Source of the DNA: Reyranella sp.
Lineage (GTDB): Bacteria > Pseudomonadota > Alphaproteobacteria > Reyranellales > Reyranellaceae
DNA: 64,000 nucleotides
Direction of reading: 5' to 3'
Assembly: GCF_004297265.1 (NCBI RefSeq)
Contig: NZ_SCUT01000007.1
Location: 62,001-126,000, forward strand
The translations under genes were made by a program, and so were the position numbers. Within the stretch, counting starts at the first letter, position 1. Each line of letters opens with the position of its first letter. Shown here piece by piece: positions 1 to 64,000 of this stretch. The notes beneath the pieces were generated by a model. It did no database searches. It was not told the DNA's origin and saw nothing but the letters and a program-made list of their open reading frames with translations.

Positions 1-2
1 GT

Positions 3-218
3 CGCGAATGGGCCGATGTCGGCAAGGGCGCCGTAGTCCGTGATCGCGGCGACAGCGTCTACACCGCGATGGATTCGCCCGACCAGCTCCTGGTCGTGGC
101 GGCCGGCGGCCCGGCCGGTGGCTTCGGCGCCGTCATTCCGCCCTGGCTCGGCAACAAGAGCTATGCCGTCACCCTGCCGATCGGCGTGTGCGTCGATTGC
201 GAACCGCCCAAGAAGTAG
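3..218 (+). CDS. C-terminal part of an unidentified protein with a terminal CxxC
   Basis: The gene enters from the left edge; 71 codons are visible with no start, ending in TAG. The visible protein has a Gly/Ala-rich stretch (AAGGPAGGFGAVIPPW) and ends with CVDCEPPKK, so a CxxC pair lies seven residues from the terminus. I do not recognise the family. The stop lies 11 bases before the ATG of the selenoprotein gene and the AGGAGG ribosome site of that gene overlaps this stop, so the two are almost certainly co-transcribed and translationally close. A redox partnership between the terminal CxxC and the downstream Sec/Cys motif is an inference from position only. Confidence 0.6.
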   Translation, partial: REWADVGKGAVVRDRGDSVYTAMDSPDQLLVVAAGGPAGGFGAVIPPWLGNKSYAVTLPIGVCVDCEPPKK

Positions 219-229
219 GAGGAAACACC

Positions 230-757
230 ATGTTCGAAGTTCTCGACCCCACGCCGGGCACCGCCCCGCCGGCCGGCCGGCTCGCCCCGCGTCTCGACAC
301 GCTGGAAGGCAAGACGGTCGGCTTCATCTCGAACGGCAAGGAAGGCACCAAGGGCTTCTTCCGGCATCTCGACCAGATCCTGCGCGAGGAGTATGGCGTC
401 GCCAACGTGGTGAGCCGCACCAAGTCGAACTACAGCGCGCCGGCCGACCCGCACATCGTGGCGGAGATCAAGGGCTGGGATGCCGTCGTCTCCGGCTTGG
501 GGGATTGAGGGTCCTGCTCATCGTGCAGTCTGCACGACTCAGTTACCGCTGAACGACTGGAAGTTCCTGCTTTCAGCGTGATGACGACCCGGTTTGCCAG
601 CGCGGCGGAGATGATGAGCCGCGTGCTCGGTATGCCGGGCTATGCCTTCGCCCAGATCGGTCACCCGGTCAGCAGCGCGACCGACGACCAGCTCCGCGAC
701 ATGGCGCGCACGGCCATCGAGCAGGGCCTGGCGATGCTGGTCCGGCCGAAGGCCTGA
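230..757 (+). CDS. UGSC family selenoprotein with in-frame TGA read as selenocysteine
   Basis: A 175-residue protein if TGA at 506-508 is read as Sec (U93); the same frame stays open from 509 to the TGA at 755. The start ATG follows AGGAGG with good spacing. The motif GLGD-U-GSCSSC followed by LHDSVTAERLEVPAF matches the UGSC family, whose non-seleno members, as I recall them, have GDCGSC at this place and a similar following HD segment. The first 92 residues include EGKTVGFISNGKEG and a Lys/His-rich helix, and the part after U93 keeps typical composition and codon use, so this is not random readthrough. A 7-bp hairpin sits 12 bases after the TGA, as bacterial SECIS elements require. The family is presumed to be redox-active; substrate unknown. 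Translation would need selA, selB, selC and selD elsewhere in the genome. Automatic annotation would truncate it at residue 92. Confidence 0.88.
521..537 (+). promoter_or_regulatory. Bacterial SECIS-like hairpin
   Basis: TCGTGCA (521-527) and TGCACGA (531-537) are perfect inverted repeats around the loop GTC, giving a 7-bp stem. The loop begins 19 bases after the last base of the TGA codon, inside the 16-37 base window described for bSECIS elements, and the apical G followed by U is the feature SelB recognises. It lies inside the coding sequence directly after the UGSC motif, where no terminator would be expected. Function is inferred from position and shape. Confidence 0.75.
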
Positions 758-773
758 ACTCCCCAAAAGGCAA

Positions 774-802
774 CCTCGGGCAGCATTTTGCGTTGCCCGA
801 GG
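774..802 (+). terminator. Hairpin between the selenoprotein gene and the DUF3185 gene
   Basis: CCTCGGGCA (774-782) pairs with TGCCCGAGG (794-802), nine perfect base pairs, extendable by a G-T and a C-G pair inside. It lies 17 bases after the selenoprotein stop. No T-run follows, so it is either a weak terminator or an mRNA 3' end stabiliser. Confidence 0.4.
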
Positions 803-826
803 GAACCAATAACGGGAGTTCACGGC

Positions 827-1051
827 ATGAAGCCGATGGCGATTTTGGGTGTTCTTCTGATCGTGATCGGCATTGCCGGTCTGGCGATCGACAATATCTC
901 CTTCACCGAGCGCAAGACCATCGTCGATGCCGGCCCGCTGAAGGTCACGGCCGACGAACAGCGCACCATCCCCATTCCCACCATCGCCGGCATCGTCGCC
1001 GTGATCGCGGGTGCCGGCCTCCTGTTCATGGGCCGTGCCGCGCGCGGCTGA
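827..1051 (+). CDS. DUF3185-like two-TM membrane protein
   Basis: A 74-residue inner-membrane protein: TM1 at about residues 3-21, a middle segment containing TERKTIVDAGPLKVTADEQRTIPIP, and TM2 at about 51-68. The layout of two helices around an ITYT..K..D.GP.....E...TIP segment matches DUF3185 proteins as I know them; no biochemical role is established. ATG 827 was chosen over an upstream in-frame ATG (788) because GGGAG lies nine bases ahead and the hydrophobic helix starts right after it. It is separated from the selenoprotein gene by a hairpin and converges on the Lin0512 genes 16 bases away. Confidence 0.7.
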   Translation: MKPMAILGVLLIVIGIAGLAIDNISFTERKTIVDAGPLKVTADEQRTIPIPTIAGIVAVIAGAGLLFMGRAARG

Positions 1052-1067
1052 GCGCGCTTTCCCTCCG

Positions 1068-1412
1068 TCAGGGGATCTCCATCCGGACCGCGATGGCGGC
1101 GCTGGCGATCACCGCCGGATCGTTGTTTTCCGGATCGGCGATGTCGAGGCCGCCCTTCACCACCTTCACGGTCACGATGCCGTGGGGCAGGGAGGCCTTG
1201 ACCTTCTCCGCGTCGACTTTGTCGGGTTGCTGCACGCCGATCGTGACGTCGACGAACATGCCGGTCCTGGTGTTGATCTTCAGCGCCCGGATCATGGCGA
1301 GTGAGGAATGGTGCAGGGCGTCCTGCACCGCGCGCAGGGCGGCCTTGGTGTAGTCGCCGCCGTGCAGGTCGTTGCCGGTGCCGAGTTCGAGGATTACGCG
1401 CTTGGCAGTCAT
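1068..1412 (-). CDS. Lin0512 family protein (copy 2)
   Basis: A 114-residue soluble protein matching the Lin0512 family (small bacterial and fungal proteins of unknown function). Recognisable segments are VILELGTGNDLHGGDYTKAA near the start and VDVTIGVQQPDKVDAEKV in the middle. It is the downstream partner of a paralogue that ends 13 bases away (1426), and the two align along their whole length. Both follow a Bug-type receptor gene on the same strand, so receptor and pair probably form one transcript. The family has been compared with small oligomeric alpha/beta proteins; no reaction is known. The paired arrangement suggests a hetero-oligomer (inference). Confidence 0.75.
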   Translation of the reverse strand: MTAKRVILELGTGNDLHGGDYTKAALRAVQDALHHSSLAMIRALKINTRTGMFVDVTIGVQQPDKVDAEKVKASLPHGIVTVKVVKGGLDIADPENNDPAVIASAAIAVRMEIP

Positions 1413-1425
1413 GGTCTTGGTCCTC

Positions 1426-1764
1426 TTACAGGTCCAGGCGGACGATGGCGGCCGCCTGCGCGATCACCGTCTTGTCCGTGCCGGCCTCGTTCTCGATCTC
1501 GAGGCCGCCCTCGAACACCTTCACCGTGCCGGTGCCGTGCGGCAGCACCGCCAGCACCTGCGCCGTGTCGACCTGATCGGGCTTGGGCACGCCGATCAGG
1601 ACCTCGACGACCATGTCGTCGCTCGATTTGCCGAGTGCCGTGGCGATGGTGAGCGAGTTGTGCCACAGCGCGTCCCGCAGGGCGCGGACCGCGGCCTTGG
1701 TGTAGTCGCCGCCCCTGATATCGGTGCCCATGCCGATCTCGAGGGCCACCTTCTTCAACGCCAT
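1426..1764 (-). CDS. Lin0512 family protein (copy 1)
   Basis: A 112-residue paralogue of the adjacent downstream gene: VALEIGMGTDIRGGDYTKAA and VEVLIGVPKPDQVDTAQVL line up with the corresponding segments there. No signal peptide or membrane helix is visible. It starts 16 bases after the stop of the Bug receptor gene and is followed 13 bases later by the second copy, indicating co-transcription. Conservation of the N-terminal GxG.D..GGDYTKAA block in both copies points to a shared functional surface. Function unknown; family assignment is fairly sure. Confidence 0.75.
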   Translation of the reverse strand: MALKKVALEIGMGTDIRGGDYTKAAVRALRDALWHNSLTIATALGKSSDDMVVEVLIGVPKPDQVDTAQVLAVLPHGTGTVKVFEGGLEIENEAGTDKTVIAQAAAIVRLDL

Positions 1765-1779
1765 GGCTATGACTCCTTC

Positions 1780-2763
1780 TCAGGACTTCGCGAGGCCCGC
1801 CTTGATGAGCAGCGGCTTCACGTCGACATAATACTTCTCGGCGAAGGCGCGGAACTCGGCGGGATTCTTTTCCCAAGGCACCTGGATGAACTTCGCGAGA
1901 TACTCGATCACCTTCGGCTCGGTCGAGGCCTGCTTGAAGGCCTGGTAGAGCGTGTCGACGATGGCCGGCGGCATGCCCTTGGGGCCGAGCAGGCCGTAGG
2001 GGCTCTGGCCCACCACGTTGACGCCGAGCTCGATCATTGTCGGCACGTCGGGATAGCGCGGGATGCGCTTCTCGGTGGCGAAGGCCAGGATGCGGCATTT
2101 GCCGTCGTCGACGAAGGGCGCCCACTGGGCCGCGTCGGCAATGAACTGGATCTCGCCGCCCATCAACGCCTGCATCCACTCCGCGCCACCCTTGTAGGGG
2201 ACGTGGGTGAACTTCGCGCCGGTCGCCTGCTCGACCTCGATCATCATGAGCTGGCCGGTGCCGCCGACGCCCGAGGTGCCGTAGTTGTACTTGTCCGGGT
2301 CCTTCTTGCCGGCGGCGATCATGTCCTGGAAGGTCTTCCAGGGAGAGTCGGAGCGCACGACGATCCCCATCGTGTAGCCCGACAGGCCGGTGATGTAGGT
2401 GAAGTCGGTGAGCGGATTCCAGCTGGTCTGCTGGTAGTGCGGATAGCGCAGCGTGTTGATGCTCATCACGGCCAGGGTGTAGCCGTCGGGCTTGGCGTTG
2501 AGCAGCATCGCCGGGGCCAGCGTGCCGGCGGCGCCCGGCTTGATGTCGATGATGATCTGCTGGCCCAGGATCTTGCCCACGGCCTCGGCGAGCAGACGCA
2601 TGTGCACGTCGGTGACGCCGCCCGCGGCGAAGGGATTGTAGATCGTGATCGGCTTCTCGGGCTTCCAGCGGGTCTGGGCGCGGGCCAGCATCGGCAGGCC
2701 GAGCGCCGTCGCGCCGGCCAGGGCGGTAAAGTGGCGACGGTTGATCGAGACCGGCTGGGACAT
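1780..2763 (-). CDS. Tripartite tricarboxylate (TTT/Bug) family periplasmic receptor
   Basis: A 327-residue exported solute-binding protein. Residues 1-31 form a Tat-like or Sec signal (NRRHFTALAGATALGLPMLA, then RAQ); the mature part begins near KPEKPITIYNPFAAGGVTD, the usual Bug start with the binding-loop Gly-Gly. The family binds organic acids, often carboxylates, and can feed TctA/TctB permeases, but none is present nearby, so this is an orphan receptor as in most Bug-rich genomes. The start at 2763 is set by AGGAGG six bases upstream. The paired Lin0512 genes directly downstream may act on the ligand or in its sensing (inference). Ligand cannot be read from sequence. Confidence 0.88.
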   Translation of the reverse strand: MSQPVSINRRHFTALAGATALGLPMLARAQTRWKPEKPITIYNPFAAGGVTDVHMRLLAEAVGKILGQQIIIDIKPGAAGTLAPAMLLNAKPDGYTLAVMSINTLRYPHYQQTSWNPLTDFTYITGLSGYTMGIVVRSDSPWKTFQDMIAAGKKDPDKYNYGTSGVGGTGQLMMIEVEQATGAKFTHVPYKGGAEWMQALMGGEIQFIADAAQWAPFVDDGKCRILAFATEKRIPRYPDVPTMIELGVNVVGQSPYGLLGPKGMPPAIVDTLYQAFKQASTEPKVIEYLAKFIQVPWEKNPAEFRAFAEKYYVDVKPLLIKAGLAKS

Positions 2764-2869
2764 GAACGCTCCTCCTGTTTCTCTCTTGTCGGTCGTGCAC
2801 ACAACGAAACGGCTGCACGAGGCAGCCGTCCGTCCGTTCCATACCGTTTCGGGGAAGGCGCGTTAAGCG

Positions 2870-3268
2870 CTACTTCTTGCGCGCGGCGTCGATGCTCCAC
2901 GGGCCGGGACCGGCGGCGGCAAGATAGAGGAAGACGAAGCAGTAGAGTGCGGCGAGCTCGCCCTTGTTCAGGATCGGATAGAAGCCCAGCGGGGCGTGGA
3001 CCATGAAGTAGGCCACGGCCGTCATGCCGGAAGCGACGAAGGCGGCCGGGCGGCTGAACAGCCCGACGACCAGCAGGATGCCGCAGACGAACTCGATGAT
3101 GCCGGCATAGCCCGGCATCGACATGAGGTTGAAGTTGGCCGGGACGACGCCCGCCGGAAATTTCAGCAGCTTGCCGGTGCCGTGCTGGAGCAGGAGCAGG
3201 CCGCTCATGATCCGCAGCATGCTGAGCAAGCGCGGAGCCCATGCCGCAGCTAGAGTGTCGAGGTTCAT
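2870..3268 (-). CDS. DoxX family membrane protein
   Basis: About 132 residues with four predicted membrane helices (LLSMLRIMSGLLLLQHGTGK first; YAGIIEFVCGILLVVG; FVASGMTAVAYFMV; LAALYCFVFLYLAAAG). The order and the HGTGK and GLFSRPAA segments are typical of DoxX/DoxD proteins, which are linked to quinone-coupled sulfur chemistry in archaea and to redox homeostasis in other bacteria. Start uncertain: 3268 gives a compact DoxX N-terminus, while 3307 has a better ribosome site (GAGAGGA). It is divergent from the ABC ATPase gene at 3479, sharing about 210 bases of upstream region that must hold both promoters. Confidence 0.75.
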   Translation of the reverse strand: MNLDTLAAAWAPRLLSMLRIMSGLLLLQHGTGKLLKFPAGVVPANFNLMSMPGYAGIIEFVCGILLVVGLFSRPAAFVASGMTAVAYFMVHAPLGFYPILNKGELAALYCFVFLYLAAAGPGPWSIDAARKK

Positions 3269-3478
3269 TTGCAGAAATTTCCCAGGATTAAATTGCACTT
3301 CCAGCATCCTGCAGGCGGTCCTCTCTTTCGACAAGCGATTGCTGGTAATCAGGTTACCAATTCGTCAGCGAGCACTCGCGCTTCGTGCGCGGTTTGCCTA
3401 TGATCCCGCGCGACCGGTCGAAAGAACCGGCAGTTGTACAAGTAATAAGCGGCCAGAGGCCGCGCGCGTGGAGGAAGT

Positions 3479-4531
<1,053 letters not shown>

Positions 4532-4579
4532 GAACGGGGAAAAGAAGACAAACCAAAGGTCAATCAGGAGGAAACAAGA

Positions 4580-5911
4580 ATGGCGTTCATCATCAAGCGT
4601 CGTGAGTCGATCATTCTCGGTGCTGCCGCGGCGGCGATGGCGATGGCCGGCAAGGCCAACGCGCAGTCGGAGATTCCCAAGGCGGACGTGCCGGCGCCCA
4701 AGCTGCCGATCGAGAAGGGCGCAACGCTCCGCCTGATCCGGCCCGCGCGCTTCGTCGAGCCCGACGAAGTGATCTTCCGCGCCAACAGCGCCAAGTTCGC
4801 CAAGGAGACCGGGGTCGAGGTCAAGGTCGACCTGGTGGGTTGGGAGGACATTCGCCAGCAGACCGCCGTTTCGGCCAACACCGGCGCCGGTCCCGACATC
4901 GTCCTGGGCTGGGCGGAAGATCCGCATATCTACGCCGACAAGGTGATCGAGCTTTCCGACGTCGCCGAGTATCTCGGCAAGAAGTACGGCGGCTGGATGT
5001 TCCTCGGCGAGAAGTTCGGCAAGAAGGCCAAGACCAACAACTGGATCGGCATCCCCATGGGCGGCACCGGCGGCCCGCTGGTCTATCGCGCCTCGGCGGT
5101 GAAGGAAGCCGGCTTCGACAAGGTGCCGACCACGCTTCCCGACCTGCTGAAGCTCTGCCAGCAGCTGCAGAAGATCAAGAAGCCGGCCGGCTTCGCGCTC
5201 GGCAATGCGGTGGGCGACGCGAACGGCTTCGCCAACTGGATGCTGTGGAGCCATGGCGGGGCGTTGGTCGACGAGGACGGCAAGGTCATCATCAACAGCA
5301 AGGAAACCGTCAACGCGCTCAACTTCGTGAAGGAACTCTATCCGACCTTCATCCCGGGCACGATGTCGTGGAACGATATCAGCAACAACCGGGCCTATGC
5401 GTCGAACGAGCTGTTCTTCACGGCCAACGGCGTGTCGATGTACTTCGCGCTGAAGAACGACCCGGCCACCAAGGCGATCGCCGACGACACCGAGCACGCG
5501 CTGCTGACCCAGGGCGTGGCGAGCTCGGCGCCGATGAGCGCCACGGTGCTGAACGCCATGGTGTTCAAGCACACCAAGTTCCCGAACGCCGCCAAGGCCT
5601 ACCTGACCTTCATGATGGAGGCCGAGCAGTACGATCCGTGGCTGACCGGCTGCCTGGGCTACTGGTCGCATCCGCTCAACGCCTACGACAAGAGCAAGGT
5701 GTGGACGAGCGATCCCAAGATCGCGATCTATCGCAGCACCATGAACAACCGCTTCTGGAGCGGCTACAAGGGTCCGATCACCCAGGCGGCCGGCACTGTC
5801 GCGGCCGAATACATCCTGGTGCAGATGTTCGCCTCCGTGGCCTCGGGCCAGGCCACGCCGGCCGATGCCGCCAAGGAAGCGGAGCGCCGCACGCGCCGCT
5901 ACTACCGCTAG
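4580..5911 (+). CDS. Family 1 extracellular solute-binding protein of an ABC importer
   Basis: A 443-residue periplasmic binding protein. The first 28 residues are a signal peptide (twin-Arg KRRESIILGAAAAAMAMAG, cleavage after ANA). The mature part has the usual two-lobe features: GAGPDIVLGWAEDPH near 115, GIPMGGTGGPLVYRASAVKEAGF near 155, and a Trp/Tyr-rich C-terminal half. AGGAGG precedes the start. It sits 48 bases after the ATPase gene and 65 bases before the first permease; a strong hairpin after its stop probably raises its mRNA level over the permeases. A carbohydrate or polyol ligand is inferred from the CUT1-type partners. Confidence 0.9.
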   Translation: MAFIIKRRESIILGAAAAAMAMAGKANAQSEIPKADVPAPKLPIEKGATLRLIRPARFVEPDEVIFRANSAKFAKETGVEVKVDLVGWEDIRQQTAVSANTGAGPDIVLGWAEDPHIYADKVIELSDVAEYLGKKYGGWMFLGEKFGKKAKTNNWIGIPMGGTGGPLVYRASAVKEAGFDKVPTTLPDLLKLCQQLQKIKKPAGFALGNAVGDANGFANWMLWSHGGALVDEDGKVIINSKETVNALNFVKELYPTFIPGTMSWNDISNNRAYASNELFFTANGVSMYFALKNDPATKAIADDTEHALLTQGVASSAPMSATVLNAMVFKHTKFPNAAKAYLTFMMEAEQYDPWLTGCLGYWSHPLNAYDKSKVWTSDPKIAIYRSTMNNRFWSGYKGPITQAAGTVAAEYILVQMFASVASGQATPADAAKEAERRTRRYYR

Positions 5912-5926
5912 GGCCTGACAGGGAAG

Positions 5927-5952
5927 GGCGCGACCGGTTCGCCGGTCGCGCC
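5927..5952 (+). promoter_or_regulatory. UUCG-capped intercistronic hairpin
   Basis: GGCGCGACCGG (5927-5937) and CCGGTCGCGCC (5942-5952) form eleven perfect GC-rich pairs around a TTCG tetraloop, an exceptionally stable RNA hairpin. It lies between the binding-protein stop and the permease start, without a following T-run. Such structures are known to protect the binding-protein mRNA from 3' decay (as between malE and malF) and so set the receptor:permease ratio. Confidence 0.7.
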
Positions 5953-5976
5953 GCTCTCCCGCTCTCCGGAGGGAAG

Positions 5977-6933
5977 ATGACCGTCGCCACGATGACCGAC
6001 TGGAACCGGACCCGGATACAGCAGGGTCGGCTGGCGCGCCTGTTCGACAACAAGGCGTTCCTGATTTTCATGTGCCTGTTGCCGGCCATGGGCCTGCTGA
6101 CGGTGTTCCTCACCTATCCGCTGGGGCTCGGCATCTGGTTGTCCTTCACCGACACCAAGATCGGCCGCACCGGCAAGTGGATCGGCTTCGAGAACTTCGA
6201 ATACCTGCTCGAGGATCCGCAGTTCTGGACCGCGGTCTTCTACAGCGTCTTTTATACGGCCGTCGCGACGTTCGGGAAGTTCGCACTGGGCCTCTGGCTC
6301 GCGCTGCTGTTGAACCGCCATCTGCCGCTCAAGAATCTGCTGCGCGCGATCATCCTGCTGCCGTGGATCGTGCCGACCGTTCTGTCGGCGCTGGCCTTCT
6401 GGTGGATCTACGACCCGCAGTTCTCGATCATCTCCTATTTTGCCACCGACGTGCTGGGCGTCCGCGAGAAGCCCTTCGACTTCCTCAGCACGACCTGGCC
6501 GGCGCGCTGGTCGCTGATCGCCGCCAACATCTGGCGCGGCATCCCCTTCGTGGCGATCTCGCTGCTGGCCGGCCTCCAGACCATCTCGCCGTCGCTCTAC
6601 GAGGCGGCCCTGCTCGACGGGTCCACGGCATGGCAGCGCTTCCGCTACATCACCTTCCCGCTGCTGCTGCCGATCCTGGCGATTGTGATGACCTTCTCGA
6701 TCATCTTCACCTTCACCGATTTCCAGCTCGTCTACGCCATCACCCGCGGCGGTCCGATCAACTCGACCCATCTGATGGCGACGCTCGCCTTCCAGCGCGG
6801 CATCGCCGGTGGCGAGCTGGGCGAGGGCGCCGCGATCGCCGTCGCCATGATCCCGTTCCTCGTGTTCGCCACGCTGTTCAGCTACTTCGCGCTCGCGCGC
6901 CGCAAGTGGCAGCAGGGAGAGGCCAATGACTGA
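5977..6933 (+). CDS. ABC importer permease 1 (UgpA/MalF-type)
   Basis: A 318-residue inner-membrane permease with six predicted helices; the first is FLIFMCLLPAMGLLTVFLTY. The cytoplasmic EAA loop reads EAALLDGSTAWQRFRYITFP near residue 210, the coupling helix contacting the ATPase. The start at 5977 follows GGAGGG; a much longer open frame upstream of it is only an antisense-like shadow of the binding-protein gene. Its end overlaps the start of the next permease by eight bases, so the two are translationally coupled and expected to form a heterodimer. Confidence 0.9.
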   Translation: MTVATMTDWNRTRIQQGRLARLFDNKAFLIFMCLLPAMGLLTVFLTYPLGLGIWLSFTDTKIGRTGKWIGFENFEYLLEDPQFWTAVFYSVFYTAVATFGKFALGLWLALLLNRHLPLKNLLRAIILLPWIVPTVLSALAFWWIYDPQFSIISYFATDVLGVREKPFDFLSTTWPARWSLIAANIWRGIPFVAISLLAGLQTISPSLYEAALLDGSTAWQRFRYITFPLLLPILAIVMTFSIIFTFTDFQLVYAITRGGPINSTHLMATLAFQRGIAGGELGEGAAIAVAMIPFLVFATLFSYFALARRKWQQGEAND

Positions 6934-7828
6934 CGCCGCTTCGACGGCACCGACTGCGGCCAGTTCGACCGCTCCCGCCGAGGATATGGTCTGGGAGAGC
7001 CGCGGCCGGCGGATGGTGACGATCTACCTGCCGCTGATCTGCTTCGTGATCATCCTGCTCTTTCCGTTCTATTGGATGGGGATCACCGCCTTCAAGCCGA
7101 ACGCCGAGCTGTACGATTACAAGACCTACAATCCGTTCCTGATCGGCAGCCCGACGCTCGACCACATCTACAAGCTGCTGTTCCAGACCTCCTACCCGAA
7201 GTGGCTGATGACCACGATGGGCGTGGCGGTCTGCTCGACCTTCCTGTCACTGCTGTCGAGCGTGCTGGCGGCCTACGCCATCCAGCGCCTGCGCTTCAGG
7301 GGCAGCCAGTATGTCGGCCTGGGCATCTATCTCGCCTATCTGGTTCCGCCGTCGATCCTGTTCATCCCGCTGGCGACGACGGTCTACCAGCTCGGTCTGT
7401 TCGACACGCCGCTGGCGCTGATCCTGACCTACCCGACCTTCCTGGTGCCGTTCTGCACCTGGCTGTTGATCGGCTACTTCAAGTCGATCCCGTACGAGCT
7501 CGAGGAATGCGCCCTGATCGACGGCGCGACGCGCCTGCAGATCCTGCGGCGCATCACGCTCCCGCTCGCCGTACCCGGCCTGATCTCGGCCGGCATCTTC
7601 TCCTTCACCTTGTCGTGGAACGAGTTCATCTATTCGCTCGCGTTCATCCAGAGCAGCGAGAAGAAGACGGTGCCGGTCGCCATCCTGACCGAACTCGTGT
7701 CGGGCGACGTCTATCAGTGGGGCTCCCTGATGGCGGGCTCGCTGCTGGGATCGCTTCCGGTGGCGATCTTCTATTCCTTCTTCGTCGACTACTACGTCTC
7801 CTCCCTCACCGGGGCGGTGAAGGAGTAG
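6926..7828 (+). CDS. ABC importer permease 2 (UgpE/MalG-type)
   Basis: A 300-residue permease, last gene of the sugar-type importer operon. A 30-residue polar Ala/Thr/Ser-rich leader precedes TM1 (MVTIYLPLICFVIILLFPFYWM). The EAA loop is EECALIDGATRLQILRRITLP near residue 190. The start overlaps the upstream permease stop (ATGACTGA), indicating coupling. After its stop the next gene is on the opposite strand 11 bases away, with no clear hairpin on this side. Confidence 0.9.
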   Translation: MTDAASTAPTAASSTAPAEDMVWESRGRRMVTIYLPLICFVIILLFPFYWMGITAFKPNAELYDYKTYNPFLIGSPTLDHIYKLLFQTSYPKWLMTTMGVAVCSTFLSLLSSVLAAYAIQRLRFRGSQYVGLGIYLAYLVPPSILFIPLATTVYQLGLFDTPLALILTYPTFLVPFCTWLLIGYFKSIPYELEECALIDGATRLQILRRITLPLAVPGLISAGIFSFTLSWNEFIYSLAFIQSSEKKTVPVAILTELVSGDVYQWGSLMAGSLLGSLPVAIFYSFFVDYYVSSLTGAVKE

Positions 7829-7839
7829 CGTCCTTCGCC

Positions 7840-8010
7840 TCAGGCAACGGGACCCGGCGGGCCCTGTGGATGAGGCACGGGTGTAGGCATGTCCTCCGGC
7901 GCAGGCGTGCCCGGCGGAAGCGGCATCTCGGGCGGGATGGGGTCGACCTTGCCCGGAGCCGGTGGAACGGCGGGAACTTCGCGCGGCGGATCCGCTGCAT
8001 GCAACTTCAT
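7840..8010 (-). CDS. Small proline-rich protein of unknown function
   Basis: A 56-residue protein, nearly one third proline, built from repeated PP and PxPP steps such as PPREVPAVPPAPG and PLPPGTPAPEDMPTP. It has no signal peptide or membrane helix. The ATG at 8010 follows AGGAAAGG with eight-base spacing, which supports a real gene. It lies downstream of a second tiny gene on the same strand, separated by a strong hairpin. Short proline-rich proteins of this kind are, to my memory, common in soil alphaproteobacteria; no function is known to me. Confidence 0.5.
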   Translation of the reverse strand: MKLHAADPPREVPAVPPAPGKVDPIPPEMPLPPGTPAPEDMPTPVPHPQGPPGPVA

Positions 8011-8040
8011 TTGTAAGCCTTTCCTGAAGAGCGGAAGAAC

Positions 8041-8066
8041 GAATGCCCGCCGTGAGGCGGGCATTC
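8041..8066 (-). terminator. Perfect 11-bp hairpin, probable terminator of the Gln-rich gene
   Basis: GAATGCCCGCC (8041-8051) and GGCGGGCATTC (8056-8066) pair perfectly around GTGA. Read on the minus strand it follows the stop of the 49-residue Gln-rich gene by about 20 bases and is followed by GTTCTTCC, a moderately T-rich tail, so it likely ends that transcript before the proline-rich gene. Confidence 0.6.
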
Positions 8067-8085
8067 GGCTTCGGCGAAGCAGGGA

Positions 8086-8235
8086 CTAGTGGTCCTTGTT
8101 CTGCGGCTGCTGCGGCTGGCCAGGCTTCTGGTTGGGCTGCTGGTTCTGCCGCTGCTGCTGCTCGCGCTGCGCCTGCTCGCGCTGCTGGCGATCACGATCC
8201 TGCTGCTGCGAGGGATTCTGCTTCTGGTCGTTCAT
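8086..8235 (-). CDS. 49-residue glutamine-rich protein of unknown function
   Basis: This very short gene encodes 49 residues of which about 22 are glutamine, with Arg, Glu, Asn and Pro making up most of the rest (for example QREQAQREQQQRQNQQ and a tail QPQNKDH). It is fully hydrophilic and predicted disordered. ATG at 8235 is preceded by GGAG eight bases upstream, and the gene is followed by a perfect terminator-like hairpin, giving it a complete small transcription unit. The Gln codons are almost all CAG, in line with genome bias, but a CAG-rich tract can also arise by slippage. Function unknown. Confidence 0.55.
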   Translation of the reverse strand: MNDQKQNPSQQQDRDRQQREQAQREQQQRQNQQPNQKPGQPQQPQNKDH

Positions 8236-8398
8236 GGCGTTTCTCCATGTTCGCCGCGACCGCCGAAATGACGATCGCTGTTTAGAGAACGCCTCCCTCG
8301 GGAAGGGGGTTGCACGCCCTGCCGTTTCTGGATCTGCAGGGCTCGAGAGAATTCAGGGTGCCATATGGGGACGCACACGCGTCCACGCCGTTGCGCCT

Positions 8399-9373
8399 CT
8401 ATTTCTCCGGCACGTTGCCGATGCGCTCCACGGCGACCTTCAGACGAGCCGCGTCCTTGTCCAGGAAGTCCTTGAATTGGGGCGCGTCGAGGTAGGCGAT
8501 TGGCGTTTCGACCTTGGCCATCGCCTCCTTGAATTCCGGGTCTTCGACCGTGCGCCGGACCGCGTCCCGCAGCGTCATGAGGACAGGTGACGGCGTGGCT
8601 GCGGGCGCGAAGAGTCCCGACCAGATGTAGAAGGTGGCGTCGTAACCCAGCTCCTTCATGCTCGGCACATCCGGCATCGAAGCGAGGCGCTTGTCGCCCC
8701 ACACCGCGAGCGCGCGCATCTTGCCGGCCTTGATCTGGCCGATGGCCGCCGACGGGCCCGAGGCGAGGGCGTCGATCTGGCCGCCCAGCAGCGCCGCGAC
8801 CGCCGGGCCGCCGCCCTGATAGGGAATATGGAACAGCTTGATGCCCGCGGCGTCGGCGAAGATCTCCATCGCCACATGCAGCGTGCCGTAGACGCCCGAG
8901 GAGCCGTAATTGATGGTCCCGGGCTTGGCCTTCGCGGCGTCGACCAGATCCTTCAGCGTCTTGTAGGGTCCGTCCTCCCGCACGACCAGGACCGTGGGGT
9001 CGGCACTGATCAGGGCGATCGGCGCGAACTGGTCGAGTTCGTAGGCGGGCGCGCGGCCCTGCAGGCGATCGGCGACCGGCAGGACCGAGATCGACGACAG
9101 CGCCATCAGCAGCGTGTAGCCGTCCGGCGCGGAGCGCGCGGCCTGCGCCGTGCCGACCGAGCCACCGGCGCCGCCCTTGTTCTGCACGACGACCGACTGC
9201 TTGAGCAGCTTGCCCATGACATGCGCCGTCGGCCGGCCGGTGATGTCGGCCACGCCGCCGGGCGGGAAGGGCACGATCATGGTAATCGGCCGCGACGGAT
9301 AGGCCTCCTGGGCCTGGAGCGGAAGGCCGAGCGGCAGCATCGCCGCGCCGGTCAGAAGGGTTCGCCGCTTCAT
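8399..9373 (-). CDS. Second TTT/Bug family periplasmic receptor
   Basis: A 324-residue exported receptor: signal MKRRTLLTGAAMLPLGLPLQAQ, then AYPSRPITMIVPFPPGGVAD, the hallmark opening of Bug proteins. Further on are the canonical GGAGGSVGTAQAARS and GVYGTLHVAMEIFADAAG segments. It presumably binds an organic acid. No tctA or tctB is adjacent, so it is another orphan receptor. The start at 9373 is fixed by GGAGG (with AAACG spacer). A 7-bp inverted repeat (8316-8322 with 8336-8342) lies downstream and may mark the transcript end. Confidence 0.9.
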   Translation of the reverse strand: MKRRTLLTGAAMLPLGLPLQAQEAYPSRPITMIVPFPPGGVADITGRPTAHVMGKLLKQSVVVQNKGGAGGSVGTAQAARSAPDGYTLLMALSSISVLPVADRLQGRAPAYELDQFAPIALISADPTVLVVREDGPYKTLKDLVDAAKAKPGTINYGSSGVYGTLHVAMEIFADAAGIKLFHIPYQGGGPAVAALLGGQIDALASGPSAAIGQIKAGKMRALAVWGDKRLASMPDVPSMKELGYDATFYIWSGLFAPAATPSPVLMTLRDAVRRTVEDPEFKEAMAKVETPIAYLDAPQFKDFLDKDAARLKVAVERIGNVPEK

Positions 9374-9401
9374 CGTTTCCTCCATTCGCGTCTTTGATTG
9401 G

Positions 9402-10325
9402 TTACTTGCCCTTGGAGCCTGCCTTGGCCGCACCGCCCCGCGTGCCGGGATAGGTCGCGGTGAAGCCGAAGAGGGTCGAGAGCGCGTCGGGCACCATGAT
9501 CTTGTCGAGGTCGTCGAGGCCCGCTGTCTTGGTGGGCTTCACGCCCAGCACCAGCGGGCCCTTGGGCGCCTTCCAGTCGCCGACGAAGGAAGCAAGGGCG
9601 TCGAGCGCTTTCAGGGTCTCCCCGGTCTGGGCCTGGGCGAAGCCGGCCAGCGCGTCGAGCGCGGTGGTGATCAGCTCCTCGGACTTGATGCCTTCCTCGC
9701 TGGCGACGGCGGGGACCAACTTGCCCAGCAGTTCCTTGTCGTCGATCGTAAAGGAGGCGCGGCGCAGCCGGCCCTCGTCCTTGGCGGTGTCCATGTCGGT
9801 GTCGTCGCTCACCCCATCCACGATCATCGACAGGGCAAAGCTGGCCTGACCGCGCAGGGTCACTTCCAGCATGTTGACGGTCAGGACCTTGGCGGCCGGA
9901 TCGATTCGATAGTCGAGGGCGATGTCGAACGGCACCTTGGGCACGCCGTAGGGCTCGAGCGCGGTGAACATCTCGTCGTCGCCGGTCATGCCCTCCATCC
10001 TGAGCCTGGCGAACCGCGGGGCACGATCGTCCTTGGAATCCTTCCTGAGGCGGTCGAAGTCGAGGTCCTCGACCGTCACCCTGTCGATCCTGATCGTGCT
10101 TTCCTTGTCGCCGGTCGCGGCGTTGGCCGGGACGACGGCCACGACGTCTTTCAGGACGAAGCCGGAGGGCCCGAGCGGCTCGGCGCCGGCATAGCTCAGC
10201 GTCTTGAGCTCGAACTGGGGCTTGATCTCCTTTTCGAAGCGCTCCAGCCCGTTCTGCGCCCAGGTGCCGGTCGCAAGCCCGATCAACAGCAGTGCCGACA
10301 ACAGCGCCGCGAAAACTATCCGCAT
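9402..10325 (-). CDS. Secreted protein of unknown function
   Basis: A 307-residue protein with a clear signal peptide (IVFAALLSALLLIGLATGTWA, cleavage before QNG). The mature part contains no Cys, mixes short amphipathic beta-like segments (VKPTKTAGLDD, IDPAAKVLTVNMLEVTL) with Asp-rich charged loops, and has a segment DKELLGKLVPAVASEEG. It ends KAGSKGK. It resembles periplasmic proteins that annotators leave hypothetical; I see no catalytic motif. Divergent from the osmC-like gene, with which it shares about 140 bases of upstream DNA; AGGAGATGAG precedes the start. The Bug receptor gene starts 29 bases downstream on the same strand, so the two may be co-transcribed. Confidence 0.7.
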   Translation of the reverse strand: MRIVFAALLSALLLIGLATGTWAQNGLERFEKEIKPQFELKTLSYAGAEPLGPSGFVLKDVVAVVPANAATGDKESTIRIDRVTVEDLDFDRLRKDSKDDRAPRFARLRMEGMTGDDEMFTALEPYGVPKVPFDIALDYRIDPAAKVLTVNMLEVTLRGQASFALSMIVDGVSDDTDMDTAKDEGRLRRASFTIDDKELLGKLVPAVASEEGIKSEELITTALDALAGFAQAQTGETLKALDALASFVGDWKAPKGPLVLGVKPTKTAGLDDLDKIMVPDALSTLFGFTATYPGTRGGAAKAGSKGK

Positions 10326-10463
10326 GAACTCATCTCCTCGCCAATGGTCGAGGATAGCACAGACGATCCGGTCCCTGAGCGGCTCCCCCTATACCAAGGG
10401 AGGAATCGCTTCTGTCATACGGGCGGGGCATGGTGCGCCATCGACCACCCAAGGAGACGACAG

Positions 10464-10886
10464 ATGATCCGCAAGGCAAAGGCCCACTGGCGCGGCACCG
10501 GCAAGGACGGCACCGGCGACATCACCAGCGATTCCGGCGTCCTGTCCGGGACGCCCTATTCCTTCAAGACCCGGTTCCAGGGCGAGAAGGGCACCAATCC
10601 CGAAGAATTGATCGCCGCCGCGCATGCCGGCTGCTTCACCATGGCGCTGGCGTTCCAGCTGCAGACCGCGGGCTTCACGCCGACCCTGCTCGAGACCGAG
10701 GCGGCCGTCTCGCTCGACCAGGACGGCGCGGGCTTCAAGATCAGCAAGTCGGCCCTCACCCTGGTGGCCGAGGTGCCGAACCTCGACCAGGCGACCTTCG
10801 ACAAGCTGGCCGAGGCGGCGGAAAAGGGTTGTCCGGTCTCCAAGTTGCTCAATGCCGAGATTACGCTCCACAAGACTCTGAAGTAG
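10464..10886 (+). CDS. osmC: OsmC family peroxiredoxin
   Basis: A 140-residue cytoplasmic thiol peroxidase that reduces organic hydroperoxides, acting in oxidative and osmotic stress defence. Both catalytic cysteines are present: Cys57 in AAHAGCFTMAL and Cys123 in EKGCPVSKLL, as well as the upstream GTNPEELIAAAHA segment typical of OsmC. Length equals the family norm. The ATG follows AGGAGACGAC. A hairpin after the stop (10909-10925) suggests a monocistronic unit. The OsmC rather than Ohr branch is inferred from the MIRKAKAHWRG N-terminus. Confidence 0.92.
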   Translation: MIRKAKAHWRGTGKDGTGDITSDSGVLSGTPYSFKTRFQGEKGTNPEELIAAAHAGCFTMALAFQLQTAGFTPTLLETEAAVSLDQDGAGFKISKSALTLVAEVPNLDQATFDKLAEAAEKGCPVSKLLNAEITLHKTLK

Positions 10887-10908
10887 TCTCCGGCCATCAA
10901 AACGGGCG

Positions 10909-10925
10909 CGCCGCTTCGAGCGGCG
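10909..10925 (+). terminator. Hairpin after the osmC-like gene
   Basis: CGCCGCT and AGCGGCG pair around TCG, and neighbouring GGG/CCC can extend the stem past a bulge. No T-run follows. It sits 23 bases after the OsmC stop and ahead of the next start, so a weak terminator or mRNA stabiliser is likely. Confidence 0.4.
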
Positions 10926-10949
10926 CCCCGCAACCGGGGGGAGATTTCG

Positions 10950-11294
10950 ATGGTTCGTGCGTTGGCCTCTTTTCTGGCGTTGCTGGTCCTGCCGCTCGCC
11001 GCGGCTACCGCCCAGACGACGCTCAAGAAGGAAGATGCCGAGAAGATGGTGATTGGCCTCTACGCGATTTCCGTGGCTGTCGACACCTGCGATCTCGACA
11101 TGACCAAGGATCAGGAAACGCGACTCGAATTCTGGATCGAATGGGCCGAGAAGCAGCTCGACATCGCCGACCGCAAGCTCGACAAGACTTACGACACGAT
11201 GGAAAGGGAAGCGGAGAAGAACAAGAAGGACTTCTGCGAGAAGATGATGCCGATCGCCACGCAGGCCCTGAAGGAACTGCCGCCGGCGATGTAG
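10950..11294 (+). CDS. Small secreted alpha-helical protein of unknown function
   Basis: A 114-residue protein with signal peptide RALASFLALLVLPLAAATAQ, then an almost entirely helical mature domain rich in Lys, Glu and Met (DRKLDKTYDTMEREAEKNKK). Two mature-part cysteines (in DTCDLDM and DFCEKMM) could form a disulfide in the periplasm. GGGGGGAGA precedes the ATG. I do not recognise a named family. It follows the OsmC gene but a hairpin lies between, and two strong hairpins follow its stop. Confidence 0.65.
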   Translation: MVRALASFLALLVLPLAAATAQTTLKKEDAEKMVIGLYAISVAVDTCDLDMTKDQETRLEFWIEWAEKQLDIADRKLDKTYDTMEREAEKNKKDFCEKMMPIATQALKELPPAM

Positions 11295-11314
11295 GGCTGA
11301 GCAAGGCTCAGCCC
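11294..11314 (+). terminator. First of two convergent-region hairpins
   Basis: GGGCTGAGC (11294-11302) and GCTCAGCCC (11306-11314) pair perfectly around AAG, starting at the last base of the upstream stop codon. It stands between two convergent genes and can work in both directions; no T-run follows. Confidence 0.5.
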
Positions 11315-11325
11315 GAGGAGCGGCA

Positions 11326-11348
11326 GGACATTGCCTTTGGCAATGTCC
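11326..11348. terminator. Second convergent-region hairpin
   Basis: GGACATTGCC (11326-11335) and GGCAATGTCC (11339-11348) form ten perfect pairs around TTT, 11 bases after the first hairpin and 30 bases from the stop of the exonuclease gene on the opposite strand. Together they look like a bidirectional transcription barrier. Confidence 0.5.
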
Positions 11349-11378
11349 GGGAGCGCCGACGAAAGAACGACCACAGCG

Positions 11379-12149
11379 CTACTTTAGCTCGATCCACGCC
11401 GGCGCATGGTCGCTGGGACTGTCCCGCCCGCGTTCTTCCCGGTCGACGCCGCCGCGCACGAGGCGCGGGGCGAGATCGGGACTGAGCAGCAGATGGTCGA
11501 GGCGCAGGCCGGCGTTGCGCTCCCAGCGGTGCCGCTTGTAGTCCCAGAACGTGTACATCGGCTCGTCGGGATGGAGCGTGCGCAGGCTGTCGGTCCAGCC
11601 CTGCGCCAGCAGCTTCCCGAACGCCGCCCGCGGCGCCGGCTGGACCAGCGCATCGTCCTTCCAGGATCGCATCGAATAGATATCGAAGTCGCTCGGCACG
11701 ACGTTGTAGTCGCCCGCCAGCACGACCGGCGCGCCGCTCTTCAGGAGCGACTTCGCGTGCCGCTGCAGGCGGCGCAGCCAGTCCAGCTTGTAGTCGAACT
11801 TCGGGCCGGGCTGCGGATTGCCATTGGGTGCATAGAGGCAGCCGACGACCAGCCCCTTTACGGCGGCCTCGATGTAGCGGCTCTGCACGTCGCTGCGATC
11901 GCCGGGCAGGCCCTTGCGCGTCAGGACCGGCTCGGACCTGCGCCCCAGGATGGCGACGCCGTTCCAGGTTTTCTGCCCCTGCCAGACCGCAGGGTAGCCC
12001 GCTCGCCGCAGATCGGCCGCGGGAAAGTCCTCGTCGGCCGCCTTCAGTTCCTGCAGGCAGACGATGTCGGGCTTGGCGCGCTTCAGCCAGGCGAGCAGGT
12101 TGGGCAGCCGCCTGTTCACATTGTTCACGTTGAAGGTGGCGATCTTCAT
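11379..12149 (-). CDS. xth: Exodeoxyribonuclease III / AP endonuclease
   Basis: A 256-residue Mg-dependent nuclease of base-excision repair, cutting 5' to abasic sites and degrading 3' ends. It opens with MKIATFNVNNVNRRL, and carries the metal Glu in CLQELKA, the substrate loop LYAPNGNP, AGDYNVVPSDFD, and the terminal SDHAPAWIEL with the catalytic Asp-His pair. Length and order fit ExoIII exactly. It ends near two bidirectional hairpins. The ABC exporter gene ends just four bases before its start, so the two are probably one transcript. Confidence 0.93.
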   Translation of the reverse strand: MKIATFNVNNVNRRLPNLLAWLKRAKPDIVCLQELKAADEDFPAADLRRAGYPAVWQGQKTWNGVAILGRRSEPVLTRKGLPGDRSDVQSRYIEAAVKGLVVGCLYAPNGNPQPGPKFDYKLDWLRRLQRHAKSLLKSGAPVVLAGDYNVVPSDFDIYSMRSWKDDALVQPAPRAAFGKLLAQGWTDSLRTLHPDEPMYTFWDYKRHRWERNAGLRLDHLLLSPDLAPRLVRGGVDREERGRDSPSDHAPAWIELK

Positions 12150-12153
12150 GGTG

Positions 12154-14010
12154 CTAGCGATACCCCGCCGCCTGCAGCTCGAAGAGTTCGGCGTAGCGGC
12201 CCTGTTGCGCCATCAGCTCCTCGTGCGTGCCCTGCGCCTCGACCTTGCCCTCGGCGAGCACCAGGATGCGATCGGCCATGCGGACGCTGGAGAAGCGATG
12301 GGAGATCAGCACCGCGGTCTTGCCGCGGCTCAGCTCCTTGAAGCGCTGGAAGACCTCGAATTCGGCGCGCGCGTCCAGGGCGGCGGTCGGCTCGTCGAGG
12401 ATCAGGACTTCGGCCTCGCGCATGTAGGCGCGGGCGATGGCGATCTTCTGCCATTCGCCGCCCGACAGTTCGACGCCGTTCTTGAAGCGCTTGCCGATCA
12501 TCTGGTCGTAGCCGCGGGCTAAGCGGGCGATCACCTCGTCGGCCTGGCTGCGGTTCGCGGCGCGCGCGACCCTTTCGCGGTCGGCCCGCGCTTCGATCCG
12601 GCCGACCGCGATATTGTCGCCGGCCGGCAGGTTGTAGCGGACGAAGTCCTGGAAGATGACGCCCATGCTGCCGCGCAGCTCGTCGAGCCGGTAGTCGCGC
12701 AGGTCGCGGCCGTCGAGCAGGATGCGGCCCTCGTCAGGGTCGTAGAGCCGCGTCAGCAGCTTGACCAGCGTGGTTTTTCCGGCGCCGTTCTCGCCGACCA
12801 ACGCCACGACTTCCCCGGCCTTCAGGGTGAAGGAGAGGTGGCGCACCGCCCAGCGCTCGGCGCCGGGATAGATGAAACCGACATCCTCAAACACGAAGCC
12901 TTCGCGGATCGGCTTGGGAAAGGGCAGGGGATTGGGCGGCGAGAGGATTTCCGGCTGGACCTCGAAGAACGAGAAGAGATCGTCGAGATAGAGCGCCTGG
13001 CCGGCCACCGAGGAGAAGCCGCTCAGCAGCGATTCGAGGAGGGTGCGCAGGCGACGGAACGAGCCCGCGAGGAAGGTCAGGTCACCGACGGAGAACTCGC
13101 CGGTCAGCGTACGCCAGGCGATGTAGGCGTAGGCGAAGTAGTAGCCGATCGTGCCGATGGTGGTGAACAGCCCGCCCCAGGCGGCCCGTCGCAAGGCGAG
13201 GCGGCGGTTGGCCTCGTAGAAGGACGCGGCGAGCCGGCGATAGCGGTCGACCAGGAAGTCGTGCAGGCCGAAGATCTTCACTTCCTTGGCGGTCTCGACG
13301 CTGGCCGCGGTCTGGCGGACATAGTCCAGCTCCCGACGTTCTGGCGTGCGGCCGAAGTCGAGTGAATAGCTCTTGGCGTTGAAATGCGCCTCGCCGAGGA
13401 AGGCGGGCACCAGCGCCACGATCAGCAGCACGATCAGCCACGGCGCGAAGACGATCAGGCCGGCGGCGAGACTGGCCACGGTGACGAGGTCCTGCGCCTG
13501 GGAGAAGAGCTGGCTCATCAGGGTCATGCGGCCGCTGGTCTGGCGGCGGGCGCGTTCGAGCTGGTCCTGGAACTCCGCATCCTCGAAATCCTCGAGGTCG
13601 AGCGTCGCGGCATGCTCCATCAGCCGAACGCTCGAGCTGGTGCTTACCCGCTCGGCCAGCAGCCCGTCGAGCAGGGACACGATACGGCCCAGCCCGTCGG
13701 CCAGCACCGCCACCGCGAACTCGGCTCCGAGCAGCAGACCGAGCCGGTTGAGATGGCCGCTGTCCAGCCATTGCTGCAAGGTCGCCGGCTTGTCGGGCAG
13801 CTGAACCAGCATCACGACGTCGTCGATGATCAGTTTGCCGATGTAGAGCGTCGCCACTGGCAGAAGGGCGCGCATCAGGCGCAGCACGATCGTGGTCGCC
13901 GCCAGGGGCGGGCTGGTGGTCCAGACCATGGCGAGGAAGGGCCGCAGGTTCCTGAGTGCGCCGACGCGCTCGCGGAACGAGCTGGCGCCAATCGTCGACG
14001 GTGACGGCAT
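12154..14010 (-). CDS. ABC exporter, fused membrane and ATPase domains
   Basis: A 618-residue half-transporter. Residues 1-345 form the six-helix exporter domain (clear helices near 25-50, 60-80 and 165-205); residues 370-610 form the ATPase. Walker A is GENGAGKTT, signature LSGGEWQ (Glu in place of the usual Gln), Walker B VLILDEP and the switch His in LISHRFS are present. It would act as a homodimer in the inner membrane exporting lipids, peptides or drugs; cargo cannot be read. It lies between the SpoIIAA-like gene and xth on the minus strand, four bases from xth. Confidence 0.88.
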   Translation of the reverse strand: MPSPSTIGASSFRERVGALRNLRPFLAMVWTTSPPLAATTIVLRLMRALLPVATLYIGKLIIDDVVMLVQLPDKPATLQQWLDSGHLNRLGLLLGAEFAVAVLADGLGRIVSLLDGLLAERVSTSSSVRLMEHAATLDLEDFEDAEFQDQLERARRQTSGRMTLMSQLFSQAQDLVTVASLAAGLIVFAPWLIVLLIVALVPAFLGEAHFNAKSYSLDFGRTPERRELDYVRQTAASVETAKEVKIFGLHDFLVDRYRRLAASFYEANRRLALRRAAWGGLFTTIGTIGYYFAYAYIAWRTLTGEFSVGDLTFLAGSFRRLRTLLESLLSGFSSVAGQALYLDDLFSFFEVQPEILSPPNPLPFPKPIREGFVFEDVGFIYPGAERWAVRHLSFTLKAGEVVALVGENGAGKTTLVKLLTRLYDPDEGRILLDGRDLRDYRLDELRGSMGVIFQDFVRYNLPAGDNIAVGRIEARADRERVARAANRSQADEVIARLARGYDQMIGKRFKNGVELSGGEWQKIAIARAYMREAEVLILDEPTAALDARAEFEVFQRFKELSRGKTAVLISHRFSSVRMADRILVLAEGKVEAQGTHEELMAQQGRYAELFELQAAGYR

Positions 14011-14047
14011 TCCGGCTCAACCCCGGGAAGCGGGCGCGGGTTCCGAC

Positions 14048-14428
14048 TCAGTCATCCGGCAGGCGCTGCGCATCCAGCCATTGTCGTGCGAGGTGAAGCT
14101 CCCGGAAGATGGCGAGGGGCCGCCGCGCCGTGGCGGCTGCGGCGAAGGTCTTTGCCTGCTCGAAGCTGCTGTCCGAAGCGGCGACGATCGCCAGGGGCCC
14201 GACCTGGCCATGCTGGGCATAGAGCACCACCCGGGCGCCGAGCGCGCGCAGGTTTTCGTCACTCAGCGCCCCGGGCGTCTTCGTGATCTCGAAGATCTTG
14301 CGATAGCCCATCGCGCCGTCGGTGGTGATGCCGGCGAAATAGCGCTCGATGTCGCTGACCGTCACCGTGTCCCTGGCGACGGCGACGACGAGCCGGTCGG
14401 CATGCGAGATCGTCCACTGCACGGGCAT
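14048..14428 (-). CDS. SpoIIAA/STAS-like small protein
   Basis: A 126-residue soluble protein. MPVQWTISHADRLVVAVARDTVT begins like single-domain SpoIIAA-like proteins of proteobacteria, followed by IERYFAGITTDGAMGYRKIF and a helix ending FEQAKTFAAAATARRPLAIF. Such STAS-fold proteins are thought to bind lipophilic or regulatory partners; their molecular role is unknown. No convincing ribosome site precedes the ATG. It is divergent from the phosphatase gene across 73 bases and runs toward the ABC exporter gene, 37 bases downstream. Confidence 0.65.
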   Translation of the reverse strand: MPVQWTISHADRLVVAVARDTVTVSDIERYFAGITTDGAMGYRKIFEITKTPGALSDENLRALGARVVLYAQHGQVGPLAIVAASDSSFEQAKTFAAAATARRPLAIFRELHLARQWLDAQRLPDD

Positions 14429-14501
14429 GAGGGAATTCTAGCACGGAACGGATGACGGGCGGGACCCGGAGACGGCATAGTGCGGCCTCCGGGGGAGTAT
14501 C

Positions 14502-15830
14502 ATGAGCATCCGAGTCTTTACCGTCGTCCTCGTTGCCTCGCTTCTGGCTGCCTTGGCGCCGGCCAGCGCCGAGATCCTGCCGACGCCGCCGGGCTGGCAG
14601 ATCGAACGGGCGATCCTGGTCAACCGGCACGGTGTGCGCTCGCCGACAGAGCCCAACGAGCAGCTCGACAGATACAGTGCGACGCCCTGGCCCACCTGGC
14701 CGGTCGAACCCGGCTTCCTGTCGCCCCGGGGCGAGGAGCTGTTGCGGCTGATGGGGACCTATTACCGTGTGCTGTACGGCGGGCGCGGGCTGGTCCAGGC
14801 GGACGATTGCCCGACCGTCGGAACCGTCGCGGCCTGGACCGATCTCTCTCAGCGGACACGCACGTCGGGCGCGGCGCTGCTGGCCGGCATGTATCCACGC
14901 TGCGCCAACCTGCCCCTGCGCAACCAGGCGAACTTCACGGTGCCGGATCCCCTCTTCAATCCGCAGCCCACCGCGTCCTGCCCCATGGATCTTGCGGCCA
15001 ATCGCGCCGCCGTCCTTTCGCGCCTGGGGGGAAGCTTCGCATCGATAGGGCGCGACTACGCCGCCTCGATTTCCATGATGCAGTCGGTCCTCTGTCCGGC
15101 CGCCGCCACCAAGGGCGCCGGCGGCGGCAGTTGCGGCGAAGCCGGCATGCCGACCAGCATCGTGAGCGGCACAGAGGACGGGGTGCGGCTGCGTGGTCCG
15201 ATCGGCTACGCCTCGACGGCGGCAGAGAACTTCCTCATGCAGTCGGCTGACGGCATGCCCAAGGATCAAGTCGCCTGGGGACGGCTCGCGCACGATGCGA
15301 CGCTGCGCGAACTCCTCACGCTCCACCAGCTGGACCAAGATCTCACGCAGAAGACGAAACCCATCGCCCAGCAGCGCGGTTCGAACCTCCTCTCGTTGAT
15401 CGGCTCGATCCTGGTCAACGGTCACAACTTCCCAGGCCACGCGGCCACCGGGCAGCCGGTGCGCCTGGGCTTCCTGGTGGGCCACGAGAGCAACATCCAC
15501 AACGTCGCCGCCTTGCTCGACCTCACCTGGCAGATTCCAGGCTTCCTCCCGGGCGAAGCTTCCCCGGGTGGCGCGCTGGCCTTCGAGCAGTTTCGCGAGG
15601 TGAGGAGCGAAAAGCGCTACGTGCGGATTGCCTACTATACGCAGACGCTGGATGAGATGCGCCGTCGGGCGCCGCTCAACTACCGCGATCCGCCCGGCAT
15701 GGTGCAGGTTGCGCTGCCGGCCTGTTCGGCGGACCTGGTGAACAATGCCTGCCCTCTCGAATCCTTTCTCAAGATCGTGAAGGCGGCTGTCGATCCCGGG
15801 TGCGTGACAGCGACGGCCGGCAATTACTAG
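14502..15830 (+). CDS. Secreted histidine-type (acid) phosphatase
   Basis: A 442-residue periplasmic phosphomonoesterase of histidine phosphatase clade 2 (phytase, AppA, glucose-1-phosphatase group). Signal peptide residues 1-22 end in APASA. The phosphate-accepting motif is R42-H43-G44 in VNRHGVRSP, and the proton-donor motif is H328-E329 in GHESNIHN, an HE variant of the usual HD. Cysteines in DDCPTVG, MYPRCAN, ASCPMD and others allow disulfides. It would release phosphate from sugar phosphates or phytate. Its stop codon shares the palindrome CTAG with the stop of the convergent small gene. Confidence 0.88.
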   Translation: MSIRVFTVVLVASLLAALAPASAEILPTPPGWQIERAILVNRHGVRSPTEPNEQLDRYSATPWPTWPVEPGFLSPRGEELLRLMGTYYRVLYGGRGLVQADDCPTVGTVAAWTDLSQRTRTSGAALLAGMYPRCANLPLRNQANFTVPDPLFNPQPTASCPMDLAANRAAVLSRLGGSFASIGRDYAASISMMQSVLCPAAATKGAGGGSCGEAGMPTSIVSGTEDGVRLRGPIGYASTAAENFLMQSADGMPKDQVAWGRLAHDATLRELLTLHQLDQDLTQKTKPIAQQRGSNLLSLIGSILVNGHNFPGHAATGQPVRLGFLVGHESNIHNVAALLDLTWQIPGFLPGEASPGGALAFEQFREVRSEKRYVRIAYYTQTLDEMRRRAPLNYRDPPGMVQVALPACSADLVNNACPLESFLKIVKAAVDPGCVTATAGNY

Positions 15831-16039
15831 CGATCGGATATCAGCCGTTCGCGGCCGAGTGCGGTGATCGCATCGCCTTCCGCGCCGGTTTCGATCAGCG
15901 CCAGGTGGAGGAGGCGTGCGCGATGCTCATCCGGCATCGACGGGGCCGTGCCTTCGGCCAGCGCACGCAGTGAGGCAAGAGCGGCCTGGGTAAGCGGCGC
16001 GATCAGGCCTTTGGGCATAGTTCGGATATCTCTTGCCAT
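15827..16039 (-). CDS. Small protein of unknown function
   Basis: A 70-residue soluble, helix-rich protein (LIAPLTQAALASLRALAEG, then HRARLLHLALIETGAEGDA). The ATG at 16039 was preferred to a GTG at 16051 because an excellent GGAGGTGAT site stands eight bases ahead. It resembles a winged-helix remnant (ALGRERLISD at the end recalls the end of small helix-turn-helix proteins), but I cannot name a family. Its TAG overlaps the convergent phosphatase TAG by four bases. Confidence 0.6.
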   Translation of the reverse strand: MARDIRTMPKGLIAPLTQAALASLRALAEGTAPSMPDEHRARLLHLALIETGAEGDAITALGRERLISDR

Positions 16040-16159
16040 GTCTGCTATCACCTCCGTGTTGGACGGTGATAACGGCAGGGCGATGCGAAAGTTGACGGCG
16101 CAGACCTCGATTACGCCGGGAACCGCCCCGACTTCGCCCTGTTTCGCCGGCGGTGCCGC

Positions 16160-18028
16160 CTAACCTCTGCGCGCGAGGTGTGAGCGCGGCTCGAGCAACG
16201 ACGCCAGCACCCGTTCCAGCGTCTCGGCTTCAAGCGGCTTGGCCAGGACGGGAACGTTGGCATAGCGCCGGTCGATGCTGTCGCGCTGGTATCCCGTGAT
16301 GAACACGAAGGGGATGCCCCGCGCGATCAACAGGTCGGCAAGCGGATCGGCCAGTTCGCCCGCGAGATTGAAGTCGAGCAGTGCGCCGTCGAAGCGTTCG
16401 CTGCGCGCGGCGGCCAATCCGTCGGCCAGGCCACCATAGGGCCCAATGACGGTGGCGCCGAGGTCCTCCAGGATGCGCTTGGCCATCATGCCCACCAGCA
16501 CCTCGTCCTCGACCATCAACAGCCGCCGGCCGGCGAGGCTGCGCGGCCGATGGCTCGGCGTCTCGCGTGGGCCTTCCACCAACGGCTTCTGCGCCGGCGC
16601 AGGGCCGACGATCTGGGCGCGTGGAATGGAGAGGCGGCAATGCAGGCCCTCCGGCCGCCAGTCGTAGAATACGCCGCCGCGGAACTGCGCCTCGATCGAG
16701 GAGCGCACGATCGACAGGCCGAATCCCAGCGACTTGGGCTCGACCGCCGGCGGCCCTCCCGTCTCGATCCAGTCGATGACCAAAGCCTGATCGTCGATCT
16801 TCCAGACGAGGCGAAGGTGGCCGTTCTCCGTCGACAGGGCGCCATACTTGGCGGCGTTGGTGGCGAGTTCGTGCACCGCGAGCGCCACAGCCTGCGCGGT
16901 TGCCGGCAGCAGCATGGCCGGCGGACCGCCGGACTCGATGCGCTGGCGGTGGTCGGTACGGTAGGGCGCCAGTTCCTCGTCGACGATCTGGCTGAGATTG
17001 GCGCCCTGCCAGCGCGTCGCCGACAGCAGATTGTGCGTGGCGGCGAGCGCATGGATGCGACCCTCGACGGTCGAGACGAACTCCGCGGTGCTCCTGGCCT
17101 TGGTGAGGCGCAACACCGACAGGACGACGGCCAGCATGTTCTTGGCGCGATGATCGACCTCGCGCGCCAGCACGAGCTGGCGCTCCTCGGCACGCTTGCG
17201 CTCGGTGATGTCGACGGTGACGCCGTTCATGCGCACGGCGATGCCGTCGGAATCGCGCGTGATCACGCCGGCCCCGTAGCACCAGCGGACCTCGCCGCTC
17301 GGCCGGATGACGCGGAACTCGACCTGAAACCGGCTGTCACCCGCTGCAACGATGGTGGCGACCGCGTTCTTCTCGCGGTCCTCGGGATGAATCATCGCTT
17401 CGATGCGCTCGACGGTGGGCTCGAAGGTGGCGCGGTCGACGCCGAAGATTCGATAGGGTCCGTCATCCCACTCGACGTGGCCGGAGGCGATATCGACTTC
17501 CCACGAACCCATGTCGCCGGCGCTGAGCGCGATCGACCGGCGCTCCTCGCTGCGGCGCAGCTGCTCGGTCTGCGCCTCGAGTTCGGCGGTGCGTTCGGCG
17601 ACGCGCTTCTCGAGTTCCTCGTTCATCGCCTCGAGTTCGCGGGTCTTGCGATACAGCTCGATGAAGACGCGGACCTTGGCGCGCAGTACCTCCGGCACCA
17701 CGGGCACCGTCACGTAGTCGACGGCGCCGATCTCGTAGCCGCGCAGATGGTCGGTCTCGGCGATCTGTACCGCCGAGACGAAAATGATGGCGAGCTTCTG
17801 GAAGCGCGGATGCTCGCGGATCATGGCGGCGAGCTGGAAGCCGTCGATCTGCGGCATCACCACGTCGATCAGCACGACCGCGACGTTCTCCAGCTTCAGC
17901 AGCAGTCCGAGCGCCTCGTGCGGCGAGTTGGCCTTCACGAGGTTCTCGCCCAGCTCGCCGAGGATGACCTCGTAGCTCAGCAGCTTGGCCGGCTGATCGT
18001 CGATCAGCAGGATGTCGACCTTGTCCAT
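16160..18028 (-). CDS. Hybrid sensor: REC - coiled coil - PAS - HWE histidine kinase - REC
   Basis: A 622-residue cytoplasmic two-component protein. Receiver 1 spans 1-125 with acceptor Asp55 (VVLIDVVMP), but where the conserved receiver Lys should be it reads YVTVPV, so Lys is missing. A coiled coil at 130-165 is followed by PAS at about 165-280 (GDMGSWEVDI, WCYGAGVITRD) and an HWE-type kinase with His293 in EVDHRAKNML and the N-box HELATNAAKYGAL. Receiver 2 at about 500-620 has acceptor Asp in ALLDFNLAG and Lys in LAKPLE. ATG 18028 was chosen over a TTG at 18049. It starts 24 bases after the poly-HAMP kinase stop, so the pair is one operon and probably one phosphorelay. Confidence 0.9.
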   Translation of the reverse strand: MDKVDILLIDDQPAKLLSYEVILGELGENLVKANSPHEALGLLLKLENVAVVLIDVVMPQIDGFQLAAMIREHPRFQKLAIIFVSAVQIAETDHLRGYEIGAVDYVTVPVVPEVLRAKVRVFIELYRKTRELEAMNEELEKRVAERTAELEAQTEQLRRSEERRSIALSAGDMGSWEVDIASGHVEWDDGPYRIFGVDRATFEPTVERIEAMIHPEDREKNAVATIVAAGDSRFQVEFRVIRPSGEVRWCYGAGVITRDSDGIAVRMNGVTVDITERKRAEERQLVLAREVDHRAKNMLAVVLSVLRLTKARSTAEFVSTVEGRIHALAATHNLLSATRWQGANLSQIVDEELAPYRTDHRQRIESGGPPAMLLPATAQAVALAVHELATNAAKYGALSTENGHLRLVWKIDDQALVIDWIETGGPPAVEPKSLGFGLSIVRSSIEAQFRGGVFYDWRPEGLHCRLSIPRAQIVGPAPAQKPLVEGPRETPSHRPRSLAGRRLLMVEDEVLVGMMAKRILEDLGATVIGPYGGLADGLAAARSERFDGALLDFNLAGELADPLADLLIARGIPFVFITGYQRDSIDRRYANVPVLAKPLEAETLERVLASLLEPRSHLARRG

Positions 18029-18051
18029 GGGGGCTGGTGCCTCGGCCAAGA

Positions 18052-23508
<5,457 letters not shown>

Positions 23509-23657
23509 CTTGGTGAGCCCCCCATCTTATGGGAGCGCAGCGTGAGGATTTATTTCGGTTCCGCTGGAACCCGTTCCACACGCGGTCACACCTCCCGCAA
23601 CGGTTCATAACGCCGATCGCTGCGCTGGGTTGCATGGAATGCAGCTCTTATCATAGA

Positions 23658-23670
23658 GTGGTCAGACCAC
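23658..23670. promoter_or_regulatory. Candidate FadR/GntR-type operator
   Basis: GTGGTCAGACCAC is a perfect 6+1+6 palindrome and contains TGGTnnnACCA, the core recognised by FadR-subfamily regulators. It lies 12 bases upstream of the GTG start of the FadR-type regulator gene, ideal for autoregulation. A looser partner, CTGACCA at 23674-23680, repeats half the site. Confidence 0.6.
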
Positions 23671-23682
23671 GGACTGACCAAG

Positions 23683-24438
23683 GTGGAAATGCTCGATATC
23701 GTCCGCCAGGACAATGAGGAACCGTCGACCGGCGCCGGCCGCGTCTTCACCTTCTTCCGCGACCGACTCCTGTCGGGCGAGCTGAAGGCGGGCGATCGGC
23801 TGCTGGGCGAGCGCGAGCTGGCGCTGGCGCTGGGCGTTAGCCGGCCGGTGCTGCGTGAGGCGCTGCGCTCGCTCGCCATGCTGGGCCTGCTCGACATCCG
23901 CCACGGCCGCGGCGCCTACGTGCGCTCGGCCGATGCCTCGGTCCTGGGGCAGGCGCTGACGCTCTGCCTGGCGCCCGAGCCCAACATCCTCGACGACGTC
24001 CTGCAGGCCCGCATCGCCATCGAATGCCAGGCCATTCGGCTGGCCTGCCTCAGGGCCAGCGAACGCGATCTTCAGGCCATCGCAGCCCTGCTCGATACGC
24101 TGGTCGATTCGCTCGACGATCCCGAGCGCGGTGGCGGCACCGACTACGCGTTCCATCTTGCCATCGTGCGGGCGAGCGGCAGCGGCGCCCTCATGAAGAT
24201 CTACGAGGCGATCTCGCCGCTGCTGATGCGCAGCCATGTCGAGCGCCGCCGCGACACGTTCCGAGAGCCTGCGATCACCTCGGGCCTCGTCGATGCCCAT
24301 CGCCAGGTTTTCCTGGCGCTGGCGGAGCGGAACCCCGACGAGGCCGAACGGCGGCTGCGGGAGCATTTCGCGATCGGCGACGGGCTGCGTCGCAACAACC
24401 TGATCTCCACCTATCAAAGACAGGGCATGGATACATGA
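23683..24438 (+). CDS. FadR-subfamily GntR transcriptional regulator
   Basis: A 251-residue repressor-type regulator. Residues 18-85 form the winged helix (FRDRLLSGELKAGDRLLGERELA, then GVSRPVLREALRSLAMLGLL), and 95-230 the all-helical FCD ligand domain with candidate metal His residues in YAFHLAI, DAHRQVF and REHF. FCD regulators respond to organic acids, sugar acids or amino acids. The start is GTG 23683 or ATG 23689; neither has a strong ribosome site. Its stop overlaps the start of the isomerase gene (ATGA), and the transporter genes follow, so it probably controls this operon and itself through the palindrome just upstream. Confidence 0.88.
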   Translation: MEMLDIVRQDNEEPSTGAGRVFTFFRDRLLSGELKAGDRLLGERELALALGVSRPVLREALRSLAMLGLLDIRHGRGAYVRSADASVLGQALTLCLAPEPNILDDVLQARIAIECQAIRLACLRASERDLQAIAALLDTLVDSLDDPERGGGTDYAFHLAIVRASGSGALMKIYEAISPLLMRSHVERRRDTFREPAITSGLVDAHRQVFLALAERNPDEAERRLREHFAIGDGLRRNNLISTYQRQGMDT

Positions 24439-24881
24439 AGATCGTCGTCGGATCGGATCACGCAGGCTTTCCGATGAAGGCCGAACTGCTCGCTTTCCTG
24501 CGCGAGCGCGGACACGAAGTCGATGATGTCGGCTCCTACGATCCCGACCCGGTCGACTTTCCCGACATCGCGCGCAAGGTCGCGGCGGCGATCACCTCGG
24601 GGAGGGCCGAGCGCGGCCTGATGGTGTGCGGCACCGGTGTCGGCGCCTCGATCGGCGCCAACAAGATGAAGGGCATCCGCGCCGCGGTGTGCCACGACGT
24701 TCATTCGGCGCACCAGTGCGTCGAGCATGACGACGTCAACGTGATGTGCATCGGCGCGCAGATCGTCGGTCCCTGGCTCGCCAAGGACCTGATCGCGGCC
24801 TACCTCGACGCTAAGTTCTCGACGGCGGAGGAGTTCCGTCGCCGCGTGGCCAAGCTCGCAGAGATGGATGCGGGCCGCTAG
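24435..24881 (+). CDS. rpiB: RpiB/LacAB-type sugar phosphate isomerase
   Basis: A 148-residue cytoplasmic aldose-ketose isomerase of the RpiB/LacAB/DerI group. GSDHAGFPMK at 6-15, catalytic-type Cys65 in VCGTGVGASIGANK and the phosphate-binding HDDVNVMCIGAQ segment are all present. Authentic RpiB converts ribose 5-phosphate to ribulose 5-phosphate; relatives act on allose-, galactose- or erythrulose-phosphates. Its overlap with a GntR regulator and position ahead of an ABC importer suggest a dedicated catabolic isomerase rather than the housekeeping pentose-phosphate enzyme (inference). Confidence 0.88.
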   Translation: MKIVVGSDHAGFPMKAELLAFLRERGHEVDDVGSYDPDPVDFPDIARKVAAAITSGRAERGLMVCGTGVGASIGANKMKGIRAAVCHDVHSAHQCVEHDDVNVMCIGAQIVGPWLAKDLIAAYLDAKFSTAEEFRRRVAKLAEMDAGR

Positions 24882-24918
24882 AGTCCGGACAACAACGAAA
24901 AGAGAGATGGAGGAAACG

Positions 24919-25713
24919 ATGAGAAAGATGATGACGGCCGTCGCGGTCGCGGCGGTGGCGATGATGGGTGCCGTGCAGGTCGCCAATGCCGACGCACTCG
25001 ATGATATCAAGAAGTCGGGCAAGATCCGCATCGCCGTCGATCTCGGCGTGCCGCCCTACGGCATGACCGACGACAAGATGCAGCCGACCGGCTCCGACAT
25101 CGAGACGGCCAAGCTGCTCGCCAAGGATTGGGGCCTCCAGTTCGAGCATGTGCCGACCACCGGCGCGTCCCGCATTCCCTCGCTGCAGACTGGCAAGGCT
25201 GACCTCGTGATCTCGACCCTGTCGATCACGCCGGAGCGGGCCAAGGTGATCGACTTCTCGCTGGGCTATGCCGTCCTGCGCACCGTCATCGCCGCGCCCA
25301 AGAGCGTGAACGTGAAGAGCCTCGCCGATCTCGACGGCAAGACCGTCGGTACCGTGCGCGGCACGACGCACGACACCCAACTCACCAAGGAAGGGCCCAA
25401 GGGCATGAAGCTGGTGCGCTACGAGGACGATGCCACCGAGGCGCAGGCCTTCCTGAGCGGGCAGGTCGACATCTTCTCCACCGCCGAGCTGCTGGTCGCG
25501 CCGATCGACAAGAAGAACCCGGCCCGCCAGGTCGAGGTCAAGTTCGTGCTCGACACCTTCAAGCTCGCCGTCGGCGTCAAGAAGGACGAGACGCGGCTGG
25601 TCGAGGAGGTCAACAAGTGGATCCTGGCCAACCTCAAGAACGGCAAGCTGGACGAGATCTACAAGAAGTTCCACGGCAACGGCCTGCCCGAGGTCATCCT
25701 GACCCAGAAGTAG
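24919..25713 (+). CDS. Polar amino-acid-type ABC importer, family 3 binding protein
   Basis: A 264-residue periplasmic binding protein. Signal peptide residues 1-24 (MTAVAVAAVAMMGAVQVANA). The mature part opens DALDDIKKSGKIRIAVDLGVPPYG and has the ligand-site pattern TGSDIETAKLLAKDWG, DLVISTLSITPERAKVIDFS and TVGTVRGTTHDTQL, typical of His/Gln/Arg-type receptors. The ATG at 24919 follows GGAGG. It lies between the isomerase and two permease genes of the same operon. The ligand could be an amino acid, but the isomerase neighbour leaves open an amino sugar or sugar acid derivative. Confidence 0.9.
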   Translation: MRKMMTAVAVAAVAMMGAVQVANADALDDIKKSGKIRIAVDLGVPPYGMTDDKMQPTGSDIETAKLLAKDWGLQFEHVPTTGASRIPSLQTGKADLVISTLSITPERAKVIDFSLGYAVLRTVIAAPKSVNVKSLADLDGKTVGTVRGTTHDTQLTKEGPKGMKLVRYEDDATEAQAFLSGQVDIFSTAELLVAPIDKKNPARQVEVKFVLDTFKLAVGVKKDETRLVEEVNKWILANLKNGKLDEIYKKFHGNGLPEVILTQK

Positions 25714-25745
25714 CCAGCGGAAAGGGGGGCGGCTCGGGCTGAGCC

Positions 25746-26429
25746 ATGTCGTACAAGTTCGATTTCGCCTTCCTGGCCGACAGGTGGCCGGACTTCGTGG
25801 CGGGCGCCTGGCTCACCGTGCAGCTCACCGTGGCGTCGATCGCGCTGGGCTTCGTGGTGGGCACGGTGTGCGCGCTGGCGCGTGTCTATGGCGGGCCGGT
25901 CCTGCGGCGGCTGGTCGGCATCTATGTCGAGACGATCCGCAACACGCCGCTGCTGATCCAGATATTCCTCGTCTATTTCGGCCTCTCCAGCCTCGGCCTG
26001 AAGCTCAGCGCCGAGGTCTCCGCCATCGTGGCGCTCACGGTCAACATGGGCGCCTACACCACCGAGATCATGCGGGCCGGCATCCAGTCGATCCAGCGCA
26101 CCCAGCTCGAGGCCGCGGACTGCCTCGGCCTCACGAAGATGCAAACGATCCTGCATGTCGTTCTGTTGCCGGCCATGGAACGGGTCTATCCCGCACTCTC
26201 CAGCCAGTTCGTGCTGCTGATGCTGGCCTCGTCCATCACCTCGCAGATCTCGGCCGAGGAGCTGACGGCCACGGCCAATCTCGTCCAGTCCGACACCTAC
26301 CGCAGCTTCGAGGTCTACATGATCGTGGCGGTGGTCTATCTCGCCCTTTCGGCGCTGTATCGCTTCGCCCTGTGGGCGATCGGGCTGGTGCTGTTCGAAC
26401 GCCGCCGCCGGCTGGGCACGCCGCTGTGA
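25746..26429 (+). CDS. Polar amino-acid-type ABC permease 1
   Basis: A 227-residue HisM/GlnP-family permease. Helices near 20-45 and 55-85, then the conserved YVETIRNTPLLIQIFLVYFG and the EAA-like loop MRAGIQSIQRTQLEAADCLG before the C-terminal helices. A short GGCTC/GAGCC hairpin lies immediately before the start and no strong ribosome site is visible. Its stop overlaps the GTG start of the second permease by four bases, so both are made in equal amounts and likely form the membrane heterodimer. Confidence 0.9.
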   Translation: MSYKFDFAFLADRWPDFVAGAWLTVQLTVASIALGFVVGTVCALARVYGGPVLRRLVGIYVETIRNTPLLIQIFLVYFGLSSLGLKLSAEVSAIVALTVNMGAYTTEIMRAGIQSIQRTQLEAADCLGLTKMQTILHVVLLPAMERVYPALSSQFVLLMLASSITSQISAEELTATANLVQSDTYRSFEVYMIVAVVYLALSALYRFALWAIGLVLFERRRRLGTPL

Positions 26430-27076
26430 TCCAGCTCAGCGCCAACCATATCCTCTACCTCGTCGAGGCCGCGCGCTGGACGGTGCTGCTGTCGCTCATC
26501 GCCTTCGCGGGCGGCGCACTGGTCGGTCTGCCGCTGGCGCTGATGCGCGTAGCCCGGTCGCGCCTCCTGCGCGGCCTCGCTGGCATCTACATCCAGATCA
26601 TCCAGGGCACGCCGTTGCTGATCGTCCTGTTCCTGTCCTATTTCGGACTGGGCATTGTGGGCTTCAAGCTCGATCCGCTGGTCGCCGCCGGTCTCTCGCT
26701 CACGATCTACGCCGCGGCCTTCCTCGCGGAAATCTGGCGCGGCTGCATCGAGGCGGTGCCGAAGACCCAGTGGGAGGCGTCGGACTGCCTGGGGCTGAAC
26801 CCGTTCCAGCAATATGCCTACGTGATCCTGCCCCAGGCCGTGCGCATCGCCACGCCGCCCACCGTGGGCTTCATGGTGCAGATCGTGAAGAACACATCGC
26901 TCGCTTCGGTGATCGGCTTCGTCGAACTGGCGCGCGCCGGGCAGATCGTCAACAACTCGACCTTCGAGCCGTTCGCGATCTTCGCCATCGTCGGCGCGAT
27001 CTATTTCGCCATCTGCTATCCGCTGTCGCTGGCGAGCCGCCATCTCGAGAGGAAGGTCCATGCCGGTAGAGGGTGA
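26426..27076 (+). CDS. Polar amino-acid-type ABC permease 2
   Basis: A 216-residue permease starting with GTG that overlaps the previous TGA (GTGA). It carries IYIQIIQGTPLLIVLFLSYFG and the EAA loop IWRGCIEAVPKTQWEASDCLGL, parallel to the first permease. Longer upstream open frame in the same register is only the shadow of permease 1. Its last 17 bases overlap the ATPase gene. Confidence 0.9.
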   Translation: MIQLSANHILYLVEAARWTVLLSLIAFAGGALVGLPLALMRVARSRLLRGLAGIYIQIIQGTPLLIVLFLSYFGLGIVGFKLDPLVAAGLSLTIYAAAFLAEIWRGCIEAVPKTQWEASDCLGLNPFQQYAYVILPQAVRIATPPTVGFMVQIVKNTSLASVIGFVELARAGQIVNNSTFEPFAIFAIVGAIYFAICYPLSLASRHLERKVHAGRG

Positions 27077-27806
27077 CACCGTGATCCGGATCAAGGACGT
27101 CGTGAAGGAATTCGGGCCGCTGCGCGTGCTCGACGGCGTCGGCTTCGACGTGGCGCGGGGGCAGACCGTGGCGATCGTCGGTCGCAGCGGGTCGGGCAAG
27201 AGCACGCTGCTGCGCTGCATTGCCGGACTGGAAACGATCCAGGGCGGCACGATCGAAGTCTGTGGCCATGCGGTCGGCCGGCCGGGCAGCGAGGCGCGCG
27301 CCCAGTTGCGGCGCGACGTCGGCATGGTGTTCCAGAGCTACAATCTCTTCCCGCATCTCACGGTCGAACGGAACATCACCCTGGCGCTCACCCTGGTGAA
27401 GAAGCAACCGAAGGAGGAGGCCAGGAAGGTCGCCGCCGAGGTCCTGGGCCTGGTCGGTCTCACCGACAAGCGGCTCTCCTATCCCGAGCAGCTTTCGGGT
27501 GGCCAGCAGCAGCGCGTCGCCATCGCGCGGTCGCTGGCGCTGAAGCCGCAGGTCATGCTGTTCGACGAGGTCACCTCGGCGCTCGATCCAGAACTCACCG
27601 CCGAGGTGCTGGCCGTGATGGAGGACCTGGCCCGGCGCGGCATGACGATGATCACCGTCACGCACGAGATGGGGTTTGCCCGACGCGTGGCCGACCTCGT
27701 CGTGTTCATGTACCACGGCAAGGTCTGGGAGATCGGACCGACGGCCGAATTGTTCGCCGATCCGAAGACGGCCGAGTTCAGGCAGTTCGTCGGCAGCGAA
27801 CTCTAG
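27060..27806 (+). CDS. Polar amino-acid-type ABC importer ATPase
   Basis: A 248-residue GlnQ/HisP-type ATPase, last gene of the operon. Walker A GRSGSGKST at 41-49, Q-loop FQSYNLFPH, signature LSGGQQQR, Walker B MLFDEV and switch His in TVTHEMGF are intact. The ATG at 27060 follows AGGAAGG inside the end of the permease gene. Together with the two permeases and the binding protein this completes a functional importer. Confidence 0.92.
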   Translation: MPVEGDTVIRIKDVVKEFGPLRVLDGVGFDVARGQTVAIVGRSGSGKSTLLRCIAGLETIQGGTIEVCGHAVGRPGSEARAQLRRDVGMVFQSYNLFPHLTVERNITLALTLVKKQPKEEARKVAAEVLGLVGLTDKRLSYPEQLSGGQQQRVAIARSLALKPQVMLFDEVTSALDPELTAEVLAVMEDLARRGMTMITVTHEMGFARRVADLVVFMYHGKVWEIGPTAELFADPKTAEFRQFVGSEL

Positions 27807-27809
27807 CTG

Positions 27810-28502
27810 TCACTGCCCGGCGAACTGCATCGCCTCGCGGCGCCCCGCCTGTTCGTTGGCCATCATCACGAGCCCGTAGGTCACCACCACGGTGAACACG
27901 ATCGTGGCGTAGAGCGTGTAGGGATGCGTCGCCGCTGCAGCGCCCGGCGGCAGGATGTGGACCACCTCGCAGCCCAGGACTCCGGCGCGGACGACGCGGG
28001 CGATCCCGAGACCTGCGAAGGCGAGGGCCGCCGGCAGCCGGCTGTGCAGATCGTCCTTGTGGCGGCCCCGCCTGATCTCCCAGGCGGAGGCCAGTCCCAG
28101 CAAACCGAGGAGCAGGGAGAAGGGGATCGAAGCCGCCTGTCGTCCCACACCGAGGGCTCTCAGGACGACGAACAAAGCGAGGAAGGCTGCGCTGATGCCG
28201 ACAGCGATGGCAATCAGCCGGACCAGGTCAGTGCGGCCCTGATTGGCGAAACGCAGGCTCAACCACATCGCGGCAAAACCCGCGACGATCATCATGTCGG
28301 CAGCCAGGACGGGGGCCAGATCGGCCTGGGCGATGCGGACGCGCAGGATGAGCGCGCCGAGGACGGTCAGCAGCAGGGCTGCTGCCCAGGCACGAAGGCC
28401 CGGCGCATTGCGATGGTGGTACCAGGTCAGGAGCGCCGCGCCCGCGCTGGCGACTGTGACGATGCCGCCGATCAGGTAGAGCGTCTTGACGTTCAGTTCC
28501 AT
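27810..28502 (-). CDS. Seven-helix membrane protein of unknown function
   Basis: A 230-residue inner-membrane protein with seven predicted helices, for example LYLIGGIVTVASAGAALLTW, AWAAALLLTVLGALIL and TLYATIVFTVVVTYGLVMM. The layout is that of the membrane sensor half found ahead of GGDEF domains in soil proteobacteria, but here no output domain follows, so it is a free-standing version or a truncated sensor. It begins six bases after the stop of the solute-binding-like gene on the same strand and converges with the ABC ATPase gene three bases away. Confidence 0.65.
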   Translation of the reverse strand: MELNVKTLYLIGGIVTVASAGAALLTWYHHRNAPGLRAWAAALLLTVLGALILRVRIAQADLAPVLAADMMIVAGFAAMWLSLRFANQGRTDLVRLIAIAVGISAAFLALFVVLRALGVGRQAASIPFSLLLGLLGLASAWEIRRGRHKDDLHSRLPAALAFAGLGIARVVRAGVLGCEVVHILPPGAAAATHPYTLYATIVFTVVVTYGLVMMANEQAGRREAMQFAGQ

Positions 28503-28508
28503 GTACGG

Positions 28509-29234
28509 TCAGGCGGGCGGCGCGACGGAGAGACCCTTGACCTTGTGACGGTCGATGAAGCCCTGGACCAGGCCGGACTTCTTGGCTTTCTCGACGAAGT
28601 CGGCAAGGAACGCCGCACCCTCGACATTGGGCTTGGCCGTGCCGACGGCTTGCTGGACCGCGGTGAACTTGCCGTCGAGGATCTTCAGGCCCGGCGCCTT
28701 CTCGACATCCTTGAGGAGGCCGGGGCGGAGGCCTGCCAGCACCTCGAGCTTGTCGGACATGAACTTCTCATAGGCGGCGTCGAGGCCGCTCACCTGCACC
28801 AGCGTGGCGTTCCGGATGTTGTTCACCAGCCAGAGATCGTAGGCGGAGCGGGCGGAGACGGCGATGCGCACGCCCTTCCTGTCGACATCGGCGATCGATT
28901 TGATGGGAGAGCCTTCGGGCACCATGTAGGTCGCCTCGATCTCGACATAGGCGGCGGTGAACTGGATCTTCTCGGCGCGTTGCGGCTCGGCGCCGATCAG
29001 GCCGATGTCCCATACGTCCTTGCCGACCTGGTCGCCGAGCTCGCCGGGAGACTTGAAAGTCACGTACTTCACGGGCACGCCCAGGGCGGCCGCGATCTCG
29101 CGCGCCATGTCGGGGGCGACCCCGGTCGGGTCGCCGCTGTCGCTGCGGCCCGTGACCAGCAGGAAATTGGAGAGATTGATGCCGGCGCGCAGGACGCCGG
29201 TGGGGGCAAGTTGGGCTCGGACCTTGTCGTTCAT
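28509..29234 (-). CDS. Family 3 solute-binding-like protein without signal peptide
   Basis: A 241-residue protein with a family 3 binding fold: VLRAGINLSNFLLVTGR, PDMAREIAAALGVPVKY, WDIGLIGAEPQRAEKIQFT and IAVSARSAYDLWL. Unlike the transporter receptors here it starts directly with the domain (MNDKVRAQLAPTG) and has no export signal, so it would stay in the cytoplasm unless the start is misplaced. It is co-transcribed with a seven-helix membrane protein, which suggests ligand sensing rather than transport (inference). Substrate unknown. Confidence 0.75.
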   Translation of the reverse strand: MNDKVRAQLAPTGVLRAGINLSNFLLVTGRSDSGDPTGVAPDMAREIAAALGVPVKYVTFKSPGELGDQVGKDVWDIGLIGAEPQRAEKIQFTAAYVEIEATYMVPEGSPIKSIADVDRKGVRIAVSARSAYDLWLVNNIRNATLVQVSGLDAAYEKFMSDKLEVLAGLRPGLLKDVEKAPGLKILDGKFTAVQQAVGTAKPNVEGAAFLADFVEKAKKSGLVQGFIDRHKVKGLSVAPPA

Positions 29235-29380
29235 GCCGGCAGTCTATGGCTAACCGGCATCGGATGGTAGGTTGATGAGCATGTCCTGCCAGTTCACGAG
29301 CCGCGTTGCGGTGCAGCTAGGCGAAATTGATGCGGTCCAGTCACAGCGCCGGCCCGTCCGTTCGCGCTAGACTGGCACTC

Positions 29381-30916
29381 ATGACAGCAGAAATCGTCGT
29401 CGAGACCACTGCCGGGCAGATCCGTGGCATCCGCGATCGCGGCGTAGAGATCTTCAAGGGGATTCCGTATGCCGAGCCGCCGCTCGGCGAGCTGCGCTTC
29501 CGGCCGCCGCGCAAGCCCGAGCCCTGGGCCGGTGTTCGTGACGCGCTCGAGTACGGCAACATGGCCGTGCAGAGCCAGAACGTCTTCGCCCTGCCCGACG
29601 ACCTGCTGCGAATCTTCACGCTCGCCGGAAAGCAGAAGCTCGACGAGGACTGTCTCTATCTCAACGTCTGGACCTCCGGACGCGAAGGGGCGCACCGGCC
29701 TGTCCTGTTCTGGTGCCATGGCGGCGCCTTCATCACCGGGTCGGGTTCCTCGCCCTGGTCCGACGGTGCCAATCTCTGCCGGCTCGACGATGTCGTGGTC
29801 GTCTCGTTCAATCACCGACTCGGCGTGCTCGGCTATCTTCATCTGGAGGACACAGCCGAAGGCTTCGAGCATGCGGGCCTCGCGGGCATGCTCGACATCA
29901 TCGCCGCGCTCCAGTGGGTACGCGACAATATCGCCCGCTTCGGCGGCGATCCGAACAACGTCACCATCTTCGGCGAATCCGGCGGCGGCGCGAAGGTGAG
30001 CGTGCTGATGGCCATGCCGCCGGCCAGGGGCTTGTTCCACAAGGCCATCATCCAGAGCGGACCGGCCGTGCAGATGGCCAATCGCGAGGACGGCACCCGG
30101 ACGGCGCGCCAGGTGCTGGACCATCTGGGGCTGGATGCGGCCGATGCCGGCAAGCTTCGCGAGCTGCCGGCGGCGAAGCTCCTCGAAGCGCAGGTCAAGG
30201 TGCTGGCGGGCGTCAGTCGCGCGGCCTTCGCCGACCGGCGACGGCTCGGTTTCAACCCGGTGATCGACGGCGCGCTGTTCCCGGGCGGGCCTTTCGCGCC
30301 CGATGCGCCGCTGCCCTCGATCAACGTGCCGCTGATGATCGGCAGCAACAAGGACGAGATGACCCTGTTCCTGGGCCACATGCCGTGGGTCGCCGATGCC
30401 ACCTTCGAGAGCCTGCCCGAGTCGCTCAGGCCCTATCTCGGCGCGCGGGCGGCGGACATCGTGGCGGTCTATCGCAAGGCGCAGCCGAGGCTCCGGCCCG
30501 ATGAGATCGCGATCGCCATCGTCTCCGACCAGGGCATCCGCGCGCCGTCGCTCCTGATCGCGGAGCGCAAGCTGGCGCAGAAGGCTGCACCGGTGTTCGT
30601 CTATCTCTTCGCCTGGGAGACGCCGGTGCTGGGCGGCAGGCTGCGCTCCTGCCATACGCTCGAGATCCCCTTCGTCTTCTCCAATCTCGATACGGCAGAG
30701 CTGACCGGCGACGATCCCGGGCGTCTTGCGCTGGGCGAGACCATGAGCCGGACCTGGATCGCCTTCGCGAAGCGCGGCGATCCGAACCATCCCGGCCTGC
30801 CGGTGTGGCCTACTTATTCGCCGCACCTGCGGGCCACGATGATATTCGACACGGTCTGCCACCTCGACATCGACCCGCTGGGCCCGGAGCGGCGGGTCTG
30901 GGAGACAAAGCAATGA
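29381..30916 (+). CDS. Type B carboxylesterase/lipase family hydrolase
   Basis: A 511-residue alpha/beta hydrolase. EDCLYLNVW near residue 87, oxyanion FWCHGGAFITGSGS near 110, nucleophile Ser200 in FGESGGGAKV and a late His in SCHTLEIPFVF match the carboxylesterase type B family, which cleaves esters and some carbamates. No signal peptide is seen, so it probably acts in the cytoplasm. The start ATG 29381 was chosen over 29327 because the family begins with ETTAGQIRGI soon after it. Its stop overlaps the ATG of the enolase-superfamily gene (ATGA), so ester hydrolysis and the next enzyme likely serve one pathway. Confidence 0.9.
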   Translation: MTAEIVVETTAGQIRGIRDRGVEIFKGIPYAEPPLGELRFRPPRKPEPWAGVRDALEYGNMAVQSQNVFALPDDLLRIFTLAGKQKLDEDCLYLNVWTSGREGAHRPVLFWCHGGAFITGSGSSPWSDGANLCRLDDVVVVSFNHRLGVLGYLHLEDTAEGFEHAGLAGMLDIIAALQWVRDNIARFGGDPNNVTIFGESGGGAKVSVLMAMPPARGLFHKAIIQSGPAVQMANREDGTRTARQVLDHLGLDAADAGKLRELPAAKLLEAQVKVLAGVSRAAFADRRRLGFNPVIDGALFPGGPFAPDAPLPSINVPLMIGSNKDEMTLFLGHMPWVADATFESLPESLRPYLGARAADIVAVYRKAQPRLRPDEIAIAIVSDQGIRAPSLLIAERKLAQKAAPVFVYLFAWETPVLGGRLRSCHTLEIPFVFSNLDTAELTGDDPGRLALGETMSRTWIAFAKRGDPNHPGLPVWPTYSPHLRATMIFDTVCHLDIDPLGPERRVWETKQ

Positions 30917-32019
30917 AGATCACCGACGTCACGCTGACCCTGTTCGCCTGGGACGACATCCCGCCCACGACCTACGGCGCCCATACCGGCCGCTTCTCGG
31001 GCAAGAGCGCGCTGGGATTGCTGCGTGTCATTACTGATCAGGGATTGGAGGGCCACGCCTTCCTGGGCTCGGCGATGAATCCGGCGACGACGGACGGGCA
31101 GGGGCTGATCAGCCACATCAAGCCGGTGCTGATCGGCAAGGATCCGTTCCAGCGCGAGCACGTCAACCAGGAGATCTGGAAGCGCCAGCGCTCGGCCGGC
31201 GTGCGCGCCATCGGCGCGGTCGACGTGGCGTTGTGGGATCTGGTCGGCAAGGCCGTGGGCCAGCCGATCCATCGCCTGCTCGGGACCTATCGCGAATCCG
31301 TGCCGGCCTACGCGAGCTCCGCCGTGCTGGCCTCGCCCGCCGAGTACGCCGAGGAGGCGATGCGGTTCAAGGAGTATGGCTGGGCCGCCTACAAGATCCA
31401 TCCGCCGACGCGCTGGAAGGAGGACATCAAGGTCTGCGAGGCGGTGCGCCGCGCCGTCGGCGACTACACGATCATGCTCGATTCGACCTGGAGCTACGAC
31501 TATCCGGCCGCCATCCGCGTCGGCCGCGCCGTCGAGGAGATGGGCTTCTACTGGTACGAGGATCCGCTCGCCGACCAGGACATCTACAACTACACCAAGC
31601 TGAAGCAGCATCTCTCGATCCCGATCATGGCCACCGAATATCCGCAGACCGGCCTCGATTCGTACCAGCCATGGATCCTGCAGCAGGCCACCGATTATCT
31701 GCGCGGCGACGTGGCGGTGAAGGGCGGCATCACCACCCTGGTGAAGACGGCTCATCTCGCCGAGGCCTTCCGCATGAACTACGAGGTCCATCACGGCGGC
31801 AACTCGCTGAACAACGTCGCGAACCTCCATGTCATCGCCGCGATCCGCAACACCGAGTTCTTCGAGGTGCTGCTGCCCGACGGCGCCCAGAAGTACGGTC
31901 TCGAAAAGGACATCGTCGTCGGACGCGACGGCATGGTGCATGTGCCGAACGGGCCCGGCCTGGGAGCGGCCATCGATTTCGCCCTGATCGAGCGCAAGAA
32001 AGTCGCCGTCCTGAGCTGA
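30913..32019 (+). CDS. Mandelate racemase/muconate lactonizing family enzyme A
   Basis: A 368-residue enolase-superfamily enzyme (Mg-dependent abstraction of the alpha-proton of a carboxylate). The capping domain covers about 1-120 and the barrel 130-350. Putative metal ligands are Asp in IMLDSTW, Glu in YEDPL and Glu in MATEYP; the base motif is YKIHPP (K-x-H) and a His pair sits in VHHGGNSLNN. Typical reactions are sugar-acid dehydration or racemisation. It is coupled to a carboxylesterase gene upstream. The exact substrate cannot be read. Confidence 0.88.
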   Translation: MKITDVTLTLFAWDDIPPTTYGAHTGRFSGKSALGLLRVITDQGLEGHAFLGSAMNPATTDGQGLISHIKPVLIGKDPFQREHVNQEIWKRQRSAGVRAIGAVDVALWDLVGKAVGQPIHRLLGTYRESVPAYASSAVLASPAEYAEEAMRFKEYGWAAYKIHPPTRWKEDIKVCEAVRRAVGDYTIMLDSTWSYDYPAAIRVGRAVEEMGFYWYEDPLADQDIYNYTKLKQHLSIPIMATEYPQTGLDSYQPWILQQATDYLRGDVAVKGGITTLVKTAHLAEAFRMNYEVHHGGNSLNNVANLHVIAAIRNTEFFEVLLPDGAQKYGLEKDIVVGRDGMVHVPNGPGLGAAIDFALIERKKVAVLS

Positions 32020-32049
32020 GCTCGGTGGGAACAGCGTGAGGAGGCTGGA

Positions 32050-32511
32050 ATCGACATCTACATCGACGCCGATGCCTGCCCGGTGAAGGCCGAGATCTAT
32101 CGCGTGGCGGAGCGCTACCGACTGAAGGTCTTCGTCGTGGCCAATGCCTACATCAACGTGCCGCGCGATCCGCGGATCGAGCGCGTCGTCGTGAGTGACG
32201 GCTTCGACGCGGCCGACGACTGGATCGTCGAGCGGGCGGGGCCGGACGACATCGTCGTCACCGCCGATATCCCGCTCGCCGATCGCAGCCTCAGGAAGGG
32301 TGCTTCGGTCATCGGCTCGAACGGCGTGCCCTTCACCAGCTCCTCGATCGGCATGGCGATGGCGAACCGGGAACTGATGTCCAACCTTCGGGCGATGGGC
32401 GAGATCACGGGCGGGCCCAGGCCAATGGCGCCGCGCGACCGGTCGCGCTTCCTGTCGGCGCTCGACGAGGCCGTGCAGAGGCATCTCAGGCGGCGCGCCG
32501 CCTTGGAATAG
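32050..32511 (+). CDS. YaiI/YqxD (DUF188) family protein with apparent ATC start
   Basis: A 153-residue protein of the YaiI family (PIN-like or NYN-like fold, function unknown). The conserved opening [10 protein letters not shown] is encoded from 32056 on, but no ATG, GTG or TTG lies between the upstream in-frame stop (32017) and this block; the first canonical start, GTG 32083, would cut off the conserved DADACP. AGGAGG at 32039-32044 stands five bases before ATC 32050, which fits a rare ATC initiation or a mutated ATG. The rest, including [13 protein letters not shown] and ADIPLADR, is intact to the TAG. It may be a weakly translated or recently damaged gene. Confidence 0.75.
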
Positions 32512-32594
32512 CCCCAGAGCGGGACCTCCAATAGACTACGGAGGCATCCTGCAACACCTTGCGGCGTTCACGGGCACGAGGCGTTCACGAGTAG

Positions 32595-35500
32595 ATGGCC
32601 ATGCAGAAGCGAACCTGGATCCGGAGCGGCGTAGCCGTCGTGGCGTTTTCCGCGCTCGTTGCGGTTGCCGGCCTGGCGGCGCCCTCGCTGCTGAACATCG
32701 ACCAGTACAAGCCTGCCATGATCGCGGCGGTGAAGGAGGCGACCGGCCGCGAACTCGTGATCGAGGGCCCGCTGAAGCTCACGGTGTTCCCGACGCTGCG
32801 CATCAGCGCCCGGCAGGTCCATTTCGCCAATGCCGTGGGTGCCAAGGGCGCCCAGATGGTGGATGTCCGCTGGGTCGGCGTGAGGCCGTCCTTCTGGGCG
32901 TTGCTGCAGGGGCGTATCGAGATCGAACGGCTCACGCTGTTCAGGCCGACCCTCGTCCTCGAGAGCGACGCCGAAGGGCGGCCCAACTGGGAGTTCCATC
33001 CCGGTGCCGGCGCCGCCCAGCCAGCCGGGGCGCCGAGCAGCGGCCTCCATCTCGCTATCGGCACCGTCAAGATCCGTGAAGGGACCCTCAGCTACACAAA
33101 TCCGAAGACGGGCCAGACGCTGAGGGCGGAGAATCTGGAGGCCCTGGCGTCCGTCGGCTCCTTGCAGGGGCCGTTCGACTTCGACGCCACCGCGACCGTC
33201 AACGGCGTCCCGCTGTCGCTGATGGCGAAGGTCGGCGCGCCGATGGAAAAGGGCAGTGATATGTCCTTCAAGCTCAAGGTACAGAGCGGCACGTTGAACT
33301 TCGACGGCCATGTCAGCCGCATCGCGCCGGATGCCGACATCAAGGGCAAGGTCTCTCTCGCCACCGGCGGCCTGACCGATTTCATCGCCAGCCTGGTGCG
33401 GGCGGGCGGCCAGGAAGCGCCCGCCTTCGACACCGCGGCGATCGGCCCGTTCGCTTTCGACGGCGATATCGACCTCTCGGCCGAGAAGCTGGCGCTCACC
33501 GACTTCCGGATGTCGATCGGCAGTGAGAGCGTGTCGGGCAGCGTCACTTTGGTCCCCGGCGCCAACCCGTCACTCGAGAGCCACCTGTCCCTGCCGAGGG
33601 TCGATGCCGAGAAATGGCTCGCGCTGCTGTCCAACCCCGGCGCCTTCCGGCCGAAGCCCGTCGCAGCTCCGTCCACGCCACCGCCTGTCGCCCCAGCCGC
33701 CGCGCCTGCCGCCCCGGCCGCCGCGCCTGCCGCCCCGGCCAAGGCAAGCGCCGCACCCTCTTCCGACTCACTGTCGCCGTTCCCGCCCGGGTTCACCGTC
33801 CTGCTGTCGGTCGATGCAAAGGAAGTCGCCTATCGCAAGGGTTTGGCGCGCGACGTCGGGCTTGCCGTGGAGATCCGCAACGGCATCATCGCCGTGCCGC
33901 GCCTCAGCGCCACCTTGCCGGGCGACATGGTTCTGAAGGCGAACGCCGCGGCCGTGGCTCCGGCTGCGCCGGCGCCCAAACAGGCTGCCGCCCCTCCCAT
34001 ACAATCCGCCGGGCAATTCAGCCTGGCCGGTCCGCGTTTGCGCGAGACGCTGGCCTGGCTGGAGATCGACACGTCGGGCGTGCCGGCCGGCAAACTCCAG
34101 ACGCTGGCGATCGAGGGCAAGGTCGCCTCGACGCCCAACAGCCTGCAGATATCAGATCTCGCGATGGACCTGGACGGCCAGCGCGCGACCGGCAGCGGCA
34201 GCATCACCTTCGGCCGGCCGCTCACGCTGGCGACCTCGGTGCAACTCGACAGTTTCGACCTGGATGCCTACCTGCCGCAGCCTCGCGAGCCTTCGGTCGT
34301 CGCGGAGCCTGCCACATCGGTGGCACCGGCGCCTGCACCGACCGCCGCTCCCGCAACGCCCGACAAGACCCTGCCCATACTCGGACTCAAGGCCAAGGTC
34401 GCGAAGCTCGTGTTCCGCGGGGGGACGCTGAACGGCGTCGACGCGGACCTCTCCGTGCAGGGCAATCTCTTGAAGGTGAACGCACTCAAGGTGGCGGAGC
34501 TCCTCGGTGCAAAGTTCGACCTCAAGGGGCAAGTCGCCGACTTCGGCACCGCGCCGCGATTCGACTTCACCTTCAATGCCACAATGCCCGATACCGACAA
34601 GCTGCTGGTCTATGCCGGCATGCCGAAGTTCCTGAACGGCAAGCTCGGCGCCTCGACGGCAGGCGGCAGCGTCGCCGGCACGACGGAGGCGCTGACCCTG
34701 CGCAACGCATCGGTCACCGCGGCTGGCGCGACCGCCCGAGCCACCGGTTCGCTGGTGCTGGGCGACAAGTTCGCCTTCGACCTCTCGAATTTCAGCGTGC
34801 AGGCACAGGATGCGAGCGGGCTGGTGTCGGTGGCCACCGGGAAGCCGCAGACAGGGCTGGGCGGGCTGGCCGCCGAGGGCGCCTTCAAGGGCAATGACCA
34901 GCGGGCTTCGTTTGAGGGTAACCTGACGGCGATCGGCACGCAGATGTCGGGGCGTATCGACGCCACCCTGGGGGCGAGGCCCAGCTTCGCGGCCAACCTG
35001 CGCATCCCCGGCACGCTCGACCTCGACGACTGGCTGGGCGTCACCGATGGGCCCCCCGCTGCGGTGCCCACGCCGGCGTTGCCGGCCGCTCCGGCCGGCG
35101 CAAACGCCGAAGCGGTGCCGCTGCCCTCGAAGGGGCAGCGCGCCGCGACGGACAAGCAAATCGACCTCTCGGGCCTGCGCGCCTTCGACGCCACGCTCAA
35201 CCTGGAGACCAGCGCCATCGAGGTCGGGGCACTCAAGGTCACCTATGCGGACATGAACGCAACCTTGCGCAATGGCATCTTCAAGGTTTCCAAGCTCACC
35301 GGCCAATTCTACAGCGGCGCCGTCGACTTCGCGGGCACGGTCGACGCCTCGAAGGACACGATGACGGTCGACGTCGCGGGCACGCTGCAGGGCATCTATG
35401 TCGGCGAGATGCTTCGCGGTGCCGCCGGTCAGAACGTCTTCGGCAACGAGCACCTGAAGGTGGCGGTCGACGGCAAGATCAACGTCATGAGGATCGCGCT

Positions 35501-35921
35501 GCAGGGGCACGGGAATTCGCCCGGGCAGATCCGCGATTCCCTGACGGGCCAGGGCCATCTCTCGGGCGTCGTCTATCCCTCCGTCGCCGGCGGGTCGCTG
35601 GGCTTCGCCTCCTTCGCGACCGGCATCGGCAGCCTCTTCAGTACCGAGATGGGCTTCAACTCGGCGGTCATCTCGGGCTTCATCAACGCGCAGAGCACCA
35701 TCGAAGGCGACATCACCCTGTCCAATGGCGAGATCAACCTGCAGAACCACGCGTTGAAGGGTCCGAACGCGACGGCGCGAATCAACAGCCGCACCAGCCT
35801 GACCGCGGCGACGACAGAGACCACCATCGCGCTCGATGCGGGTTCGAACGGTGCGACCGACTATGTGATGACGGTAAGCGGGCCCGTCTCTGCGCCGACG
35901 ATGAGCATCCGCGGGAAATGA
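32595..35921 (+). CDS. AsmA family outer-membrane biogenesis protein
   Basis: A 1108-residue envelope protein. One N-terminal anchor helix (residues 12-32, GVAVVAFSALVAVAGLAAP), then the AsmA opening VFPTLRISARQVHF, a long periplasmic beta-rich bridge, and the AsmA_2-type C-terminus (QIRDSLTGQGHLSG, SAVISGFINAQSTIEGDITLSNGE). AsmA proteins are thought to carry or shield phospholipids between membranes. Three Ala/Pro-rich linkers interrupt it near 355-395, 455-475 and 565-590, the first containing a 21-bp DNA tandem repeat. Length is above the usual 600 because of the linkers and an extra beta-repeat. Confidence 0.88.
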   Translation: MAMQKRTWIRSGVAVVAFSALVAVAGLAAPSLLNIDQYKPAMIAAVKEATGRELVIEGPLKLTVFPTLRISARQVHFANAVGAKGAQMVDVRWVGVRPSFWALLQGRIEIERLTLFRPTLVLESDAEGRPNWEFHPGAGAAQPAGAPSSGLHLAIGTVKIREGTLSYTNPKTGQTLRAENLEALASVGSLQGPFDFDATATVNGVPLSLMAKVGAPMEKGSDMSFKLKVQSGTLNFDGHVSRIAPDADIKGKVSLATGGLTDFIASLVRAGGQEAPAFDTAAIGPFAFDGDIDLSAEKLALTDFRMSIGSESVSGSVTLVPGANPSLESHLSLPRVDAEKWLALLSNPGAFRPKPVAAPSTPPPVAPAAAPAAPAAAPAAPAKASAAPSSDSLSPFPPGFTVLLSVDAKEVAYRKGLARDVGLAVEIRNGIIAVPRLSATLPGDMVLKANAAAVAPAAPAPKQAAAPPIQSAGQFSLAGPRLRETLAWLEIDTSGVPAGKLQTLAIEGKVASTPNSLQISDLAMDLDGQRATGSGSITFGRPLTLATSVQLDSFDLDAYLPQPREPSVVAEPATSVAPAPAPTAAPATPDKTLPILGLKAKVAKLVFRGGTLNGVDADLSVQGNLLKVNALKVAELLGAKFDLKGQVADFGTAPRFDFTFNATMPDTDKLLVYAGMPKFLNGKLGASTAGGSVAGTTEALTLRNASVTAAGATARATGSLVLGDKFAFDLSNFSVQAQDASGLVSVATGKPQTGLGGLAAEGAFKGNDQRASFEGNLTAIGTQMSGRIDATLGARPSFAANLRIPGTLDLDDWLGVTDGPPAAVPTPALPAAPAGANAEAVPLPSKGQRAATDKQIDLSGLRAFDATLNLETSAIEVGALKVTYADMNATLRNGIFKVSKLTGQFYSGAVDFAGTVDASKDTMTVDVAGTLQGIYVGEMLRGAAGQNVFGNEHLKVAVDGKINVMRIALQGHGNSPGQIRDSLTGQGHLSGVVYPSVAGGSLGFASFATGIGSLFSTEMGFNSAVISGFINAQSTIEGDITLSNGEINLQNHALKGPNATARINSRTSLTAATTETTIALDAGSNGATDYVMTVSGPVSAPTMSIRGK
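33696..33737 (+). repeat. Two 21-bp tandem copies in the AsmA linker
   Basis: Two perfect consecutive copies of a 21-base GC-rich unit (GCCGCCGCGCCT followed by GCCGCCCCG) encode an Ala-Pro-rich spacer. Being a multiple of three, copy changes would lengthen or shorten the linker without breaking the frame. Confidence 0.8.
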
Positions 35922-35937
35922 CGATGAAGCTTCTGTC

Positions 35938-36609
35938 CTAAGCCGCGCGGTTCTTCAGGATTTCCCAGGCGCGACGGAAGGTCTGCGCCATCTCCTCGGC
36001 GGGCACCGCACCGGAGAACAGCACGTGGCCCTGCAGCGCGAAGCTTGGCACGCCCTGGATGCCCGCGTTGCGTGCCATCTGGTCGCCGGCCAGCACTTCG
36101 CGGCGGCCTTCGTCGCTGGCCAGCATGGCAAGCACCTCGGCGCGGTCGAGCCCGGCTTCGGCCGCTATGTCGGCGAGAATCTTCGAATCGCCGATGTCGG
36201 CGCCCTTGCAGAAATAGCTCTCGAACAGTTCCTCGACGACCACGTCCTGCACGCCGCGCGGGCCGGCGAAGCGGATCAGGCGATGGGCGTTTACGGTATT
36301 GGGCGTGCGTGTGATCCGGTCGAGATGGAATTCGAGCCCGACCGTGGCGGCGGTCTCGGTGATGCGCTGGTCCATCTGTCTGGACCGTTCGAGGCTGCCG
36401 AACTTGGCGATGCGGTAGCTCGTACGCTCGACACCCTCGGTGGGCATATCGGGATTGAGCTGGAAAGGGTGCCAGGCGACGGCGACCCGGCAATGCTGAG
36501 TGGCGAGGAGATCGAGCGCGCGTTCGAGCTGGCGCTTGCCGATGTAGCACCAGGGGCAGATCACGTCGGAGATGACGTCGATGCGGCCGGTCGGTTGGAC
36601 CTGGTCCAT
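35938..36609 (-). CDS. DsbA family oxidoreductase (FrnE-like)
   Basis: A 223-residue cytoplasmic thioredoxin-fold protein. The active-site motif C18-P-W-C21 lies in DVICPWCYIGKRQ right after the first strand, with the alpha-helical insert typical of FrnE and 2-hydroxychromene-2-carboxylate isomerases. GVPSFALQGHVLFSGAVP near the end carries the conserved cis-Pro. Such enzymes isomerise disulfides or catalyse glutathione-linked reactions. GGAAGGAAAT precedes ATG 36609. It ends 16 bases after the AsmA stop on the other strand and is divergent from the SDR gene. Confidence 0.9.
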   Translation of the reverse strand: MDQVQPTGRIDVISDVICPWCYIGKRQLERALDLLATQHCRVAVAWHPFQLNPDMPTEGVERTSYRIAKFGSLERSRQMDQRITETAATVGLEFHLDRITRTPNTVNAHRLIRFAGPRGVQDVVVEELFESYFCKGADIGDSKILADIAAEAGLDRAEVLAMLASDEGRREVLAGDQMARNAGIQGVPSFALQGHVLFSGAVPAEEMAQTFRRAWEILKNRAA

Positions 36610-36683
36610 GGCTTTATTTCCTTCCCTATTGACGGGAAGCCTATACCTGCCGGGAATCCCCGGCAACGAGAGGACCCCTGCAC

Positions 36684-37379
36684 ATGCCGAAATACCGCTC
36701 TGCCCTGATCGTCGGGACCGGTCCCGGTCTCAGCGCCTCGCTGGCCCGCCTGTTTGCGAAGAACGGCCTATCGGTCGCCCTGGCGGCCCGGCAGACCGAC
36801 AAGCTTGCTGCACTTGCGAAGGAGACAGGCGCCTCCATTCACGCCTGCAACGCCGCCGAGCCCATGGATGTTTCGGCCCTGTTCGAGGCGCTGGACGCGG
36901 CCGGTCGTACCCCCGATGTCGTGGTCTACAACGCCAGCAGCCGCGTGCGCGGCGCGCTGGTCGACCTGGCGCCCGACGACGTGAAGCGGGCCATCGAGAT
37001 CAGTGCCTTCGGCGCCTTCCTGGTCTCCCAGCAGGCGGTTAAGCGCATGCTGCCCAAGGGCGAGGGCGCCGTTCTCCTGTCGGGTGCTACCGCGGGCGTG
37101 AAGGGCTTCGCGCTCTCGGCAACCTTCGCCATGGGCAAGTTCGCGCTGCGCGGCCTCGCGCAATCCATGGCGCGCGAGCTTTCGCCCAAGGGCATCCACG
37201 TCGCCCACTTCGTGATCGACGGCGGCATCCGCAGCGCCGCGCGGCCGGTGCCCGACGACAAGCCCGACAGCCTGCTCGATCCCGACGCCATCGCCGAGAC
37301 CTACTGGCACGTGCTGAACCAGCACCGCAGCGCCTGGAGCTGGGAGGTCGAGGTGCGGCCCTGGGTGGAGAGATTCTAG
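36684..37379 (+). CDS. Atypical short-chain dehydrogenase lacking the catalytic Tyr
   Basis: A 231-residue Rossmann-fold protein. The nucleotide loop reads GTGPGLSAS instead of the usual TGxxxGxG, and where classical SDRs have YxxxK this one has FAMGK, so Phe replaces Tyr while Lys stays. This combination matches the SDR_c10 subgroup, described as lacking the usual active-site tetrad. It may bind NAD(P)H without acting as a normal dehydrogenase. It lies divergent from the FrnE-like gene and ends 13 bases from the convergent MipA gene. Confidence 0.85.
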   Translation: MPKYRSALIVGTGPGLSASLARLFAKNGLSVALAARQTDKLAALAKETGASIHACNAAEPMDVSALFEALDAAGRTPDVVVYNASSRVRGALVDLAPDDVKRAIEISAFGAFLVSQQAVKRMLPKGEGAVLLSGATAGVKGFALSATFAMGKFALRGLAQSMARELSPKGIHVAHFVIDGGIRSAARPVPDDKPDSLLDPDAIAETYWHVLNQHRSAWSWEVEVRPWVERF

Positions 37380-37392
37380 CCCGGCAGGCGCG

Positions 37393-38208
37393 CTACCAGG
37401 AGAAGCGCCAGGTAAGCGCGGCGCCGGCGACGAACTGGTTCCGGGATCCGCCGGGCCCCGTGACGATCGGCGAGTTGGCGACCGTGTCGGCCAGGTAGTT
37501 GTAGCTGCCGAAGGCGACGAAGCTCAGCTGATCGTGGATGCGCCACAACGCGCTCGCCCCGACGCCGACGCTGCGAAGCCCGGCACCGGGATAGTATTGC
37601 GCGTACCCCGAGTTGATCGACTGCAACGCGGTGATGCCGAAATAGGCCTGGTTGAAGGTGCCATCGGTCACCGAGAGCCGCGGTCCGCCGGACAGGAACA
37701 CGCTGTCGCTGAGCCGCAGCTTGCCGTCGACCAGTGCGTCGAAGATCAGGCCGTTGCTCCCGCCGATGCCGCGCCGCAATTCGACCTTGGCGGCGAAGAA
37801 GGGCTGGTCGTAGCGCAGGAAGGCGCCGCCCTCGATCGTGAAGGGGACGTTGCCCGTGCCGTAGAGATAGCCGCCATCGCCCTGGTTGCGCGGAAAGCGA
37901 TAGCGGAAGATCGGGCCGGCCTTGAAGCCGGACACGTCCAGCAGCGTGGCGCCGATGCCGTCGCGCGCCGAGATGAAGACCTTGTCGCGCTGGTAGCGCA
38001 GGTCGAGATTCGGAATCGGCAGCACGCGATAGTTCGCACTGCCTTCGAACCACGGGGCGATCACCACGCCCGGCCCGATGTCGAAGGTCCAATCCTTCGG
38101 CGGCGGGCCCGCAGGCTCGCTGCCGATACTCGTGGGCTGGGCATGGGCCGTTCCAGCTTGCACCGTGACGACTGCGAGGCAGGAGACGAGAAAACGTAGC
38201 AAGCGCAC
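37393..38208 (-). CDS. MipA/OmpV family outer-membrane protein
   Basis: A 271-residue protein with a signal peptide (FLVSCLAVVTVQAGTAHA, then QPT). The mature barrel has the family features WTFDIGPGVVIAPWFEGSANYRV and a series of alternating strands ending in a C-terminal aromatic (WRFSW), as outer-membrane barrels require. MipA scaffolds murein synthases in E. coli; OmpV relatives may act as porins. The start is GTG 38208 with GGAG six bases ahead; TTG 38214 is the other option. Confidence 0.85.
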   Translation of the reverse strand: MRLLRFLVSCLAVVTVQAGTAHAQPTSIGSEPAGPPPKDWTFDIGPGVVIAPWFEGSANYRVLPIPNLDLRYQRDKVFISARDGIGATLLDVSGFKAGPIFRYRFPRNQGDGGYLYGTGNVPFTIEGGAFLRYDQPFFAAKVELRRGIGGSNGLIFDALVDGKLRLSDSVFLSGGPRLSVTDGTFNQAYFGITALQSINSGYAQYYPGAGLRSVGVGASALWRIHDQLSFVAFGSYNYLADTVANSPIVTGPGGSRNQFVAGAALTWRFSW

Positions 38209-38271
38209 GGGCAACTCCGCTGTTGACGCTCCTCTACGCGCCCAGCGGGCCAGTGGATCAGTCGCTGTGAA

Positions 38272-38934
38272 TTAAAGCGACTCTTCGAGCATCAGCCGCG
38301 CCGCGTGCAGGTCTTCGAACACACGCAGGCACTTGGCGCGGACTTCGGGCAGCGGCGGCAGGATGTCCGGCACCATGAAGGCCATCGTGCCGGCGGCATG
38401 GGCGGCGGTGAGGCCGACATTGGAATCCTCGAAGGCGATGCAGCGCTCCGGCGTCACGCCGAGGCGGCGGGCGGCTTCGAGATAGACGTCGGGTGCGGGC
38501 TTGGCGTTCTGGACGTCGTCGCGCGTTGCCACCGCGGCGAAGCGATCGATGAGACCGGCGCGCCCGAGGTGACGCTCCGCGGTGAGGCGCCCCGAGCCGG
38601 TGGCGACGGCGAGGCGCAGGCCGCGGGCCGCCAGGAAGTCGAGCATCTCGACGACGCCGGACTTGACCGGCAGATGGCTCTCCAGCCGCCGCCTGGCATG
38701 GCCGGAGAAGCGCTCGCGGAAATGATCGATGCGGAAGTCGGGCCCATAGAAATTCTGGATCATGACGTCGCATTCGCGGGCCGAGACGCCGATCATCGAA
38801 TGACAGAACGCCAGGGTCATCTCGATTTCGAGATCGCGCGCTGCGTCCTGCAGCGCATCGATGTAGACGGCTTCGGTGTCGATCAGCAGACCGTCCATGT
38901 CGAAAAGCACGGCTTCAACGGGTTTCTTCAGCAT
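38272..38934 (-). CDS. HAD family hydrolase (beta-phosphoglucomutase/phosphatase type)
   Basis: A 220-residue HAD subfamily I phosphohydrolase. Catalytic Asp12 and Asp14 lie in LFDMDGLLIDTE, motif II Ser/Thr in VATGSGRLT, Lys in NAKPAPDVYL and motif IV in CIAFEDSNVG. The helical C1 cap between residues 18 and 85 fits phosphatases acting on small sugar phosphates such as the YniC/Gph group. It is divergent from the cupin gene at 38984. Confidence 0.9.
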   Translation of the reverse strand: MLKKPVEAVLFDMDGLLIDTEAVYIDALQDAARDLEIEMTLAFCHSMIGVSARECDVMIQNFYGPDFRIDHFRERFSGHARRRLESHLPVKSGVVEMLDFLAARGLRLAVATGSGRLTAERHLGRAGLIDRFAAVATRDDVQNAKPAPDVYLEAARRLGVTPERCIAFEDSNVGLTAAHAAGTMAFMVPDILPPLPEVRAKCLRVFEDLHAARLMLEESL

Positions 38935-38983
38935 GCTTTCGTTCTAAGCTGCCCGGCGAAGAGGGCAAGGGAGAGAAAAATTC

Positions 38984-39334
38984 ATGCGTATCCATAACCT
39001 GTATGTCGACGCCGACGGCGAGACCCACTTCCGCGACATCGAGATCGAATGGAAGAACGAAGGGCGCGGCGGCAAGACCTCGGCGACGCTGCCGGCGACC
39101 GGCATCATTTTTCGCGAGACGCCCGGCACCTACGATTACGAATGGCATCCGGCGCCGCGCCGGCAGTACATCATCAACCTCGACGCCGGTGTTTCCATCC
39201 AGGCCAGCGACGGCGAGACGCGCATCATCGGCGCCGGCGAGGTGATATTGGTCGAGGACACGCACGGCAAGGGCCACTTCTCGAAGGCGATCAACGGCCA
39301 GCTCCGTCACTCCATCTTTGTCCCCATCGAATAG
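38984..39334 (+). CDS. Cupin-domain protein
   Basis: A 116-residue single-domain cupin. The barrel strands include TPGTYDYEWHPAPRRQYIINLDAGVSIQ and the second motif RIIGAGEVILVEDTHGKGH. The HPAPR and THGKGH segments supply His residues for a metal. Cupins of this size may act on small carboxylates or as sensors. It lies 14 bases ahead of the aminotransferase gene on the same strand, so they are probably co-expressed and act on related compounds. Confidence 0.82.
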   Translation: MRIHNLYVDADGETHFRDIEIEWKNEGRGGKTSATLPATGIIFRETPGTYDYEWHPAPRRQYIINLDAGVSIQASDGETRIIGAGEVILVEDTHGKGHFSKAINGQLRHSIFVPIE

Positions 39335-39348
39335 CGTAAGGGTATCCC

Positions 39349-40632
39349 ATGAACGTCCAGACACCCGTCGATCCCACCAACCAGCTCGTCGAACAGGCGC
39401 GCCGCGTCCTGCCGGGCGGCAGCTTCGGCAACATGCCGGCCGAGGTGATCCTCAAGGAGGGCAAGGGCGGCCGGATCTACGACGAGGCCGGCAAAGAATA
39501 TGTCGACTTCCTGCTGGGCTCCGGCCCGATGTTCATCGGCCATGCCCATCCGGAGGTCACGGCGGCGGTGCAGGCGCAAGTGCCGCTCGGCACGACCTTC
39601 TTCGGCAACAACCGTCACGGCATCGCGCTCGCCGAAGCGATCGTCGACGCGGTTCCCTGCGCCGAGCAGGTGCGCTTCGTCTGCTCCGGCACCGAGGCCG
39701 ATCTCTATGCGATGCGCGCCGCGCGCGCTTTCCGCAAGCGCGACAAGATCCTGAAGTTCGAGGGCGGCTATCACGGCATGAGCGACTATGCGCTGGTGTC
39801 CCTGGCGCCCAAGAACCCCGGCAATTTCCCACGCGGCACACTCGATTCGGCCGGCATCCCGAAGTCGGTGGCCGACGAGATGGTGGTCGCGGCCTTCAAC
39901 GACATCGACATGGTGCGGAGCCTGATCGAGGAGCAGAAGGACGAGCTGGCCGGCGTCATCGTCGAGCCGTTCCAGCGCCTGATCCCGCCGAAGCCCGGCT
40001 TCCTGCAGGCGCTGCGGGAGGTGACGGCCGAGCACGGCATCCCGCTGATCTTCGACGAGGTCGTGACCGGTTTCCGCTTCGCCTATGGCGGCGCCCAGGA
40101 ATATTACGGCGTCACGCCCGATCTCTGCACCCTGGGCAAGATCGTGGGCGGCGGTTTCGCGCTGGCGGCCATCGCCGGCCGCGCCGACATCATGAAGCAC
40201 TTCGATCGCCTGGCGATGACCGACGAGGATTTCATCTTCCAGGTGGGCACCCTATCGGGCAATCCGGTGGCCGCCGTCGCCGGCCTCGCCACGCTCGAGG
40301 TGCTGAAGCGCCCGGGCACCTACGAGGGCGTCTTCGCCAACGGCCGCAGGCTGATGGACACGCTGTCGGAACTGCTGAAGAAGCACGGCTTCAAGGCGCA
40401 GGTGATCGGCGAGCCGCCGCTGTTCGACATCATCTTCACCGACCAGCCGATCAAGGACTATCGCGACACGTTGAAGGCCGACACCGCGATCTTGAAGCGC
40501 TTCAACCAGGCCCTGCGCGCCCGCGGCATCATGAAGGGCGACAGCAAGTATTATGTCAGCGTGGCGCACACCCAGGCCGACATCGATCACACGATCGGCG
40601 CGTGGGAGGAGGCGCTCAAGGAGATCAAGTGA
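39349..40632 (+). CDS. Class III (glutamate-1-semialdehyde aminomutase-like) aminotransferase
   Basis: A 427-residue PLP enzyme. It begins QARRVLPGGSFGNMP as hemL-type enzymes do, with FVCSGTEADLYAMRAAR for the phosphate cup, IFDEVVTGFR containing the pyridine-binding Asp, and Schiff-base Lys264 in CTLGKIVGGGF. The usual GSAM signature TTGR-like loop is altered, and the pairing with a cupin rather than heme genes argues for catabolic amino-acid or amino-sugar transamination instead of heme synthesis. A palindromic repeat element follows the stop. Confidence 0.9.
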   Translation: MNVQTPVDPTNQLVEQARRVLPGGSFGNMPAEVILKEGKGGRIYDEAGKEYVDFLLGSGPMFIGHAHPEVTAAVQAQVPLGTTFFGNNRHGIALAEAIVDAVPCAEQVRFVCSGTEADLYAMRAARAFRKRDKILKFEGGYHGMSDYALVSLAPKNPGNFPRGTLDSAGIPKSVADEMVVAAFNDIDMVRSLIEEQKDELAGVIVEPFQRLIPPKPGFLQALREVTAEHGIPLIFDEVVTGFRFAYGGAQEYYGVTPDLCTLGKIVGGGFALAAIAGRADIMKHFDRLAMTDEDFIFQVGTLSGNPVAAVAGLATLEVLKRPGTYEGVFANGRRLMDTLSELLKKHGFKAQVIGEPPLFDIIFTDQPIKDYRDTLKADTAILKRFNQALRARGIMKGDSKYYVSVAHTQADIDHTIGAWEEALKEIK

Positions 40633-40646
40633 GCCGCTGACTCAAA

Positions 40647-40738
40647 GGTCCCTCACTACGTTCGGGATGACACTGTTTTCATCCGCGGCGCACTGCGCCA
40701 ATCCGGAAAAATAGTCATTCCGAACGAAGTGAGGGACC
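40647..40738. repeat. Dispersed palindromic repeat, copy A
   Basis: Left arm GGTCCCTCACTACGTTCGGG... (40647-40671) and right arm GTCATTCCGAACGAAGTGAG... (40714-40738) are inverted repeats with two mismatches over 25 bases, around a 42-base centre. It fills the gap between two convergent genes and is clearly related to copy B at 51144. It resembles REP/REPIN-like or MITE-type mobile palindromes of proteobacteria, with no coding content. Confidence 0.75.
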
Positions 40739-40755
40739 GTTCGTCTCATCCCGCC

Positions 40756-41499
40756 CTACGGACTATCCAGCCCCTTCGACTTCAGGAGCTTGCCGTTTTC
40801 GGGATTGGCCAGCGCCAGCAGGAGCGTGTCCGCCGCGGCGCGGTTGCGGGAGGCCACGGACACGCCGCCGGAATAGATCGTGTAGTTCTGCAGCATCAGC
40901 GGGATCGGGCCGACGAACTGCACCCCCGGCACGCCCATCAGCTCGCTGCTCTGCTGCAGGGCGACGTCGGCCTTGCCATTGACGATCTGCTCGGCAGCCA
41001 GTCCGCCCTGGACCAGCACGCTCCTGGACTTGAGCTGATCGGCGATCCCCATCTGCTGGAAGAGCTGGGCGACGTAGATGCCGCTCGACCCGCCCGAGGC
41101 CGGATCGATGTAGGCGATGGCGCGCGCCGCCAGCAGCGCCTTCTTGAAGCCGTCGGGCTCGGAAATGTCGGGCACCGGCGCACCCTGCTTGATGGCCATG
41201 CCGACGCCGGCGCGGGCCAGTTCCTTGGCGCTGCTCTCGTCGATGCGGTTTCCCAGGAACTGCGCCATCGGGATCGGCGGGATGACCACCACGTCGAAAT
41301 ACTCGCCGGCGGCGACGCGCTTCTGCAGGGCCCCGGTCGTGCCGCTTTCGATCGTCACCTTGTGCCCGGTCTTCTTCTCGAAGTCGGCGACGATCTCGAT
41401 GGCCGCCGGCTTATAGGCGCCGGCGGTCAGCAGCTTGAGGTCGTCGGCCGAGGCGCTTCCTGCGACAAGGGCGAAAAGTAGGACGAGCAGGACGCGCAT
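40756..41499 (-). CDS. ModA-like (molybdate-type) solute-binding protein, orphan
   Basis: A 247-residue exported binding protein: signal MRVLLVLLFALVAGSASA, then DDLKLLTAGAYKPAAIEIVADFEKKTG, the usual ModA opening with the Thr/Ser-rich anion site, followed by YFDVVVIPPIPM and AYIDPASGGSSGIYVAQ. No modB or modC lies nearby. It is the last gene of a minus-strand cluster after the TRAP transporter and panE-like genes, so the ligand may be an organic acid rather than molybdate. Family sure, ligand open. Confidence 0.85.
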   Translation of the reverse strand: MRVLLVLLFALVAGSASADDLKLLTAGAYKPAAIEIVADFEKKTGHKVTIESGTTGALQKRVAAGEYFDVVVIPPIPMAQFLGNRIDESSAKELARAGVGMAIKQGAPVPDISEPDGFKKALLAARAIAYIDPASGGSSGIYVAQLFQQMGIADQLKSRSVLVQGGLAAEQIVNGKADVALQQSSELMGVPGVQFVGPIPLMLQNYTIYSGGVSVASRNRAAADTLLLALANPENGKLLKSKGLDSP

Positions 41500-41506
41500 G
41501 GTTTCC

Positions 41507-42430
41507 TCAGTCTGGCGTGCCCATGATGTAGGGCTTCAATGCAGCATACATCAGCGCGTGTGTCGGTGTCGGGACATTGTGCTTCCGGCCCAGTTCGACG
41601 ACCTTGCCCGACAGCCAGGGCAACTCGATCCGGTTGCCGCGCAGCAGGTCGACCGCCATCGACGCCATCAGGTGCGGCGGGGCATTGCGGTTGAAGTTGA
41701 AGGTCCGTTCGACGATGTCGGCGGGCAGGGTGACGCCCAGGGCGCGGCCGACCGCGGCCACTTCCTCGTAAGCGGCGCCGAACATCGTATTGATGTCGGC
41801 ATCGTCGCGCAGCTTGCCGACCGGCAGGCGGGTGAGCGCCATGACGCCGGCGTTGGAGGCCAGCAGGACGAACTTGATCCAGAGGTCGGTCATGATGGCT
41901 TCGCTCAGGACGCCCTCGATGCCAGCCTTCTTGCACATCTCCTGGAAGGCGACCGCGCGCGGGCTGCGGCTGCCGTCCGGCTCGCCGAATACCATGCGCA
42001 TCACCGTGCCGGTCTGGCGGATCAACCCCGGCTCCGCGATCGTGGCGCTGATATTGGCGACGCCCGGCATGACGGCGCGGGCGCCGAGGATCGGGATCAA
42101 TCGTTCGTGGGCATCGACGCCGTTCTGGAGGGTGATGACGGCGGTGTCGGGTCCGACCATCGGCTTGATCGCCTCGCCGGCGCTCTCGACGTCCCATAGC
42201 TTCACGCAGAACAGCACATAGTCGACCGGGCCGACCTCGGCCGGATTCTCCGTGGCTGTCGTCGGCTGCAGATGGGTGTTGCCACGGACACTCTCGATCC
42301 GCAGCCCGTCCTTCTTCATCGCCGCAAGATGGGCCCCGCGCGCGATGAAGGTGACGTCGGCGCCGGCGTGCGCCAGCGCCGCCCCATAGCCGCCTCCGAC
42401 GCCGCCGGCGCCGACAACCGCAATCCGCAT
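41507..42430 (-). CDS. 2-dehydropantoate 2-reductase (PanE/ApbA) family protein
   Basis: A 307-residue NADPH-dependent reductase. GAGGVGGGYGAALAHAGADVTF at 7-28 is the dinucleotide loop; LCVKLWDVESA, the TLQNGVDA loop, catalytic-type Lys in WIKFVLLASNAG and the C-terminal helical domain are present. True PanE makes pantoate for coenzyme A; many paralogues reduce other 2-oxo acids. Its position in a TRAP-transporter operon favours a catabolic 2-oxo acid reductase (inference). Confidence 0.88.
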   Translation of the reverse strand: MRIAVVGAGGVGGGYGAALAHAGADVTFIARGAHLAAMKKDGLRIESVRGNTHLQPTTATENPAEVGPVDYVLFCVKLWDVESAGEAIKPMVGPDTAVITLQNGVDAHERLIPILGARAVMPGVANISATIAEPGLIRQTGTVMRMVFGEPDGSRSPRAVAFQEMCKKAGIEGVLSEAIMTDLWIKFVLLASNAGVMALTRLPVGKLRDDADINTMFGAAYEEVAAVGRALGVTLPADIVERTFNFNRNAPPHLMASMAVDLLRGNRIELPWLSGKVVELGRKHNVPTPTHALMYAALKPYIMGTPD

Positions 42431-42441
42431 CGAACCGTCTC

Positions 42442-42987
42442 CTATGCCGGGGTGACGCTGCCGACCAGCAGGCAGCCGACGATGCCGCTCAGCCGTGTCG
42501 GCCCGGTGACGTCCAGGCGCAGCGCATAATCCGAAGCCAGTTTGCGCTCCTCGCCTTGCACCGCCACCGTCGCATCACCGTGGGGGCTGTAGGCAATGTG
42601 CGTGCCGGGCTGCAGGACGAGCGTGCGGTCCTCGTCGAGGACGGCGATGTCGACCTTCACCCGGGCGCGGGCGCCGATGAGGTTGACGACTTCCACCGGC
42701 CCGGCCTCCAGCCGGCTCACGATCGGGGTCTCGCCCGTGAAGCGCACGGGCCGGAAGGGCTGGCGCACGTCGATCTCGCCCTGCGGCGTCTGCAGCACCA
42801 ACCCGCTGCCGGAGACGAGGACCTGGACGCGATCGTACCCCGTATAGTCGGAGAAGGGCCCGGGCTGCACGATCGGGGTGCGGCCGAACCGCCAGACATC
42901 GCCCGAGAAGGCGATGTCGACGGTCGTGCCGCCGCCGTTCTTCCACGGCGTGCGGAGATAGCTCGCAGGATCGAGCAGGGTGATCAT
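42442..42987 (-). CDS. HutD/Ves family cupin-like protein
   Basis: A 181-residue double-stranded beta-helix protein. TPWKNGGGTTVDIAF near the N-terminus is the HutD hallmark, followed by SGDVWRFGRTPIVQPGPFSDYTGYDR and RPVRFTGE. HutD is linked to histidine utilisation, probably limiting the pathway by binding an intermediate; Ves is a stress-induced relative. It follows the TRAP receptor gene by ten bases. No hut genes are visible here, so this copy serves another purpose or responds to another metabolite. Confidence 0.85.
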   Translation of the reverse strand: MITLLDPASYLRTPWKNGGGTTVDIAFSGDVWRFGRTPIVQPGPFSDYTGYDRVQVLVSGSGLVLQTPQGEIDVRQPFRPVRFTGETPIVSRLEAGPVEVVNLIGARARVKVDIAVLDEDRTLVLQPGTHIAYSPHGDATVAVQGEERKLASDYALRLDVTGPTRLSGIVGCLLVGSVTPA

Positions 42988-42997
42988 GGGCCGCCCG

Positions 42998-44059
42998 TTA
43001 CGGCGCGAGCGTGACGTTCAGCGTCTTCCCGACCGTATCGTTCCAGGTCTTGACGCAGTCCGGGCCGCAGCGCTTGGCGAAGGACGGCAGGATCGCCTTG
43101 GTGAGCGCGTCCTTGCGCAGGGCCTCGTCGGCGGGCGTGACGGGCACCAGCTTCATGGTGGCGGGTGCGCCCTCGCTGCAGGGGCCGGTGCCGGTGTTGC
43201 AGTTGAGGCCGGTCTGCGTCTCGGTGCGCGCCTGCTCGAAGATCGACTTTTCGAGCTTGTTCAGCTCGGTCTGCAGGAAGGCCTGAACCTTGGGGTCGAG
43301 TGTATTCCACCACTTCAGATTCGCGAGCTGGGCGGCGACGCCGAAATTGACTGGCATGGGCGAAATGAATTTCGCGGCCTCGTGCCACTTCGACTTGTAA
43401 CCCGAGAGCGCGCCGGTGATGGCGCAATCGACCACGCCGCTGGCGAGGGCCGGCTGGACCTCGGCGAAGGCGATGTTGAGCGGCGAGGCGCCGATATGGG
43501 TGACGAACGCCTGCTGCGAGGCGCCCGAGGCGCGGATCTTGCGGCCCTTCAGGTCGGCGATCGTGACGAAGGCATCGCGGCAGTAGAGGACCTGCGCCTG
43601 GTAGGTACCGAAGCCCAGCAGCTTGATGCCGTGCTTCTCCTCGAGGAACTTGGCATAGGCCGGACGGATCGCCTCGATGACCTTCTCGAGTTCCTCGACG
43701 GAACCGACGAGGCCCACCAGGTCGGCGGCTTCGTTCATCGGCACTTCGCCGGAATTGTAGTTCAGCACGGTGGTGGCGAACTGCAGCGTGCCGCTGGAGA
43801 CGAGACGAAATATCTCGGCGCCCTTGAAGCCCAGTTCGGTGAAGGGCTTGACCTGCACCTTGATCGCGCCGCCCGATTCCTTCGGCACGGTCACCGTCCA
43901 GAACGGCACCTCGCGATTCGTGTACATCGACAGGCCGCCGATGCTGCCCACGACGTTGAACGAGGTCGAGGGCAGGGCCGGCGGCGTTTGTGCCACGGCA
44001 CTACCGATGGCGAACGAGCCGGCGAGGGCCGCCGCCGTGACGAGATTCTTCAGGGACAT
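42998..44059 (-). CDS. dctP: TRAP transporter substrate receptor (DctP)
   Basis: A 353-residue periplasmic receptor of a TRAP importer, which uses a sodium or proton gradient and usually moves organic acids. Signal residues 1-23 (VTAAALAGSFAIGSAVA). The conserved ligand Arg is expected in DLKGRKIRASGASQQAF, and CRDAFVTIADL, VQPALASGVVDCAI and LNCNTGTGPCSEGAP show four extra cysteines that could give two disulfides. AGGAGG precedes the ATG. The start is placed at 44059, after the DctM stop. Confidence 0.92.
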   Translation of the reverse strand: MSLKNLVTAAALAGSFAIGSAVAQTPPALPSTSFNVVGSIGGLSMYTNREVPFWTVTVPKESGGAIKVQVKPFTELGFKGAEIFRLVSSGTLQFATTVLNYNSGEVPMNEAADLVGLVGSVEELEKVIEAIRPAYAKFLEEKHGIKLLGFGTYQAQVLYCRDAFVTIADLKGRKIRASGASQQAFVTHIGASPLNIAFAEVQPALASGVVDCAITGALSGYKSKWHEAAKFISPMPVNFGVAAQLANLKWWNTLDPKVQAFLQTELNKLEKSIFEQARTETQTGLNCNTGTGPCSEGAPATMKLVPVTPADEALRKDALTKAILPSFAKRCGPDCVKTWNDTVGKTLNVTLAP

Positions 44060-44078
44060 GCAATCCTCCTTTGAGAAG

Positions 44079-45371
44079 TCAGGCCTTGAGAAGGGCTGGC
44101 AGCCACAGCGCCAGTTGGGGAAAGGCAATGAGGATGCCGATCATGACGATCATCATCACGACGAAGGGCAGCGCACCGATGCAGAGGTCGGAGAAGGCGC
44201 CGGTGCGCCGCACCGCCTGCACCACATAGAGGTTGAGGCCGACCGGCGGGGTGATCAGCGCGGCCTCCATCAGGATCACGAAGACGATGCCCCACCAGAC
44301 CGGGCTGTAGCCCAGCGCCACGATCACGGGCACCACCACCGGCGTGGTGGCGATCATCATGGACAGCGTCTCCATGAAGCAGCCCAGGATCAGGTAGAAC
44401 ACGACGATGGCGACCAGCATGCCGAGCGGCGAGAGACCCAGCGCCAGCACCGTGTCGGTGATGGCCTTGACCAGGCCGATCGAAACCATGACGAAGTTGA
44501 GGAAGAAGGCCGCGATCACGATCAGCATCACCATGCAGGTCGTCCGCACCGTGCCCTCGAAGGCCCGCAGCAGGACCGGTACGGTGAGCTGGCCGTTGGC
44601 CGCGACCAGGCCCAGCGTGGCCATGAGGCCCAGAGCCGCGGCCTCTGTCGGCGTGGCGATGCCGGCATAGATCGACCCCACGACGACGAGAAACAGGCCG
44701 AGCGGCGGCAGCAGGTTCTTGAGGCCCGAGATGCGGTCGTGCCAGAGGTTCGACGTGTCCTGCCTGGGGCCGGCCCATTGCGGACGGAACAGGCAGAGCG
44801 CCAGCACCATCAGGGAGAACAGTCCCGCCAGCATGAAACCGGGGATGAAGCCTGCCGCGTAGAGATCGGCCACCGACGTGTCCGTCAGCACGGCATAGAT
44901 GATCATGTTGATCGACGGCGGGATCAGGATGCCGAGCGTCCCGCCGGCGGCGATCGATCCCAGGAACAGGGGCCGGTTGTAACCACCCTTGTCCATGTTG
45001 GGGATGGCCACCGTGCCGATGGTGGCGGCCGTGGCCACGGAGGAGCCCGAGGTGGCCGCGAAGATCGCGCTCGCCGCGATGTTGGTATGGACGAGGCGGC
45101 CGGGAATACGCGCGAACCACGGCGTCAGGGCCGCGAACAGGCGCTCGCTCATGCCCGACCGGTGCATCAGTTCGCCCATCATGATGAACATCGGCGCGGC
45201 GATCAGGATGAAGTCGTTCGACGAGTTCCAGGCGAGCTCGCCGATCGCGCCGGTCATCGGAAAGAAGGCGTAGCGCTCCGAGAGGACATAGGCCATCAGG
45301 CCGAGCGCCACCGCGACCGGCAGGCTGATCCCCACCAGGACGACGAGCAACGTGAAGGCCGTGCCGATCAT
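44079..45371 (-). CDS. dctM: TRAP transporter large permease (DctM)
   Basis: A 430-residue membrane protein with about twelve helices (opening FTLLVVLVGISLPVAVALGLM). FAATSGSSVATAATIG near 88 and IPPSINMIIYAVLTDTSVADL near 150 are the conserved ion- and substrate-site loops of DctM. Its start overlaps the DctQ stop by four bases and it is followed 19 bases later by dctP, giving the order Q, M, P on one transcript. Confidence 0.93.
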   Translation of the reverse strand: MIGTAFTLLVVLVGISLPVAVALGLMAYVLSERYAFFPMTGAIGELAWNSSNDFILIAAPMFIMMGELMHRSGMSERLFAALTPWFARIPGRLVHTNIAASAIFAATSGSSVATAATIGTVAIPNMDKGGYNRPLFLGSIAAGGTLGILIPPSINMIIYAVLTDTSVADLYAAGFIPGFMLAGLFSLMVLALCLFRPQWAGPRQDTSNLWHDRISGLKNLLPPLGLFLVVVGSIYAGIATPTEAAALGLMATLGLVAANGQLTVPVLLRAFEGTVRTTCMVMLIVIAAFFLNFVMVSIGLVKAITDTVLALGLSPLGMLVAIVVFYLILGCFMETLSMMIATTPVVVPVIVALGYSPVWWGIVFVILMEAALITPPVGLNLYVVQAVRRTGAFSDLCIGALPFVVMMIVMIGILIAFPQLALWLPALLKA

Positions 45372-45982
45372 CGCGGCGATCCGTTCGCTGGCGGGACCTG
45401 TTCCACCCCGGCCTGGGTGATTTCCTCGGCGACGCGCAGGCTGCCGATCAGGGAATCGAAGCCCGGGCCGTCACCTGCCAGAAGGCGCAACGCGGCCTGG
45501 ACGGGCAGCAGGACGGCAACACAGGCGAACCAGAAGATGCCGACCCACCAGATCGACTGCGGCAGTGCCATCGGGGTTTGGAGGGTGGACACCGATTTTG
45601 CATTCATCGCCATGGATTGGGCGACCGTGCCCCAGCAGAACCAGGCGAGCGCGACGGCCAGCAGCGCCAGCGACAGGGCGGCGAGCAGGTCGAATGCAAC
45701 GCGGACGGGTCGCGGAAAGGCATCGAGCAGAATGTCGACGCGGATATGCGTCTTGGAGGTGGTGGCGAAGCCGAGGCCAAGGCCGATGCAGGCGGCCAGG
45801 GCGTAGCCTGACACTTCGAAGCTCTCGACCATGCCGCGTTTGAAGAGAAAGCGGGTGATGACGTCGATGGTGATGAGCCCGCTGCAGCCGATGAGGATGA
45901 TGGCGCCGCCGATCCAGGCGAGGATGCGCGATATGCGCTGAGGCCATGGTTCGGGCGGCAGCAGGCTGGACGACTCACTCAT
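45368..45982 (-). CDS. dctQ: TRAP transporter small permease (DctQ)
   Basis: A 204-residue protein with four helices (ILAWIGGAIILIGCSGLIT; VSGYALAACIGLGLGFATTSKTHIRVDILLD; LLAALSLALLAVALAWFCW; IWWVGIFWFACVAVLLP). The segment TSKTHIRVDILLD is the DctQ hallmark. It is the first gene of the QMP operon; about 100 bases separate it from the PRISE gene, enough to hold its own promoter. Confidence 0.92.
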   Translation of the reverse strand: MSESSSLLPPEPWPQRISRILAWIGGAIILIGCSGLITIDVITRFLFKRGMVESFEVSGYALAACIGLGLGFATTSKTHIRVDILLDAFPRPVRVAFDLLAALSLALLAVALAWFCWGTVAQSMAMNAKSVSTLQTPMALPQSIWWVGIFWFACVAVLLPVQAALRLLAGDGPGFDSLIGSLRVAEEITQAGVEQVPPANGSPR

Positions 45983-46082
45983 TTTGCGAATTTGCTCCCC
46001 CGAACGATGGCGCCCCCGCGGCCATCATGACCCGAGCAATGTCCGGGCCATGTTTCCTTGTAGTCCGTCGCTGCACGGCCCG

Positions 46083-47144
46083 CTAGGGCACGATCTTCTC
46101 CTTGCGGAAGCGGGTCAGCAGGCGCCCGAACATGGTCTCGCTGTCGACCACCTCGTGGAAGCCATGCAGCCGGCTCTTGGTGACATCGGACATCACGTCC
46201 CAGTCCGAACCGAACACATAGTCGGCGAAGGGCCAGGCCACGAGCTGGCCGAAGTCGAACTTCTTCAGCCGGTACTTCTTCGTCATCGCGGCCCACAGTT
46301 CGGCCTTGTCGGCCATGTGCTGGGTCAGGCTGATGGTCTGCAGTTCGCCCACCTTCATGTCGAAGACCTGGGCGATGCGGGGCCAGACGTTGCGCCAGCG
46401 GAAATAGTCGCCGTTGGTGATGTTGTAGGCCTGGTTGGCCGCGCGCTTCTCGGTGGCGGCCCACAGGGCTGCGCTGGCGAAATGCGAGGATTCCGTCACC
46501 TGGTAGATCGTGCCGTACGCGCCGGGCTTGCCGGGAAAGCGCAGCGGAAGTCCGAGTTCCTTCGAGATTGCGGCATAGACGGCGATGGCGGGCATGATGC
46601 TCATGGCGGTGCCGGGCGCGAAGCCGCACAGGGTCTGGGGGCGCAACTCGGTCCAATTCCACCGCTTGCCGCGCTGGAAGCCGGTCAGCCAGTCGATCTG
46701 GTCGAAGTAGAAATCGGGCGGCATGTGGCGCGGATCCGTCTCGCGCATCGGCGTCTTCAGCGGGCCGAGATGCGTGCCGTAGTATTTCGTCCCGGTGACC
46801 AGCACGACGCGCTGCAGCCTGGCCGACGCCCTGGCGATGGCGGTGACGGAGTTCACCAGCATGTCGCGGTTGGGCGCGATCACCGAGGCATAGCCTGCCG
46901 CGTTGCCGGTGCCCGGCTGGAAGGCGGCGTAGAAGACATGCGTGACGTCGCGCAGGTCCGCGAGCTTCGCGGCCACGTCGTCGAGGTCGAGCAGGTCGAC
47001 GGAGACATGGCGATAGCGCGGCCCGTTCTTCTCCGGCCGGCGTGAGAGTCCTATGACCTGCCAGTCGCCCTCGGCCACCAGCCGCTCGACGATGTAGCGG
47101 CCGATGACGCCCAGGGCGCCGACGACGACGGCTTTCTTCCGCAT
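46083..47144 (-). CDS. PRISE-type NAD(P)H-dependent enone reductase (SDR superfamily)
   Basis: A 353-residue extended SDR similar to plant progesterone 5beta-reductase and iridoid synthase. VVVGALGVIGRYIVERL is the nucleotide loop; TGTKYYGTHLGP carries the catalytic Lys and DFYFDQIDWL the catalytic Tyr in the non-SDR arrangement of this group. It would reduce alpha,beta-unsaturated carbonyls. GAGGTAGGAAC precedes ATG 47144. It directly follows the CoA transferase gene by four bases, so enone reduction and acyl-CoA activation may belong to one breakdown route. Confidence 0.85.
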   Translation of the reverse strand: MRKKAVVVGALGVIGRYIVERLVAEGDWQVIGLSRRPEKNGPRYRHVSVDLLDLDDVAAKLADLRDVTHVFYAAFQPGTGNAAGYASVIAPNRDMLVNSVTAIARASARLQRVVLVTGTKYYGTHLGPLKTPMRETDPRHMPPDFYFDQIDWLTGFQRGKRWNWTELRPQTLCGFAPGTAMSIMPAIAVYAAISKELGLPLRFPGKPGAYGTIYQVTESSHFASAALWAATEKRAANQAYNITNGDYFRWRNVWPRIAQVFDMKVGELQTISLTQHMADKAELWAAMTKKYRLKKFDFGQLVAWPFADYVFGSDWDVMSDVTKSRLHGFHEVVDSETMFGRLLTRFRKEKIVP

Positions 47145-47148
47145 GTTC

Positions 47149-48336
47149 CTACCTCGTTGCCGCGACGGTGCCGCCGGCGACCAGCGTATCGATCTCGCTT
47201 GCCGAATAGCCGTGCTCCTCCAGGATCGCGCGGCTGTGCTGGCCGGGCACCGGCGCCTCGGCGCGCGCCGTGCCCGGTTCCGGCGGCAGCATGCCGGGCA
47301 GGGCGGGGACCGGTACTTTCGTCGGCACACCGGCCTGTTCCAGCCAGTGGATCAGGCCGGTTTCCTTGACGTGCGGCTGGTTGATGAAGTCGGCGTAGCT
47401 GTTCAGCCGCTCGTGCATCAGCCTGGCCTCGGTGAGCTTCTCGCTCCAGTGCGCCGAGGACTTGGCCTCGATCATCGGTCGCACGATCGCGTAGAGCGCC
47501 GCTTCGTTGGCGAGCCGTGCCGCCGGGGTGGCGAAGCGTTCCTCATGCGCCAGGGCGGGGACCTCCATCACGCGGCACAGGCTCTGCCAGTCGCTGTCCT
47601 TGAGGGCGAGGATCGACATCCAGCCGTCCGCCGTCCTGAACACGCCCCCGGGCACGCCGCCCGGCTTCATCGTGCCGCCTTCGAGATGGCACGCCATGAG
47701 TCGGATCGACTGCAGCGCCGTCGCCGACTGCATCAGGCTGACGTCGATGTAGCGCCCCTTCGTCTCGTCGCGCCGGGCGTAGAGCGCCGCGCTCACGGCC
47801 TGGAAGGCATAGAGAGCCGTCGACATGTCGACGACGATCACCGGCACGCGATGGGGAATCCCGTCCTCGCCGCGATTCTCCGCCATCAGGCCGGTATAGG
47901 CCTGCAGCACCGGGTCCATCGCCGGCCGTTCGGAGAGCGGGCCGGTCTGGCCGAAGCCCGAGATCGACACGTAGAGCAGGCGGGGCACGCGCGCCGACAC
48001 CGCTTCATAGTCGAAGCCCAGCCGCTTGATGACGCCCGGCCGGAAGCCTTCGAGGAAGATGTCGGCATCCTTCAGCAGGCGCCACACGATCTCCTTGCCG
48101 GCGTCGCTCTTCAGGTCGACGGACAGGCTGCGCTTGCCCATGTTGCCGATGATCGAAAAGGCACTGTGGCTCTCGTAGTGGACGCCCAGGGTGCGCGCCC
48201 AGTCGCCCTCGCCGATCCCCTCGACCTTGATCACCTCGGCGCCGTGCTGGGCCAGCAGCATCGCGCAATAGGGGCCGGCGATGCCCTGGCTCAGGTCGAC
48301 GACTTTTAGGCCGGCGAAGGGCGCGTCGTAGCTCAT
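47149..48336 (-). CDS. Family III CoA transferase (CaiB/BaiF)
   Basis: A 395-residue acyl-CoA:carboxylate CoA transferase. The opening FAGLKVVDLSQGIAGPYCAMLLAQHGAEVIKVEG is classic, and catalytic Asp170 sits in VIVVDMSTALYAFQ; GRYIDVSLMQSA follows as usual. It activates a carboxylic acid as CoA thioester without ATP. Its start overlaps the reductase stop by four bases (ATGA), and the PRISE gene follows, so three genes run as one unit. Confidence 0.92.
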   Translation of the reverse strand: MSYDAPFAGLKVVDLSQGIAGPYCAMLLAQHGAEVIKVEGIGEGDWARTLGVHYESHSAFSIIGNMGKRSLSVDLKSDAGKEIVWRLLKDADIFLEGFRPGVIKRLGFDYEAVSARVPRLLYVSISGFGQTGPLSERPAMDPVLQAYTGLMAENRGEDGIPHRVPVIVVDMSTALYAFQAVSAALYARRDETKGRYIDVSLMQSATALQSIRLMACHLEGGTMKPGGVPGGVFRTADGWMSILALKDSDWQSLCRVMEVPALAHEERFATPAARLANEAALYAIVRPMIEAKSSAHWSEKLTEARLMHERLNSYADFINQPHVKETGLIHWLEQAGVPTKVPVPALPGMLPPEPGTARAEAPVPGQHSRAILEEHGYSASEIDTLVAGGTVAATR

Positions 48337-49346
48337 GCGAGCTTCACCAGCATCTTGCCGAAGTTCTCGCCGCGCAGCAGGCCGATGAAGGCGCGCGGCG
48401 CCTTGTCGATGCCCTCGACGATGTCCTCGCGGTACTTGAGCCGGCCGTCGCGGATCCATTCGCCCATCTGGCGCATCGCCGGGCCGTAATGCTGCGCGAA
48501 GTCGGTGACGATGAAGCCGCGCGCCATCACGCGCTTGCCGACGAAGGTGCCGAGCAGGCGCGGCCCCATCGAGGCGCCGGTCGCGTTGTATTGCGAGATC
48601 GAGCCGCAGAGCGCGACCCGGCCGAAGAAGTTGATGTTGCGCAGGACGGCGTCGGTGATCTCGCCGCCGACATTGTCGAAATAGACGTCGGGCCCGTTGG
48701 GGCAGGCGGCGCGCAGCGCGGCGTCGAGGTCCTTTTCCGCCTTGTAGTCGATGCAGGCATCGAAGCCGAGCTCGTCCTTCACGAAGGCGCACTTCTTCGC
48801 GCCGCCGGCGATGCCGACGGTGCGGCAGCCCATGATCTTCGCGATCTGGCCCACGACCTGGCCGACCGCACCGGAGGCCGCCGACACCACGACCGTCTCG
48901 CCGGGCTTGGGCTGGCCGACATGCAGCAGGCCGAAATAGGCGGTCATGCCCGGCATGCCCAGTACGCCATTGGCCGTCGAGATCGGCGCCAGCGAGGGAT
49001 CGACCTTGCGCAGGGCCGGGCCGCCGCCGATCGCGTATTCCTGCCAGCCGAGACGATCCTCGACGATGTCGCCCACCTTGAAGTCCGGGTTCTGCGAGAC
49101 CACGACCTCGCCGACCGTGCCGCCGGTCATCACTTCGCCGAGACCCACGGGCGAGGCGTAGGAGGCGGCATCGCGCATGCGGCCACGCTGATAGGGATCG
49201 AGCGAGAGGTAATGCACCTTCACCAGAACCTCGCCATGGCGCGGCTCGGGCACCGGCACTTCCTCGACGCGGAAATCGGATTCGGCGGGCTCGCCGGGTG
49301 GGCGACGCACGAGGACGACGCGGCGGTGCGTTTTGGGGATGGTCAT
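48333..49346 (-). CDS. NADP-dependent medium-chain enone/alkenal reductase
   Basis: A 337-residue zinc-free medium-chain dehydrogenase of the YncB/leukotriene B4 12-hydroxydehydrogenase group. YLSLDPYQRGRM near 50 and VSAASGAVGQVVGQIAK near 150 mark it; FDNVGGEITDAVL follows. It reduces carbon-carbon double bonds conjugated to a carbonyl. First gene of the CoA transferase operon, divergent from the enolase-superfamily gene with 60 bases between starts. Confidence 0.9.
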   Translation of the reverse strand: MTIPKTHRRVVLVRRPPGEPAESDFRVEEVPVPEPRHGEVLVKVHYLSLDPYQRGRMRDAASYASPVGLGEVMTGGTVGEVVVSQNPDFKVGDIVEDRLGWQEYAIGGGPALRKVDPSLAPISTANGVLGMPGMTAYFGLLHVGQPKPGETVVVSAASGAVGQVVGQIAKIMGCRTVGIAGGAKKCAFVKDELGFDACIDYKAEKDLDAALRAACPNGPDVYFDNVGGEITDAVLRNINFFGRVALCGSISQYNATGASMGPRLLGTFVGKRVMARGFIVTDFAQHYGPAMRQMGEWIRDGRLKYREDIVEGIDKAPRAFIGLLRGENFGKMLVKLA

Positions 49347-49406
49347 GAGCGGTTGCCTCCGATTTGCTTTGGGGCCCACCATAGCGCGGGTTTTGCAGGA
49401 GCTGCC

Positions 49407-50543
49407 ATGCCGACGATCCGCCGTCTTTCGTTCATCGGACTCGAATATGCCTTCGCGCCGGAGAAAGCCTACGGCATGTCGCGCGGCGGCGGCTTCCGCC
49501 GACAGGGCGGGCTGGTCGAGGTCGAGACCGACCAGGGCGTGACGGGAATCGGCGAGGCCTTCGGCAATCCTCATGTGACGCGGGAGTATTTCCGCATGCT
49601 CGAACCGATGTTCCTGGGCCGCAGCATCTTCGACTTCGATCATGTTGAGGCCCGGGTGCGCAACGCTATCTATCACCTGGGCGTCGGCAACCAGCTCACC
49701 TCCTGCCTCGCAGGCATCAATGTCGCTTTGTGGGACGCGATGGCACGCGGCTTCGGCGTGAGGATCTGCGACCTGATCGGCGGCTGCGGCACGACGCGCT
49801 TCCCGGCCTATGCCTCGACCGGCTTCTTTTCCGACGATCCCGACCGCCAGCTCGAACACATGATGGCGGAGGCGGCTTCCCATCCCTATGCCGGCGCCAA
49901 GATCAAGATCGGTCGCGGCATCAGGAACGACGTCGAGCGCGTGAAGCTTGCCCGCGAAGCGCTGGGACCGGACAAGCTGCTGCTCGTCGACATCAACGGT
50001 GCCTATACGGTCGACGTGGCGCTGGAATGCGCCCGCGCGATCGAGCCGTTCAATATCCACTGGATCGAGGAGCCTCTGCCGCCGGGCGACTTCCGCGGCT
50101 ACGCCGAGCTGCGAGCGCGCTCGCCGATCGCGCTGGCGGCCGGCGAAGCCCACCATACCGTCCGCGACTTCCGCGCGCTGATCGACGGGCGCTGCATCGA
50201 CATCGTGCAGCCCTCCATTCCCGGCGTCGGCGGCATCACCGAGGCCAAGCGCATCGTGGCGCTGGCGCATGCGCAGAACCTGCGGGTCGCACCGCATGTC
50301 TGGGGCGGTGCCGTGGGTCTCGCGACGGCCTGCCATTTCCTCGCGGCGCTGCCGGCGACGCCGCACACCGAACATCCGCCGCACCCCTCGATGCTGGAAT
50401 ACGACATGAGCGACAACGAGCTGCGCACGAAGCTCCTCGAGACGCCGCTCAAGCTCGAAGCCGGGCACATCCTGTTGCCGGAAGGCCCTGGCCTCGGCAT
50501 CGAACTCGATCGGGATGCCGTCGAACGCTACCGGATCTGCTGA
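49407..50543 (+). CDS. Mandelate racemase/muconate lactonizing family enzyme B
   Basis: A 378-residue enolase-superfamily enzyme, distinct from the one at 30.9 kb. Metal ligands are probably Asp in LLVDINGAY, Glu in WIEEPLPP and Glu in AAGEAHH; base Lys in AKIKIGRG (K-x-K), and late His in VAPHVWGGAVG. The K-x-K plus HxW pattern points to racemases or sugar-acid dehydratases of the mandelate racemase group. A long open frame extends upstream but belongs to the antisense of the reductase gene. Its TGA overlaps the ATG of the ydeI-like gene. Confidence 0.88.
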   Translation: MPTIRRLSFIGLEYAFAPEKAYGMSRGGGFRRQGGLVEVETDQGVTGIGEAFGNPHVTREYFRMLEPMFLGRSIFDFDHVEARVRNAIYHLGVGNQLTSCLAGINVALWDAMARGFGVRICDLIGGCGTTRFPAYASTGFFSDDPDRQLEHMMAEAASHPYAGAKIKIGRGIRNDVERVKLAREALGPDKLLLVDINGAYTVDVALECARAIEPFNIHWIEEPLPPGDFRGYAELRARSPIALAAGEAHHTVRDFRALIDGRCIDIVQPSIPGVGGITEAKRIVALAHAQNLRVAPHVWGGAVGLATACHFLAALPATPHTEHPPHPSMLEYDMSDNELRTKLLETPLKLEAGHILLPEGPGLGIELDRDAVERYRIC

Positions 50544-51141
50544 TGGCGCCGGTCACGGTAGACCCGGACAAGGTCCGCGAGTTTGCGACGGAAGCCAGCT
50601 TCTACAGGTGGCTGGGCAAGCATCACGACGCGGAAAGCGAAGTCTGGATCAGGATCCACAAGGTCGGCTCCGGCCTGAAGTCGATCACGCCGAAGGAGGC
50701 GATCGACGTCGTCCTGTGCTGGGGCTGGATCGACGGCATCCGCAAGGGCCTCGACGAGACGAGCTTCCTGCAACGTACACGCCGCGTGGCCGCAAGAGTG
50801 TCTGGAGCCAGATCAACGTCGACAACGTCGCGCGCTTGGTCGAGGCGGGCCGCATGACCGAGCATGGGCTGAAGCAGGTCGAGGCGGCAAAGCAGGACGG
50901 CCGCTGGGACCGTGCCTATCGAAGCAAGGACTCGAAGATCCCGGACGACCTGCAGGCGGCCATCGACGCCGAGCCCAAGGCGAGGGCCATGCTGGCCATG
51001 CTCAGCGCCCAGAATCGCTTCGCGTTGGTCTTTCGGACGCAGAACATGAAGACCGAGGCGGGGCGGAAGAAGAAGATTGCTTCCTTCGTCGAGATGCTGA
51101 AGCGCGGCGAGACGATCCATCCGCAGGGGAAGAAGAAGTAG
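50543..51141 (+). pseudogene. Frameshifted YdeI/OmpD-associated family gene
   Basis: Two in-register pieces of one protein: from 50543 MAPVTVDPDKVREFATEASF through CWGWIDGIRKGLDETSFLQR, then in the next frame from 50776 YTPRGRKSVWSQINVDNVAR to MLKRGETIHPQGKKK. In intact YdeI-like proteins these segments are joined as FLQRYTPR..KS.WS.IN. One base is missing between 50774 and 50776. The family includes peptide-resistance and bacteriocin-protection proteins. Either a recent one-base deletion or an assembly error; all other parts look undamaged. Confidence 0.82.
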
Positions 51142-51143
51142 CG

Positions 51144-51245
51144 AAAGGTCCCTCGCTTTCGCTCGGGATGACATTGTTTTTGTCATCGACGCACCTGCGC
51201 CGATTTCAACAATGTTGTCATCCCGAGCGTAAGCGAGGGACCTTT
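51144..51245. repeat. Dispersed palindromic repeat, copy B
   Basis: The 30-base arms AAAGGTCCCTCGCTT... (51144-51173) and the inverted copy ending ...GCGAGGGACCTTT (51216-51245) match at 29 of 30 positions, with a 42-base centre. It sits directly after the ydeI-like stop and before the end of a convergent permease gene. Same family and same centre length as copy A at 40647. Could also serve as a bidirectional terminator. Confidence 0.8.
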
Positions 51246-51259
51246 GTCGCCTTCGTGCG

Positions 51260-52129
51260 TCAGCGCAACGTCGGATCCAACCGGTCACGCAGCCAGTCGC
51301 CCAGGAGGCTGATCGACAGGGTCGTGAGGACGATCGTGGCGGCCGGGGCCAGCATGATCCACGGCGCGTGGCTGATGTATTCGCGGCCATAGCCCACCAT
51401 GTTGCCCAGAGAGGCGAGTGGCGGCTGGACGCCGAGGCCGAGGAACGACAGGCCGCTCTCCAGCAGGATGATCTCGGGGAAGGTGAGCGTCATAGACACG
51501 ATCAGGGTCGAGGCGATGTTGGGCAGGATGTGCAGGCCGTAGATGCGGGCCGGGCTCGCGCCGAGCTGGCGGATCGCGGCGGCATAGCCCTGCTCGTTGG
51601 CGGCGAGCGTAAGGCCGCGGGAGATGCGGGCGTAGCGTTCCCAGGAATGGAAGCCCATCAGCGCGATGAACAGCGGCAGGCTGTTCCCCAGGAAGGCCAG
51701 CACCGCCAGAGCGATGATCATGAAGGGCATGCTGGCCTGGAAGTCGATGGCCATCAGCACGACCTGTTCGACGGCCCTGCGGAAGTGCGCGGCCAGGAAG
51801 CCCAGCGCCGTGCCGAGCGTTGCCGCGATGATCGTGCCGAAGAAGGCGATCAGCAGGCTCATGCGGATCGACATGATGAGACGCGAGAGCACGTCGCGGC
51901 CGAGTTCGTCGGTGCCCAGCGGATGGGCCCAGGTGCCGCCCATCAGGGCCGGCGGTGCGAGGCGCGCCTTGAGATCGAGCGCGGTGATGGAATAGGGCAC
52001 GAGAAAATCCGCGCCCAGCGCCGTCACGATCATCAGCGCGAGCCAGGCCAGCGCCAGGATGACACCGAGCGGCAGGGCGGGGAGCCAGCGACGGATGGCA
52101 GGAGCGGGCGCGCGTTCGGCGATGGCCAT
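51260..52129 (-). CDS. dppC: Peptide/nickel-type ABC permease 2 (DppC)
   Basis: A 289-residue permease, last gene of the importer operon. N-terminal cytoplasmic tail of about 15 residues, TM1 LPLGVILALAWLALMIVTALG, the DppC hallmark LGTDELGRDVLSRLIMSIR, and EAA loop NEQGYAAAIRQLGASPARI. It would pair with DppB. Copy B of the palindromic repeat lies 15 bases after its stop. Confidence 0.9.
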   Translation of the reverse strand: MAIAERAPAPAIRRWLPALPLGVILALAWLALMIVTALGADFLVPYSITALDLKARLAPPALMGGTWAHPLGTDELGRDVLSRLIMSIRMSLLIAFFGTIIAATLGTALGFLAAHFRRAVEQVVLMAIDFQASMPFMIIALAVLAFLGNSLPLFIALMGFHSWERYARISRGLTLAANEQGYAAAIRQLGASPARIYGLHILPNIASTLIVSMTLTFPEIILLESGLSFLGLGVQPPLASLGNMVGYGREYISHAPWIMLAPAATIVLTTLSISLLGDWLRDRLDPTLR

Positions 52130-52139
52130 GCTGCTCCTC

Positions 52140-53069
52140 CTAGTGCGCCGCGGCCGAGCCGCGCACGCGCGGATCGAGCCAGCCATAGGCCAGGTCGACG
52201 GTGAGGTTGGCCATCACCATCCAGGCCGCGATCACCATCAGGATGGCCTGCACGACGGCGAGGTCGCGGTTGGCCACGGCCGACACCAGCAGCCGGCCGA
52301 CGCCCGGCCAGGAGAAGACGCTTTCGACGACGACGGCGCCGGCCACCAGGCTGCCCACCATGAATCCGATGATGGTCACGGTCGGGATGGCGGCATTGGG
52401 CAGCGCATGGCGGGTCACGACGGCGTGCCAGGTCACGCCCTTGGCCGAGGCGGCGCGGATATAGGGCTGGCCCAGGACTTCGAGCATGGCCGAGCGCGTG
52501 AAGCGCGCCATGATCGCGGCGCCCCCGGTGCCCAGCGTGATGATCGGCAGGATGGCGGAGGAGATCCCGCTGCTGCCGCTGGCCGGCAGCCAGCCGAGCT
52601 GCACCGCGAACACCAGCACCAGCAGCAACGCCAGCACGAAACTCGGCATGGTGAAGCCCGCGACCGACGCCGCCATGGTCAGCCGGTCGGCCATCGAGTT
52701 GCGATGCAGCGCGGCATAGATGCCGGCGGGAATGCCGAGGCCGATCTTGAGCGCCAGCGCCGGCAGGGTGATGGCGAGGGTCGCCGGCACTCTTTCCATC
52801 ACGAGGTCGATGGCCGGCCGCCCGTCGCGCATCGACTTGCCGAAATCGCCCGTGAGGGCATGGCCGATATAGGACAGGTACTGTTCCCAGATCGGCTGGT
52901 TGAGACCCCAGGACTCGCGGAAGGCGGCAATCGCCTCGGGCGGCGCGTCGACCGACATGATGAGCAGCGCCGGGTCGCCCGACAGCCGCAGCACCACGAA
53001 GGCGAAGGTCATCACGAACAGGATGGTGAGGCCCGCGCGCAGCAGGCGCGAGGTGGCGAACATCAGCAT
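52140..53069 (-). CDS. dppB: Peptide/nickel-type ABC permease 1 (DppB)
   Basis: A 309-residue permease with six helices; TM1 LLRAGLTILFVMTFAFVVL then LSGDPALLIM, and EAA loop QPYIRAASAKGVTWHAVVTRHALPNA. The start ATG 53069 overlaps the DppF stop (ATGA); a second ATG at 53063 is possible. Ten bases separate it from dppC. Confidence 0.9.
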   Translation of the reverse strand: MLMFATSRLLRAGLTILFVMTFAFVVLRLSGDPALLIMSVDAPPEAIAAFRESWGLNQPIWEQYLSYIGHALTGDFGKSMRDGRPAIDLVMERVPATLAITLPALALKIGLGIPAGIYAALHRNSMADRLTMAASVAGFTMPSFVLALLLVLVFAVQLGWLPASGSSGISSAILPIITLGTGGAAIMARFTRSAMLEVLGQPYIRAASAKGVTWHAVVTRHALPNAAIPTVTIIGFMVGSLVAGAVVVESVFSWPGVGRLLVSAVANRDLAVVQAILMVIAAWMVMANLTVDLAYGWLDPRVRGSAAAH

Positions 53070-54067
53070 CAGGCGGCGACCTGCAGGGCGGGTTCGTGGA
53101 CGCGGTGGCAGGCGACCATGCGGCCGCCGGCCAGAGGCTGGAGCGTCGGCGCTTCGGCGCGACACTGTGCGGTGGCAAAGGGACAGCGCGTGTGGAAGGC
53201 GCAACCGGAAGGCACGTTCACCGGATTGGGCGGATCGCCCTGCAGCAGCATGCGCTCGCGTTTCGGTCCGCCGCCGAAATCGACGGTCGGGATCGCCGCC
53301 ACCAGGGCACGCGTATAGGGATGGGCCGGCGCGGCGAACAGGCTCTCCGCCTCGCCCTGCTCGACGATGCGGCCGAGATACATGACGGCGACGTCGTGGC
53401 TCACCTGGCGCACGACCTTGAGATCGTGGCTGATGAACAGATAGGCGATGCCCAGTCGTTCCTGCAGGTCGAGCAGCAAGTTGACGACCTGCGCCTGGAT
53501 GGAAACGTCGAGCGCTGAGATCGGCTCGTCGCAGACCAGCAGGTCCGGCCCCGTCATCAGGGCGCGCGCCAGCACGACCCTCTGGCGCTGGCCGCCCGAC
53601 AGTTCGTGCGGATAGCGCTCGTACTGGTGCCGCTGCAGGCCGACCGATTCCATCGCTGCCAGCGCACGGTCGCGGCGCTCCGTGGCGGTCGTCTGTTCAT
53701 GGATGACCAGCGGCTCCCCGATCTGCGTGCCGATCGGCAGGCGGCGGTCGAGGGCGCCCAGCGGATCCTGGTAGACCATCTGGATGTGTCGGCGCAGTCC
53801 GCGCCAGGCCGGCGTGCCGACGGGCGGCAGCGTCTGTCCGCGATAGTGCACGGTGCCGGACGTGGGCGGCACCAGTCCCAGCACCAGCTTGCCGGTCGTC
53901 GACTTGCCGCACCCCGATTCGCCCACCAGGCCCAGGGTGCGACCCGGCCGCAGCGCCAGCGACACGCCGTCGACGGCGCGCAGCACGGCCTTGGGGGCGA
54001 ACAGACCCTGGCCGGCACGAACCCGGTAGTGACGGCGGAGATTTGTGGCCTCGAGCAGCGCGCTCAT
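53069..54067 (-). CDS. dppF: Peptide-type ABC ATPase 2 (DppF/OppF)
   Basis: A 332-residue ATPase. Walker A GESGCGKST near 50, Q-loop YQDPLGALDRR, signature LSGGQRQR, Walker B LLVCDEP, and the OppF C-terminal CAFHTRCPFATAQC, whose four cysteines match the oligopeptide_HPY iron-sulfur or zinc-like site. Start 54067 overlaps the DppD stop by four bases. Confidence 0.92.
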   Translation of the reverse strand: MSALLEATNLRRHYRVRAGQGLFAPKAVLRAVDGVSLALRPGRTLGLVGESGCGKSTTGKLVLGLVPPTSGTVHYRGQTLPPVGTPAWRGLRRHIQMVYQDPLGALDRRLPIGTQIGEPLVIHEQTTATERRDRALAAMESVGLQRHQYERYPHELSGGQRQRVVLARALMTGPDLLVCDEPISALDVSIQAQVVNLLLDLQERLGIAYLFISHDLKVVRQVSHDVAVMYLGRIVEQGEAESLFAAPAHPYTRALVAAIPTVDFGGGPKRERMLLQGDPPNPVNVPSGCAFHTRCPFATAQCRAEAPTLQPLAGGRMVACHRVHEPALQVAA

Positions 54068-55068
54068 TCTGCGGCCTGCGGCTGGTTCCAGGCAGAGGCA
54101 CCCGGCTCGAGACGTCGGTGACAGGCGGCGGCATGCCGGAAGCCGACGAGGCGGGACGGCGGCGGCACCGTCGCGCATTTGGTCTCGGCGACCGGGCAGC
54201 GTGGCGCGAAACGGCAACCGACGGGCACCCTGCCCGGTTCCGGCACGGTGCCCGGAATGGCGGCCAGCCGGCGGCGCGGCCCGGTGAGCGTGGGCAGGGC
54301 CGCCAGCAGGCCCTGCGTGTAGGGGTGGCGGGCCGCGCCGAACAGGTCGGCGCCGGGCGCTTCCTCGACGAGGCGTCCGGCATACATCACCGCCACGCGG
54401 TCGACGTTCTCGGCCACGACGCCCAGGTCATGGCTGATCAGGATCAGCGCCATGCCGGTGTCGCGCCGGATGCTGCCCAGCAGGGCGAGGATCTGCGCCT
54501 GGATGGTGGCGTCCAGTGCCGTCGTGGGTTCGTCGGCGACCAGCAGGTCGGGTTCGCCAGCCAGTGCCATGGCGATCATGACCCTCTGGTTCAGACCGCC
54601 GGAAAGGAGATGCGGATAGTCCATGAGGCGCCGGCGGGCATCGGCGATGCCGACCTGGTCGAGCAGGCGCAGGGTCTCGGCTTCGGCGGCGCGTCCGGTG
54701 AGGCCGCGATGCAGGCCGAGCGCCTCGACGAGCTGGCGGCCGATGCGGTGGACCGGATTGAGGCAGCTCGACGGGTCCTGGAAGATCATGGCGATGCGCT
54801 TGCCGCGTACCTGTTCGAGGTCGCGGCGCGCGGCGCCGACCAGTTCCTTTCCTTCGATCCGGACCGAGCCCGTCACGCGGGCTTTGGTTGGCAGGAGACC
54901 GAGCGCGGCCAGCCAGGTCACGCTCTTGCCCGAGCCCGATTCGCCCACGATGCCCAGGGCTTCGCCCGGTGCGATGTCGAGGCTCACGCCGTCGACGGCG
55001 CGCGAGGCCTGCGCGCCGCCCGCGAAATCGACGGTGAGATCGCGCACCGCGACGAGAGGAGCCGTCAT
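54064..55068 (-). CDS. dppD: Peptide-type ABC ATPase 1 (DppD/OppD)
   Basis: A 334-residue ATPase. Walker A GESGSGKS near 40, Q-loop [15 protein letters not shown], signature LSGGLNQR (Leu-Asn in place of Gln-Arg, tolerated in DppD), Walker B LLVADEP, and the C-terminal Cys motif [17 protein letters not shown]. Ten bases lie between it and the binding-protein gene. Confidence 0.92.
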
Positions 55069-55078
55069 CGCACCGCCC

Positions 55079-56713
55079 TCAGATCGAGAAGTTGTTGCTG
55101 CGGAACTCCATGGCGAAGGACGGCGAAGCCTTCCACTTGATATCCTTGCGCTTGGCCGTGAAGGTCGCGTTCTGGTGCAGCACCGTATAGGCGGGATCCT
55201 CCCGCTCGCAGATCTCGAGCATGCGCCGGAACATTGCCTTGCGTTTGCCCATGTCGGTCTCGACCTCCATCGCGACCGACAGCTTGTTCATCTCCTCGTT
55301 GGTCCATTCGCCGACCTGCTGCTGCTGGCCCTGCGGCCCGTGCTGGGCGACAAGCGAGGAGATCGGATCGTTGAAGCCGGCGCTGTTGGACCAGTCGCGC
55401 ACGGCGCGCGCGCCGTTTGCGTCGAAGATCTGCTGCCAGTTCTCCTTCATCTCGATCTGCACGTTGAGGCCGGCCGCACGCCACATCTCGACCAGCACCT
55501 GCGCGGTCGATACCTGGTTGGTGTAGTAGTTGTTGAGCAGGCGGTAGGGGATCGGATCGCCCTTGTAATTGGCTTCCTTCAGCAGGGCCTTGGCCTTGGC
55601 GAGGTCGTAGGCCGGGACCGTCCAGTTCTCGACGAACATCGGGCCGTAGAATTCCCACTGCAGGCCGGCCGGCACGCGGGTGCGGCCCGACCACAGCGCG
55701 TCGACGATCGCCTGGCGGTCGATCGCATGCGTGAAAGCCTGTCGGATGCGCGGGTCGGCAAGGCGCGGATGGTTCTTGTCGAAAACCGTGATGCGGTGAT
55801 TGACGATGGTGCTGCCCAGCACCTCGAACTTCGGGTTCTTCTCGATGCCGGGGATCTGGTCCGGCGGCACGTCGCAGATGAAGTCGAACTGGCCGGCCAG
55901 CAGGCCGTTGATGCGGGTCGCGACCTCGGGCACCACCATGATGCGCACGCTCTTGAGCGGCGGGCGGCCGCCCCAGTAATCGTCATGCGCGTCCAGGGTC
56001 AGCGACTGGTCGGGCAAGAACTCGCGCACCTTGTAGGGGCCGGTCGAGACCGGCGCGCGCGCCCAGTCGAGCCAGCTCTTGGACTCCTCGTAGGCGCGAC
56101 GCGAGACGATGTCGCTGCCCAGGCGGCCGATGCGGCCCTCCATGGTCACGTCCGGCGTGCGGTTGACGAAGCGCACCGTGTACTTGTCGACGGCCTCGAC
56201 CTTCTCCAGCGCCGGGAACAGGCGCTTGGCGACGGCGGGCACTTCCGGCGGCAGGTTCTTGCCCTGCACCGCGTCGCGGATCAGCACCGAGGTGAACAGC
56301 GTCTTGTTCGAGGTGATGTCGTAGTCCGGCCCGAACATGCGGTCGCGGCTGAAGGTGAAGACCACGTCATCGGCGGTCATCTCGTCGCCGTTGTGGAACT
56401 TCACGCCCTTGCGCAGGGTGAACTCGACGGTGCGGTCGTCGATGCGCTTCCAGCTCTCGGCGAGGCCTGGCACCTCCTCCAGCTTGGCGAGCAGGTCCTG
56501 CATGATCAGCCGTTCGAAGATGAAGGAGAAGACGCGTTGGCCGACATTGGACTGCTCGCGCAACGGCTCCAGCGCGGCGCTGTTGGCGATTTGCTGCACC
56601 GCGATGGTGATGACGGGCCGGCGGTCGGACTGGCCGAGCGCAATGCGCGGCAGGCCGAAGCTGGTGGCGGCGAGGCCGGATGCGGCGATCAAAGCGCGGC
56701 GGCGCAGAAACAT
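55079..56713 (-). CDS. Family 5 extracellular solute-binding protein (peptide type)
   Basis: A 544-residue periplasmic receptor, first gene of the importer operon. Signal RRRALIAASGLAATSFGLPRIALG, then KFHNGDEMTADDVVFTFSRD (the family 5 signature), VSTGPYKVREFLPD, and an aromatic-rich late region. It may bind di- or oligopeptides, opines or other amines; ligand uncertain. The region between it and the aquaporin gene (56714-56908) holds both promoters; I see no further feature there. Confidence 0.9.
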   Translation of the reverse strand: MFLRRRALIAASGLAATSFGLPRIALGQSDRRPVITIAVQQIANSAALEPLREQSNVGQRVFSFIFERLIMQDLLAKLEEVPGLAESWKRIDDRTVEFTLRKGVKFHNGDEMTADDVVFTFSRDRMFGPDYDITSNKTLFTSVLIRDAVQGKNLPPEVPAVAKRLFPALEKVEAVDKYTVRFVNRTPDVTMEGRIGRLGSDIVSRRAYEESKSWLDWARAPVSTGPYKVREFLPDQSLTLDAHDDYWGGRPPLKSVRIMVVPEVATRINGLLAGQFDFICDVPPDQIPGIEKNPKFEVLGSTIVNHRITVFDKNHPRLADPRIRQAFTHAIDRQAIVDALWSGRTRVPAGLQWEFYGPMFVENWTVPAYDLAKAKALLKEANYKGDPIPYRLLNNYYTNQVSTAQVLVEMWRAAGLNVQIEMKENWQQIFDANGARAVRDWSNSAGFNDPISSLVAQHGPQGQQQQVGEWTNEEMNKLSVAMEVETDMGKRKAMFRRMLEICEREDPAYTVLHQNATFTAKRKDIKWKASPSFAMEFRSNNFSI

Positions 56714-56908
56714 GGCGTGAACCCCTTGGACGACAGGACCGGCACGCTAGGGCTTTTCCGTGAACGAGAGGTTTCCGTTCGGTGACGCTTCGCTTGTTGC
56801 ACTGCGGGAGATCATCCACCGCTGTGCTATGCGCCGCAGGTTTGCGCATGGGCTGGGAGAGTAGGCGGAGAAGGCGTAGATTCAGCTCCGGCAACCGGGG
56901 AGATGATC

Positions 56909-57601
56909 ATGCCTATTGCCAATCGCCTTTATGCGGAATTTCTGGGAACGGCCTGGCTGGTGCTCGGCGGCTGCGGCAGCGCCGTGCTCGCCGCCGGCTT
57001 TCCTCAGCTCGGCATCGGCTTCGCAGGCGTAGCGCTCGCCTTCGGCCTCACCGTCCTGACGATGGTCTATGCCGTGGGCGGCGTGTCGGGCGGTCATTTC
57101 AATCCGGCGGTCACGGTCGGACTGGCCGTTGCGGGCCGCTTTCCTATCGGAGAGGTCGTGCAATACGTCGCCGCGCAGGTACTGGGCGGCATTGCAGGCG
57201 CCGCCATCCTCTATGTCATCGCCACCGGCAAGGCCGGCGCCGAGATCGGCGGCTTCGCGACCAACGGCTATGGCGATCACTCGCCCGGCAAATACGGGCT
57301 GGTCGCGGCGCTGGTCATCGAGACCGTAATGACCTTCGGCTTCGTGACCATCATCCTGGGCGCCACCGACAAGCGCGTCAGCCCGGCGGTGGCGGGCCTC
57401 GCGATCGGCCTCGCGCTCACGCTCATTCATCTCGTGACCATTCCGGTGACCAATACGTCGGTGAACCCGGCGCGCAGCACGGCGCCGGCGCTGTTCGTGG
57501 GCGGCGCGGCCCTGTCGCAGCTCTGGCTGTTCTGGGTGGCGCCGCTGCTGGGCGGCGCGATCGCCGGCGCTGCCTACGGTTTGCTGCGCAGCAAGGACTG
57601 A
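56909..57601 (+). CDS. aqpZ: Aquaporin Z
   Basis: A 230-residue water channel with six helices and two half-helices. Both NPA motifs are intact (65-67 in GHFNPAVTV, 186-188 in SVNPARS). The selectivity filter is Phe45, His174, Thr183, Arg189, the water-specific set of E. coli AqpZ, and much of the sequence ([32 protein letters not shown]) is the same. ATG 56909 was preferred over 56903 because GGGGAG stands at correct distance. It mediates rapid osmotic water flow. Confidence 0.95.
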
Positions 57602-57663
57602 CGGGGCCGTCCGGGCGCTGTAGAGTGCGGGACAAGCCCAAGACCAATGAAGGACGATCCGCC

Positions 57664-58029
57664 ATGCTCATCAAGAGACTTGCCCCACTCGTCCTCGTCG
57701 CACTTATGCCGCTGGCCGCGGCCGCCCAGCAGAACGTCGAAGTGAAGTTCCGGTTCAAGGAGAATCCCAACAGCATCTCGGGCTGCATCCAGCTCGATCC
57801 GTCCTTTACCCGCGAGCACACTTTCACGATCGTCAACGGTCAGGTCGAGCTCAAGTCGGCGGGCGGCATCGACGTGAAAATGAAGTCGATCCGCGCGAAC
57901 GTCTATGAAGGCCGCTTCGACCTGGGCCGTATGAACATCATCTATACCGCCGATCTCGGCGCGACACCGCCGACGCTGGTGGCGCAGAGCCAGGACGGTG
58001 GCTGCAAGTGGAATGCGGTGAAGGTCTGA
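57664..58029 (+). CDS. Small secreted protein of unknown function
   Basis: A 121-residue protein with signal MLIKRLAPLVLVALMPLAAAA then QQNVEVKFRFKENPNSISGCIQLD. The mature 100 residues are beta-rich with two cysteines (SGCIQLD and GGCKWNA) that may bridge the two ends. No family recognised. It follows the aquaporin gene by 62 bases and precedes the cyclase gene by 28, same strand. Confidence 0.6.
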   Translation: MLIKRLAPLVLVALMPLAAAAQQNVEVKFRFKENPNSISGCIQLDPSFTREHTFTIVNGQVELKSAGGIDVKMKSIRANVYEGRFDLGRMNIIYTADLGATPPTLVAQSQDGGCKWNAVKV

Positions 58030-58057
58030 TTTTGCGGCTTCCGCGTTCCTGCGAGAT

Positions 58058-60157
58058 ATGAAGCCGGTGCGGCGGTCGATTCCGTTCAGCATCACGATTC
58101 TGACGCTGATGGCCCTGGTCGTGGTGCCGCTCACGAGCGTGCTGCTGTGGCTCGGCTGGCGTTCCGTCGACCTGCTCGAACAGCGCAGTGCCGACCAGAA
58201 AGTTTCCCATCTCGAGTCGGCGGTGGAAGATTTCCTCATCGACGGCCTGCATGTGGTGGTTTCCGTCGGCCAGACCCTGGCCTTCGGCCCGAGCTTCAAC
58301 GCCACGGAAAATCCGGTGACCGACGAGGAGCGACGGCACCAACTCATTGCCCTGCTGGACCGTCATCGGGCGGTTCAGTCGGCATTCGTCGGCTATGCCG
58401 ACGGCAGTTTCATCTATGCCGGACGGCCGGAAACCTTCACCATCGAGCAGCGCATCGAACTGGATGCCCCGGACGGAGAATCGATCATCGTGCGGGTGAT
58501 CGAGGCAGGCGAGCCTCCGCGCAAGGAAACCTACTGGTTCTATCTGCCGGATGGCAGCCACGGCCCTGCCCGCACGACCACGACCAGCTTCGATGCCCGC
58601 ACCCGGCCCTGGTACGTCGATGCGATGAAGGCGAAGCAGGCGATCCTCACCGATCCCTATCGCTTCGCCCAGACGCCCGACGCCGGCATCTCCGCCGGCA
58701 TCCCGCTGCGCACCGGTCTCGGTGTCTTGGGTTTCGATTTCACGCTTCGGACCCTGTCGGAGCTACTCACCGCATACAAGATCACCGAAAACTCCGTGAT
58801 CGTGGTGGGCCACTCGGGCGGCAAGGTCGAGATCGAATCGGAACCCTGCGCTCCGACGCTGCCCGGGTGCCTGCCGGCCGATGCGGCCGTGCGTCAGCTC
58901 CTGCACAAGGCCGTGGAGGAGGCGGTCGCCACCGACGCGAAGATCGACCGCCAGGTCGAAGCCGGAGGCCACGCCTATCGCGTCATCGTGCACCGAATGC
59001 GGCCCCTTCTGGGCCAGCGCTTCGTGATCGGCGCTGCGGTGCCGGTGCTGGAGCTGACGGCCGAATCGCGCGTGCTTCTGCAACGAGCCGCCGCCGCCGC
59101 CGCCGTGGCCGTTGCACTCGCCGCAATCGGTGCGTTGGCGGCGTCACTGATCCTGTCGCGTTCGATCGCCCGCATCGCGCTCAAGACCGAGCGCATCCGT
59201 CAGCTCGATTTCTCCGACCGGCAGCCGGTGCGCAGCCGCATCACCGAGATCGTCCGCCTGTCCGATGCGGTCGAGAACATGCGCGCGGGCCTGGAAATAT
59301 TCGGGCGCTACGTGTCCAAGAATCTCGTGCAGCAGATCATGCGGTCGCCCGAGAGCAGCGGCGTCGGCGGCACGCGCCGCGAGATCACGGTGATGTTCTC
59401 CGACATCGAGGGCTTCTCGCTGCTCACCGAGACGATGGAGCCGGAGCTGCTGACCAGCCGGCTGTCGCGGTACTTCGAGGCGCTGGGTTCGGCGATCTCG
59501 GCCAATCGCGGCACGATCGACAAGTATATCGGCGACAGCATCATGGCGTTCTGGAACGCGCCGGAGACCGATCCGGACCACATCGCCAACGCCTGCCGCG
59601 GCGCGCTGCAGGCCGCCGCCGCGGGCCGAGCCCTTTCGGAGAAGTGGCGGGAGCGTGGGCGGCCAGGCTTCCGCACCCGCTTCGGTTTGCACACCGGTCC
59701 TGCGGTGGTCGGCAATGTCGGCGCCCGCGAGCGCATCAACTACACGCTGGTCGGCCAGGTCGCCAACCAGGCCTCACGCCTCGAAGGCATGAACAAGGTC
59801 TACGGCACCGAGATCCTGGCCAGCGGCGAAATCGCGGGGCCGACCTCGACCCTGTTCGTGTGGCGGCACATCGACCGCGTGGTGGCCGTCGGCACCACGG
59901 AACCGCACGACGTCTATGAGCCGATGGGCGAAGCCGCCACCCGCGCCGAGCATGCTTCGTTCCTTGCCGCCTGGGAGACGGCCCGTGAGGCCTATGTCGC
60001 GGGCCGCTTCGAGGACGCACTGGCCGCCTTCCGGGCCGCCTCGGCGATACGCGAGGAGGACCCGCCCTGCCACGTCTTCATCGGGCGGTGCGAAAGGTTC
60101 CTGCGCGACGGTGCGCCGGCCGGATGGGACGGCACCTGGCGCATGGACCAGAAGTAG
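58058..60157 (+). CDS. Membrane-bound class III nucleotidyl cyclase with Cache and HAMP domains
   Basis: A 699-residue transmembrane sensor making cyclic nucleotide. TM1 at 9-32, a periplasmic dCache-type sensor at about 40-330 (ARTTTTSFDARTRPWYVDAM), TM2 at 343-370, HAMP at 370-420, and the catalytic domain at about 440-610. Metal Asp residues sit in MFSDIEGF and YIGDSIMAFW, and the adenine-binding Lys in TIDKYIGD. The second adenine-contacting position, usually Asp in VGDxVN, is Gln in VGQVANQASRLE. The C-terminal 80 residues look like one or two TPR helices. It likely answers a small extracellular carboxylate or amino acid. Confidence 0.9.
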   Translation: MKPVRRSIPFSITILTLMALVVVPLTSVLLWLGWRSVDLLEQRSADQKVSHLESAVEDFLIDGLHVVVSVGQTLAFGPSFNATENPVTDEERRHQLIALLDRHRAVQSAFVGYADGSFIYAGRPETFTIEQRIELDAPDGESIIVRVIEAGEPPRKETYWFYLPDGSHGPARTTTTSFDARTRPWYVDAMKAKQAILTDPYRFAQTPDAGISAGIPLRTGLGVLGFDFTLRTLSELLTAYKITENSVIVVGHSGGKVEIESEPCAPTLPGCLPADAAVRQLLHKAVEEAVATDAKIDRQVEAGGHAYRVIVHRMRPLLGQRFVIGAAVPVLELTAESRVLLQRAAAAAAVAVALAAIGALAASLILSRSIARIALKTERIRQLDFSDRQPVRSRITEIVRLSDAVENMRAGLEIFGRYVSKNLVQQIMRSPESSGVGGTRREITVMFSDIEGFSLLTETMEPELLTSRLSRYFEALGSAISANRGTIDKYIGDSIMAFWNAPETDPDHIANACRGALQAAAAGRALSEKWRERGRPGFRTRFGLHTGPAVVGNVGARERINYTLVGQVANQASRLEGMNKVYGTEILASGEIAGPTSTLFVWRHIDRVVAVGTTEPHDVYEPMGEAATRAEHASFLAAWETAREAYVAGRFEDALAAFRAASAIREEDPPCHVFIGRCERFLRDGAPAGWDGTWRMDQK

Positions 60158-60161
60158 ACTT

Positions 60162-62165
60162 TCAGAAGCGGGCCGAGAGGCGTCCGCTGAAGACGTTCAC
60201 CGGGCCGCGCACGGCGTTGTAGGCCGGGTTGACGAGAAGCTGATAGTCGGCGGTGGCGACGAGACCCTTGGTGATCTGGAAGGCATAGTAGGCTTCCACG
60301 ACGGCTTCGGATGCATAGGTGAGGGCGCCGTCGCCGACCAGCACGCCCAGGCCTCCAGCCGCCAGGTAGTTGCTGTGATCGGCCGAGAGGGCGTTGAGGG
60401 CGCCCGCGATGCCGATGCGGTCGTCGGGCCGGTGCCAGCCCGTTCCCTTGATCGAAGCGCCCAGCGATATGCTGGTATCGATGTCGGTGAAGGCCATGAT
60501 CTCCGACGCGCCGTTGTTCCAGCTGAAGCGGCCGAACAGGCCGATGTCGTCGGTGATCTCCTGCTCGAGATTCAGGTAGAGCCCGTACTTGGTGCGGCCG
60601 CGGCGCGTCTGGGCGATCGTGTCGTTGGCGGTCAGGCCGGGGGTGAGGGCGGCAAGTGCGACGGCCTCGTCGTAGGAGCCGGAGAAGGCGCTGTTCATCC
60701 AGGTGCCGAGGCGCACCGCGCCCGACCGGCCGAACGGCCGGTAGCGCAGCTCGAGTTCGCCGACGTAACCGCCGCGGACAAACAGGGCCGTGTCGAACGT
60801 ATTCGCATTGGGCTCGTTGCCCACCAGGAAGTAGCCGGCGCGCACGGCCCAGTTCTGCCGGTTGAGGTCGGCGGTGAAGCCCCAGGTGAGGCCCAGGCGA
60901 TCGGCGGGATAGTCGAAAGCGCCGGACGCCCAGATCGACCAGTTGAGGAAATCGACGCGTGGGTCCTCGGCGTAGGTGTTGCCGTCGAAGATGTCCTTCA
61001 CCGAATACTTGCCGATCTGCAGCGTGATGCGCGAGACGTCGCGCTCGCCCGAAAGCTGGCCGTATTCGCCCTCGACCTTCTCGCGCTCGCCGCCCAGGCC
61101 GATCTCCTGGCGCAGGAACAGCCGCGAGGTGTTGTAGCGCGGGTAGGGGAAGTTCGACTTCTGCGCCTCGCCGTTGGGATAGCCGCCGGCGCCCGTCGTG
61201 TTGGCGACGCCGAAGCCCTGCAGCAGTTCGGGGTTGTAGTAGAGTTCGCCGCCCTGCCAGAGGCGCACGCCGAGGAAGGCCGAGACCGTCCAGGTCTCGC
61301 GGCTCTGACCCTCGGGCGGCAGGCTGTTGGCGCCCGAATAGGCCGCGGCGATCGGCGGATAGCCCTGGAAGATGAAGGTCGTCTGCCCGTGGATTTCCCA
61401 CGAACCCGGGCCGCGGTCGGGCTTGTCCGCCGCCTTCTTGTCGGGCGCGCCGAACTTGTAGTTCAGGCCGAGCCTGACCCGATGCAGGTCGTAGAGCGAA
61501 TCGTAGCGCGACGGCGAAGCGAAGGTGAAGCCGTTCAGCGGCAGGCTGGTGTAGAGATATTCCGCGCGCGCCGACCACTGCGAATCCAGCCGGTAGTCGA
61601 CGCCGGCCCCCAGCACGTAGCCGGCCCGCACGTTGCCGGGCGTGGCGTCGTCATTGCCGGTCGTGAGGTCGATGCGCTCGGAGCGAACGCTCGCCCAGGC
61701 GATGCCGCCGGTCACGAAGGGCGTCCACCGGTCCAGTGCATAACCGACACGGCCGCGCAGGCTGGCGAGATACTCGAGCTGCTGGTTGGCAGTCGCCGTG
61801 GGCGTCGCCCGGTACGACATGACCTGCCCCAGGTCCTGCGCGCCGGGAAAGGACATGTCGAGTTCGAGGCCGAGCATCAGCCGGGACGGGAAATAATGCT
61901 CGTAGCCGGCCTGCACGCCGCCGAAGACGGTGCCGTAAGCCGTGGTGCCGCCGGCCGCCGCGCCGGGGACCGGATCGGCGAAGGTGGCCGCGGCGGTGCC
62001 GAAGAGATAGCCGACATGGCCGCCGACATAGAAGCCCGAGCGCGACGCGCCGGGCTCGTCCGCTCGCACGGGCAAGCCTGCGAGCAGGACAACGGCGAGT
62101 GCGACGATACCCGTCCATACCTGACCGCCCCTCCGTATCTCGAAGGGTGATGATCTCGCCGCCAT
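60162..62165 (-). CDS. Fusion of opacity-type barrel and OprB-like carbohydrate porin
   Basis: A 667-residue outer-membrane protein. After a signal (IVALAVVLLAGLPVRA, about 36 residues), residues 40-240 form an eight-strand opacity/OmpA-type barrel (GFYVGGHVGYLFG ... LGLNYKFG), then a charged linker DKKAADKPDRGPG, and residues 260-667 an OprB-family porin (TFIFQGYPPIAAAY, PRVDFLNWSIWASGAFDYPADR, RLSARF at the end with terminal Phe). OprB allows sugar diffusion. The two barrels in one chain are unusual but, by memory, occur in some alphaproteobacteria. Converges with the cyclase gene four bases away. Confidence 0.82.
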   Translation of the reverse strand: MAARSSPFEIRRGGQVWTGIVALAVVLLAGLPVRADEPGASRSGFYVGGHVGYLFGTAAATFADPVPGAAAGGTTAYGTVFGGVQAGYEHYFPSRLMLGLELDMSFPGAQDLGQVMSYRATPTATANQQLEYLASLRGRVGYALDRWTPFVTGGIAWASVRSERIDLTTGNDDATPGNVRAGYVLGAGVDYRLDSQWSARAEYLYTSLPLNGFTFASPSRYDSLYDLHRVRLGLNYKFGAPDKKAADKPDRGPGSWEIHGQTTFIFQGYPPIAAAYSGANSLPPEGQSRETWTVSAFLGVRLWQGGELYYNPELLQGFGVANTTGAGGYPNGEAQKSNFPYPRYNTSRLFLRQEIGLGGEREKVEGEYGQLSGERDVSRITLQIGKYSVKDIFDGNTYAEDPRVDFLNWSIWASGAFDYPADRLGLTWGFTADLNRQNWAVRAGYFLVGNEPNANTFDTALFVRGGYVGELELRYRPFGRSGAVRLGTWMNSAFSGSYDEAVALAALTPGLTANDTIAQTRRGRTKYGLYLNLEQEITDDIGLFGRFSWNNGASEIMAFTDIDTSISLGASIKGTGWHRPDDRIGIAGALNALSADHSNYLAAGGLGVLVGDGALTYASEAVVEAYYAFQITKGLVATADYQLLVNPAYNAVRGPVNVFSGRLSARF

Positions 62166-62210
62166 GGCCGCTCGATATCATGCGGACAGTGTTGCGGCCC
62201 TGCGACGATT

Positions 62211-62909
62211 TCAGAACCTGACGGTTACACCCAGCGTGAAGAATTTGGTGTTCACGACATCGTAGGTGGTCCCCACGAGCAGGTCGAAATCGAACCTCGG
62301 ATGGGCGGACGGTGTGTAACGCAGGCCCATCTGGTTGCCGATCACGCCGGGCTGGCGGCCGAAGGCTTCCATCATCAGCGTGATGTCCCAGCCGACATCG
62401 ACTTCGACCTGGCCGCCCCAGAAGAAGGCGGTGGGATTGTCGCTGTCGAGGTAACTCCATCCGCCGTTGACGTTGATCCTGAACTTCTCCGTCACGGGGA
62501 TCGTCACGAGACCGAGCAGGCTCGCCAGACCGAGGTCCCCGGTCCTCACATTGACCGCGGCGGTCAGACCCAGTCCGAAACCGACACCCTTCGAGGCCGG
62601 CTGGAAGTTGATCTTGAGCTGCGGGCCGAGCAGCGGTCCGCCGATGGTCTGGTCCCAGTAATGCTGATAGGCCGCGCCGATCTCGAGCCACGGAATCTTG
62701 AGGCTGGTGCAGGCCGGCGCGAAGTTCCCGTAGCCGTCGCCCGGCACGAAATCCGAGACCCAGAGTTCGACATGGCAGGTTCCCGGCGTCTCGACCTCGG
62801 AATCGTCGACGATATGGGCGCCGCCGGCGGCCAGCGTCGGCCCGGCGAACACAGCGGCGGCGACCCAAAGCAGAGTGCCGATGAAAATGCAGTAGCTGTT
62901 ATTTTTCAC
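62211..62909 (-). CDS. Outer-membrane beta-barrel protein of unknown function
   Basis: About 232 residues beginning with a GTG and the signal CIFIGTLLWVAAAVFAGPTLA. The mature part is made of amphipathic strands, e.g. VGFGLGLTAAVNV, FRINVNGGWSYLD and FDLLVGTTYDVVNTKFFTLGVTVRF, ending with the Phe needed by barrel assembly. Two cysteines (TCHVELW, PACTSLK) may bond. The start is unsure: no ATG exists in frame and the ribosome site is weak. It resembles phenol-degradation MetA-like transport barrels but I cannot assign it. Lies 45 bases upstream of the porin gene on the same strand. Confidence 0.65.
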   Translation of the reverse strand: MKNNSYCIFIGTLLWVAAAVFAGPTLAAGGAHIVDDSEVETPGTCHVELWVSDFVPGDGYGNFAPACTSLKIPWLEIGAAYQHYWDQTIGGPLLGPQLKINFQPASKGVGFGLGLTAAVNVRTGDLGLASLLGLVTIPVTEKFRINVNGGWSYLDSDNPTAFFWGGQVEVDVGWDITLMMEAFGRQPGVIGNQMGLRYTPSAHPRFDFDLLVGTTYDVVNTKFFTLGVTVRF

Positions 62910-62953
62910 GCATCGGGAAGTTCGCCCGGGACCGTTACACGCGCAAGACGTTT

Positions 62954-63883
62954 TCAGGCGCGCATCAGTGACCGCACATGCGCGGCGACGGACTCGGCCA
63001 AGGCACCGAGGTCGTAGCCGCCTTCGAGGACCGACACGAGCCGGCCGTGGGCGTGACGGTCGGCGATGGCCAGCAGTTCCCCGGTTAGCCACGCGAAGTC
63101 CTCGGTCTCGACGTCGAGCTGCGCCAGCGGGTCGCGGCGATGGGCGTCGAAACCCGCGGAGACGATGACGAGTTCGGGCGCGAAAGTATCGAGCGCCGGC
63201 AGCAGCCGGTCGGCCCAGGCGGTGCGGAAGGCCGCGCTGCCACTGCCCGCGGCCAGCGGCACGTTCGCGACATTGCCATCGATGCCGCGTTCGCGCGGCG
63301 AGCCGGTGCCGGGATAGAGCGGATACTGGTGGGACGAGGCATAGAACAGGTCGGGATCGGTCTCGACCACCGCCTGCGTGCCCTGGCCATGATGGACGTC
63401 GAAATCCACGAGGGCGATGCGCTGCACGCCATACACGGTGCGAGCATGCAGGGCGCCGATCGCGGCATTGCTGAACAGGCAGAAGCCGCCGGGCACGTCG
63501 GGCGTGGCATGATGGCCGGGCGGCCGGACGGCGGCGAAGGCGGTACGGGCCTGGCCGCCCATCACGCCGTCGATGGCGGCCACGACCGCGCCGGCGGCGT
63601 GGCGGGCGGCGTTGGCGCTGCCGGCGCTCATCACGGTGTCGGCATCGACATGGACCAACTCGCCTTCCGGCGGGCGGATGCCCAGGATGGCTTCGACATA
63701 TTCCTGCGGATGGACGCGCGTCAGTTGCTCGATCGTGGCGGCGGGCGCGATCAGACGGGTGAGGCTTTCGAACTCCTCGTCCGCCAGGGCCGCGGTCACC
63801 GCGCGCAGCCGGTCGGGCCGCTCCGGGTGATAGTCTCCGGTGTCGTGCTCGAGGAACGACGGATGGCTGATCAGCAGCGTCAT
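62954..63883 (-). CDS. Histone-deacetylase family amidohydrolase
   Basis: A 309-residue zinc hydrolase of the arginase/HDAC fold. RPPGHHATPDVPGGFCLFSNAA holds the tandem His pair, DFDVHHGQGTQ the zinc Asp and His, and SAGFDAHRRDP the third ligand Asp. In bacteria such enzymes remove acetyl groups from small molecules (acetylpolyamines, acetoin-linked compounds) or proteins. AGGGGAAGC precedes the ATG. Confidence 0.92.
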   Translation of the reverse strand: MTLLISHPSFLEHDTGDYHPERPDRLRAVTAALADEEFESLTRLIAPAATIEQLTRVHPQEYVEAILGIRPPEGELVHVDADTVMSAGSANAARHAAGAVVAAIDGVMGGQARTAFAAVRPPGHHATPDVPGGFCLFSNAAIGALHARTVYGVQRIALVDFDVHHGQGTQAVVETDPDLFYASSHQYPLYPGTGSPRERGIDGNVANVPLAAGSGSAAFRTAWADRLLPALDTFAPELVIVSAGFDAHRRDPLAQLDVETEDFAWLTGELLAIADRHAHGRLVSVLEGGYDLGALAESVAAHVRSLMRA

Positions 63884-63892
63884 GCTTCCCCT

Positions 63893-64000
63893 CTAGCGCG
63901 CTTCGGCGATCTGCGACAGAGTCGCCCGCAACCCATCGATCGCTGTGAGGTTGTTTTGTCCAAGTTGCGCTGTCTGGCCTTTGCCGCCCTGGTCCTTTTC
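63893..64000 (-). CDS. Possible C-terminal end of a gene (window edge)
   Basis: The minus strand is open from the right edge to TAG at 63895-63893, giving 35 residues that end ATLSQIAEAR, a plausible amphipathic helix, with the stop nine bases before the deacetylase start, as in an operon. GC at third positions is lower than in neighbours (24 of 35). It excludes the rival plus-strand call, and I cannot decide with so little sequence. Confidence 0.3.
   Translation of the reverse strand, partial: EKDQGGKGQTAQLGQNNLTAIDGLRATLSQIAEAR
63956..64000 (+). CDS. Possible start of a secreted protein (window edge)
   Basis: A TTG at 63956 preceded by GAGG five bases away opens 15 codons, LSKLRCLAFAALVLF, which look like a signal peptide. 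If real, a divergent gene begins here and the minus-strand fragment is a shadow. Confidence 0.35.
   Translation, partial: MSKLRCLAFAALVLF

Follow-up and report, generated by a model that had tools for sequence, protein, structure and literature searches.

A TGTC-tagged tail-to-tail hairpin element at convergent gene ends of Reyranella that probably belongs with the CGTC-type REPs

The window (the whole 64,000-nt stretch of Reyranella DNA that was analysed) contains two copies, A and B, of an intergenic palindrome (Table 1). The first-pass annotation had placed both copies after stop codons between convergent genes, which is borne out by the flanking genes, and it had put copy A at 40647-40738, where we indeed find its bounds, with GGTCCC from 40647 and GGGACC up to 40738. 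Compared with five relatives, the YdeI/OmdA-like gene to the left of copy B carries a one-base frameshift near 50775, which may reflect a pseudogene or a sequencing error. Elsewhere in the window, at 20876-23107, a GC-rich, coding-looking stretch consists of eight tandem copies of a 276-nt unit that are 81-89% alike (the last one 62%).

Table 1. Copies A and B of the palindromic element, their parts and the flanking genes (window coordinates)
Feature	Position	Strand	Basis
Gene left of A: aminotransferase class III, glutamate-1-semialdehyde aminomutase-like	39349..40632	+	called gene, profile match
Copy A, whole tail-to-tail palindrome (92 nt)	40647..40738	.	sequence, folding, centre comparison
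Copy A, left hairpin unit, TGTC-tagged, read on the - strand	40647..40672	-	arm pattern and sequence
Copy A, centre (41 nt), with GGCGCACTGCGCC	40673..40713	.	sequence, centre comparison
Copy A, right hairpin unit, tag here AGTC	40714..40738	+	arm pattern and sequence
Gene right of A: solute-binding protein, weakly ModA-like	40756..41499	-	called gene, profile match
Gene left of B: YdeI/OmdA-like, 3' part; stop 51139-51141	50815..51141	+	comparison with relatives
Copy B, whole tail-to-tail palindrome (96 nt)	51147..51242	.	sequence, folding, centre comparison
Copy B, left hairpin unit, GAAA loop on the TGTC strand	51147..51173	-	arm pattern and sequence
Copy B, centre (42 nt)	51174..51215	.	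sequence, centre comparison
Copy B, right hairpin unit, GTAA loop	51216..51242	+	arm pattern and sequence
Gene right of B: ABC transporter permease	51260..52186	-	called gene, profile match

Both copies share the same architecture, in which two hairpin units are set tail to tail around a centre of 41-42 nt that is itself palindromic. The arm pattern GTCATYCCGA..GAGGGAC has four matches in the window, every one within A or B, and none in 100 dinucleotide shuffles. The tag reads TGTC in three of the four arms and AGTC in the right arm of A, and the loops on the TGTC strand are GTA and GAA in copy A, GAAA and GTAA in copy B. The + strand of copy A folds with -59.2 kcal/mol (z -9.0) and that of copy B with -74.5 kcal/mol (z -12.4), values equalled by none of 200 shuffles in either case, and on both strands of both copies folding far exceeds that of the shuffles. 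The two copies had been proposed to share their arms and a 42-base centre; the arms are indeed common to both, whereas the centres, at 41 and 42 nt, are related and not identical. An Rfam search of 40400-51500 with E up to 1 gave three sub-threshold matches, none of them on A or B.

The structure of a single unit was examined in the hairpin-rich relative G016, where 107 units were collected from 400 kb with the anchors TGTCAT[CT]C and GGA[TC]C. The arm follows the consensus TGTC-ATCCC-GA-stem-GNA-stem-GA-GGGAY, with a compensating inner stem and conserved GNA or GNNA loops. GA stands opposite GA in 94 of the 107 units, and 90 of these 94 have an inner stem of 2 bp or more, compared with a mean of 72.6 and a maximum of 82 in 500 shuffles. 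The inner stems are of the types GC/GC (66), GGC/GCC (13), AC/GT (6) and GCC/GGC (5), and thus show compensating changes. On the TGTC strand, 57 of 70 triloops are GNA, while 13 of 18 tetraloops are GNNA and 9 of 18 GNRA. The first stem pair, intact in the ATCCC..GGGAT of the G016 units, is broken in A and B, which have ATCCC..GGGAC. According to PMC4686876, a DNA mini-hairpin is extraordinarily stable when it combines a GNA or GNNA loop with two or more G-C pairs, and by analogy the GNA/GNNA mini-hairpin in the arm points to recognition as single-stranded DNA; the remaining alternative is that the hairpin may be recognised as RNA. In a published table in PMC2817692, some enterobacterial REPs of the GTAG type show a GC-GNA-GC core as well, so the loop is not special to the TGTC class.

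The host genome (G000) comprises 6.02 Mb in 66 contigs. A BLAST search with copy B returned 27 rows at 12 sites, and a scan with a one-unit pattern gave 23 matches (reversed control 0) that added four further sites, making 16 in total. These 16 are five tail-to-tail pairs (A, B, C23:181403, C64:59652 and C62:88252), six head-to-head pairs, one of them decayed, and five single units. The genome search for further members thus yielded 16 sites, five of them of the A/B type, and the absence of further copies that would have refuted the family was not observed; the dozens to hundreds that had been forecast are too many for this genome and fit several relatives. By orientation of the neighbouring genes, 11 of the sites are convergent, five tandem and none divergent, and all five tail-to-tail copies were called convergent; these calls come from a simple codon-usage gene caller, which missed the frameshifted gene left of B, and some neighbours lie more than 500 bp away (at C64, C56 and C62:76705). 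Measured against the window background, in which 9 of 52 gene pairs are convergent, 11 of 16 corresponds to a binomial p of 8e-6, which shows an excess of the element at convergent gene ends.

We then compared orthologous sites in relatives. For site B, 20 regions were fetched and both flanks were present in eight of them: three (G031, G015 and G043) have a bare junction of 12 nt without a hairpin, one (G034) has the element, one (G045) a decayed element and one (G008) 32 nt, and the remaining two hold other palindromes, which in G025 has a CATCCTGA..GAAGGATG frame with a CCTC tag and in G035 is unrelated. The G025 palindrome, a CCTCATCCTGAGGAG.. form that stands in place of copy B (locus L342), is not plainly unrelated and may be a cousin of the element with a CCTC tag. 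For site A, 30 loci were compared and both flanks were found in 23; ten of these, with strong divergence or with other or long inserts, were left unscored. Four genomes (G000, G025, G027 and G059) carry the element at this site, and G034, G015, G043 and G035 carry a variant that has TCATCCTGA..AGGACC stems, one arm of which is broken by another hairpin in G043. In G008 a remnant of some 35 nt is seen, G031 and G017 show collapsed traces, and G038 and G039 have nothing of it. Filled and empty sites occur in genomes with flanks 82-96% alike. The comparison of empty sites that had been proposed therefore shows that members of the genus differ in whether an orthologous site holds the element, as presence versus absence and not as gain versus loss. 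The palindrome found at one convergent junction varies between relatives, which speaks more for landing places that are tolerated than for a function that is required.

To follow the hairpin beyond this genome, we searched 146 genomes with the one-unit pattern. Matches were found in 73 of 75 members of the family, which is probably Reyranellaceae, with 0-811 matches per genome, whereas 11 of the 71 non-family genomes had 1-3 matches, near chance as judged by the reversed control (0-2 per genome). Together with the filled and empty sites, this range supports the idea of a dispersed, mobile-like palindromic family. Tight head-to-head pairs with CCC/GGG or CCT/AGG stems, as distinct from the tail-to-tail element, reach other phyla, in at least 120 stretches with one genome counted per species. 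Among the matches listed are Luteimonas, Pseudoxanthomonas, Nevskia, Porticoccus and a Francisellaceae MAG, as well as MAGs of Acidobacteria/Terriglobia, Chloroflexi, Gemmatimonadetes, Pirellulales, Bacillota and Propionibacteriaceae; single MAG occurrences could be explained by binning errors. Within the family, the first 400 kb of G016 (L142-L161, C1:1-400000) hold 104 of the approximately 320 hairpins of this 5.44-Mb genome. Both Y1 genes of G016 lie in or near this hairpin-rich part, and its GC skew shows no clear switch across the 400 kb.

Like REPINs, which are built from GTAG REPs and linked to RAYT transposases, the element consists of two inverted short hairpins and a spacer and is dispersed in intergenic DNA, and the first-pass annotation had suggested this type along with a check for a RAYT. 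A search of the 66 contigs of the host genome for Y1_Tnp (PF01797) found no match, and a family RAYT profile (A2) accepted none of 38 candidates. The family does possess such genes: 70 Y1 genes are spread over 41 of the 75 genomes, most of them encoding a short, family-specific protein, and when five of the proteins were scored against the NCBIfam model for REP-associated tyrosine transposases, two passed, one reached 78.7 against a cut-off of 80 and two scored 62-66. An ordinary REPIN, moved in trans by a RAYT whose gene the host has since lost, would fit with several of the counts. The number of Y1 genes correlates with that of the TGTC hairpins (Spearman 0.53, genomes taken as independent points; partial correlation 0.43 with the other hairpin allowed for), the median number of TGTC-hairpin matches is 71 in genomes with a Y1 gene and 21 in those without (G034, in which a finer profile shows a RAYT fragment, is counted among the latter), and 15 of the 17 genomes with at least 100 matches have a Y1 gene. 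Loss of the enzyme is also plausible, as a second hairpin family, GAGCGNNNCTGGAGNNNCGCG, has 119 strict matches in the host genome (none in the window); these matches to a RAYT-linked hairpin suggest that a RAYT was probably present there once. It is this second hairpin (GCGNNNCTGGAGNNNCGC), however, that lies within 500 bp of 33 of the 70 Y1 genes, whereas the TGTC hairpin does so in one and lies 1.5-3.8 kb away in four more (all 70 loci were read, some of which end at contig ends). The second hairpin correlates with Y1 number as well (Spearman 0.50, partial 0.40), and the two hairpins themselves correlate only loosely in number (Spearman 0.35). Moreover, G002 and G043 have 113 and 134 matches and no Y1 gene by two profiles, and the element has TGTC or AGTC in place of the GTAG tag. 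With no RAYT found here and the family's Y1 genes adjoining a different hairpin, the REPIN reading is unsupported, and we regard it as unlikely; the RAYT, demoted by its proximity data from mobiliser to rival and still favoured by the correlations, does not seem to be the enzyme responsible for the spread of the element. The host itself, with few copies and no detected Y1 gene, looks like a quiet one.

The other type that had been suggested, a MITE, would make the palindrome the core of a larger element bounded by GGGCWATCGCATRTGA and moved whole by the transposase of a DDE-type insertion sequence. The element resembles MITEs in its length of 100-200 nt, its inverted repeats, its lack of coding capacity and, often, an outer inverted repeat. 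The five tail-to-tail copies of the host genome were aligned together with 20 further ones, taken from at least about 40 similar places; the core is well conserved across these 25 copies, and 16 of them carry, within three edits, the motif CTATCGCATATGA outside the palindrome (chance 1 in 2000). A tail-to-tail unit with a conserved centre, often flanked by the outer motif of a larger palindromic mosaic, is what is new here. We found the outer repeat GGSCWATCGCATRTGA in 27 of 91 genomes; at 16 of 30 loci read (two of which are the same place) an inverted partner lies at a distance of 69-248 nt, and the palindromic cores enclosed in this way are of various kinds. A mosaic of nested palindromes with the outer repeat GGGCWATCGCATRTGA is seen in L382-L411, which also includes long CGTC-tagged forms, e.g., L386, L390 and L411. 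On the other hand, the outer repeat encloses other palindromes too, and reading as much as 1.6 kb of the sequence next to each of the 30 loci revealed neither a partner farther off nor an autonomous element. Among the local copies only C64 passes the outer-motif test; B, C23:181403 and C62:88252 have no clear outer motif and A has traces at most. Unlike in MITEs, no parent insertion sequence was found, and no target duplication was visible by eye between filled and empty sites A and B, where the flanks carry other changes too. What speaks for the MITE proposal is thus the outer motif in 16 of 25 copies, set against the absence of a detected transposase or target duplication, and we consider it improbable. 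A kept, useful element, acting as a two-way transcription terminator or as a protector of mRNA 3' ends between convergent genes, would agree with the orientation of the 16 sites (convergent in 11, divergent in none) and with AAAGG..CCTTT flanking a very stable stem on both strands. The stem is followed by only three Ts, though, and five sites are tandem; it was the hairpin-free 12-nt junctions of G031, G015 and G043 that lowered termination as a main function, and we find this explanation very unlikely.

The closest described relatives are found in a 2013 survey that split REPs into GTAG and CGTC super-families (Di Nocera, De Gregorio, Rocco; PMC3733652). In its account, CGTC repeats have no dedicated transposase, none having been found beside them, TGTC and CCTC are variants of the CGTC tag, with TGTC common, and the way in which these repeats spread is left open. 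A CGTC REP is described there as a stem of 8-9 bp opening with complementary A/T, a loop of 4-5 nt and an unpaired tail that is mostly (not always) CCA, and the families as predominantly head-to-head dimers, tail-to-tail ones being rare and with variable spacers. Set against the text descriptions of the four CGTC families in this source, the element agrees in its TGTC tag, its short loop and its dimers, and likewise in its intergenic position near gene 3' ends and between convergent genes; its stem also starts with AT, with the first pair kept in the G016 units but broken in A and B; CGTC REPs are also said there to be frequent in alphaproteobacteria. It further resembles them in the near absence of adjoining transposase genes of the Y1 class: the hairpin lies within 500 bp of one of the 70 Y1 genes, as given above, and no Y1 gene turned up in the 866 kb that make up the 120 cross-phylum stretches, in a search whose positive controls were recovered in 60 of 60 and 8 of 8 chosen cases. 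In contrast, its stem holds a GA/GA internal loop, its tail is CTTT instead of CCA, and tail-to-tail dimers with a conserved centre, which the survey calls rare, are common here. Head-to-head and tail-to-tail pairs are about equally frequent in the host genome (6 versus 5), unlike in CGTC REPs, while G016 fits the described pattern, with 17 simple head-to-head clusters and eight tail-to-tail ones in its first 400 kb. The available part of a 2025 REP survey (PMC12306157) mentions neither RAYT nor Reyranella. Literature searches for intergenic palindromic repeats of Reyranella gave nothing relevant among the matches listed, and a search with the arm sequence gave no arm match, only a nine-letter term hit, among the matches listed.

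Altogether, we consider it rather probable that copy A represents an intergenic palindromic element which is non-autonomous and functions in the manner of the CGTC/TGTC-tagged REPs, with which it probably belongs, and not of the RAYT-linked ones. Membership in this class, as judged from sequence features, is probable. Its two TGTC-tagged hairpins face each other tail to tail across a conserved centre that is itself a palindrome. In the mechanism that we propose, some enzyme that is not the RAYT of the family would recognise each unit in the form of a hairpin of single-stranded DNA and copy it in trans. The unit may move within a larger palindromic mosaic, as its core, and insertions would survive where neither genes nor promoters are broken. 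It is tempting to speculate, although we hold this wider idea to be doubtful, that the TGTC/CGTC repeats form one trans-phylum mobile class, whose ticket would be a single-stranded mini-hairpin with GA/GA and a GNA loop, whose mover would not be a RAYT, and which would also travel inside mosaics bounded by GGGCWATCGCATRTGA. The Reyranella family makes the spread of CGTC repeats testable, as two hairpin families occur in it side by side, Y1 genes come and go, the number of hairpins ranges from 0 to 811, and both empty and filled sites exist.
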